A stretch of DNA of 35,019 bases, taken from positions 1 through 35,019 of the forward strand of contig WFSA01000231.1 in the NCBI GenBank assembly GCA_015486215.1, read 5' to 3'. The notes under the pieces were generated by a model. That model did not search any database and was not told the origin of the DNA. It saw only the letters and a program-made list of their open reading frames with translations. The translations under genes were made by a program, and so were the position numbers. The DNA is from Anaerolineae bacterium. GTDB lineage: Bacteria; Chloroflexota; Anaerolineae; Promineifilales; Promineifilaceae. This document shows, piece by piece, positions 1-35,019 of the stretch; positions within the stretch are counted from its first letter, which is position 1; each line of letters starts with the position of its first letter.

Positions 1-1
1 A

Positions 2-946
2 ATCATGCCCGACCGCCACGCGGCACACCTCTACTACCTCATCAATATCGGCGGCGTGATTTATCATCACGGCAGCGGCAACGCGCCCGATTCATTTTCC
101 ATTCCAGAACTGCATTACCCCAGAAACGCAAAGGAGATGGCGACGTTTTTATCCAGCAGCGGCGAGGTCAGCGTGGCGCGTGATTTGCGCGAAATCGGTG
201 TGCTGGCAGATAAGGCGTGGGCGCATCGGCACAGCCAACGGCCGTTGCTCTCTATTCTCGACCAGCGGCTGCTCTACTGGCCGATTGGCAGCGATGATGA
301 CAAATCAAGCGGCGAAGTGCGGAAATGGATGACGGCGATGAGTAAAATTCACGATGGCGGCGGACTGCTGGCGGGATATATTGATCGCCCGATGACAACG
401 GCCGTTATTACCCTTCTCAAAACATTACAAGGCGCGGAAACGCCCGACAGTTTCGACTGGAAATCATTAGGCAAGCGTAGCCTAACTGGCGGTATCAGTG
501 ATGGCGCACTGTTCAGCCGCTTGCTGGGGCCGGGCGAGCGGAGTGCAATCTTCACCCATATTTCGCCACGAAACACAGAATTTGCTGATTTTGACGCAGG
601 CAATCAGGTCTGCTTCTTCTTCCTGAATCCGGGGATAAACGGCCGTTCTATCGCTCGTATTGATGTGCCGCTTTGGGTGGCAGAGGATGAGGAGGCGGTA
701 ACGGCCGTTCACGCCCTCATCTACGACCAATGCCAAATCATCGGCGAATACCCCTACGTCATCGCCCGCGCCGACGAAATGGCCGTCGTTGGCCGCGACG
801 ATAATCAGGAATTGAACTACCTGATCGACCTCAAAATGCAGGAACACGGCGTAGATATGTCCATGACGGCCAAACTTGGCAGCAAAAACCTAGCGAGAGG
901 CGGGCGGACGCGGCACGGGGGAATATGGCGGAATAGGGGACACTGA
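2..946 (+). CDS. nurA: NurA-domain DNA double-strand-break repair nuclease, 5'-truncated by window edge
   Basis: NurA is a 5'-3' nuclease that works with the HerA translocase in end resection. The reading frame is open to the window edge: the codon before the first ATG (position 5) is Ile, so the visible start reads I-M-P-D-R-H, which resembles the metal-binding DGSQI-x-PDRH stretch at the NurA N-terminus. The true start is therefore probably upstream and about the first 50-100 residues, including the first catalytic Asp, are missing. What remains (about 314 aa) has the LYYLINIGG segment and a central SILDQRLLYWP strand typical of the family. The C-terminus is basic (RGGRTRHGGIWRNRGH). Five ACGGCCGT-type palindromes or near-copies lie within it. 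No HerA is visible downstream. Family assignment is by recalled motif similarity, fairly sure; function is inferred. Confidence 0.65.
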   Translation: MMPDRHAAHLYYLINIGGVIYHHGSGNAPDSFSIPELHYPRNAKEMATFLSSSGEVSVARDLREIGVLADKAWAHRHSQRPLLSILDQRLLYWPIGSDDDKSSGEVRKWMTAMSKIHDGGGLLAGYIDRPMTTAVITLLKTLQGAETPDSFDWKSLGKRSLTGGISDGALFSRLLGPGERSAIFTHISPRNTEFADFDAGNQVCFFFLNPGINGRSIARIDVPLWVAEDEEAVTAVHALIYDQCQIIGEYPYVIARADEMAVVGRDDNQELNYLIDLKMQEHGVDMSMTAKLGSKNLARGGRTRHGGIWRNRGH

Positions 947-1187
947 TTGCACGGATGAACACAGATAAAAAAGCGGGCATGGTTCATTTTTGATGAAATG
1001 ATCTTTACACTTTTTGGGCGACCCAGCGGGTCGCCCCTACGATTCCCTCTTGTAGGGGCGATTCGCTGAATCGCCCAACACAACATAAATTGTAAAGATG
1101 ATTTGCCCAATTCTGAACCATGCCAAAAAGCGGAAAATCAGTGTAATCAGCGCAATCAGTGTACAAATTTTATAATCGAGAAGAATT
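947..1187. repeat. Intergenic hairpin repeats, GGGCGACCC type, plus CAGATT/GTGTA-type repeats
   Basis: There is no gene here. Positions 1016-1076 hold a composite hairpin whose left arm GGGCGACCCAGCGGGTCGCC is itself palindromic, followed by CCTAC, a spacer, and the right arm GTAGGGGCGATTCGCTGAATCGCCC, which pairs with the left and with itself. Related copies lie at 9530, 13988, 29242 and 33810. The flanks (950-985 and 1136-1170) carry fragments of a second dispersed family based on CAGATT/ATCAG words. Confidence 0.7.
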
Positions 1188-1805
1188 ATGACATCTACTA
1201 ATTTAGAAATCGGGCGCGTATTGCGTGCCAGCACGCTCGGCTTTGCCATCGGCTGCCGTGTGCAACAGTTACAACATCCAGCCTTTGGCAGTTTGGTGAA
1301 AGCGACACCAGTAACGGCCGTTGATGGACGTGAACTCATCTATGGCCTAATCTACGACATGCACATCGACGACGACCCACTCGTGCGCCGTCTGGTGCTG
1401 ACCGAAAAAACAAACAGCGAAATCATCCGCGACCAGCGCGATAATCGGATGTTGCCGATTGAAATGAGCGTACTCGCCGTCGGTTATCAGCAAGGCGATA
1501 ACATCCGTCACGGCTTGCCGCCGCGCCCGCCGTTGAGCCTCGATCCCGTCACCCTTTGCCGTGACCGCGATGAAGTCATCGCTTTTAGCGACAATTTGGG
1601 CTATTTGCGCCTCATTTTACGCGCCGCCGATGGCAATGTCCCCGTCGATCAACTCCTCGTCGCCCACATTACCGACATGTACCACCTGCGCGGCGATGAC
1701 CGCGACTGGGCGATGGCCGCCATTGAGCAACTCATCGACCTGCTTCGTGCCAACTACGAAATGCTCATCCCCACCATCGAAGCGTTAAGCGAAACGCTTT
1801 TTTAA
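1188..1805 (+). CDS. Conserved hypothetical protein, possible HAS-barrel protein next to nurA
   Basis: The product is 205 aa and soluble, with no signal peptide. I do not recognise a named family with certainty. The first 75 residues read as a small beta-barrel (IGRVLRASTLGFAIGC, then FGSLVKATP, then LIYGLIYDMHIDDDPLVRRL), which resembles the barrel domain found at the N-terminus of HerA and ATP synthase subunits. The C-terminal 80 residues (from about LSLDPVT) look helical. It follows the NurA gene after a 240-bp repeat-filled gap, so a role with the NurA/HerA resection machinery is a reasonable guess and no more. The start ATG is the first in frame, preceded by GAGAAGAATT, an acceptable ribosome-binding site. 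One AACGGCCGTT palindrome encodes the residues T-A-V. Confidence 0.6.
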   Translation: MTSTNLEIGRVLRASTLGFAIGCRVQQLQHPAFGSLVKATPVTAVDGRELIYGLIYDMHIDDDPLVRRLVLTEKTNSEIIRDQRDNRMLPIEMSVLAVGYQQGDNIRHGLPPRPPLSLDPVTLCRDRDEVIAFSDNLGYLRLILRAADGNVPVDQLLVAHITDMYHLRGDDRDWAMAAIEQLIDLLRANYEMLIPTIEALSETLF

Positions 1806-1884
1806 TTGATAATTGACAATGGATAATTGATAATGCTGGTCAACGCACGACATTATCCATTTTCAATTATCCATTCTTCTCCCC
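1806..1884. repeat. AT-rich inverted repeat (TTGACAATGGATAATTGA type)
   Basis: Directly after the stop codon of the preceding gene, AATGGATAATTGATAATG is followed after a short loop by the inverted CATTATCCATTTTCAATTATCC. Words of the same kind (AACAATGAACAAT, TTGACAATTGACAA) recur at 5716-5785, 21680-21698 and 22101-22128. Confidence 0.65.
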
Positions 1885-3111
1885 ATGCAAGACGATTTCT
1901 TGACCTCCCGCGCTTCGCAAGATTTTGAGCGCAGTTATCGCGGCCGTTTTTGGCGCAAATTGAACGCTTGGCTCAAGGGCAAAAGCAACGAATTACTGCC
2001 CTATGATCTTGTCCGTGAACAAATCCCCTTCGATGGACAGCGCGATTTGGGAATGCAAACCATCAATGTTGACAAAATTGTGGGCAGTGTCGGCCGTTAC
2101 CGCGATTTTGACCGTGCCTTTTTTCCCACCCAAGAGACGACCAGCGCACGCTGGATCAGCATCCGCAAAGCGCATTATCGCGCCATTGAATTGCCGCCGA
2201 TTGAGGTGTATAAAATCAGCGATGTCTATTTTGTGCGGGACGGCAACCATCGTGTTTCAGTCGCCCGCGAGCGCAAGCAGGGATTTATTGACGCGCATGT
2301 GATCGAGATTCGCATCCCGATTCCCATCACCCCCGAAACTGCCGTTGATGATTTGGTGCGCCAACATGCGTATGCGGAGTTTATGCAAAAAACGGGGCTG
2401 GGGCGATTGAAAGATGTCGATTTGGAGTTGTCGGTGGCGGGGGATTACGGCCGTTTATTCCATCACATCAACGCCCACCAATACTATTTGGGACTGGATG
2501 GGCAAGCGGTTTCATTTCGGGAAACGGCCGTTTCGTGGTATCGCACCGTCTATCAGCCCATGCTCGCCACCATCGCCGAACATGACCTGCAAAAGCAGTT
2601 CCCCAACCAAACCGCCACCGACCTCTACCTATTCGTCAGCGAATATCAATGGCTACGCCGTGAATTTTTGACCGATGAGAAAGAAGAAAGCGAGGAAATG
2701 CCCGATTTGGCCGCCCTGTACAGCGACGAAGAGATTCGGCTGGCGATCAAAACATTACGCCAACAGCAATGGATTGATGGGCTGATTTTGGAACAGGAGC
2801 GGGCGCATTTTGAGGCGTACACAAACATCAAAACCATCCGTCCAGAGGCGGACATTCGGCTCAGTTTGGCGGGTAAATATGACAAGCTATTGCATCATAT
2901 CAGCACCCATCGCTGGTACATGGGCGAACAGCAGGGGCATGATGTGGCCTACGCGGACGCGGTTGCGTCCTGGTACGACCATGCGTATCTGCCCACCGTG
3001 CAGATAATCAAAGATGATGATGTGTTATCCCATTTCAACAACCGCACGGAAGCGGATTTATATTTATGGATGGTTGACCATCGTGATGATTTCATAGAAA
3101 ACAAGGATTGA
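1885..3111 (+). CDS. ParB/Srx-like DUF4032-type protein with a duplicated C-terminal domain
   Basis: The product is 408 aa. Residues about 55-155 form a ParB/sulfiredoxin-like domain with the signature VRDGNHRVSVAR (R118, D119, G120, H122, R123), the nucleotide-binding DGxHR motif of that fold. After it come two copies of a module of about 75 residues. The first begins LSVAGDYGRLFHHINAH and ends TATDLYLFVSEY; the second begins LSLAGKYDKLLHHISTH and ends TEADLYLWMVDH. The [T/E]-A-D-LYLW ending is typical of DUF4032. A charged linker with EEKEESEEMPD separates the copies. In ParB-like proteins this fold binds or hydrolyses CTP/ATP; whether this one does is unknown. No signal peptide or membrane segment is present. 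It starts at the first ATG after the repeat at 1806-1884; the ribosome-binding site is weak. Confidence 0.7.
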   Translation: MQDDFLTSRASQDFERSYRGRFWRKLNAWLKGKSNELLPYDLVREQIPFDGQRDLGMQTINVDKIVGSVGRYRDFDRAFFPTQETTSARWISIRKAHYRAIELPPIEVYKISDVYFVRDGNHRVSVARERKQGFIDAHVIEIRIPIPITPETAVDDLVRQHAYAEFMQKTGLGRLKDVDLELSVAGDYGRLFHHINAHQYYLGLDGQAVSFRETAVSWYRTVYQPMLATIAEHDLQKQFPNQTATDLYLFVSEYQWLRREFLTDEKEESEEMPDLAALYSDEEIRLAIKTLRQQQWIDGLILEQERAHFEAYTNIKTIRPEADIRLSLAGKYDKLLHHISTHRWYMGEQQGHDVAYADAVASWYDHAYLPTVQIIKDDDVLSHFNNRTEADLYLWMVDHRDDFIENKD

Positions 3112-3151
3112 GATTGTTGGATGCGCCGTTTCCCCTCATCATAAAAGCATG

Positions 3152-3160
3152 TGGTATACT
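3152..3160 (+). promoter_or_regulatory. Extended -10 promoter candidate for the CopG-type gene
   Basis: TGGTATACT (TG, one base, then TATACT) lies 31 bp upstream of the ATG at 3191. No convincing -35 box precedes it, as is usual for extended -10 promoters. The same TGGTATACTG word occurs at 22499-22508 ahead of the cyclase gene. This is pattern only. Confidence 0.4.
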
Positions 3161-3190
3161 GCGCTTTGACAGGTAGGGAGTACAAACGAT

Positions 3191-3457
3191 ATGGACGAAA
3201 AAAACAAAGCGAACCGTGATGTTTTACCCGATGAGTTTGAAACATTTGAGGAACTGTCTACGTTTTGGGACACGCATGATGTAACGGATTATGCGGAGTA
3301 TTTAACGGCCGTTTCCATAGAACTATCGCCGCAACCGACGCACGAATATAAAATCGTTCTCTCCGACACATTGAACAAAAGTATCCATGAAGTACAAAAA
3401 AAAGAGGGCGTTTCTGCTGGCACATTGGTCAACTTATGGGTGCAAGAGCGATCATAA
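3191..3457 (+). CDS. CopG/BrnA-type antitoxin-like protein, no toxin partner visible
   Basis: The product is 88 aa. The segment ETFEELSTFWDTHDVTDY is the hallmark of the CopG antitoxin family (PF12441-like) associated with type II toxin-antitoxin pairs: an acidic start followed by F-W-D-T-H-D. The C-terminal half (YKIVLSDTLNKSIHEVQKKEGVSAGTLVNLWVQERS) fits the ribbon-helix-helix DNA-binding fold. Such antitoxins usually follow a BrnT-like or RelE-like toxin gene, but upstream is the DUF4032 gene and downstream an unrelated Cys-rich protein that begins 2 nt after this stop. It is therefore an orphan antitoxin or a repurposed regulator. The ribosome-binding site TAGGGAG lies 12 nt before the ATG. 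One AACGGCCGTT encodes T-A-V. Confidence 0.7.
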   Translation: MDEKNKANRDVLPDEFETFEELSTFWDTHDVTDYAEYLTAVSIELSPQPTHEYKIVLSDTLNKSIHEVQKKEGVSAGTLVNLWVQERS

Positions 3458-3459
3458 CA

Positions 3460-4161
3460 ATGTCAGATGGCCTCTGTTTAACGGCCGTCCCCCCCAACCC
3501 CATAAACACAAAAATTCTCCCCTCTACTCGACTAAAACAAGGAGTTGAACATCTCTCTGAACAAGGGTTCAATCTATTTTCGATCCTCGATTACGCCGCT
3601 TTGCCGCCTGCCATTCAAGCGATGATGCCCGTCGCCGATTTGGCGGCCAAGAGCAGCGGCGTTCCCGCCCGCGTGCTGCTGTTGGCGCATGGGGGCAAGC
3701 AGTTGTGGCGGGCGATGGAACGGGCAGATGCGTTCGGCGGGCGTGATCCTGTAGACGAGTTCAGCATCAAAACAGTGCGCTATTTTTTGGAGCAATATCT
3801 GGGGGATCCGCCATCGAAACTATTGTATCCAGTGACGGGGATCAATGTGCCGTTGCAGCAGTTGGGGACGGTTGCAGGCTGGCATCAGCCGTCCCCGTTG
3901 GGAATTGGGATGAATGGGCAATTTGGATTGTGGTGGGCATATAGAACGGCCGTTTACCTCCACGCCGACCTCCCCATCATCAAAACCGAGCCGCTCTACT
4001 TTCCTGCCTGCATGGAATTGCGCTTGCGCCCGCAATCGATCTGCGCCGCACAATGCGTCGCCCGCCGCGCCTGCCCCATCGCCCGTGAACACCAATACAC
4101 AGTGGCACAGACGGCACATCATTACCGCTCATCGTTGGTAACATTGCGCGAGTGGGCATAA
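3460..4161 (+). CDS. QueG/MMACHC-like cysteine-rich protein, function unknown
   Basis: The product is 233 aa from the ATG at 3460, chosen because it lies 2 nt after the stop of the CopG-type gene; an in-frame ATG at 3436 would overlap that gene. Visible pieces are FNLFSILDYAALPP, LLLAHGGKQLW, DPVDEFS, then HQPSPLGIGMNGQFGLWWAYRTAV, and a C-terminal cluster C-x10-C-x3-C-x5-CP. The SPLGIGxxxxFGLWxAYR block and the following CP-containing cluster recall bacterial relatives of epoxyqueuosine reductase QueG and of the human cobalamin processor MMACHC, which bind cobalamin or Fe-S clusters. The cluster here has fewer cysteines than the double 4Fe-4S ferredoxin domain of QueG. Probably translationally coupled to the upstream gene. 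Function not established. Confidence 0.5.
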   Translation: MSDGLCLTAVPPNPINTKILPSTRLKQGVEHLSEQGFNLFSILDYAALPPAIQAMMPVADLAAKSSGVPARVLLLAHGGKQLWRAMERADAFGGRDPVDEFSIKTVRYFLEQYLGDPPSKLLYPVTGINVPLQQLGTVAGWHQPSPLGIGMNGQFGLWWAYRTAVYLHADLPIIKTEPLYFPACMELRLRPQSICAAQCVARRACPIAREHQYTVAQTAHHYRSSLVTLREWA

Positions 4162-4248
4162 ACGAGGGTGCGGACACAGATTGTCACAATCTGCGTCAAT
4201 CTGCGAAATTTGCGGACAATAATTTTTTATCTCTGTTCATCCGTGCGG
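4162..4248. repeat. CAGATT / TCTGCG-type dispersed repeat
   Basis: Between two converging genes the sequence carries ACACAGATTGTCACAATCTG and GTCAATCTGCGAAATTTGCGG, then CTCTGTTCATCCGTG. The same vocabulary (CGCAGATT, TCTGCGG, TTCATCCGTG) makes the hairpins at 24449-24518 and 31480-31540. Confidence 0.55.
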
Positions 4249-5700
4249 CTACTTATCCTGTATCAAAAACGGCGATTCGATCAAGCCAAAATTATAGTGC
4301 AGCGATGCGTCTCCCTCAGGATATTCAAACTCGCCAATCTTGCCATCATCACGATGCAAAACGGCCGTCAACCCATCCATCACCCCATCCAGTTCCACAG
4401 GCACAACCACATCTCGATTAAGCCCCGCAGGAAGCAGCAACTTGCCAATACGTTTCCCTTCATCATTATTGATTACGACCCAAACAGGGCGGACAGCGGC
4501 GACAAGCGGGATGGTGACACTGCTCACATCCCCCTCTTGCCGAATAGGCTGATCGCGGGTGATGAGATAAGACGCTTTATCGGTGTGAACGACCGTCGGC
4601 GGGGGTAAACGGCCGTCATCCGCCATAATGGGCAAATCATCCGACACCCCAAACACGCCCATCTCTCCCCCGTCTTTATGCAATAGCAAATAAACAGTGT
4701 CCAGAGAAGATGAGGAAATCGTCACGCTGACCATCTCGTTAACTCCATCCGCCAATGGCGCAAAGCCGACGATAACTCCGCCGCTGGTGGTGCTGGAATC
4801 ATTATAAGCGACCAGCCACCCGTCCCCATCGCTGACGGCGCGATCAATCACAAGCGTGTTATCCAATAACGGCTGATCGTAAGCCAGAATAGAAGGGGGC
4901 AGCGCGGCCTCAAAGGTGGCGACGACGGGTGTGCCGCTGACAAGAACGGCCGTATCCACGTCATCCGATTCATAATGGCGCAACACGCCATCATCTATAA
5001 AAAGGGCGGCGTGCAATTGGGCTGTCGCTTCGTGCAGGGGGATGGGGATGCGAATATCATCATGCCCGCCCGCTTCCACAAATTGATGCGCCAAAGGGCG
5101 GCCAATCGTGCCATTCTCATCATTATAAAGAACGATCCAACCGTCAACGGCGGTGTACACGTTCTCAAATTCCACCATGCCATCTTCGCCGATAGATTGA
5201 TCGATAACGGCGATGATCGGCGTAGCAATGTCTAAAACAATCTCAAAAGAGTGGGTGACAACGGCCGTTTCTGCATCAAAAAATCCTGTATCCTCACCCG
5301 CGTACAGCATGGCGATCAACTTTTCGGTCGCTAACATCGGGGGAATGGCGACGGTGATGCCGCGATTGACTCCTTCGGCAACGGCCGTGTACGCCAGCAT
5401 CTCGCCCACTTTCCCATCCCGTTGAGCATAGATGGCGACCCAGCCCGCCTCTGCCGCCAGCACCTCATCAATACGCAGCACCCCGTCATCGGCCACCGTC
5501 TGCAAGCTGACTGTAATGGCCGGGCGGAGTGGTACAGCTGTGGCGGGAACGGCCGTCGGCCTCATCGTTGGCGCAGCGGGGATGGATGTCGGCGTAAACG
5601 GAGAGGTAACGGGGGAAACAACTGTCTCTTCCGCCGCTTTATCAGCAGAACAAGCTACCAATAACAACACAATCAAGGAGAGCAAAATTTGTTTTTTCAT
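4249..5700 (-). CDS. Secreted lipoprotein with four DUF7282-like repeats
   Basis: The product is 483 aa from the ATG at 5700; the frame extends 11 codons upstream but the signal peptide begins here: MKKQ, a hydrophobic stretch ILLSLIVLLLV, then the lipobox VACS, so Cys17 should be lipidated and the protein anchored outside the membrane. A Thr/Pro-rich linker follows to about residue 60. Then come four tandem modules of about 90-95 residues. Each has an AxDGWxVxYND-type core (GWVAIYAQRDGKVGEML, GWIVLYNDENGTIGRPL, GWLVAYNDSSTTSGGVI, VWVVINNDEGKRIGKLL), then a GVN or GGH turn, then an LxAxLHxDDG-type strand. This matches the DUF7282 module of unknown function seen in haloarchaea and Chloroflexota. 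Seven ACGGCCGT palindromes interrupt it. Role at the surface unknown; divergent from the hydrolase gene. Confidence 0.75.
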   Translation of the reverse strand: MKKQILLSLIVLLLVACSADKAAEETVVSPVTSPFTPTSIPAAPTMRPTAVPATAVPLRPAITVSLQTVADDGVLRIDEVLAAEAGWVAIYAQRDGKVGEMLAYTAVAEGVNRGITVAIPPMLATEKLIAMLYAGEDTGFFDAETAVVTHSFEIVLDIATPIIAVIDQSIGEDGMVEFENVYTAVDGWIVLYNDENGTIGRPLAHQFVEAGGHDDIRIPIPLHEATAQLHAALFIDDGVLRHYESDDVDTAVLVSGTPVVATFEAALPPSILAYDQPLLDNTLVIDRAVSDGDGWLVAYNDSSTTSGGVIVGFAPLADGVNEMVSVTISSSSLDTVYLLLHKDGGEMGVFGVSDDLPIMADDGRLPPPTVVHTDKASYLITRDQPIRQEGDVSSVTIPLVAAVRPVWVVINNDEGKRIGKLLLPAGLNRDVVVPVELDGVMDGLTAVLHRDDGKIGEFEYPEGDASLHYNFGLIESPFLIQDK

Positions 5701-5791
5701 ACCAACAAGTATAACGCAATTAACAATGAACAATTAGCAATGAACAATTAGCAAGTTGACAATTGACAACTGACAATTAATAATTAGCCGT
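5701..5791. repeat. Direct AACAATTAGCAATG-type repeats in a divergent intergenic region
   Basis: The gap between the lipoprotein (leftward) and the hydrolase (rightward) is made of direct repeats AACAATGAACAATTAGC, then TTGACAATTGACAACTGACAA and AATTAATAATTAG. It must hold both promoters, but repeats obscure any clear -35/-10 pair. Confidence 0.5.
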
Positions 5792-6673
5792 ATGATCATA
5801 CACAATATGAAAATCGAAGGACACGAACTGTCCGCGCTCTCCTTCAACCCTGATGCCTCAGGACATCCTATCATCCTATTGCATGGCGTTACCGCATCCG
5901 TCGGCTTATGGATTGGAGAGCAAGTCTCTCTTTTTACCCCCTACGGAGCTGTTTATGCGCTAAGCCTGCCCGGTCATTACCCAGCCGCTTTTCCCCCAAG
6001 TTTTCAACAAAAGTCTCTCACCGCCGAGATGATAGCTCGTGTATTGACCACCGCTATACGCAATTTGATCGGCGAGCAAACGGCCGTTCTCGTCGGACAT
6101 TCAACGGGTGGCTTCGCCGCCCTAGCCATCGCCGCCCGCGCCCCCGAACTCGCCCATTCCGTCATCAGCATCGCTGGATTCGCACAAGGGGGATGGATTG
6201 GGCCACTGGGTCTCTCTCAGCGCATCCTGTCGCATGGCTTTATGGGCAGACTGTTTTTCAAAGCGATCTATCTCTCCAATCGCTGGCCGCGATATTACTT
6301 CAAAACAACATGGCGCATTTACAGCACCAATAAAGAGCGTCTATTCACCTTCACTTCGCTTGATGCCATTGTAGACAATATGCTTCCCTATTATAGGAAA
6401 CTCGATCTTGAGGCGATGGCGCAATACTTCATCGCTATGGCCGCCACCAACATCGAAGCATGGCTGCCGCGCATCACCGCCCCCACCCTCATTTTAGTCG
6501 GCGACAGCGATCCCATCGTGCCAACAGCACAATCCTACATAATCGCCGACAATATCCCCAACGCACAATTAGAATTATTCAAAGGCGCAGGGCATGTACT
6601 GATGTTCGAGATGTATGACGAATATAAACAGGTAGTGGATAAATGGTTGCGAAAACAGGTATCTTCTCAATAA
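5792..6673 (+). CDS. Alpha/beta hydrolase
   Basis: The product is 293 aa with the canonical alpha/beta-hydrolase layout: oxyanion segment ILLHGVTA (H31-G32), nucleophile elbow VGHSTGG (Ser104), acid VGDSDPIVP (Asp240 or Asp238) and the catalytic His in GAGHVLMF (His268). A lid region of about 70 residues rich in aromatics (residues 140-205) points to a hydrophobic substrate, but the substrate cannot be named; esterases, lipases and haloperoxidase-like enzymes share this pattern. No signal peptide, so cytoplasmic. A second ATG at 5807 is a possible start. The last four residues V-S-S-Q and the TAA stop are encoded by the end of an inserted repeat element (6659-6770); without it the frame would close within one or two codons. 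Confidence 0.85.
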   Translation: MIIHNMKIEGHELSALSFNPDASGHPIILLHGVTASVGLWIGEQVSLFTPYGAVYALSLPGHYPAAFPPSFQQKSLTAEMIARVLTTAIRNLIGEQTAVLVGHSTGGFAALAIAARAPELAHSVISIAGFAQGGWIGPLGLSQRILSHGFMGRLFFKAIYLSNRWPRYYFKTTWRIYSTNKERLFTFTSLDAIVDNMLPYYRKLDLEAMAQYFIAMAATNIEAWLPRITAPTLILVGDSDPIVPTAQSYIIADNIPNAQLELFKGAGHVLMFEMYDEYKQVVDKWLRKQVSSQ

Positions 6674-6770
6674 ATTGTGGACAAGACTTGATAAATTTCA
6701 TCAGCACTTTATTTTACACGAGTATCATTAGGAAAATTTGTCAAGTCTCCCCAGAATACTGAGAAGATAC
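6659..6770 (-). mobile_element. MITE-like element family 1, copy A (112 bp), 8-bp target duplication
   Basis: The element begins GTATCTTCTCA and ends TGAGAAGATAC, with imperfect terminal inverted repeats of about 38 bp that include AGACTTGACAAATTT. It is flanked by GAAAACAG (6651-6658) and GAAAATAG (6771-6778), an 8-bp target duplication with one mismatch. It lies across the end of the hydrolase gene and supplies its stop codon. Orientation is opposite to copies B, C, D and F. Confidence 0.85.
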
Positions 6771-6780
6771 GAAAATAGTA

Positions 6781-6802
6781 GGTCAAGTTTGCAAACTTGA
6801 CC
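6781..6802. repeat. 22-bp perfect palindrome, copy 1
   Basis: GGTCAAGTTTG is followed immediately by its exact reverse complement. An identical palindrome with the same preceding TA lies at 8259-8280, so the two bracket the ychF gene. Either an operator-like site or another dispersed repeat. Confidence 0.7.
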
Positions 6803-6830
6803 TTTACGATATACTTCTACTCAGATACTT

Positions 6831-6905
6831 TAGGAATAGGGGCTTATTATGCACCCATTTGCTCTACAGATGGGTAAGGCCAACCCGAACAACTCCCATT
6901 CCTTA
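6831..6905. repeat. Short inverted repeat (AGGAATAGGGG ... CTCCCATTCCT)
   Basis: AGGAATAGGGGCTTAT near 6831 is partly complementary to ACTCCCATTCCTTAT at about 6890-6905. The end sequence AGGAATrrG resembles the terminal repeat of the element at 31274-31442. An inner hairpin ACCCATTTG/CAGATGGGT is also present. It lies in the ychF leader. Confidence 0.4.
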
Positions 6906-6925
6906 TTTAAGAAAAGGATTTTAGA

Positions 6926-8017
6926 ATGAAATTAGGCATTATCGGCTTGCCCAGCTCGGGCAAAACAACCATTTTCAACGCGCTGACACGAGGGGATGCT
7001 CCCACAGGGCAAAGTATGGGAGGACGGTTTGATGTATCAACGGCCGTTGTCGATGTACGCGACGACCGCATCGACACCCTTTCGGCGATGTTCAACCCCA
7101 AGAAAACAATCTACGCCCGCATCATCTATACCGACGTAGGCGGCTTGAAAAAGAGCGAGCAAAAAGGGAGCAGCCTCAGCGGCGCACTGCTCAATCACCT
7201 CTCCGGATTAGACGGCTTTGTCCACGTCGTCCGCGCCTTTAAAAGCGAACTCGTGCCGCATATGGATGGCTCTGTCAATCCCCTGCGCGATCTGGAAACA
7301 TTAGACATCGAACTGCTGTTCAGCGATCTCGATATTGTCGAAAAGCGGCTGGAAAAACTGCAAAGCGGGCTGGCACGCGGCGCGTTCAGAGGCGAAAAGG
7401 CGGCGGCGCAAGCAGAAGCAGCCCTGTTTGAACAATTACACGAGGCGTTATCAGAGGAACGGCCGTTGCGCGACCTAGACCTCACCGAAGAGCAGATCAA
7501 AGGATTGCGCGGCTACGGGTTGCTCACCCTCAAACCGATGCTCGTCGTCTTCAATATCAGTGACGATCAAGAAGAACTCACCCCCGAATATGATCACAGC
7601 CTCACCGTCGTCACCAATCTGCGCGGCAAATTAGAGATGGAACTTTCCCAACTTAGTGCCGACAATGATACCGAGTCCCTCGACATGTTCATGGATGAAT
7701 ACGGCGTAACCGAACTCAGCCTGGACAAAGTTATCCGCCTCAATTACGAATTGATGGGCTTACAATCCTTCTTCACCGTCGGCGAAGATGAAGTACGCGC
7801 CTGGACGATCCAAAAAGGAGCCAACGCCGTTCAAGCCGCAGGAACCATCCATTCCGACTTAGCCAAAGGGTTCATCCGCGCCGAAACCGTCGCCTATCAT
7901 GACCTCATCACACTTGGCAGTTTGCCCGAAGCACGCAACGCAGGAAAGTTGCGGCAAGAAGGTAAAACATATATCGTTAAAGATGGTGATGTAATCAATA
8001 TCAAATTTAATCTGTAA
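6926..8017 (+). CDS. ychF: YchF/Obg-family nucleotide-binding GTPase/ATPase
   Basis: The product is 363 aa, the usual YchF length. The N-terminal P-loop is GLPSSGKTT (residues 7-15) where most YchF proteins have GLPNVGKST. The G3 region reads YTDVGGLKKSEQKGSSL. The G4 position shows VFNISDD, not NKxD, in keeping with the ATP preference of YchF. A coiled-coil insert spans about residues 125-170 (EKRLEKLQSG to EAALFEQLHE), and the C-terminal TGS domain holds the family block ending GFIRAETVAYHDL and the typical last residues VKDGDVINIKFNL. YchF is a ribosome-associated protein linked to stress control. The start ATG follows AAAAGGATTTTAG, a good ribosome-binding site. A family-2 element sits exactly at the stop: TAA is bases 2-4 of its terminal repeat. 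Confidence 0.92.
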   Translation: MKLGIIGLPSSGKTTIFNALTRGDAPTGQSMGGRFDVSTAVVDVRDDRIDTLSAMFNPKKTIYARIIYTDVGGLKKSEQKGSSLSGALLNHLSGLDGFVHVVRAFKSELVPHMDGSVNPLRDLETLDIELLFSDLDIVEKRLEKLQSGLARGAFRGEKAAAQAEAALFEQLHEALSEERPLRDLDLTEEQIKGLRGYGLLTLKPMLVVFNISDDQEELTPEYDHSLTVVTNLRGKLEMELSQLSADNDTESLDMFMDEYGVTELSLDKVIRLNYELMGLQSFFTVGEDEVRAWTIQKGANAVQAAGTIHSDLAKGFIRAETVAYHDLITLGSLPEARNAGKLRQEGKTYIVKDGDVINIKFNL

Positions 8018-8226
8018 CTACTCAGCTTCTCAACTATTTCACCACGAAGACGCAAAGATCACAAAGAAACTCTTAAAAAACTTCGTACTCTTCGTGTCTT
8101 TGTGGTTAAGGGAAAACTCGTAAATAACTGTGGCCAAGGTGACAGGCACTTGGCAAGTGCCTGTCACCTGAAAGTCCAAAGTTAAAAACGAACCTTCCCT
8201 AAGTATGACAATGGCTGAGTAGTTAC
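8014..8226. mobile_element. MITE-like element family 2, copy 1 (213 bp), 8-bp target duplication
   Basis: Terminal inverted repeats GTAACTACTCAGC and GGCTGAGTAGTTAC. Inside, ACCACGAAGACGCAAAGATC pairs with CTTCGTGTCTTTGTGGT, and a separate 14-bp perfect hairpin (8138-8168, stem GGTGACAGGCACTT) follows. It is flanked by TTTAATCT (8006-8013) and TCTAATCT (8227-8234), an 8-bp duplication with one mismatch. It inserted on the ychF stop codon. A second full copy lies at 21748-22016 and a lone end at 31253-31266. Confidence 0.8.
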
Positions 8227-8258
8227 TCTAATCTATAAAAAAGCAACAGTCTATCGTA

Positions 8259-8280
8259 GGTCAAGTTTGCAAACTTGACC
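8259..8280. repeat. 22-bp perfect palindrome, copy 2
   Basis: Identical to the palindrome at 6781-6802 and again preceded by TA. It ends 21 bp upstream of the permease ATG, where it could fold in the leader or bind a dimeric protein. Confidence 0.7.
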
Positions 8281-8301
8281 TACAGTCATGGAAAAAATCT
8301 T

Positions 8302-9267
8302 ATGGATTTAGTCATTATTTTACACGCAGGATTAGCAACTGGTACGATTTTGCTGTTTGCCGCCATCGGCGAAATTTTTACAGAACGGGCAGGCATTCTC
8401 AACTTAGGCGTTGAAGGGATGATGCTCATCGGCGCAATGGCGGGATTTTCCAGCTCATTAGCGACAGGAAGTCCATGGCTTGGCTTGATTATGGCGATGT
8501 TAGCCGGCGGCGCATTAAGTCTAGCGCACGGCTTAGTGACCATTCACTTTCAAGCCGATCAAGTTGTCAGCGGCTTATCCCTCACCTTCTTAGGCACAGG
8601 ATTGGCTCTCGTTTTAGGCGAGGGATTGACAGGACAAAACCCCGCCCTCATCCCCACCTTCACCATTCCCGGCCTAGCCTCTATCCCCATCATTGGCGGC
8701 GCATTTTTCGCCAAACAGAGCGCACTAGTCTATCTTGGATACCTTTTTGTGCCAGCCGTTTGGTATTACATCAACAAAACACGACCAGGTATGCACTTGC
8801 GAGCCGTCGGCGAAAAACCATCCGCCGCTGATACGATGGGCGTAAATGTATACCGTCTGCGCTATTTTTATGTTTTTGTCGGCGGTTGTCTAGCAGGATT
8901 GGCTGGGGCGACAATTAGTTTATCCGTTTCTCCCGGCTGGTACAGCGCACAAACCACGTCAGGGCAGGGATGGATCGCCGTCGGTTTGGTGATCTTCGCC
9001 CAATGGAATCCAATAAGAGCGGCCGTTGGCGGGTATCTATTCGGCGCATTGCGGCGCGGCATTCTCGATCTGCAAGGGCCAGCCCTCATTTTCGGCATCA
9101 CCAACCCACTCTACATCAACTCCAATTATGGCTTCTTCCTGCAAATGACCCCCTATCTGCTGACCATTTTAGCGTTAGTACTAGGCGCAAGAATGGCAAT
9201 GAAAAAGCGGCTGGGCGCACCCGCCGCCTTAGGCATACCTTACATTCGCGGTGAACGCGGATTATAA
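8302..9267 (+). CDS. ABC transporter permease, nucleoside/simple-sugar (BMP-associated) type
   Basis: The product is 321 aa from the ATG at 8302; an upstream in-frame TTG at 8275 lies inside the 22-bp palindrome and is unlikely. It belongs to the branched-chain/ribose permease superfamily (PF02653 type) in the form found with BMP-family lipoproteins in nucleoside importers. The opening block GEIFTERAGILNLGVEGMM is characteristic, as are LGLILAxxAGGALSLAHG-like segments, FQADQVVSGLS, and the cytoplasmic loop VGEKPSAADTMGVNV. About 8-10 hydrophobic segments place it in the cytoplasmic membrane. Such importers need an ATPase, a second permease and a binding lipoprotein. None is adjacent: the 284 bp upstream hold only repeats, and downstream is a small unrelated membrane protein. 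Confidence 0.85.
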   Translation: MDLVIILHAGLATGTILLFAAIGEIFTERAGILNLGVEGMMLIGAMAGFSSSLATGSPWLGLIMAMLAGGALSLAHGLVTIHFQADQVVSGLSLTFLGTGLALVLGEGLTGQNPALIPTFTIPGLASIPIIGGAFFAKQSALVYLGYLFVPAVWYYINKTRPGMHLRAVGEKPSAADTMGVNVYRLRYFYVFVGGCLAGLAGATISLSVSPGWYSAQTTSGQGWIAVGLVIFAQWNPIRAAVGGYLFGALRRGILDLQGPALIFGITNPLYINSNYGFFLQMTPYLLTILALVLGARMAMKKRLGAPAALGIPYIRGERGL

Positions 9268-9313
9268 TAATGAGTGATAGTATCTAATACTACCTACCAA
9301 GAGAGAATAAATT

Positions 9314-9511
9314 ATGAGCAAAAAAATTCGTAGAGTAAAAGGCCAAACAAGAGCGGCCGCCATAGCAGCAAGGAAAACGGCCGTTAAAGAGATGACCGTC
9401 GAAGATTTTGAAAAAGAGTACGCCTACGTCTTCAAAGATATGCGTCACGTCCTCATCCTTGCCGTCGTCATGTTCGCCCTTCTCATCGGCCTTAACCTGA
9501 TGTTACAATGA
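9314..9511 (+). CDS. Small single-pass membrane protein, function unknown
   Basis: The product is 65 aa. The first 45 residues are strongly charged (KKIRRVKGQTRAAAIAARK then an acidic VEDFEKEY). The end, HVLILAVVMFALLIGLNLML, is one transmembrane segment at about residues 45-64. By charge the N-terminus should face the cytoplasm. The ATG follows AAGAGAG at good spacing, and codon use and an AACGGCCGTT palindrome match neighbouring genes, so it is probably real. Short proteins of this shape occur in Chloroflexota genomes, but I cannot assign a function. It lies 46 bp after the ABC permease and may share its transcript. Confidence 0.7.
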   Translation: MSKKIRRVKGQTRAAAIAARKTAVKEMTVEDFEKEYAYVFKDMRHVLILAVVMFALLIGLNLMLQ

Positions 9512-9590
9512 AATAGCGTATAGAGATGATTGGGGAATTCGCTGAATCACCCAACACAATACAAATTCTGACCCAGATCAGGCATTCTAT
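9512..9590. repeat. Degenerate half copy of the GGGCGATTCGCTGAATCGCCC repeat
   Basis: GGGGAATTCGCTGAATCACCCAACACAAT resembles the right arm and downstream flank of the repeat at 1055-1085 (GGGGCGATTCGCTGAATCGC then CCAACACAA). It ends just before MITE copy B. Confidence 0.55.
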
Positions 9591-9702
9591 GTATCTTCTC
9601 AGTATTCTGGGGAGACTTGACAAATTTTCCTAATGATACTCATGTAAAATAAAGTGCTGATGAAATTTGTCAAGTCTTGTCCACGATTTGTTGAGAAGAT
9701 AC
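9591..9702 (+). mobile_element. MITE-like element family 1, copy B (112 bp)
   Basis: Full-length copy with intact GTATCTTCTCA and TGAGAAGATAC ends. The flanks CATTCTAT and AAAACTTG do not match, so no target duplication is visible; recombination or decay may have removed it. It lies 27 bp upstream of the acyl-CoA ligase start and leaves that gene's AAAGGAG ribosome-binding site intact. Confidence 0.8.
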
Positions 9703-9729
9703 AAAACTTGACCCCTAAAGGAGATTCTT

Positions 9730-11430
9730 ATGACTGTTACCTACGCCGATAAACCGTGGATTAAGGAATATGATGACGGTGTTCCCGAAAATATTGATAT
9801 CCCAGATCATACTGTTCACCATTTTTTAGAAGAATCCGCCAAAAATTTCCCTGACAATAACGCGATTATTTTTAAGGATCGCACAATAAGCTACCGTCAG
9901 TTGAACGATACCGCCGATGCTATTGCCGCCTCACTTATCGCCAATGGGTTCAAAAAAGGGGATCGTGCCGTCATCTATATGCCCAACCTGCCCCAATTTG
10001 TCATGTCCTATTTCGGCATTCTCAAAGCAGGCGGCATCGCCATCGCCACCAATCCGCTCTACTCCAAACGTGAATTAGAACATCAATTGAGCGATTGCGG
10101 CGCAGAGACAGTTTTTGTGATGAGCCGCTATTATAATTTGCTCAAAGAAGTGCAAAACAGCGGCAATACCAACGTCAAGCGCGTCATCGTGACCAATGTT
10201 AAGGATTATTTTCCGCTCAAATTACGCATTTTATTCACCTTGCTTAAAGAGAAAAAGGAAGGGGATCGGGTGACGCTGGCAGACGGTGATGTGCGTTTCA
10301 ACAATTTTGTGGAAGCGGGAATGAAACTGCCCAAACCAGATGTCAAAGTCAATGGCAGCGACCCCGCCTTATTGCAATACACGGGCGGCACAACGGGGCT
10401 GGCAAAAGGGGCGACGGGCTTGCACAGCAATTTAGTCTCCAATGCGTATGTACTGCAAACATGGATTGATTGGGAGATGGGGGAAGAGGGTTTCTTAGCT
10501 TCCATCCCGTTTTTCCATGTCTATGGAATGGTGACGGCTCTGATTTTTTCAGCAGCCGTTGCTGGTGAAATGCTCATCATCGTTAATCCGCGCGACCATA
10601 AAGATTTATTGGGCAGCATTAACAAATACGGCCCCAGCATCTTCCCCGGCGTGCCAGCGATGTATATCGCCATCAACAATAACCCTGATGTGATTGCGGG
10701 CAAATACAATATCAGCTCCATTCGCGCCTGTATTTCTGGCTCAGCTCCATTGCTGATGGACACCAAATTAGAATTTGAACGCTTGACAGGCGGCAAATTG
10801 GTCGAAGGGTTCGGCATGACTGAGACCTTCGTCGCCACCCATGCCAATCCAATCAACGGCGTACCCCGTTCTGGCTCCATCGGGCTGCCATTGCCCAACG
10901 TAGAATGTAAAATCATGGATGCCGATCTTGGCGAAGAAGAGATGCCCGTCAACGGCATTGGTGAACTGGTCATCAAATCCCCATCCGTCATGCAAGGGTA
11001 TTGGCAGATGCCCACCGAAACAGAAAACACCTTGCGCGACGGCTGGCTGTACACAGGCGACATCGCCCGCATGGACGAAGATGGGTATTTCTACATTGAA
11101 GATCGCAAAAAAGATATGATCATCGCTGGCGGATACAACATTTATCCGCGTGAGGTTGAAGAGGTGCTGTCTGCCCATCCCGATGTGATAGAAGTGGCCG
11201 TTGCCGGCATCCCCGACCCCCGTCGCGGCGAGACGGTGAAGGCGTGGGTGGTAAGAAAGGACGGCTCGACGTTAACGGAAAAAGAGTTGATCAACTGGAG
11301 CAAAGAAGGGCTTGCCAAGTATAAATACCCGCGCATGATTACGTTTATGGATGAGCTGCCAAAAACAACGGTGGGCAAAGTCTTGAAACGAGAATTAGTG
11401 AAGGAGTATAAAGAAGCGCAGGCTAAATAA
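9730..11430 (+). CDS. fadD: Long-chain fatty-acid--CoA ligase (acyl-adenylate-forming)
   Basis: The product is 566 aa, the usual length of FadD-type ligases. It activates fatty acids as acyl-AMP and then acyl-CoA in the cytoplasm or at the membrane face. Motifs in order: the P-loop-like YTGGTTGLAKGA (about residues 217-228), FFHVYGMVTAL, the A5 block GFGMTE, the hinge region YTGDIARMDEDGYFYIEDRKKDMI, the block GGYNIYPREVEEVL, and the catalytic-lysine block PKTTVGKVLKREL (Lys about 550). Chain-length preference cannot be read from this. AAAGGAG precedes the ATG by 7 nt. The gene stands alone, followed by a strong terminator. Unlike almost all its neighbours it contains no ACGGCCGT palindrome in 1.7 kb, which may mean later acquisition. 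Confidence 0.92.
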   Translation: MTVTYADKPWIKEYDDGVPENIDIPDHTVHHFLEESAKNFPDNNAIIFKDRTISYRQLNDTADAIAASLIANGFKKGDRAVIYMPNLPQFVMSYFGILKAGGIAIATNPLYSKRELEHQLSDCGAETVFVMSRYYNLLKEVQNSGNTNVKRVIVTNVKDYFPLKLRILFTLLKEKKEGDRVTLADGDVRFNNFVEAGMKLPKPDVKVNGSDPALLQYTGGTTGLAKGATGLHSNLVSNAYVLQTWIDWEMGEEGFLASIPFFHVYGMVTALIFSAAVAGEMLIIVNPRDHKDLLGSINKYGPSIFPGVPAMYIAINNNPDVIAGKYNISSIRACISGSAPLLMDTKLEFERLTGGKLVEGFGMTETFVATHANPINGVPRSGSIGLPLPNVECKIMDADLGEEEMPVNGIGELVIKSPSVMQGYWQMPTETENTLRDGWLYTGDIARMDEDGYFYIEDRKKDMIIAGGYNIYPREVEEVLSAHPDVIEVAVAGIPDPRRGETVKAWVVRKDGSTLTEKELINWSKEGLAKYKYPRMITFMDELPKTTVGKVLKRELVKEYKEAQAK

Positions 11431-11467
11431 TCAGCCAATTACTCAAATTACGTTGCAAAAATACCGT

Positions 11468-11495
11468 AGAGCCGCCCCGCTGGGGCGGCTTTTTG
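11468..11495 (+). terminator. Intrinsic terminator after the acyl-CoA ligase gene
   Basis: AGCCGCCCC (11470-11478), a 3-nt loop and GGGGCGGCT (11482-11490), then TTTT: a perfect 9-bp GC-rich stem with a T tract, 40 bp after the stop codon. The stem sequence recurs without the T tract at 11870-11900. Confidence 0.9.
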
Positions 11496-11513
11496 TTTCA
11501 CGTAAAGGTACAA

Positions 11514-11843
11514 AACCGTAAGGAATGAGACCTTACCATTATCGTAAACTTAACGATTTGTCATTCCCCCATCTTCATGAGGGCAGGCTCTGCGAAGGCA
11601 GGAATCCATACTCTTTGAGAGCAGTGGATTCCCGCCTAAAAGAGTTGGGTGTGTTTCATTTCAGTAGAAGTGATAGTCACGGGGCGCATAGTTTCGGGTA
11701 AATTAAGTCCGTTTGCCCCGTGACAATCACTTTGGTTCAACTCATTTGAAACACACCCAAAAGAGTTTACCCTCACGAAGGTGGGGGCGGGAATGACAGT
11801 TAAATATATCTGTTAAGTTTACGAATATGGAGACCTTACGGTT
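11514..11843. repeat. Composite inverted repeat (AACCGTAAGG ends, GTCATTCCC core), host of a nested element
   Basis: The left end AACCGTAAGG...ATCGTAAACTTAAC...GTCATTCCC is matched in reverse by GGGAATGACAG...GTTAAGTTTACGAATA...CCTTACGGTT. The core, with ATGAGGGCAGGCT and GGAATCCA, is the same dispersed repeat seen at 31680-31940. It is interrupted by the 112-bp element at 11647-11758. Confidence 0.65.
11647..11758. mobile_element. MITE-like element family 3 (112 bp), perfect 9-bp target duplication
   Basis: The ends are GGGTGTGTTTCA and TGAAACACACCC; further in, AAGTGATAGTCACGGGGC pairs with GCCCCGTGACAATCACTT. Flanking AAAAGAGTT occurs on both sides (11638-11646 and 11759-11767). It sits inside the composite repeat 11514-11843. 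Only one copy is in the window, so the family is unassigned; a 9-bp duplication fits IS1-type transposases among others. Confidence 0.75.
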
Positions 11844-11869
11844 GCGATATTGTCATTGCGACCAAAAGA

Positions 11870-11900
11870 GTAGGAGCCGCCCCGCTGGGGCGGCTCCTAC
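11870..11900. repeat. 14-bp perfect hairpin overlapping the UbiD-family stop codon
   Basis: GTAGGAGCCGCCCC, loop GCT, GGGGCGGCTCCTAC. The minus-strand stop codon of the decarboxylase gene (11897-11899) is inside the right arm. It shares its core with the terminator at 11468-11495 but lacks a T tract; it may still end or stabilise the decarboxylase transcript. Confidence 0.75.
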
Positions 11901-13216
11901 CGTGTGGGGATCCATTCTTCTAGTGTAACCGTCCCATACGCCGCTTTGCTGAAATCGGCCGCATCCCCGCCCCATGGAATTGTGCAATCGAAGCCGGCCT
12001 TTGCCGTGCGGCTCTTTTTGCCCACCACATGCGTTCCTGACGGATCAAGGGAGCTGCCCGTCGCTGCTTCCATCATGATTAAGTCTTTATCCGCTTGGAA
12101 ACGCGTTGCCATCGCCCACTCGACTTGGGCAGGGTCGTGCAAATCGACATCCTCATCGACTATCCATACATGCTTGAGCGATCCATGCCCCTTAAAAGCG
12201 GCTTCAATCGCCCGTTTTCCATCCCCTGCCCGCTCTTTTTTAATCTGCACCACCGCGTGCAGCCACGACGCGCCGCCTGCGGTGATGAGAGCATCGCAGC
12301 ATGTCGCCACTTTGTTTACTTCGGCGACGATGGTTGGTTCGCGCGGCATTCCCATGAGCAATTTATGCTCTAAGCCGCCGGGTAGCAATGCGTGATAGAT
12401 GGGATCGTGCCGATGAGTGATGCGATCAATCTCAATGATCGGTTGTTGGCGGGTGATGTCCATCGTTTCGGTCAAATCCATAAACGGCCCTTCATCCGTC
12501 ATCCGTTTGGTGATGCGCCCTTCAAGCACGAGTTCCGCTTCGGCTGGGACGTAAATATCATTGGTCAAACATTTTACCAATGGGGTTGGGGCGAGGGCGT
12601 TGGCGAGGGCGAGTTCGGAGATATTGGCGGCGGGGGACATAGAGGCGGCTAAATGGACCGCTTGCGGCACGCCGATACAGATCGCAATCGGTAGATCGCC
12701 ATCTACTTTTTGCATCGCCTTATGCGTGCCGCGCCGCTCGATAATGCGGGCTGAAAATTCATTCTTGTTCAGCCGCATCAGGCGATGGTAACACATATTG
12801 GCGCCGTCATCGGGATCGTTGATGATGGCAACGCCGCTAGAAATGTAGTGGCCGCCATCTTGCGGCAAGTGAAGGGGGATGGGCAGGTCGTTCAGGTTCA
12901 CATCGTCGCGTATGATTTCTTGGCAGGGGGCGTTTTCCACGATGGGATTGGGGACGGGGTTTTCTAATGCGTCCACCAATCGTTCTAGCAGTTTGTCGGT
13001 GGGGATGGCTAAATTGATGCCAAAATAGCGGCGGTCGGCGCATAATCCTGAAACGATGCGCCAATCGGGGTACTCTTCGATTTGTTCAAATAGGGCAACG
13101 CGCCCTTCTAGCGCGTGGGCGACGTTGGCAAGTTGGTAGTTGACGTTGATTGGGCTGCTGATGGTGATGAGGTCGTGGGTAACGGCCGTTTCACTCAAAA
13201 ATTCGCGTACATCCAT
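11897..13216 (-). CDS. UbiD-family (prenylated-FMN) decarboxylase
   Basis: The product is 439 aa from the ATG at 13216, chosen because GAAGGAG sits 7 nt upstream; the frame opens 11 codons earlier without such a site. UbiD-family enzymes use prenylated FMN to decarboxylate or carboxylate aromatic and unsaturated acids. Family features seen: LNDLPIPLHLPQDGGHYISSGV near residue 100, CYHRLMRLNKNEFSARI, GDLPIAICIGVPQAVHLAASM, ELVLEGRITKRMTDEGPFMDLTE with the conserved Glu-Gly-Pro segment, HALLPGGLEHKLLMGMPREP, and the C-terminal IVDEDVDLHDPAQVEWAMATRFQADKD. Substrate unknown; at 439 aa it is shorter than E. coli UbiD (about 497) and closer to the broad UbiD-like group. The prenyltransferase UbiX is not in the window. 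It converges with the acyl-CoA ligase and diverges from the CYTH gene. Confidence 0.88.
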   Translation of the reverse strand: MDVREFLSETAVTHDLITISSPINVNYQLANVAHALEGRVALFEQIEEYPDWRIVSGLCADRRYFGINLAIPTDKLLERLVDALENPVPNPIVENAPCQEIIRDDVNLNDLPIPLHLPQDGGHYISSGVAIINDPDDGANMCYHRLMRLNKNEFSARIIERRGTHKAMQKVDGDLPIAICIGVPQAVHLAASMSPAANISELALANALAPTPLVKCLTNDIYVPAEAELVLEGRITKRMTDEGPFMDLTETMDITRQQPIIEIDRITHRHDPIYHALLPGGLEHKLLMGMPREPTIVAEVNKVATCCDALITAGGASWLHAVVQIKKERAGDGKRAIEAAFKGHGSLKHVWIVDEDVDLHDPAQVEWAMATRFQADKDLIMMEAATGSSLDPSGTHVVGKKSRTAKAGFDCTIPWGGDAADFSKAAYGTVTLEEWIPTR

Positions 13217-13351
13217 AATTCTCCTTCGGAAAGACAGGGAATGGGACACGGGTTGTGTTGAACTCTCTATCTCGCATCTCTACTCTCTATTTCCACTCTC
13301 TTCGGTTATACTTACGCTTTAATTTAACGCAAAGGAAAGGATTGGCAAGCG

Positions 13352-13969
13352 ATGGCTGAAAACTCTTTATTAGAAGTGGAAGTGAAATTTTTTTTGCCGA
13401 CAGTGGAACCGTTTCGGCAAAAGTTGTGCGATCTGGGCGCATTATTGAGTAAAGAGCGCGTCTATGAGCGCAATCTCATCTTGGATACGGCGGATCGGCA
13501 TCTATTTCAGGCTGAAAAGTTGTTACGATTGCGACAGGATACGGCCGTTCGTCTCACATTCAAAGGGAAGTCATCGCTTGATACAGAAAGCGAAGCTAAA
13601 GTGCGTGAGGAGATTGAGATGGAGGCGGGGGATTTTGACACGGCCGTTCTTCTCTTCAATCGTCTCGGCTATCAGCCGCAGATGGTGTATGAAAAGTACC
13701 GCGAAACGTATCGCTTAGGCGATGCTGAAATCGTGCTGGATGAAATGCCGTATGGGGATTTTATCGAAATTGAGGGGGATGCGGCGAGTATAAAATCTGT
13801 TGCTGGCAGATTGGGATTGGATTGGAACGGCCGTTTGCAAACCAACTATCTAGCTCTCATGCACCGCTTAAAAGAGCATCACCATCTCCCCTTCACCGAC
13901 TTAACGTTCGCCAATTTCATTGACCTAAATATTTCCATTGCTGATGTATTGGAACAGCCCGCTGCCTAA
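13352..13969 (+). CDS. CYTH-domain protein (class IV adenylate cyclase / triphosphatase-like)
   Basis: The product is 205 aa. The N-terminal LEVEVKF carries the CYTH signature ExExK (E8, E10, K12), and the barrel strands follow: YERNLILDTADRHLFQAEKLLRLRQD, VRLTFKGKS, VREEIEMEAGD, YEKYRETYRLGDAEIVLDEMPYGDFIEIEGD. CYTH enzymes hydrolyse or cyclise triphosphates (thiamine triphosphate, inorganic triphosphate, or ATP to cAMP) with two divalent metals; the DEMPYGDFIEIEG block is the usual C-terminal metal and substrate site of the CyaB-like branch. Which substrate is used cannot be decided from sequence. The start ATG follows AAAGGATTGGCAAGCG. It contains three AACGGCCGTT-type palindromes. It appears to be monocistronic. 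Confidence 0.85.
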   Translation: MAENSLLEVEVKFFLPTVEPFRQKLCDLGALLSKERVYERNLILDTADRHLFQAEKLLRLRQDTAVRLTFKGKSSLDTESEAKVREEIEMEAGDFDTAVLLFNRLGYQPQMVYEKYRETYRLGDAEIVLDEMPYGDFIEIEGDAASIKSVAGRLGLDWNGRLQTNYLALMHRLKEHHHLPFTDLTFANFIDLNISIADVLEQPAA

Positions 13970-14121
13970 CCCTTTGAACAAAATGCTCTTTGGGCGACCC
14001 AGCGGGCCGCCCCTACTCACTCCTATTCGCTTTTTTTAGTGCAGTCGGCTATCATAAACGGAGTTATTTTGGTGAAATGTGAGATGCAAAAATGGCTTGA
14101 TTTTCAAGCTATAGAAACAAC
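13970..14121. repeat. GGGCGACCC half repeat in the CYTH-rpmB convergent gap
   Basis: TTTGGGCGACCCAGCGGGCC then GCCCCTAC at 13990-14015 is the left arm of the repeat family seen at 1016, with one base change that weakens the palindrome. The rest of the gap shows no further structure that I can support. Confidence 0.55.
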
Positions 14122-14147
14122 AAAAACCAGTCGCAGTGACTGGCTTT
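14122..14147 (-). terminator. rpmB: Intrinsic terminator of rpmB
   Basis: On the minus strand CCAGTC, a 5-nt loop ACTGC, GACTGG, then TTTTT. It begins 38 nt after the rpmB stop codon at 14186. Confidence 0.8.
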
Positions 14148-14185
14148 GTTAACAATATATTCCTTAAAAAATCAAGGATTTTAGA

Positions 14186-14362
14186 TTATTTTGATGTAGT
14201 TTTCAAACAACGGGTGCAGAAGTTCTTACGAACTTTACGGCCGTTTTCATAAACAGATACTCGTTGGATATTCGGGCGAAATACCCGTTTCGTTTTATTC
14301 ATTGAGAAACTTACATTGTTTCCCGAACGCGGTGTTTTGCCGCACATATCACACTTAGCCAT
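14186..14362 (-). CDS. rpmB: 50S ribosomal protein L28
   Basis: The product is 58 aa, translated by hand on the minus strand. It begins MAKCDMCGKTPRSGNNVSFS and ends NFCTRCLKTTSK, with the L28 core MNKTKRVFRPNIQRV between. The two CxxC pairs (C4/C7 and C49/C52) mark a zinc-binding form of L28. AAGGTG precedes the ATG at correct spacing. It has its own promoter (14431-14459) and terminator (14122-14147). L28 next to an Asp23-DAK2-recG cluster is a known arrangement in Gram-positive-type genomes and supports the call. One ACGGCCGT palindrome falls at the codons for N-G-R. Confidence 0.93.
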   Translation of the reverse strand: MAKCDMCGKTPRSGNNVSFSMNKTKRVFRPNIQRVSVYENGRKVRKNFCTRCLKTTSK

Positions 14363-14390
14363 AATTTCACCTTACTCAGACAAATTAAAA

Positions 14391-14408
14391 GCGACCAACA
14401 AGGTCGCC
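14391..14408 (-). other. Leader hairpin upstream of rpmB
   Basis: GCGACC, a short loop and GGTCGC form a 6-bp stem in the predicted rpmB 5' leader, about 30 nt before the ATG. It has no T tract. Role unknown; it could be autoregulatory, as for some ribosomal protein leaders. Confidence 0.4.
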
Positions 14409-14430
14409 CAATAGAAATATCAAGGGAAAG

Positions 14431-14459
14431 ATTATAAACAACTCATTTTAATAATGCAA
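14431..14459 (-). promoter_or_regulatory. Sigma-70-type promoter for rpmB
   Basis: On the minus strand: TTGCAT, a 17-bp spacer, and a perfect TATAAT -10 box (plus-strand ATTATA at 14431-14436). The predicted start lies near 14424, giving a leader of about 60 nt. Confidence 0.65.
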
Positions 14460-14532
14460 ACAAGATAGAGTATAGAGCTAGAGACAGGAAAAAATTTCGC
14501 TCGACATCCTTGTACGAAGTAAAGGTAAAAAT

Positions 14533-14889
14533 ATGCCAACACAAGATGAACCATTAGGATTAGTAGATATATCCACCAATACGATTGCTACAATCACCAA
14601 TCAAGCTGTCAATCAATGTTACGGTGTTGTAGGGATGTCGCAAAAGAATTTGATCAATGGCATTGCCAGCTTCTTGTCAGCGGATAATCGGCGCGGCATT
14701 GATGTTAATATGGACGAAGATGGACAAATTAATATCGATGTATACGTCGTTGTTGAGTATGGTGTGCGGATTCGCACCGTTGCCAAAAGTATCCAGAACA
14801 CGGTCAAATTCCATGTGGAAAAGACGCTGGGGCTGCCTATTCACGAAATCAATGTTTTTGTACAAGGCTTACGTTTGCAAAAAAATTAG
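14533..14889 (+). CDS. Asp23/Gls24 family protein
   Basis: The product is 118 aa. The body matches the Asp23/Gls24 fold: LGLVDISTNTIATITNQAV, then GVVGMS, GIDVNMDEDGQINIDVYVVVEYG, VRIRTVAKSIQNTVKFHVEKTLG and the ending INVFVQGLRLQK. These small proteins occur as membrane-associated or cytosolic stress and envelope factors. In many genomes a copy sits directly before the DAK2-domain kinase gene, between rpmB and recG, which is the case here apart from an inserted nuclease gene. An AAAGG ribosome-binding site is 8 nt before the ATG. The precise function in this organism is not known. Confidence 0.88.
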   Translation: MPTQDEPLGLVDISTNTIATITNQAVNQCYGVVGMSQKNLINGIASFLSADNRRGIDVNMDEDGQINIDVYVVVEYGVRIRTVAKSIQNTVKFHVEKTLGLPIHEINVFVQGLRLQKN

Positions 14890-14954
14890 CGCAGGTGGAT
14901 AGAGAATAGGTACTTTTATCACTGCATTTCATTTCTAAATGCTGTTTATGGTCT

Positions 14955-15929
14955 ATGACAAAAATACATGATAGCGGCTATAAAAAGTTGTTCTCCAACA
15001 AAACTATCTTTCGTCAACTCTTGCAAACTTTTGTAAAAGAGCCGTGGGTGGATGAACTTGATTTTGATAGTTGCGAAACCATTGATAAATCCTTTATCTC
15101 CGAACATTATAAAACAACTGAGAGCGATCTCATTTATAAAATCAGATTAAATGATCAAGAACTTTATATCTTTATCCTGATCGAATTTCAATCTACCGTT
15201 GACCGCTTTATGGCAGTACGCATTCCAAATTACATCACTAATTTCTATATGGATTATTTGGAAACGCATAAAAAAGTAGATAAACTGCCCCCCATCTTTC
15301 CTATTCTCCTTTATAATGGAGATAAAAGATGGACTGCTCCCCAAAATATCGCCGATTTGATTGATAATAGCACACTTTTAGGCGAGTACGGTCTTACCTT
15401 CACCTATTTCAAAATCGCTGAAAATGAGTACGATTTAGAAGCATTACAAGCTATCCGCAATATCGTTTCTACTTTGTTTTTAGCTGAATCGCATTACGAT
15501 ATTGAATTATTAAAACGAGAATTCTTAGCTATTTTCAAAACAGAGGATGATAAACAAGCGGTATCTTTGTTCTTAAATTGGTTCAAACAACTTTCCCAGC
15601 ATCAACGCATTGAACCAGAAGATTACACGCAATTAGAACAAGTATACCGCAATGCTGAGGAGGTAAATGCCATGTTAATCACAGCACTCAATCAAGAACG
15701 CATAGAGTTATTAAGTACTGGTCGTAAAGAAGGTATGCAAGAAGGCCTTCAAACAGGTATTCAGAAAGGTATTCAGAAAGGTATTCAAAAGGGTATCCAA
15801 AAAGGGAAATTAGAAATTGCAACGGTAATGTTACACAATGGGTTTTCGGTTGATGTAATTGTTAAACTTACGAATTTGCAAATAGAGCTAATCCAAGAGC
15901 TTGCAAATGATGAAATAGAAGAAGGGTAA
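14955..15929 (+). CDS. Rpn-family recombination-promoting nuclease / putative transposase (PD-(D/E)XK)
   Basis: The product is 324 aa of the Rpn/PF04754 family: DNA endonucleases that promote RecA-independent recombination. The opening (HDSGYKKLFSNKTIFRQLLQTF) is typical, and the catalytic set is visible as SDLIYKI (Asp58) and LIEFQS (Glu77-x-Gln79), with FPILLYNGDKRWTAP downstream. The C-terminus carries a run of G-I-Q-K tetrapeptides (about residues 264-285), a feature common in this family. The gene is markedly AT-rich compared with its neighbours and has no ACGGCCGT inside its body (one begins at its stop). It splits the usual Asp23-DAK2 pair and ends at its own terminator. All three points suggest horizontal arrival. 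No terminal inverted repeats were found around it. Confidence 0.88.
   Translation: MTKIHDSGYKKLFSNKTIFRQLLQTFVKEPWVDELDFDSCETIDKSFISEHYKTTESDLIYKIRLNDQELYIFILIEFQSTVDRFMAVRIPNYITNFYMDYLETHKKVDKLPPIFPILLYNGDKRWTAPQNIADLIDNSTLLGEYGLTFTYFKIAENEYDLEALQAIRNIVSTLFLAESHYDIELLKREFLAIFKTEDDKQAVSLFLNWFKQLSQHQRIEPEDYTQLEQVYRNAEEVNAMLITALNQERIELLSTGRKEGMQEGLQTGIQKGIQKGIQKGIQKGKLEIATVMLHNGFSVDVIVKLTNLQIELIQELANDEIEEG
15750..15808 (+). repeat. 12-bp tandem repeat encoding G-I-Q-K
   Basis: GGTATTCAGAAA is repeated about four times with small changes inside the Rpn gene. Twelve-base units keep the frame, so slippage would change the repeat number without breaking the protein. Confidence 0.8.
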
Positions 15930-15985
15930 CGGCCGTTGAGCCATTGTAAATAACAGCTATAAAATCACCAATATATTAAGAAGAT

Positions 15986-16018
15986 AGAGGACGCTTATGT
16001 CACGTTCTCTGTTTTTTT
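15986..16018 (+). terminator. Intrinsic terminator after the Rpn gene
   Basis: AGAGGACG, a 9-nt loop, CGTTCTCT (one G-T pair), then GTTTTTTT. It isolates the Rpn transcript from the downstream DAK2 gene, which must then have its own promoter in 16019-16090. Confidence 0.8.
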
Positions 16019-16094
16019 GTGAGGGTTGTTAAGTCGGTGAACGCTGATTTTACGGCCGTAGTTACGAATTTATTCGTCGAGAAAGGAAAATAAC

Positions 16095-17774
16095 GTGAGT
16101 AATCATTTAACACAAACACCGCCAACACCGCCGAAATGGTTAAAATGCAATGGGTTGCAAATACGGAAATTAACACACGCCGGCATGTTGTGGCTGGAGC
16201 AAAACGAACGGCTTGTCAACGATTTGAACGTCTTCCCCGTGCCGGATGGGGACACAGGCACAAATATGCTATTGACCATGCGATCCGCTTTTGGACGCGT
16301 CAAGAATAGCGAAGAGATGCACGTTGGCAAGATGCTGGGCAAAATTGCACATGGGGCATTGATGGGAGCGCGGGGAAATTCAGGCGTAATTTTGAGCCAG
16401 ATTTGGCGAGGGTTGGCACGGCGGTTGAAAGAGCAAGAGACATTCGACGCGCAAAATTTAGCCGATGCGTTCCAATCAGCTGCCGACACCGCATATGGCG
16501 GCGTGATGCGCCCCGTTGAAGGAACCATCCTCACCGTCATTCGTGAAGCGGCCGAAGAGGCGCAAGATGCGGCTGCCAAAAGCAACGATTTACGCTTTGT
16601 GCTGGAGCGGAGTATCGAGCGGGCGCAGCAATCCTTAGAACGCACCCCTGACCTTCTCCCCATTTTGAAGCAGGCTGGCGTGGTAGATTCTGGCGGTAAA
16701 GGGCTTGTATTGATGCTGGAAGGAATGCTGCGCTACACCCGCGGCGAACTTCGTACCGCCGATATGGAAAAAATGAGCCGAACGGCTTCCCAAAAAGTGC
16801 CAGCGCAAGCGTTTGCTATCCCTGAAGGCGGATCATTAGAAAATCCATACGATGTGCAATTTATTTTGATGGGCGATGATCTAAACGTCATCGAAGTACG
16901 CGAACGGATTGACGCGATGGGTGACTCTACCGTCGTCGTTGGCGACGAAAAGACAATCAAAGTGCATATTCATGTCAAAGACCCAGGCGTGCCGCTCAGT
17001 TATGGCATCAGCTTGGGCAAAATTGATGATATTGTCGTCGAAAATATGCAGATGCAGATGGAAACAATCATCAATGAGCAAGAATCAGTTGCCCCGCCGA
17101 CAATCAATATCCAGCCGGGCCAAATTGGGGTGATCACAGTCGCTCCCGGCAAGGGGATTGCAGAAGCGTTCCGCAGTTTGCACGCCGCCTTTATCGTTGA
17201 TGGCGGCCAGACGAATAATCCCAGCACCAGAAACATCTTCCAAGCCATTCAAGATGTGCCCACAAATAATGTCATTCTGTTGCCCAATAATAAAAATATC
17301 ATCATGGCGGCGGAAGCGGCACGGGAATTGAGCAGTAAAAATGTGACTGTCGTTCCCAGCCGCACGGTTCCGCAAGGGATGATAGCGTTGATGGAATTGG
17401 AGTTGGATGGCGAGTTGGATGAGGTAACGGCCGTTATGCGTGAAGTCCTCGCCGATGTTGCCACAGGTGAAATCACCCGCGCTGTCCGCTCGGTGACGCT
17501 AGATGGGGTTACGGTGGAAGAGGGACAATATATCGGGATGGTTGACGGCCGTTTATACGCCTCTGGTTCCGATATGCAGGATGTTATCGCCCAAGCCTTA
17601 GAAGGGATGGATATGGAAGGGCGAGAAATTGTCACCATCTATTACGGGGATGATATGACCGAAGCGGATGCAGAAATCGTCGCTGATCAGATCGAATCCC
17701 TTTACGAAGAGGTTGAGACCGAAATTATTGCCGGCAATCAACCCCACTACTTCTACATTTTAGGCGCGGAGTAA
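16095..17774 (+). CDS. fakA: DAK2-domain kinase, FakA-like (fatty acid kinase ATP-binding subunit)
   Basis: The product is 559 aa starting at GTG with GAAAGGAAA 5 nt upstream. Residues 45-58 hold the family signature NVFPVPDGDTGTNM, whose aspartates (D51, D53) bind Mg-ATP in DhaL and FakA. MGARGNSGVILSQIWRG and VDSGGKGL complete the DAK2 domain (to about residue 215). The remaining part, with PYDVQFILMG, VVGDEKTIKVHIHVKDPG, PGQIGVITVAPGKGIAEAF and the end ETEIIAGNQPHYFYILGAE, is the long C-terminal region of FakA/YloV proteins. FakA phosphorylates fatty acids held by a FakB/DegV protein, feeding phospholipid synthesis; no FakB gene lies in the window. It precedes recG, as in Firmicutes. Confidence 0.88.
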   Translation: MSNHLTQTPPTPPKWLKCNGLQIRKLTHAGMLWLEQNERLVNDLNVFPVPDGDTGTNMLLTMRSAFGRVKNSEEMHVGKMLGKIAHGALMGARGNSGVILSQIWRGLARRLKEQETFDAQNLADAFQSAADTAYGGVMRPVEGTILTVIREAAEEAQDAAAKSNDLRFVLERSIERAQQSLERTPDLLPILKQAGVVDSGGKGLVLMLEGMLRYTRGELRTADMEKMSRTASQKVPAQAFAIPEGGSLENPYDVQFILMGDDLNVIEVRERIDAMGDSTVVVGDEKTIKVHIHVKDPGVPLSYGISLGKIDDIVVENMQMQMETIINEQESVAPPTINIQPGQIGVITVAPGKGIAEAFRSLHAAFIVDGGQTNNPSTRNIFQAIQDVPTNNVILLPNNKNIIMAAEAARELSSKNVTVVPSRTVPQGMIALMELELDGELDEVTAVMREVLADVATGEITRAVRSVTLDGVTVEEGQYIGMVDGRLYASGSDMQDVIAQALEGMDMEGREIVTIYYGDDMTEADAEIVADQIESLYEEVETEIIAGNQPHYFYILGAE

Positions 17775-17889
17775 GAAGAGAGAGAGGGGAGAGAGGGGAG
17801 AGAGAGTATAGAGATAGAGTGTACTGGTGTTGGATAACTACTCTCTATCTCTATCTCCCCCCTCTCTATCTCCCCCCTCTATCTATAAA
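17775..17889. repeat. Purine/pyrimidine mirror-like inverted repeat (GAGA / TCTC) between fakA and recG
   Basis: An almost pure purine tract of about 45 nt (GAAGAGAGAGAGGGGAGAG and similar) is followed, after about 25 nt, by an almost pure pyrimidine tract (CTCTCTATCTCTATC then CCCCCCTCTC). The two are imperfect reverse complements, so the transcript can form a long hairpin, and the DNA could adopt an unusual (triplex-type) form. Similar single tracts lie at 13263-13308 and 14465-14485. Confidence 0.7.
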
Positions 17890-17894
17890 AAATT

Positions 17895-20435
17895 ATGGCA
17901 AAAGCATTTAAACGGTTACAGAGCGTACTAAAATTAGAAGCGCAACAAGGGTATAAAAATAAGGCTGTCGTTGGTGGTATCAATCAATTTGCTTCTTTTT
18001 GGATTGATCAAGCGCGGGAAGAGGCTGTAGATGAGGGAGACCGCGCTTTTGTAGAGCAGGTTTCGCAAGTTTTGGCCGATTATGGCAATCTGCATGGTGA
18101 TGCTGCGCGGGCAGAGAGTTTGAATAATTTGTTGGATCGATTGCAAAAACGGGATGAACGGTTGGGAACAGCCGTTACAACCAAAAGAAAACCCCGTCCC
18201 GCCCCCGCCAAGAAAAAACAGCCGCCGAAGCCGAAGAAGCAGCCGCCTAAAAAACAGCCGCCGCCAAAGAAACAGCAAGGGAAAAAAGCCAAACCACAAG
18301 GATTGCCCCGCCTGCCCGGCGAAAAGAAACCTCCATCTTTCCCCGCTGTCACCGTTGACCCCGATCCAGAAGGATTGCGCCAATCTGTGATGGCGATTAA
18401 AGGGATTGGGCCTGCCATCGCGGGTAAATTGGCAAAATTAGGGGCACATACGGTCAACGCATTATTGCATATCTTCCCCCATCGGTATGATGATTACACC
18501 TTGATGAAGCCGATCCGCGAATTAGCTTATGGGGAAACGGTCACAATAATCGGCACGATTTGGGAGACGCGGGCACGGCGCGGGCGCAACAACCAAGTCA
18601 TCATTCGTTCGACAATCAATGATGGCACGGGATCGGTACAAGCAACATGGTTTAACCAACAATGGTTGACAAAGAAGTTGAAATCGGGAATGCACATTGT
18701 CATCAGCGGCACGGTTGACCAATATCTGGGACGGTTAATTTTTAACAATCCCTCATGGGAACCGTTGGCGATGGAACCGTTACGCACGCGGCGCATCGTG
18801 CCAATTTATCCGTTGACGAAAGGGTTAAAAGCGGCCAAAATGCGTGAACTAGTACAAACGGCCGTTACCAATTGGAGCGCAAAGCTCCCCGATCCGCTGC
18901 CCAAAACGCTCCGCGACAAACGGCAATTCTATGACAGCCGCCAAGCGATCCAACAAATCCATTTTCCAGACAGCACAGAGACGCTGCACCGCGCCCGTCA
19001 GCGCATCATCTTTGATGAACTGTTTATGCTACAATTGGGAATGCAGGAAAAACGGAAAGAGTGGCGTTCTGAGCCAGGCGTTCCGTTACCGGCCGACCAT
19101 GACGCGCTGATACAATTTTATACCGACCTGCCCTTCACTCTGACCAATGCCCAACAGCGTGTCGCCAAAGAAATTATGCACGATTTGGCGCAGGATGTTC
19201 CCATGAATCGTTTATTGCAAGGGGATGTCGGCTCGGGCAAGACAGTTGTGGCGGCGGCGGCGTTGCTCACGGCCGTTAAAGCGGGCGCACAAGCGGCATT
19301 GATGGCACCAACCTCCATCTTAGCCGAACAGCATTATGCGGGATTGAACGATTTGCTCACTAAGCAAGGAGTCGCCGTCGCCCTGTTGACGGGCAGCACC
19401 GCCGCAAAAGAAAAAGCGCAAATTTATGCTGATTTGCAAGCGGGCTATATTCAGGTCATCATCGGCACGCACGCGCTCATCCAAGAAAGGGTGAATTTCG
19501 ACAAACTGGCGTTGGCGATTATTGATGAACAGCACCGTTTTGGTGTCGATCAACGGGCAGCATTGCGGGACAAAGGGGTAGAAACAGAAAACGGCCGTGC
19601 CAATCCTCATATGCTGGTCATGTCAGCCACGCCGATTCCGCGCACGCTAGCACTGTCACTCTATGGCGATTTGGATGTGTCGGTGCTGGACGAGATGCCT
19701 CCCGGCCGTAAAGAAATTAGAACGCGCTGGCTCTACCCATCCGAACGGCAAAAGGCGTATAATTTTGTTGCCCGACAGATAAAGGAAGGGCGGCAGGCGT
19801 ATATCATCTATCCGTTGGTGGAAGAGTCAGAAAAAATTGAGGCAAAAGCGGCTGTTGATGAGTTTGAACAGTTACAAAAGACAATTTTTCCTGATTTTAA
19901 GGTGGGCTTAATTCACGGCCGTTTACACGCTGATGAGAAAGAAATCGTCATGCGGGCATTTAATGACGGGGAGTTGGATGTGCTGGTGGCAACGGCCGTT
20001 ATCGAAGTCGGCGTTGATGTGCCAAACAGCACTGTGATGATGATTGAAAACGCCAATCGCTTTGGCCTAGCCCAACTGCATCAATTTAGAGGGCGCGTCG
20101 GGCGCGGCGAACATCAATCTTACTGTATGCTCCTCGCCGAAGCAGCAACAGGAACAGCCGAAGAGCGATTGCGTGCGCTAGAGCAGAGCAACGATGGCTT
20201 TGTGCTGGCCGAGAAAGATTTAGAGATACGCGGGCCGGGTGAATTCTTTGGCCGTCGGCAAAGCGGTCTGCCCGAACTACGGCTCGCTTCCCTGCTCGAT
20301 ATGGAAATGTTAACCATAGCACGCAAAGAAGCCGAAACCATCTTCGCCATCGATCCCGATCTAGCACTCCCCGAACACGCCTTATTACGTCAATCCGTAA
20401 CCCAATTTTGGGAATCAATCAACCATGTAAATTGA
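17895..20435 (+). CDS. recG: ATP-dependent DNA helicase RecG with N-terminal extension
   Basis: The product is 846 aa; typical RecG is about 690 aa. RecG reverses stalled forks and branch-migrates Holliday junctions. Residues 1-95 form an extra N-terminal helical domain, then comes a Lys/Pro-rich linker (about 97-140, runs such as KKKQPPKPKKQPPKKQPPP). The wedge domain opens with a helix-hairpin-helix-like KGIGPAIAGKLAKLG (about 167-181). Helicase motifs: Walker A GDVGSGKTVV (443-452), DEQH box (about 543-546), SATPIPRTLALSLYGDLD, AVIEVGVDVPN, and motif VI LHQFRGRVGRGEHQSYC, with the RecG-specific TRG-type C-terminal region EIRGPGEFFGRRQSGLPELRLA. Six ACGGCCGT palindromes or close variants lie in it. 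Confidence 0.95.
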   Translation: MAKAFKRLQSVLKLEAQQGYKNKAVVGGINQFASFWIDQAREEAVDEGDRAFVEQVSQVLADYGNLHGDAARAESLNNLLDRLQKRDERLGTAVTTKRKPRPAPAKKKQPPKPKKQPPKKQPPPKKQQGKKAKPQGLPRLPGEKKPPSFPAVTVDPDPEGLRQSVMAIKGIGPAIAGKLAKLGAHTVNALLHIFPHRYDDYTLMKPIRELAYGETVTIIGTIWETRARRGRNNQVIIRSTINDGTGSVQATWFNQQWLTKKLKSGMHIVISGTVDQYLGRLIFNNPSWEPLAMEPLRTRRIVPIYPLTKGLKAAKMRELVQTAVTNWSAKLPDPLPKTLRDKRQFYDSRQAIQQIHFPDSTETLHRARQRIIFDELFMLQLGMQEKRKEWRSEPGVPLPADHDALIQFYTDLPFTLTNAQQRVAKEIMHDLAQDVPMNRLLQGDVGSGKTVVAAAALLTAVKAGAQAALMAPTSILAEQHYAGLNDLLTKQGVAVALLTGSTAAKEKAQIYADLQAGYIQVIIGTHALIQERVNFDKLALAIIDEQHRFGVDQRAALRDKGVETENGRANPHMLVMSATPIPRTLALSLYGDLDVSVLDEMPPGRKEIRTRWLYPSERQKAYNFVARQIKEGRQAYIIYPLVEESEKIEAKAAVDEFEQLQKTIFPDFKVGLIHGRLHADEKEIVMRAFNDGELDVLVATAVIEVGVDVPNSTVMMIENANRFGLAQLHQFRGRVGRGEHQSYCMLLAEAATGTAEERLRALEQSNDGFVLAEKDLEIRGPGEFFGRRQSGLPELRLASLLDMEMLTIARKEAETIFAIDPDLALPEHALLRQSVTQFWESINHVN

Positions 20436-20506
20436 GCATAGTTGCAAAACAGCGAGGCTACGAAGTCAAAAAACTTGCCCACTTGCAACCCTGCAACCCT
20501 TATTAT

Positions 20507-20606
20507 GTATCTTCTCAGTATTCTGGGGAGACTTGACAAATTTTCGTGTAAAACAAAGTGCTGATGAAATTTGTCAAATCTTGTCCACGATTTATTAAAA
20601 AGATAC
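20507..20606 (+). mobile_element. MITE-like element family 1, copy C (100 bp, internal deletion), perfect 8-bp target duplication
   Basis: It has the family ends, but the right end reads TTAAAAAGATAC, and about 12 bp (CCTAATGATACT in other copies) are missing from the middle. CTTATTAT flanks it on both sides (20499-20506 and 20607-20614). The right duplicate runs into the coaD start codon: its last two bases are the A and T of the ATG. Confidence 0.9.
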
Positions 20607-20612
20607 CTTATT

Positions 20613-21113
20613 ATGAATATAAAAGCATTATATCCCGGTACATTTGACCCTGTACATTTGGGGCATATTGATATTATGCAGCGTGCCGCTTCTATTTTTG
20701 ACAAATTGGTCGTGGGCGTATATGCTCATTCACCATTAGCCAAAAGCAAAAATACGCTGTTTGATACCGATAAACGATGTGCGTTAATCAAAGAGGCATT
20801 AGATAGCGTATCAAATATCACCGTCATTCCCTACTCTGGCTTGACGGTAGATGTGGCGCGTGAGATCGGGGCGACAGTTTTGGTGCGCGGGTTGCGCGTT
20901 TTTTCTGATTTTGAGTTTGAGTTTCGGATAGCATTAGCAAACCAGCGGCTCTATCCAAATATCGAGAGTGTCAATCTAATGACACGAGAACAACACACTT
21001 TTCTAAGCAGTACCATTGTACGCGAAATCGCCTCATTAAATGGGGATGTATCAAGTATGGTGCCAAAAAATGTAGCCGCAGCGTTGAAGGAAATTAAACA
21101 GATGAGACAGTAG
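20613..21113 (+). CDS. coaD: Phosphopantetheine adenylyltransferase
   Basis: The product is 166 aa, normal for CoaD, which joins 4'-phosphopantetheine and ATP to give dephospho-CoA. Visible: YPGTFDPVHLGHIDI with the HxGH nucleotide motif (H15, H18), VGVYAHSPLAKSKNTLFD, the substrate loop VRGLRVFSDFEFEFRIALANQRL, and the ISSTxxR-like motif FLSSTIVREIASLNGDVSSMVP. The ATG at 20613 was chosen because the protein lines up from MNIKALYPG; the upstream in-frame codons come from the inserted repeat. No Shine-Dalgarno sequence is visible, since the repeat and its target duplication occupy the leader. In many genomes rsmD lies between recG and coaD; it is absent here. No ACGGCCGT inside the gene. Confidence 0.94.
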   Translation: MNIKALYPGTFDPVHLGHIDIMQRAASIFDKLVVGVYAHSPLAKSKNTLFDTDKRCALIKEALDSVSNITVIPYSGLTVDVAREIGATVLVRGLRVFSDFEFEFRIALANQRLYPNIESVNLMTREQHTFLSSTIVREIASLNGDVSSMVPKNVAAALKEIKQMRQ

Positions 21114-21226
21114 CAAGCGGCAAGCGTGCAAGTGGCAAGCAGGCAAGTTTAATTCACCTGCAAACCTGCAAACCTGCACACTTGTACACTTGCACACTTG
21201 CAACCCTGCACACTTCAAAACAAATT
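21114..21226. repeat. GCAAG/CTTGC inverted-repeat array between coaD and the coiled-coil gene
   Basis: A run of GCAAGCGGCAAGCGTGCAAG words is followed by the opposite words CCTGCAAACCTGCA, then CACTTGCACACTTGCAACC. The halves are imperfect reverse complements and could fold into a long hairpin. A fragment of the same kind (CTTGCCCACTTGCAACCCTG) lies at 20474-20498. Confidence 0.6.
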
Positions 21227-21685
21227 ATGGAAATTCAACATTTAGTAGACCGATTAGAGCAAATCTTAAACGATAGCCGGCGCGTACCGATGAGTGCGTA
21301 TCTGCTAGTCAATGAAGATAGTGTCTATAACTTGATTGACCAACTTCGTATTGCTATCCCTGAAGAGATTAAACGGGCTGGGCGAGTTGAGGCTGAACGT
21401 GACCGCATTCTGGCACAAGCAAAGGAAGAGGGCGAGCGTGTACGTGATATGGCACGGCAAGAGGCAGGGGATTTAGTTGAGCGTGATCGGGTGGTTGTTT
21501 CGGCACAAGATCGGGCTGACAATATCTTAGATCGCGCCCGTCACGATTCGCTGATATTGGTACAAGATGCTGATACGTATGTGGTTGACGTGTTATCAAA
21601 CTTAGAAGCGGATTTACTAAATTCGCTGGCTGTTGTGCGAAACGGGTTAAACAAGGTGCAAACGCAAAATACAAATGAACAATGA
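21227..21685 (+). CDS. Coiled-coil protein (ATP synthase subunit b/E-like shape), function unknown
   Basis: The product is 152 aa from the ATG at 21227; the upstream in-frame codons fall in repeat DNA. It begins MEIQHLVDRLEQILNDSRRVPMS and continues with a long charged helix rich in A, E and R (about residues 45-105: EEIKRAGRVEAERDRILAQA and onward). This gives the look of F- or V-type ATPase stalk subunits or DivIVA-type coiled coils, but there is no membrane segment. A similar protein commonly follows coaD in Chloroflexota, by memory. The C-terminal T-N-E-Q and the TGA stop lie at the edge of AATGAACAATGAATAATG repeat DNA, so the present end may not be the ancestral one. No function can be named. 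Confidence 0.65.
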   Translation: MEIQHLVDRLEQILNDSRRVPMSAYLLVNEDSVYNLIDQLRIAIPEEIKRAGRVEAERDRILAQAKEEGERVRDMARQEAGDLVERDRVVVSAQDRADNILDRARHDSLILVQDADTYVVDVLSNLEADLLNSLAVVRNGLNKVQTQNTNEQ

Positions 21686-21747
21686 ATAATGAATAATGGG
21701 TATCTTCTCAAAAAATTGGGGGCATGAGTACAATGGATTGGGAAAAG

Positions 21748-22016
21748 GTAACTACTCAGCCTATCAATTATTTCACCACAAAGAAGCAAAGATCACAAAG
21801 AAAATGTATCCTCTCAAAAAAGCGGAGAAGTTATTTTGTTTTTAGTATGACTACAGCAGATTATAAAAATGAACGGATATTTTCTCGACTGCACCATCCG
21901 TTTATTTCTTTCATCCGTTGTAGTCACCCCGAAATATTGAGAAATTACGAAAATCTTAAAAAGTTTTGTGTTCTTCGTGTCTTTGTGGTTAATTTGGACA
22001 AGGGGTGAGTAGTTAC
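21748..22016. mobile_element. MITE-like element family 2, copy 2 (269 bp including insertion), perfect 8-bp target duplication
   Basis: The ends are GTAACTACTCAGCC and GGGTGAGTAGTTAC, with the inner ACCACAAAGAAGCAAAGATC and CTTCGTGTCTTTGTGGT arms as in copy 1. GGGAAAAG flanks it on both sides (21740-21747 and 22017-22024). It is itself interrupted by a further element at 21806-21948. Confidence 0.85.
21806..21948. mobile_element. Innermost MITE-like element, family 1 variant (143 bp)
   Basis: It begins GTATCCTCTCAAAAAAGCGG and ends CACCCCGAAATATTGAG, then AAATTAC, so its ends match the outer shell with a few changes. It interrupts the CACAAAGAAA/CTTAAAAA junction that is continuous in family-2 copy 1. 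GAAAAT is repeated on both sides (6 bp). A related but left-truncated copy lies at 30935-31024. Confidence 0.7.
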
Positions 22017-22108
22017 GGGAAAAGAACAGATTTACCCGACTGACGCAATTTGTTCCTTCCTTAATTTGTTGTACTCACCCCGAAATATTGAGAAGATACA
22101 ATAATTGT

Positions 22109-22417
22109 TCATTGTTCATTGTTCATTGCCTCATACTCAGCTTCGCTAATAAAATGACCGCCTTCTAACTCTTTTTTGACGACTTTATACTCACGGTCGA
22201 GAAGGACAAAGGCCTGCATCGGACGGAAACAGCCAGCATCCACGATAGTTTTATGCCAAGCATATCCCTTGTCAACATTATTTAGATCATGTGATTTGTC
22301 GGCACGGATGCGAACGGCCGTTTTGCAATTATCACATACCGCATAAAAATATAACCCTTTCCTGTCCACATACGGCTTGGGTTTGCCATCGCCAAATAAA
22401 TTCTTTAAAAAGCCCAT
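22109..22417 (-). CDS. Small zinc-ribbon-like protein, function unknown
   Basis: The product is 102 aa. It opens MGFLKNLFGDGKPKP, then YFYAVCDNCKTAVRIRADKSHDL with a C28-x2-C31 pair, a lone Cys63 in DAGCFRP, and the ending VLLDREYKVVKKELEGGHFI then SEAEYE. The single CxxC could hold half of a zinc site or a metal in a dimer. GGAAAATAACG before the ATG on the minus strand is a usable ribosome-binding site. The last residues A-M-N-N-E-Q and the stop are read from TTGTTCATTG-type repeats, so the C-terminus appears to have been fixed by repeat DNA. One AACGGCCGTT at the codons for T-A-V supports long residence in this genome. Conserved hypothetical; no function named. Confidence 0.65.
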   Translation of the reverse strand: MGFLKNLFGDGKPKPYVDRKGLYFYAVCDNCKTAVRIRADKSHDLNNVDKGYAWHKTIVDAGCFRPMQAFVLLDREYKVVKKELEGGHFISEAEYEAMNNEQ

Positions 22418-22498
22418 CGTTATTTTCCTTTTCTAATATAGCTGTCGTTCAGCTATTGTAACACGTTGCTGTTATCATTCCCGTTTGATACCTCTTTT

Positions 22499-22507
22499 TG
22501 GTATACT
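22499..22507 (+). promoter_or_regulatory. Extended -10 promoter candidate upstream of the cyclase gene
   Basis: TGGTATACT, the same word as at 3152-3160. If used, the transcript would carry MITE copy D (22552-22663) in its leader before the ATG at 22699. Confidence 0.4.
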
Positions 22508-22551
22508 GTGCTAAAGTGTGATGGGGATTATTTATCCGTACAAGTAACTTC

Positions 22552-22663
22552 GTATCTTCTCAGTATTCTGGGGAGACTTGACAAATTTTCCTAATGATAC
22601 TCGTGTAAAATAAAGTGCTGATGAAATTTGTCAAGTCTTGTCCATGATTTATTGAGAAGATAC
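22552..22663 (+). mobile_element. MITE-like element family 1, copy D (112 bp)
   Basis: Full copy with intact ends. It is not flanked by a direct repeat; instead GTAACTT before and AAGTTAC after are inverted, extending the palindrome outward. It sits in the leader of the cyclase gene. Confidence 0.85.
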
Positions 22664-22698
22664 AAAAGTTACCCGTAAAACTATATAGAGGCATCCGA

Positions 22699-24432
22699 AT
22701 GAGCCAACAAGAGACAACCAAAATCCAAACAAACCTCAAAGAGTTGCGACAACTGATAGATCGCGTTGACGGCACAGTAGATCGCCAACAGCAGACAATG
22801 ATCCGTTCACGGGAAGATATGCAAACGGCCGATGAACTATCCCGCCTGCTCATTTATGTACGCCGCAGTATCGAAGGATTAGAACGGCATGTAAAGGAAC
22901 AAGATAAAAGACACAGCCAAATCAAAGCATTACAAGATATCGGTAAAGTTATTAACTCCTCCCTTGATCTGGAAGAAGTTCTTAGCTTTGTGATGGACGC
23001 GATTATCCGTCTGACTAAAGCAGAACGCGCCATCTTGCTATTACGCGAAGAGAGCGGCGAACTCAAAGTTCAATTGGCGCGTAACATGGATAAAGAGACG
23101 ATTGAGAAATCAGCTTCCTTCCAGATTAGTCGCAGTATTGTGCAAAGCGTGGCCGAAAGCGGTGAGGCAGTTGCCACCATGAACGCCCAATCCGATCCCC
23201 GTTTTGCCGCTCAAGAAAGTATCATCAGCTACAATTTGCGTTCCATTTTATGCGTGCCGTTGACGAGCAAAGAATCAGTCATCGGCGTAATTTATGCCGA
23301 CAACAGGATAGCAGCCGGCATTTTCAACGACGCAGATCGGGATATGTTGACTGCCTTTGCAAACCAAGCGGCCGTTGCCATCGAGAACGCCCGCCTTTTC
23401 CGCGAAACCCAAAACCATCTAGCCGAAATTATGGAAATGAAGGAGTTGATGGACAATGTATTCGCCTCCATTGCCAGCGGCGTTATCACCATCAACAAAG
23501 CAGATCGCATTGAATTATACAATCGTGCGGCTGAACAACTTTTAGGCGTAAGTGCAGAGTCGATGGTCAGCAAACTGTACCATACCTGTTTAGATGCGTT
23601 GGGAATGCCCGTCAGCGACCTTGTAGAAATGGTCAAATCAAACGGCGATATTCATTACACCGAGATGGATGTGCTTGCAGAATCACGGCATGATGCAACA
23701 ACACTCCATCTCACCTTCTCCCCATTACGCGGTGAAGAAAATAGCGAGATGCTGGGTGTGGCAATGGTGTTGAATGATATTTCTGAGAAGAAGCGGCTTG
23801 AAAGTGTACGCCGCTATCTGCCGCCAGCGTTAGTAGACCAAGTGCGTGATATTGATGCCGCCCAACGGCCGCAACGACGAATTCTAAGCGTTCTTTTTGC
23901 CGACATACGCGGCTTTAGCACCTATAGCGAGCATCTTGATCCAGAAGAGTTGATTCAAGTGATCAACGGCTACTTCACAGAAGCTGTACGCGCCATCACC
24001 CATTACGAAGGGATGACGGATAAATTTATGGGGGATGCGGTGATGGCATTGTTCAACACCCCGTTGAACCCGCAAGAAGATCATGCGGCTCGGACGGTTC
24101 GTGCGGCATGGATGATGAAACAGAACATGGAAGCACATGTACAAACGATGCCCGAGAACCGCCGCATTTACTTTGGTATAGGTGTCCACACGGGTGATGC
24201 GGTTATCGGTAATGTCGGCAGTGCGCTGCGTAAGGATTATTCAGCCATTGGCGATGCGGTTAATTTGGCAAAACGTGTGCAAGAGACGGCGAAGGCGAAC
24301 CAAATTTTGTTGAGCCAAGATACGTATGAACAGGTGAAAGAGTGGGTCATTGTTAATAAATTACCAGCCATGCGGGTCAAAGGGCGGCAAGCGTATGAGC
24401 ATCTTTATGAGATGATCGGCATACGCGAGTAA
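22699..24432 (+). CDS. GAF-PAS class III adenylate cyclase
   Basis: The product is 577 aa and cytoplasmic. Residues 1-75 form a coiled coil. A GAF domain follows at about 85-235 (IGKVINSSLDLEEVLSFVMD to DMLTAFANQAAVAIENARLF), a PAS domain at about 245-375 (MDNVFASIASGVITINKADR to MVLNDISEKKRLE), and the class III cyclase domain at about 390-575. Catalytic residues are complete: metal-binding D402 (FADIRGFS) and D446 (KFMGDAVMALF), adenine-specifying K442 and D519 (AIGDAVNLAKR), and transition-state N522 and R526. The Lys/Asp pair predicts ATP as substrate and cAMP as product. The GAF and PAS domains should sense a small ligand or redox state. It lies alone; the GAGGCATCCG before the ATG gives a weak ribosome-binding site. 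Confidence 0.92.
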   Translation: MSQQETTKIQTNLKELRQLIDRVDGTVDRQQQTMIRSREDMQTADELSRLLIYVRRSIEGLERHVKEQDKRHSQIKALQDIGKVINSSLDLEEVLSFVMDAIIRLTKAERAILLLREESGELKVQLARNMDKETIEKSASFQISRSIVQSVAESGEAVATMNAQSDPRFAAQESIISYNLRSILCVPLTSKESVIGVIYADNRIAAGIFNDADRDMLTAFANQAAVAIENARLFRETQNHLAEIMEMKELMDNVFASIASGVITINKADRIELYNRAAEQLLGVSAESMVSKLYHTCLDALGMPVSDLVEMVKSNGDIHYTEMDVLAESRHDATTLHLTFSPLRGEENSEMLGVAMVLNDISEKKRLESVRRYLPPALVDQVRDIDAAQRPQRRILSVLFADIRGFSTYSEHLDPEELIQVINGYFTEAVRAITHYEGMTDKFMGDAVMALFNTPLNPQEDHAARTVRAAWMMKQNMEAHVQTMPENRRIYFGIGVHTGDAVIGNVGSALRKDYSAIGDAVNLAKRVQETAKANQILLSQDTYEQVKEWVIVNKLPAMRVKGRQAYEHLYEMIGIRE

Positions 24433-24448
24433 AATCATAAATATAATA

Positions 24449-24518
24449 ATCCGCATATTACGCAGATTAGCACAGATTTTTACAATATAATCTGCGTGCA
24501 TCTGCGTAATATGCGGAT
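24449..24518. repeat. Hairpin with 19-bp perfect arms (CAGATT/TCTGCG family)
   Basis: ATCCGCATATTACGCAGAT (24449-24467) and its exact reverse complement (24500-24518) enclose a further pair CACAGATT / AATCTGCGTG. It lies 17 bp after the cyclase stop and could act as a transcript end, though it has no T tract. Related hairpins: 4165-4215 and 31480-31540. Confidence 0.75.
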
Positions 24519-24566
24519 CGTATCTCCTTAAATTGTAGAATTCCACCATCTACTCTAAAGACCTGC

Positions 24567-24881
24567 ATGGATACTAATAAAATAACGGCCGATTTTGAGA
24601 CGATTTCCACCCTTTATGCCCAACATTTCGATATTGAGCGCACACCCGATTGGTTCATCCTAAAATTAGCCGAAGAAGTGGGGGAATTGACACAGAGCTA
24701 CCTGAGATATACAGGGCAGGCGCGATCCATCCCCGCCGACACGCCTGCATTGCGTACCGCTTTTGAAGATGAGATCGCAGATGTGTTTGGCACGCTTTTG
24801 CTCATCGCCAAGCAACATGATGTGGATATAGAAACGGCCGTTACCCGTAAATGGCTGAAATATCTACCAACAGCACAGTAG
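24567..24881 (+). CDS. MazG-like nucleotide pyrophosphohydrolase
   Basis: The product is 104 aa, an all-alpha NTP pyrophosphatase of the MazG/phosphoribosyl-ATP pyrophosphohydrolase superfamily. The metal site is complete: KLAEEVGEL gives E36, E37 and E40, and FEDEIADVF gives E69 and D72 (EExxE...ExxD). The rest (RTPDWFILKLAEEV, then GTLLLIAKQHDVDIETAV, then KWLKYL) fits the single-domain form. Likely substrates are damaged or non-canonical NTPs; the histidine-pathway enzyme HisE is the alternative but no his genes are nearby. It ends 24 bp before the RNB-domain gene and probably shares its transcript. Confidence 0.85.
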   Translation: MDTNKITADFETISTLYAQHFDIERTPDWFILKLAEEVGELTQSYLRYTGQARSIPADTPALRTAFEDEIADVFGTLLLIAKQHDVDIETAVTRKWLKYLPTAQ

Positions 24882-24905
24882 GTATCGCCATCCCCCTTAT
24901 ACTTT

Positions 24906-26723
24906 ATGTCCAATATCCCCTTGAAACGCGACACCTTTATTCTCTATAAAGGAAAACCAGCCCGTATTGCCGAAGTTGGTGACAAGAAGATCAAGATTGC
25001 GGTCGTTGACGGCCGTACAAAATCCGTCCGCCCCAAAGATGTGACCCCCCTCCATCCCGGCCCGCTCAAAACAGTAAATCTAGACCCGCCCAAAGGAGAC
25101 CCTTTATTAGCGTGGGAGTTGATGGCTGGCGAATCCTGTTCGCTGCAAGAGATGGCAGAGTTAGCATATGATGTCTATACGCCAGCCTCCATTTGGGCAA
25201 TTTGGCAGATGATGGAGGACGGCCTCTATTTTAGCGGCAACGAGAATAGAGTGACGGCACATACGGCCGTTCAAGTTTCACAAATCAGCCAAGAACGGGC
25301 GGCAAAAGCAGCCGAAGAAGGAGCGTGGCAAGGGTATTTATCACGCATAAAAAAAGGAGAAGTGACCACAGAAGATAAGAAATTCCTCCAAGACCTCACC
25401 TCCCTCGCTTATGGGCAGACAAAAAAAAGCCGCACTTTACACGCCCTAAAACAGAACGAAACGGCCGAAAACAGCCATAAATTACTCCTTTCCATCGGCG
25501 AATGGGACGAAATGGTCAACCCGCATCCGTATCGTGCCGGCGTTGCCGTCAACTCCCCGCGCCTCTCTCTGCCCGCCCTGCCCGATGAGGATCGGCACGA
25601 CCTCACCCATTTGACCGCTTATGCGATTGATGACGCGGGCAGCAGTGACCCAGATGATGCGCTAAGCTGGGAAGACGGCCGATTATGGGTGCATATCGCC
25701 GATGCGGCCGCCCTCATCATGCCCGACAGCGAGGCTGATATTGAGGCACGAGGGCGCGGCGCAAATCTATATCTGCCCGAAGGGACGGTCAATATGCTGC
25801 CCGCCGAAGCGACGGAACGATTGGCTCTAGGGTTGACAGAAAAATCGTCCGCTCTCTCTTTTAGAATCACGTTAAATGCCGCGAGCGGCATCGAATCGGT
25901 CGAGATTATGCCCAGCTGGATACAAGTCACGCGCTTGAGTTATGCCGAAGCAGAGGGGCGGCTGGACGAGCCGATTTTCCGCGAACTTTATGCCGTCGCC
26001 CAAGCGTATGAACGGCGGCGGAATGAGGCGGGAGCGATCCAGATCGAACTGCCAGAGGTGCGCGTGCGCGTGCATGATGGGATTGTGGATATACGGCCGT
26101 TGCCCCATCTCCGCAGCCGCGATCTCGTGCGCGAAGCAATGCTCATCACGGGAGAAGCGGTCGCCCGTTTTGCCCTTGAACATGAGATCGCCGTCCCCTT
26201 CACCACCCAGCCGCCGCCAATGGAAGAGTTGGCAGAGGCAAAAACAACTGCCGATTATTTTGGCCGACGGCGCAAAATGCAACCAAGCCGCCCATCCAGC
26301 CAGCCGAGCGGTCACGCGGGGCTGGGGATGGGTCTCTACACACAAGCGACCAGTCCACTGCGCCGCTATTTAGATATGGTGGTGCATCAACAACTGCGAA
26401 CGTGGCTACTGGGCGGCGAGCCGATGGATGAACACGCTTTGATGGAGCGCGTCGGCGCGTCGGGATTGGTCACGCAGGATGTGCGTTATGCCGAGCGGCA
26501 ATCAAACCAACATTGGAAGCTGGTCTATCTACAACAAAACCGTGAATGGACGGGGGAAGGGGTCGTGGTGGAACAGCGCGGCAAAAATAGTATCGTGCTG
26601 ATCCCCTCATTGGCGATGGATACACGGGTAAGGGGAAAACGGCCGTTAAACAGCACCCTCTCCCTCAAATTGAAATACGTTAATTTGGTCAAATTAGAAA
26701 GCTCATTTAAAGTTGTGGAATAG
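24906..26723 (+). CDS. RNB-domain 3'-5' exoribonuclease (RNase II/R family)
   Basis: The product is 605 aa. RNases of this family degrade RNA processively from the 3' end. The catalytic cluster is AIDDAGSSDPDDALSW with D242, D248, D250 and D251, the same spacing as in E. coli RNase II. HIADAAALI, RGANLYLPEGTVNMLP, GAIQIELPEVRVRV, LVREAMLITGEAVARFA and the C-terminal YTQATSPLRRYLDMVVHQQLR are all RNB-domain blocks. The first 220 residues differ from the usual cold-shock domains, with a KOW/SH3-like start (FILYKGKPARIAEVGDKKIK) and a helical region, as in plant-chloroplast and cyanobacterial RNase II relatives. A short S1-like end closes it. Seven palindromes of the ACGGCC type lie in it. Confidence 0.92.
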   Translation: MSNIPLKRDTFILYKGKPARIAEVGDKKIKIAVVDGRTKSVRPKDVTPLHPGPLKTVNLDPPKGDPLLAWELMAGESCSLQEMAELAYDVYTPASIWAIWQMMEDGLYFSGNENRVTAHTAVQVSQISQERAAKAAEEGAWQGYLSRIKKGEVTTEDKKFLQDLTSLAYGQTKKSRTLHALKQNETAENSHKLLLSIGEWDEMVNPHPYRAGVAVNSPRLSLPALPDEDRHDLTHLTAYAIDDAGSSDPDDALSWEDGRLWVHIADAAALIMPDSEADIEARGRGANLYLPEGTVNMLPAEATERLALGLTEKSSALSFRITLNAASGIESVEIMPSWIQVTRLSYAEAEGRLDEPIFRELYAVAQAYERRRNEAGAIQIELPEVRVRVHDGIVDIRPLPHLRSRDLVREAMLITGEAVARFALEHEIAVPFTTQPPPMEELAEAKTTADYFGRRRKMQPSRPSSQPSGHAGLGMGLYTQATSPLRRYLDMVVHQQLRTWLLGGEPMDEHALMERVGASGLVTQDVRYAERQSNQHWKLVYLQQNREWTGEGVVVEQRGKNSIVLIPSLAMDTRVRGKRPLNSTLSLKLKYVNLVKLESSFKVVE

Positions 26724-26755
26724 AGCATAGATTGCGCTGGTTTCACAGATAAACA

Positions 26756-26867
26756 GTATCTTCTCAATAAATCGTGGACAAGACTTGACAAATTTCATCA
26801 GCACTTTATTCTACACAAGTATCATTAGGAAAACCTGTCAAGTCTCCCCAGAATACTGAGAAGATAC
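26756..26867 (-). mobile_element. MITE-like element family 1, copy E (112 bp), 8-bp target duplication
   Basis: Full copy in reverse orientation. The flanks are GATAAACA (26748-26755) and GATAAAAA (26868-26875), 7 of 8 identical. It lies between the RNB gene and the HExxH gene. On the plus strand it reads TTGACA, 16 bp, TATTCT, a possible outward promoter. Confidence 0.85.
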
Positions 26868-26942
26868 GATAAAAATAGCTAAAATCAATGTTCATCTGTG
26901 CAATCCGTATACAACTTATTTATTCTGCTTGGAAGGAATCTT

Positions 26943-27662
26943 ATGATAAAAAAATATTCATGGATATGGGAACGTGGAAATGATATTGTACGCTTATTTC
27001 GGAATGGATGGCGCGATTTCAGGGTCAGAATTACCCGTCTGGGCAATTTATTCCGCAAAGGAAATAGGGGAATCCCCTCTTGGCTGCACCAATTTTTAAT
27101 CGGCCTGCACGACCTATTCGGCATGCCAGAACTCATTGAATTTTTCTTCCGCGCTGTCACCCACTCCACACCGTTGACCGATGAAGAAAAGGAGATGGTG
27201 ACGAAAGTCTTAGGCCCCAACGCCCTCCGTTTTGAAGATATTCGTGTGCTGGAAGGGGGATTGCTCTCTTTGATTTTTCGTCTTAATGGCAATTTTGCCT
27301 TCGCCTTCTGTCACTCTGTCTGTATGCCGCGCACCAGTTACAGCGAAAAACATCAAGGGCATGTTCGCGCCAATCGCCCCATCGTGATGCACGAACTGAC
27401 CCATGTCTATCAATATGAGCAGATCGGCGCACGCTATTTGGGCGAAGCGATCTACATTCTCATCAAGACAAAGCGGGATTGTTATGATTATGGCGGACGG
27501 GAAGGGTTGGCTGAGGCGAGAGCGAAGAATAAACGGTACGCCGACTTTAATCGTGAGCAACAGGCGATGATCGTGCAACATTATTTCACGATTATGGATC
27601 GGGGGGGAGATACGGCCGTTTACCACCCCTTCATACGCCAAGTCCGTGATGGAGCATTATAA
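26943..27662 (+). CDS. Predicted zinc metalloprotease-like protein (HELTH motif)
   Basis: The product is 239 aa from the ATG at 26943, chosen because GGAAGGA lies 7 nt upstream. The motif RPIVMHELTHVYQYEQIGARYLGEAI carries HExxH (H150, E151, H154) followed by conserved aromatic and Gln residues, as in DUF4157-like and vgr-related proteins; YDYGGREGLAEARA downstream could supply the third metal ligand (Glu). NREQQAMIVQHYF near the end is also a family feature. The first 60 residues are basic. No clear signal peptide, so cytosolic, or exported by another route. The substrate is unknown, and peptidase activity is an inference from the motif. No contractile-injection genes, often found with DUF4157 proteins, are nearby. 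Confidence 0.7.
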   Translation: MIKKYSWIWERGNDIVRLFRNGWRDFRVRITRLGNLFRKGNRGIPSWLHQFLIGLHDLFGMPELIEFFFRAVTHSTPLTDEEKEMVTKVLGPNALRFEDIRVLEGGLLSLIFRLNGNFAFAFCHSVCMPRTSYSEKHQGHVRANRPIVMHELTHVYQYEQIGARYLGEAIYILIKTKRDCYDYGGREGLAEARAKNKRYADFNREQQAMIVQHYFTIMDRGGDTAVYHPFIRQVRDGAL

Positions 27663-27710
27663 ATAGGGCGTAGATTTTCAGGGTAAACGCAGATAAAACA
27701 AAGAAATCTG

Positions 27711-27807
27711 GTATCTTCTCAGTATTCTGGGGAGACTTGACAAATTTCCCTAATAATACTCGTGTAAAATAAAATGCTGATGAAATTTGTCAAGTCTTGT
27801 CCATGAA
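27711..27807 (+). mobile_element. MITE-like element family 1, copy F (right end truncated)
   Basis: It matches the other copies from GTATCTTCTCAGTATTCTGG to CTTGTCCATGA, then departs from them. About 15 bp of the right end, including GAGAAGATAC, are gone, so no target duplication can be read. The truncation falls at the start of the sigma factor's upstream region. Confidence 0.85.
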
Positions 27808-27832
27808 TTACACCATAAACACAGTTTCCCTC

Positions 27833-27862
27833 TTGACTTTCTTGTTTCGAGTATGCTAGACT
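27833..27862 (+). promoter_or_regulatory. Candidate promoter for the primary sigma factor gene
   Basis: TTGACT, an 18-bp spacer and TAGACT (4 of 6 of the -10 consensus). The leader that follows, about 140 nt, contains the hairpin TTATCA-AAAA-TGATAA (about 27907-27922) and the arm pair CGAGTT / AACTCG. These are weak signals. Confidence 0.35.
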
Positions 27863-28011
27863 GTCCCCGTGTGACAGCAACATAAAACAACGAGTTTCAT
27901 CCCCTTTTATCAAAAATGATAAGCAACGTTGAACTCGCACCTCAGCTATGTGCGATACTATTTTTATGTCTACAGCACACAAAATTTATGAAAGAGAGAG
28001 GATAATTTTAT

Positions 28012-29241
28012 ATGAGCAATCTGACCAATCCATTCGATGAAATGGAAGCTGTCAGCGCATTATTAAGCGACGGCGCAGAGATAGGATATGTCACCCATGA
28101 CCAAATCCTAGAAGCAATGCCAGAAGTTGAGAATAATATCATACTGCTTGAATCTGTGTTAGAAAAAATGCAGAGCGCGGGCATTCTTGTTTACGAGACA
28201 AAAGAAGAGGCCAAAGAGATGTTTGGCCGTAAGGAGACGACGGATGTCGGCTCTATTGATAAAAAGACGGCATCGAAAACGGCCGTTATTTCCGCAGATT
28301 CCCACGCAGCTCCCCTATTCGATTTAACCAATGTTCCCATAGACGATTCCGTCGGCCTCTATTTCCGCGAAATGGGGCAGCAACAGCTGCTGACCGCCGA
28401 AGAAGAAGTCCAATTAGCGTTAGAGATTGAAGCAGGACGGGCGGCCGAGCAAAATTTAGCTGTCCGCACCTTTAGCGAGAGCGAGCAGCAATGCCTGCAA
28501 GAAGTAGATAATGTTGGAGCTGCTGCTCGCGCTCATATCATTCGCGCCAATACCCGTCTGGTTGTCAGTATCGCCAAAAAATATCGTGGACGCGGCTTGC
28601 AATTCCTTGATCTCATTCAAGAAGGGAATGTCGGCTTGATGAAAGCGGTCGAAAAGTATGATTATCGGCGCGGCAATCGGTTCAGCACCTATGCGACATG
28701 GTGGATTCGGCAAGCGGTGACGCGGGCGTTGGCAAATCACGGCCGTACCATCCGTATTCCCGCCCATTTAGGCGGCCGTATCAGCAAACTATATCAAGTC
28801 GCGCAAGAGCTAGAGCAAACACTAGGCCGTCAAGCGACCCCAGAAGAGATCGCCAAACATATGGATTTGCCCGCCGACCGCGTGCGCTGGATGTTACGCA
28901 CCAGCCGCCAGCCGGTCCATCTGGAACGTCCCGTAGGGGACGAATCAGATGCCGAATTGGGCGACTTTATCGAAGATAATGATGCTCCGCCGCCAGCAGA
29001 AGAAGCGGCGCAACATATGTTGACCGAAGAGTTGGGCGACATCTTAGGCCAGCTAACCCCGCGCGAAGCCCGTATTTTGCGCTTGCGCTACGGCTTGCAA
29101 GATGGCGAATCACGCACCTTGAAAGAGGTGGGTGAAATGTTCGGCCTCTCCCGCGAGCGTATCCGTCAATTAGAAAAAGAGGCGTTACGCAAATTACGCC
29201 ATCCAAATTTTGCCGGTCATTTGCGGCAATACTTGAACTAA
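28012..29241 (+). CDS. rpoD: RNA polymerase primary sigma factor (RpoD/SigA-type)
   Basis: The product is 409 aa. The N-terminal part (residues 1-80, with LLSDGAEIGYVTHDQILEAM) corresponds to region 1.1. Region 1.2 is DDSVGLYFREMGQQQLLTAE, followed after a short non-conserved insert by region 2 (RANTRLVVSIAKKYRGRGLQ, FLDLIQEGNVGLMKAVEKYD, RGNRFSTYATWWIRQAVTRA), region 3 (HLGGRISKLYQVAQELEQ to RQATPEEIAKHMDLPADRVR) and region 4 (LTPREARILRLRYGLQDG, then TLKEVGEMFGLSRERIRQLE for -35 binding). The full set of regions marks a group 1 or close group 2 sigma. It recognises -10/-35 promoters of the sort seen upstream of rpmB. GAGAGAGGA lies 10 nt before the ATG. Confidence 0.92.
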   Translation: MSNLTNPFDEMEAVSALLSDGAEIGYVTHDQILEAMPEVENNIILLESVLEKMQSAGILVYETKEEAKEMFGRKETTDVGSIDKKTASKTAVISADSHAAPLFDLTNVPIDDSVGLYFREMGQQQLLTAEEEVQLALEIEAGRAAEQNLAVRTFSESEQQCLQEVDNVGAAARAHIIRANTRLVVSIAKKYRGRGLQFLDLIQEGNVGLMKAVEKYDYRRGNRFSTYATWWIRQAVTRALANHGRTIRIPAHLGGRISKLYQVAQELEQTLGRQATPEEIAKHMDLPADRVRWMLRTSRQPVHLERPVGDESDAELGDFIEDNDAPPPAEEAAQHMLTEELGDILGQLTPREARILRLRYGLQDGESRTLKEVGEMFGLSRERIRQLEKEALRKLRHPNFAGHLRQYLN

Positions 29242-29300
29242 TGGGCGATTCAGCGAACCGCCCCTACGGGGGGATGCCCTGTAGGAGTGACCCGCTGGGA
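29242..29300. repeat. GGGCGATTC/GAGTGACCCGC hairpin repeat after the sigma factor
   Basis: GGGCGATTCAGCGAACCGCC then CCTACGG, followed by CTGTAGGAGTGACCCGCTGG: another member of the repeat family seen at 1016, 13990 and 33810, directly after the stop codon. Confidence 0.65.
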
Positions 29301-29338
29301 AGCTCGAACTGTTTTATTATCAATAAACCATGCCGATG

Positions 29339-29364
29339 AAAGAGCCAGATAATCTGGCTCTTTT
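29339..29364. terminator. Intrinsic terminator between sigma factor and lactate permease genes
   Basis: AAAGAGCCAG, loop ATAAT, CTGGCTCTTTTT: strong stem with a T tract, and A-rich on the other side, so it could work in both directions. The T tract ends only about 6 nt before the ATG of the lactate permease gene. Confidence 0.85.
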
Positions 29365-29370
29365 TGATCT

Positions 29371-30903
29371 ATGCACACATTACCCACATCTCCACTTTAT
29401 ATCTTATTGGCACTTGCCCCCATTTTGATGGTGCTATATTTGATGGTCGGGCGCAATTGGGGCGGCAGCAAGGCGGGGCCGATGGGATGGATAACGGCCG
29501 TCCTCCTCTCCCTCCTCTTCTTCAGCACCAACGGGGAGTTACTGCTCGTCGCCATTGGCAAATCATTACTGCTGGCTCTATTCGTCCTCTATCTCATCTG
29601 GATGGCACTGCTTTTTTACCATACCATCAACGAAGCGGGTGTTATCACCGCCATTGGGCGGGAAATGCCGCGTATGGCGCAAGATAAACCAGCGCAAGCG
29701 TTACTGCTGGCGTGGATTTTTGGCTCATTCTTACAAGGAGCGACGGGGTTTGGCGTACCGGCCGCCGTCGTCGCGCCCTTATTGGTCGGGTTAGGATTCG
29801 AGGCTGGCACGGCCGTTACTGCGGCTATGATCGGTCATGCGTGGGCGGTCACCTTTGGCTCATTAGGCTCATCCTATTTATCGCTGATAGCGGCGACGGG
29901 CGTATCGGGGGCGGCATTGGCAACCCCGACGGCCGTCTTGCTGGGCATCGCTGCGCTCGGCTGTGGAACGGCCGTTTTATGGTTGACGGGCGGGATAACG
30001 GCCGTTCGTCGGCGCGGCCTGTTCATGCTCGCTATCGGATTGTTGATGGGCGGCGTGCAATGGGGAGTGGCCTTAGCAGGATTATGGACACTGGCCTCAT
30101 TCAGCGCGGGATTGGCGGGATTGATCGTCGCTATCACTTATTTTAGCTGGCAAAGCCGGGGAAAAGCGTTGTTCGACGGCCGTAAATTAGCCGCCGCCTT
30201 CATCCCTTACCTCATTTTGATCATCGTCATCGTCTCAGGGCAGACATTTCTCAAACCGACGCTTAATCAGGTGCAGATCACCTTCTCCTTCCCCGCTGTG
30301 GCAACGGGATTTGGCTGGCAAACGGCCGTTGCTGACGGCCGTCGTATCAGTATCTTTGGACATGCTGGCGCATTGCTTTTCTATACCAGTCTCATCACAT
30401 TTTTTTGGTACAAATGGAAAGGGGCCGCCAATTACGAAAGCCGAACGATCCTTAAAAAGACGTTGGCAGGGTCTAAAAAACCAACCATCGGCATCGTCAC
30501 GCTGGTAGCAATGGCGGTGACAATGCAACACGCGGGCATGACCCAGCTATTAGCGGAAACATTGAGCAAAACAGATCTCTTCTTCCCCCTCCTTTCTCCG
30601 TTCATCGGCGCATTGGGCGCGTTTATGACGGGTAGCAACACGAATAGCAATGTCGTTTTTGGTGGATTACAAATGGAAACGGCCGTGACGCTCGGCCTCT
30701 CGTTGACATGGATTTTGGCAACCCAAACGATGGGCGGCGCAATCGGCGGCGCATTTGCACCTGCCAAAGTGATCGTCGGCTGTAGCACGGTTGAGGGGGC
30801 GGCAGATGGGAAGGTTTTACGGTTGACGGCCGTTTACGGGCTGCTCATCATCGCTGTGATTGGAATGCTTGTTTGGATATTCTCGTTCCTGCACGCTGCA
30901 TAG
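29371..30903 (+). CDS. lctP: L-lactate permease (LctP/LldP family)
   Basis: The product is 510 aa with about 12-14 transmembrane segments, a proton-coupled lactate (and glycolate) importer of the cytoplasmic membrane. Family blocks: FLQGATGFGVPAAVVAPLLVGLGF, MIGHAWAVTFGSLGSSY, LSPFIGALGAFMTGSNTNSN then VVFGGLQ, and TQTMGGAIGGAFAPAKVIVG. No lactate oxidation genes (lldEFG) are nearby. The ATG follows the terminator of the sigma gene by only about 6 nt, leaving no free Shine-Dalgarno site; the transcript may be leaderless or the hairpin may regulate it. It has the densest set of ACGGCCGT palindromes in the window, ten within 1.5 kb, mostly reading T-A-V or D-G-R. Confidence 0.92.
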   Translation: MHTLPTSPLYILLALAPILMVLYLMVGRNWGGSKAGPMGWITAVLLSLLFFSTNGELLLVAIGKSLLLALFVLYLIWMALLFYHTINEAGVITAIGREMPRMAQDKPAQALLLAWIFGSFLQGATGFGVPAAVVAPLLVGLGFEAGTAVTAAMIGHAWAVTFGSLGSSYLSLIAATGVSGAALATPTAVLLGIAALGCGTAVLWLTGGITAVRRRGLFMLAIGLLMGGVQWGVALAGLWTLASFSAGLAGLIVAITYFSWQSRGKALFDGRKLAAAFIPYLILIIVIVSGQTFLKPTLNQVQITFSFPAVATGFGWQTAVADGRRISIFGHAGALLFYTSLITFFWYKWKGAANYESRTILKKTLAGSKKPTIGIVTLVAMAVTMQHAGMTQLLAETLSKTDLFFPLLSPFIGALGAFMTGSNTNSNVVFGGLQMETAVTLGLSLTWILATQTMGGAIGGAFAPAKVIVGCSTVEGAADGKVLRLTAVYGLLIIAVIGMLVWIFSFLHAA

Positions 30904-31266
30904 AAACGCCGAGATATTGAAAAACAGGACGCAGATTTTCTCGACTGTACCATCTGTTCATTTACTGTACCATCTGTTCATTTCTTTCATCCGTTATAGT
31001 CACCCCGAAATATTGAGAAGTTACAAATAATTGATAAGCTGAGTTAGCGCGATTGCAACCTCCAAATCGCACTGTTAAATTCCAAATTTACACCGTTTTT
31101 AGCAGCTCTGCAATTGACATAACATGTGAATTGCGGGGAATTTATACGTTATGATTGTCGTGATCGTATGTCGTGATCGGTTTCGTGATCGGTTTTTTCG
31201 ATTTTCGATCACGAAAACGATCACGAATTAAGGCGCGATTGCAATCGCCCTATAGGCTGAGTAGTT
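30904..31266. repeat. Gene-free repeat region: truncated MITE, tandem duplication, GATCG inverted repeats, lone family-2 end
   Basis: At 30935-31024 lies a right-end fragment of the family-1 variant (same TTCTTTCATCCGTTrTAGTC and CACCCCGAAATATTGAG as the innermost element at 21806-21948), with a direct duplication of ACTGTACCATCTGTTCATTT inside it. At 31150-31226, TCGTGATCGG words occur three times and in reverse (CGATCACGA). GCGATTGCAA arms lie at 31048 and 31233. At 31253-31266 GGCTGAGTAGTTAC is a lone end of family 2. No gene can be supported. Confidence 0.6.
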
Positions 31267-31273
31267 ACCTTAG

Positions 31274-31442
31274 GAATAAGACTTTATTAACTTACCCGTT
31301 TTACCGATATTTGAGTTTTGTCGTCCCCCACCCTAAACCTCCCCCGAAGGGGGAGGGAACTTGCTCCCTCTCCCTTTGGGAGAGGGTTGGGGTGAGGGTA
31401 AACTCCAAAGTTAAACGGGTAAGTTATTTAAGGCTCATTCCT
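31274..31442. mobile_element. MITE-like element with 32-bp terminal inverted repeats (169 bp)
   Basis: AGGAATAAGACTTTATTAAC and on to 31305 matches, in reverse, 31411-31442 ending AAGGCTCATTCCT, 28 of 32 positions. Inside, CCTCCCCCGAAGGGGGAGGG and CCCTCTCCCTTTGGGAGAGGG form two hairpins. The flanking duplication is unclear (possibly TTA). Confidence 0.65.
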
Positions 31443-31453
31443 TATCAGTGATA

Positions 31454-31545
31454 TTCTTGTACCGTGTACAAGAAATTGTCCATAGATTTCGCAGATTGGC
31501 GCAGATTGATTGTTTTTATCTGCGTCAATCTGCGGATCATTCTTT
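31454..31545. repeat. Two hairpins: TTCTTGTAC palindrome and CAGATT/TCTGCG repeat
   Basis: TTCTTGTAC, loop CGT, GTACAAGAA forms a 9-bp stem at about 31454-31474. It is followed by CGCAGATTGGCGCAGATTG and ATCTGCGTCAATCTGCGG, a member of the family at 24449-24518. Confidence 0.6.
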
Positions 31546-31679
31546 TCTGGTTTATCCAAATTAGGATGAACGCAGGCTTTTTTTAATTTATGAGCCATGC
31601 CAAAAATCACAAGTCAAGCCATACAATCGTAAAAATCCGTTAAGGCCATTTCTAAATTTAAATTATCCAAAACTTTGAT

Positions 31680-31940
31680 TGTCATTCTCGCCCCCATCCC
31701 CCCTTCGTGAGGACAGGCACTTCATGAGGGCAAACTCTTTTAAACGGGAATCCAGTGTCTTCTCAATAAATCATGGACAAGACTTGACAAATTTCATCAG
31801 CACTTTATTTTACACGAGTATCATTAGGGAAATTTGTCAAGTCTCCCCAGAATACTGAGAAGATACGGAATCCACTCCTCGAATAACATATGGATTCCCG
31901 TCTTCACGGAGCCTGCCCTCACGAAGGCGGAATGACAAAC
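31680..31940. repeat. Dispersed GTCATTC...GAATGAC repeat hosting MITE copy G
   Basis: GTCATTCTCGCCCCC at the left and GGCGGAATGAC at the right enclose CTTCATGAGGGCA, GGGAATCCA and TGGATTCCCG. It has the same vocabulary as the composite repeat 11514-11843. It is interrupted by the element at 31755-31866. Confidence 0.65.
31755..31866 (-). mobile_element. MITE-like element family 1, copy G (112 bp), perfect 8-bp target duplication
   Basis: Full copy in reverse orientation with one change in the first ten bases (GTGTCTTCTC). GGAATCCA flanks it on both sides (31747-31754 and 31867-31874). The uninterrupted relative of the host repeat (around 11601) has GGAATCCA once, which supports duplication on insertion. 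Confidence 0.9.
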
Positions 31941-31992
31941 GTATAATTATTTTTCATAAATGGCCTAAGGTTGGTTTGCATTGCGCTGTGCA

Positions 31993-32919
31993 CTACTTGC
32001 TTGAAATACGGCGCACGCGGCGCACTGTGATCCAATACATCAATATAGAAAAGAAAATATGCACTATGATAAACAGTATCCATGGAGATGGTAATACGAT
32101 TGAATGGGTTGTTCCACCGCTAGAAAAATCTTGTACGGCGTAAAATACGCCGCCCTTTTCAATCAACATCATTGCACTGGCAATCAATGTTGCGGGCAGA
32201 TTTATTGATGCCAATAACAATGCCCCAATCGCCGCCGCCACCTCATATGCCCATGAAGATGGAGCCATCATCATAAACGGAGCCATCATTGAGATTACAA
32301 GCAGTACCATTCCAGGAGCCATCATGCTGATAAAAAAAATGGTGGTAAATGTCATCACGCTGGCAGCGAGGGTGCTTTTCATTATGCTGGAGACGAGCAG
32401 ACCCAGCAGCGCGTAGGTGACAGCAGCAACCATGATCAAAAGCTGCGAGATGACGATCTCAATCCATGAGACTCCACCGAGAAAAAAGGCGATACTTTGC
32501 AAGGGTAGCGACGCAAAGATAAGCAGAAATACATAACTCAGGGCTGACAGGAGTTTGCCTGTTACAAACGCTTTAGCAGGCAGTAAGGTTGTGCGTAATA
32601 GTTCGAAAGTTTGCCGCTCTTTTTCGCCAACGATGGCTCCGGCGGTGAAGGATGGAGCCATAAACATCGCTAAAAAAACTTGCACAGTGACAACAATGCC
32701 CATCACCACTTTGCCTGTATCGCGGGTGTTGGGGCCGTAGGGGGTGTTGGCGGAGGCGACGTAGGAGAGGTAGGCGATGGCGATGATGCCGCTCATTACA
32801 GCTAGATAGACGGTCAAGACCACAAATGCCCGCCGCCCGCGCATTCGGCTACGAAGCTCTTTGACAGTGACGGGGTTTTCTAAAAAATGCTTCCGTAAAG
32901 TATGTGTTAGATTTATCAT
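31993..32919 (-). CDS. ABC-2-type transporter permease, second subunit
   Basis: The product is 308 aa from the ATG at 32919 (MINLTHTLRKHFLENPVTVK). A TTG at 32973 would add 18 residues and begin 6 nt after the preceding gene's stop, so the start is uncertain. The soluble N-terminal stretch with PVTVKELRSRMRGRRAF, then about six membrane segments and the cytoplasmic loop FTAGAIVGEKERQTFELLRT, are typical of ABC-2/NosY-type export permeases; the GEKERQTFELL block is well conserved in them. Last gene of the ATPase-permease-permease operon on the minus strand. The exported substrate is unknown. No ACGGCCGT inside. Confidence 0.85.
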   Translation of the reverse strand: MINLTHTLRKHFLENPVTVKELRSRMRGRRAFVVLTVYLAVMSGIIAIAYLSYVASANTPYGPNTRDTGKVVMGIVVTVQVFLAMFMAPSFTAGAIVGEKERQTFELLRTTLLPAKAFVTGKLLSALSYVFLLIFASLPLQSIAFFLGGVSWIEIVISQLLIMVAAVTYALLGLLVSSIMKSTLAASVMTFTTIFFISMMAPGMVLLVISMMAPFMMMAPSSWAYEVAAAIGALLLASINLPATLIASAMMLIEKGGVFYAVQDFSSGGTTHSIVLPSPWILFIIVHIFFSILMYWITVRRVRRISSK

Positions 32920-32979
32920 AGTTGCAGGGCGGCGATTGCGGGGCGGCGAAGGGAGTGCTTCATCGTCTCGCAAACCCAG

Positions 32980-33789
32980 CTATTCTGTCACGCCTATATG
33001 GGATGCACGCCATAGGGTTGTGATTATGAGGGCGATGAGGATGATGGTGTAAACGGCCGTCGGCCCCACAACACTAATCATATACGCCATCGTCCCTTCT
33101 GTTCCCAGCCATATCGGCACAAAATACCAGACCGTGCCATTGTTAAACATCTTCAAAATAATGATCGCCGCATAGGCGGTCAATAAGGCCATGCGGGTAG
33201 ATCGCAAATACATGGAGGAGAGTAAGCCGACTAATGCGGCAAATAGAACTTCCAGCCACGGCCGTGCGGCTAATGCGGCTCCAGTCGGAATTGCCATCCA
33301 TAAAAGTTCATCACTGTCAGCCATCATCATACTGCATAGTAAGGCTGTGCCTTGCAATGTACTGAGCAAGAACAGCACCGGCCACATCCAGCGCAAGCGT
33401 GCTAATGCGCCAAACATTTTAGCAAAAACGATGGAGCGCGTGGATTGCGGAGTCATCAACAATATCTCCCACGTTCCCCCATTGAGTTCTTGACTAATGG
33501 ATGGTGCAGTCAATGCAGGGGATAGAAATGAGCCGCCCAATGTCATCATATTTACAATAATACCCGGAATGCAGAGCAAGCAGTAAATGGCGAAAAGTTC
33601 ATCATTACCCGCAAATATAGAGGTGTTGCTGCTACCCGCACAGAGGCCGATCAGCCCGATTCCCATCACGATGAAGGGGGAGTAACGGCGCACTCCTTCA
33701 AAAAATGGGTTGGGCGTACCCCATCCCCCTTTTTCGCGTTGGTAGATTGGGTTTTCTGGTAATGTGCGTAACCAATGGGTTAGAGACAA
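32980..33789 (-). CDS. ABC-2-type transporter permease, first subunit
   Basis: The product is 269 aa if translation begins at the TTG at 33789, which has GAGGA at 6 nt; the frame also runs upstream to a TTG at 33822 that lies inside a GGGCGACCC repeat. The protein starts LSLTHWLRTLPENPIYQREK and has about six membrane segments. APSISQELNGGTWEILLMTPQS is the cytoplasmic coupling block of the ABC-2 family, matching the EKERQTFELLRT region of its partner. It lies between the ATPase gene and the second permease gene and presumably pairs with the latter as a heterodimer. Two ACGGCCGT palindromes. Confidence 0.8.
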   Translation of the reverse strand: MSLTHWLRTLPENPIYQREKGGWGTPNPFFEGVRRYSPFIVMGIGLIGLCAGSSNTSIFAGNDELFAIYCLLCIPGIIVNMMTLGGSFLSPALTAPSISQELNGGTWEILLMTPQSTRSIVFAKMFGALARLRWMWPVLFLLSTLQGTALLCSMMMADSDELLWMAIPTGAALAARPWLEVLFAALVGLLSSMYLRSTRMALLTAYAAIIILKMFNNGTVWYFVPIWLGTEGTMAYMISVVGPTAVYTIILIALIITTLWRASHIGVTE

Positions 33790-33808
33790 ATGATATCCTC
33801 GGTTTAAT

Positions 33809-33871
33809 GACGGGCGACCCAACGGGTCGCTCCTACGGTGGTTGTGGGGGCGATTCAGGGAATCGCCTATT
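33809..33871. repeat. GGGCGACCC hairpin repeat inside the ABC operon
   Basis: GGGCGACCCAACGGGTCGC and GGGGCGATTCAGGGAATCGCC flank a short spacer, the same family as at 1016. It fills the gap between the ATPase stop and the first permease start and may affect expression of the downstream genes. Confidence 0.65.
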
Positions 33872-33872
33872 T

Positions 33873-34829
33873 TTAATTGACAATTCCTTTCGTTACTTGC
33901 AAGAAAACATCTTCTAAGTCGCCCGTCTCTTCATTGAAGGAGATGATGGGGATTTGTTGCTGAATCATCTGCGACAGCAACAGATTTAAGCCAGCGTCGT
34001 CGCCTGTGTAATCGAAACGGACGGCGTTGTGGGGGATTTCTGCTTCTGTGCCGGACAGAATTGTATCTACGTTATCGGCGTGCAATAGAAAATCTTTTAA
34101 TGGGGTGAGGTCATCCCCCAGTATTTGTACTTGAATGAGCCGATGGGCGCGTAACTGCTTTTTCATCTCGTTCATATCGCCGTAAGCGATGAGTTCGCCG
34201 GCTTCGATGATGCCGATGCTGGTGCAGATGTCGGCGACTTCGGCGAGGATGTGGGAGGAGAAGAAGATGGTTTTGCCCATATTGCTAAGTTCGCGTAATA
34301 GTTCGCGGATTTCGATGCGGGCGCGGGGGTCGAGGCCGCTGGCGGGTTCGTCGAGGATGAGGATGTCGGGATCGTGGGCAAGGGTGCGGGCGAGACAGAG
34401 GCGCTGTTTCATGCCGCGACTGAGGTGGTCTACGTATGTTCCCCGTTTGTGCCCTAAATCAACGAGAGCGAGAAGGTCGTCGATCATGGAAGAACGGCCG
34501 TTTACAGGCACATCATAACAGGCGGCAAAAAAATCAAGGTATTCCCACACTTTCATATCGTCATACACGCCAAAAAAGTCGGGCATGTAGCCGATGGAGC
34601 GGCGCACCCCGTGCGGATCGTCGCTGACGGAGTGGCCGGCAACCCACGCTTTGCCGCTGGTCGGCTTGAGCAGGGTGGTCAGGATTCGCATGGTGGTCGT
34701 TTTGCCTGCGCCGTTCGGCCCGATGAAGCCGAACACTTCGCCCTCTTCGATATTGAGGGTGAGGTTGTTTAGCGCGGTAAACTCGCCGTACTGTTTTGTT
34801 AAATTTTGGGTTTCAATTATTGTTGACAT
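33873..34829 (-). CDS. ABC transporter ATP-binding protein (ABC-2 export system)
   Basis: The product is 318 aa. Walker A is GPNGAGKTT (residues 37-45), the Q-loop region follows SIGYMPDFFGVYDDMKVWE, the signature is LSRGMKQR (136-143), Walker B is ILILDEP (156-162), the D-loop SGLDP, and the switch His is H193 in FFSSHILAEVADIC. The C-terminal 110 residues (from GELIAYGDMNEMKKQLRAHR) match the extension of CcmA/NatA/GldA-type export ATPases. First gene of the minus-strand operon; it powers the two permeases downstream. The substrate cannot be told from sequence: lipids, drugs or antibiotics are all possible. One ACGGCCGT. Confidence 0.93.
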   Translation of the reverse strand: MSTIIETQNLTKQYGEFTALNNLTLNIEEGEVFGFIGPNGAGKTTTMRILTTLLKPTSGKAWVAGHSVSDDPHGVRRSIGYMPDFFGVYDDMKVWEYLDFFAACYDVPVNGRSSMIDDLLALVDLGHKRGTYVDHLSRGMKQRLCLARTLAHDPDILILDEPASGLDPRARIEIRELLRELSNMGKTIFFSSHILAEVADICTSIGIIEAGELIAYGDMNEMKKQLRAHRLIQVQILGDDLTPLKDFLLHADNVDTILSGTEAEIPHNAVRFDYTGDDAGLNLLLSQMIQQQIPIISFNEETGDLEDVFLQVTKGIVN

Positions 34830-34868
34830 AGTTTTTTAAGCGTAGTTCAGATTACATCACTCTGCAAT

Positions 34869-35013
34869 CTAGTACACGCTGGCGGAAGTCCTTGTATGTT
34901 ATTTGTTGCGGGAATCGGAATTCCCGCAACGCTCCACCAGATAGGTATCGGGAATTCCGATTCCCGATACAGGCAGCGTATATCATCTAAGAACTTCCGC
35001 CAAGCTATACTAG
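34869..35013. mobile_element. MITE-like element with two mirrored hairpins (145 bp) at the window's end
   Basis: The terminal arms CTAGTACACGCTGGCGGAAG and TTCCGCCAAGCTATACTAG are reverse complements at 20 of 25 positions (34869-34893 and 34989-35013). Inside are two perfect 11-bp hairpins: 34905-34930 (stem GTTGCGGGAAT, loop CGGA) and 34945-34970 (stem GTATCGGGAAT, loop TCCG). Their cores are reverse complements of each other, so they can also pair with one another. Confidence 0.7.
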
Positions 35014-35019
35014 GGCGAT

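What the first reader, a model, noticed from the sequence alone, without database searches (positions are those of the whole stretch)
21700..22099. Three elements nested inside each other
A family-1 variant (21700-22099, duplication AATAATKG) is split by a family-2 element (21748-22016, perfect duplication GGGAAAAG), which is itself split by another family-1 variant (21806-21948, GAAAAT on both sides). The order of events can be read: outer first, then family 2, then inner. The inner and outer elements have the same type of ends, so that family was active both before and after the family-2 insertion.
Basis: seen in the sequence. Interest (0 to 1): 0.75.

Follow-up and report, generated by a model that had tools for sequence, protein, structure and literature searches.

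The report
Three nested IS66-type mini-transposons
Three short "jumping" DNA elements sit one inside another in a Chloroflexota bacterium; each is a gene-less relative of IS66 insertion sequences, and such nesting is common in this genome because one of the two groups prefers target sequences that older copies happen to contain.

Summary
At 21700-22099 a 123-bp MITE (A) is split by a 120-bp MITE (F2), which is split by a 143-bp MITE (B). Joined across the breaks, both outer elements align gap-free to unbroken copies elsewhere in the genome. The ends identify the source: complete transposase-bearing IS66 elements in the same class carry the family-1 ends (GTATCTTCTCAATA..) and, in the same taxonomic family, family-2-like ends (GTAACTACTCAG..), with 8-bp duplications. 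The host genome shows only a broken IS66 remnant. In 1.30 Mb of this genome, family-1 elements enter other MITEs repeatedly at the same 8-bp sites; a target model trained only on non-nested insertions predicts most of them, whereas hairpin targeting is rejected. One nested composite, F2 carrying A, was amplified as a unit (about 16 junctions genome-wide). New MITE families of a known kind; moderately interesting.

The parts
21700..22099 (+). Outer element, MITE subfamily A (family 1), 123 bp when joined; interrupted by F2
   Evidence: Ends GTATCTTCTCAAAAAATTGGGG / CCCCGAAATATTGAGAAGATAC; joined sequence compared with 45 other unbroken A copies (best 96.7% without gaps, median 85.4%)
21692..21699 (.). 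Left target duplication of the outer element, AATAATGG
22100..22107 (.). Right target duplication of the outer element, AATAATTG (one mismatch)
21748..22016 (+). Middle element, MITE family F2 (family 2), 120 bp when joined; interrupted by B
   Evidence: Ends GTAACTACTCAGCC / GGGTGAGTAGTTAC; joined sequence compared with 27 unbroken F2 copies (best 95.0% without gaps)
21740..21747 (.). Left target duplication of F2, GGGAAAAG
22017..22024 (.). Right target duplication of F2, GGGAAAAG (perfect)
21806..21948 (+). Inner element, MITE subfamily B (family 1), 143 bp
   Evidence: Ends GTATCCTCTCAAAAAAG / ...GAAATATTGAGAAATTAC; 96.5% to an unbroken copy; alignable to A
21798..21805 (.). Left target duplication of inner, AAGAAAAT (F2 position 51-58, the recurrent target)
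21949..21954 (.). Right target duplication of inner, GAAAAT: an 8-bp copy that lost two bases
   Evidence: compare C206, C59, C242
21674..21691 (.). Left arm of the AT-rich palindrome in which the outer element sits
   Evidence: inverted repeat I4
22104..22127 (.). Right arm of that palindrome

Best explanation
The structure is three non-autonomous IS66-type MITEs inserted one in another. Family 1 (A, B and the related C and Cp) carries the ends of a roughly 1.85-kb single-ORF IS66 branch (transposase 556-575 aa). Family 2 (F2) carries ends like those of a second, roughly 1.5-kb IS66 branch (about 490 aa). Inferred mechanism: an IS66 transposase acts in trans on the short terminal repeats and inserts with an 8-bp staggered cut. 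Family-1 insertion prefers a weak, symmetric, AT-rich target of about 24-28 bp. F2 and C copies happen to contain good matches, so they act as landing pads and are hit repeatedly by different elements in both orientations. A nested host keeps both its ends and can still be mobilised, so composites such as F2[A] become new, longer MITEs. Shown: anatomy, 8-bp duplications, matching ends on complete IS66 elements, target preference, recurrent sites, and shared ancestry of the composite copies. Inferred: trans-mobilisation by IS66 transposase, and the assignment of F2 to the second branch.
For: (1) 8-bp duplications: 107 of 199 simple pairs. (2) Ends matched to transposase-bearing elements. L195 50-1864 (duplication AATTTCTC, ORF 560 aa), L196 44-1909 (AGTGACAT, 556 aa) and L199 35-1869 (TGCAGATG) have GTATC[TA]TCTCAAT... 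ends; Pfam DDE_Tnp_IS66 for L196 at 6.4e-13 and L195 at 2.9e-11, NCBIfam transpos_IS66 for L196 at 1.4e-34 (below its equivalog cut-off). (3) Truncated IS66 remnants end in the same terminal repeat in a relative (L185) and in the host genome itself (L198, contig C263). (4) Family-2 ends: L280 1367-2916, 1550 bp, GTAACTACTCAGG at both ends, duplication AAGGGATT, over a 490-aa IS66 frame. The experimentally mobile ISDge4 (IS66, ISBst12 group) has ends GTGACTACTCAGCA/GTAACTGCTCAGCA and an 8-bp repeat (PMC12898284). (5) Target model: 5-fold cross-validation puts 64% of 136 family-1 sites in the top 5% of positions within 80 bp. Nested sites F2-51, F2-22, F2-19 and C-63 rank 1/93, 3/93, 5/93 and 2/85 although no nested site was used in training. 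(6) F2 position 51-58 is hit by C in both orientations, Cp and B; C position 63-70 by B and by Cp in both orientations. (7) F2[A] composites: inserts closer to each other than to other A copies (0.060 against 0.142, 0 of 5000 random sets as close); hosts share three diagnostic bases in 11 of 11, with several different perfect 8-bp duplications.
Against: No intact IS66 transposase was found in the host genome (PF03050 none); only a 119-codon remnant. The genome is a draft of 341 contigs (96% complete), so an autonomous copy may be missing or lost. The MITE interiors were not seen to share anything with the IS66 elements beyond the ends. F2 ends match L280 over 12 bases only, and no IS66 element with exactly GTAACTACTCAGCC was found. 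Trans-mobilisation was not tested in a cell. Three further nested sites (F2-36, F2-96, A-41) are not strong matches to the target model; A-41 was hit by F2, which does not follow that model.
Confidence: 0.88

Rival explanations
1. The composite F2[B] formed elsewhere and jumped into the outer element as one unit, so that the inner insertion is older than the F2 insertion into A.
For: Composites demonstrably move as units: F2[A] copies share insert and host ancestry and have different duplications. The inner duplication is more decayed (2-base loss) than the F2 duplication (perfect).
Against: The only other copy with B at the same F2 site (C206) is not related to it beyond a star phylogeny, either in the insert (0.106 against 0.106) or in the host (0.090 against 0.096); no third copy was found by the junction scan. 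The difference in duplication decay is one event.
Confidence: 0.25
2. The recurrent nested sites reflect insertion at the tips of hairpins or cruciforms formed by palindromic MITEs, not sequence preference.
For: F2-51 and C-63 lie near the middle of palindromes; the outer element sits inside an AATGAAC-type palindrome.
Against: At 149 clean non-nested targets, hairpin energy is weaker at the target (-4.8 kcal/mol mean) than 40-70 bp away (-5.4 to -6.1). A sequence-only model predicts the nested sites.
Confidence: 0.05
3. The nested structure is an assembly or recombination artefact.
For: Draft genome with many contig ends in repeats.
Against: Every junction carries an 8-bp duplication consistent with insertion; joined elements match unbroken copies without gaps; dozens of nested cases follow the same rules.
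Confidence: 0.02
4. Another 8-bp-duplicating transposase family moves these MITEs.
For: No intact IS66 transposase in the host genome.
Against: Matching ends on IS66 elements in relatives and on an IS66 remnant in the host; ISL3 (PF01610) also absent from the host. IS256 and IS1595 were not searched.
Confidence: 0.07

Closest known systems
IS66 insertion-sequence family, single-ORF ISBst12 group (e.g. ISDge4 of Deinococcus geothermalis, PMC12898284)
   Same: Ends begin GTA/GTG; F2 ends GTAACTACTCAGCC nearly equal ISDge4 ends; 8-bp target duplication; single long IS66 transposase ORF in the related complete elements
   Different: The window elements carry no gene and are 120-143 bp; their interiors are palindromes
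Bacterial MITEs in general (non-autonomous IS derivatives; e.g. MITEAba12 of Moraxellaceae, PMC6382973)
   Same: Short, gene-less, terminal inverted repeats, target duplications, many copies
   Different: New sequence families; here tied to two IS66 branches; nesting and re-mobilised composites documented
Nested transposable elements of plant genomes (e.g. maize and rice MULEs, PMC3903597)
   Same: Insertion into insertion, order partly readable from duplications
   Different: Bacterial, about 100-bp elements, recurrent at a defined 8-bp site

Membership tests
MITE (non-autonomous DNA transposon) | Short, no coding capacity, terminal inverted repeats | tested here: met
   123, 120 and 143 bp with terminal inverted repeats; no ORF of 100 aa or more inside
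MITE (non-autonomous DNA transposon) | Target-site duplication of constant length, multiple dispersed copies | tested here: met
   8 bp; 45 A, 44 B, 27 F2, 200 C and 21 Cp full copies in 1.30 Mb
MITE (non-autonomous DNA transposon) | Ends shared with an autonomous element | tested here: met
   Family 1: L195, L196, L199; family 2: L280 (12 bases)
MITE (non-autonomous DNA transposon) | Mobilised in trans by that element's transposase | not testable with these tools
   needs a transposition assay
IS66-derived | 8-bp target duplication and terminal repeats beginning GTA | tested here: met
   IS66 elements with 8-bp repeats also in PMC3281130 and PMC12898284
IS66-derived | IS66 transposase (PF03050) between the same ends | tested here: met
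   In relatives: L196 and L195, L280; remnant only in the host genome (L198)
IS66 insertion sequence itself | Encodes its own transposase | tested here: not met
   Window elements are gene-less; they are derivatives, not IS66 elements
ISL3-derived | ISL3 transposase present with matching ends | tested here: not met
   PF01610 absent from the host genome

The most novel reading that the evidence does not exclude
IS66 transposition of the GTATCTTCTCA branch has a readable symmetric target preference of about 24-28 bp. Because older MITEs carry good matches, they act as built-in landing pads, and the resulting nested composites are re-mobilised, making nesting a regular route by which bacteria build new, longer non-autonomous elements.
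Probability: 0.55. Interest if true: 0.5.

Novelty: new member of a known kind. Interest (0 to 1): 0.4.

Why it matters
Target choice by IS66 elements is little described; my searches of the open paper library found no target-preference description. A genome with hundreds of MITE copies and exact duplications gives a target model from sequence alone. The F2[A] composite shows that a nested element is not a dead fossil but can be amplified as a new unit. The window's nest is a three-layer example, and it warns that event order cannot be read from nesting alone.

Tried and rejected
Hairpin or cruciform targeting: rejected by energies at 149 clean targets. ISL3 as source: none. First look for IS66 in the host by Pfam gave nothing; the link came from a remnant in a relative and a protein search across the class. 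A search for long elements with these ends in 780 kb of the host and in relatives found only composites or chance pairs; the 919-bp pair in L069 is two separate C elements at GATAATTG. Shared sequence at contig ends showed short repeats, no IS. Viral contigs: no match. Rfam: none in the window. Idea that C206 carries the same F2[B] composite as the window: rejected, distances equal star expectation. Covariation between A and B hairpin arms is weak: 4 of 30 pairs with double changes, mostly following subfamily.

Full report
WHAT IS THERE. The window is contig C231 of a 4.13-Mb draft genome in 341 contigs. Two named records that carry the same kind of element are Chloroflexi/Anaerolineae metagenome bins, so the host is taken to be an Anaerolineae (Chloroflexota). 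Outer A is 21700-22099, middle F2 is 21748-22016, inner B is 21806-21948.

CHECK OF THE OBSERVATION. The outer duplication is AATAATGG/AATAATTG and the middle one GGGAAAAG/GGGAAAAG. The inner one is not 6 bp. The unbroken F2 consensus reads CAAAGAAAATCTT, and other insertions at the same site have AAGAAAAT on both sides; in the window the right copy has lost two bases. Joining across each break gives a 123-bp A and a 120-bp F2. They align gap-free at 96.7% and 95.0% to unbroken copies; the 143-bp inner element matches at 96.5%. In 780 kb of the genome, 107 of 199 simple end pairs are flanked by exactly 8 identical bases.

WHAT MOVES THEM. The family-1 ends (GTATCTTCTCAATA...) and 8-bp duplications recur on complete transposase-bearing elements of the same class. 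L195 50-1864 has duplication AATTTCTC and a 560-aa ORF; L196 44-1909 has AGTGACAT and 556 aa; L199 35-1869 has TGCAGATG and a broken ORF. These ORFs are IS66 transposases (L199 was not scanned). A truncated IS66 C-terminus ending in the same terminal repeat occurs in a relative (L185) and in the host genome (L198, contig C263). In the same taxonomic family, about 1.5-kb IS66 elements end in GTAAC-type repeats. L280 1367-2916 has GTAACTACTCAGG at both ends and duplication AAGGGATT; F2 ends are GTAACTACTCAGCC. ISDge4, seen to transpose in Deinococcus geothermalis and assigned to the ISBst12 group of IS66, has ends GTGACTACTCAGCA and GTAACTGCTCAGCA and an 8-bp repeat (PMC12898284). The two families therefore most likely depend on two IS66 branches. 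In line with this, F2 targets do not follow the family-1 target model (median percentile 0.26, n = 13).

WHY NESTS ARE COMMON AND HIT THE SAME SITES. A census of 1.30 Mb of the host found recurrent nested sites. F2 position 51-58 (AAGAAAAT) is hit by C in both orientations, by Cp and by B. C position 63-70 (AGTATCAT) is hit by B and by Cp in both orientations. F2 22-29 is hit by C in both orientations. If the roughly ten distinct events in F2 were placed at random over 93 positions, four or more at one site would occur with probability 0.0003. A position-weight model trained on 136 family-1 insertions that are not next to any other library element shows a weak symmetric preference: T at -7 and -5, A at -3, purine at -1, then the AT-rich 8 bp, then the mirror image. 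In cross-validation 64% of true sites fall in the top 5% of positions within 80 bp. The model ranks F2-51 first of 93, F2-22 third, F2-19 fifth and C-63 second of 85. The distinct nested sites together give p = 0.0006, although F2-36 (26th) and F2-96 (25th) rank poorly. Hairpin targeting is rejected.

COMPOSITES MOVE. F2 with A at position 36 occurs about 16 times in the genome by its junction sequence (the reversed control gives none). Several copies have different perfect 8-bp duplications: CAGAATTT, CACCGATA, CAATTGCC, AATAAATC, CATTATTC, GTTAATTG, TTTATTTG. Different duplications alone would not prove movement as a unit, because each F2 could have landed first and been hit later. The ancestry test does. 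The A inserts are closer to each other than to other A copies (0.060 against 0.142; star expectation 0.130; 0 of 5000 random sets as close). One of the ten inserts (L242) is an exception whose nearest neighbours lie outside the group. Their F2 hosts share three diagnostic bases in 11 of 11 copies (positions 71, 72, 106; position 72 differs in all 37 others).

ORDER OF EVENTS IN THE WINDOW. Certain: A was present before F2 entered it, and F2 existed before B entered it. Not certain: whether B entered F2 before or after F2 reached A. The only other B at the same F2 site (C206, duplication TGATAATG on the plus strand of its contig) is no closer to the window copy than independent copies, in insert and in host. 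It is best read as an independent hit on the preferred site.

SAME OR NEW. These are MITEs by anatomy and IS66-derived by ends, duplication length and complete relatives. They are not IS66 elements themselves. A and B are related subfamilies. The sequences are new to me and I found no description in the open library, but the kind is known. New, as far as I could check, are the target preference read from sequence and the amplified nested composite.

LIMITS. Draft genome; no second strain; no assay. 1.30 of 4.13 Mb was read in full, chosen around known copies, so counts are not genome-wide totals except where a whole-genome scan is cited. The first-look searches scored only the best 40 candidates. 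The star test for the window's F2[B] rests on two copies.

Noticed in passing
window 1-35019 (56 sites) and host genome pieces: The palindromic octamer ACGGCCGT occurs 56 times in the window against 0.6 expected and at 1.5 per kb over 1.30 Mb of the host; sampled pieces of one relative (G013) instead hold GCGGCCGC at about 1.5 per kb and almost no ACGGCCGT. It resembles the dispersed HIP1 octamer of cyanobacteria, with a different octamer in a different genus of the same family.
   Followed up: partly
L129 (contig C206) about 7328-7485: A palindromic insert with GGCCATT ends flanked by TA sits inside the end of the B element, a further nesting layer of a different, mariner/IS630-like type.
   Followed up: partly
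L129 3751-4100 and L255 4340-4799 (contigs C206 and C270): Both carry F2 with an A-type element at position 36 and a Cp element at position 51, in different flanks: a possible doubly loaded composite that moved.
   Followed up: partly
window 21674-21699 and 22100-22127: The outer element sits in a palindromic tract of AATGAAC/AATGAAT repeats; similar tracts flank several other insertions (L242, L255, L129) and an IS66 remnant in a relative (L185).
   Followed up: no
window 6659-6770, 9591-9702, 20507-20606, 22552-22663, 26756-26867, 27711-27810, 31755-31866: Seven copies of the related MITE C, about one per 5 kb; 200 full copies in 1.30 Mb.
   Followed up: yes
window 8014-8226: An F2 variant with a different right part (213 bp, duplication TTTAATCT/TCTAATCT).
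   Followed up: no
window 1010-1091, 13986-14016, 29237-29267, 33806-33836: Another repeat family, short palindromes of the type GGGCGACCCAGCGGGTCGCCCCTAC.
   Followed up: no
L187 3702-3844 (JANTHP010000169.1): A 143-bp B-type element with perfect ends and duplication CTTCACTT in another Anaerolineae bin.
   Followed up: partly
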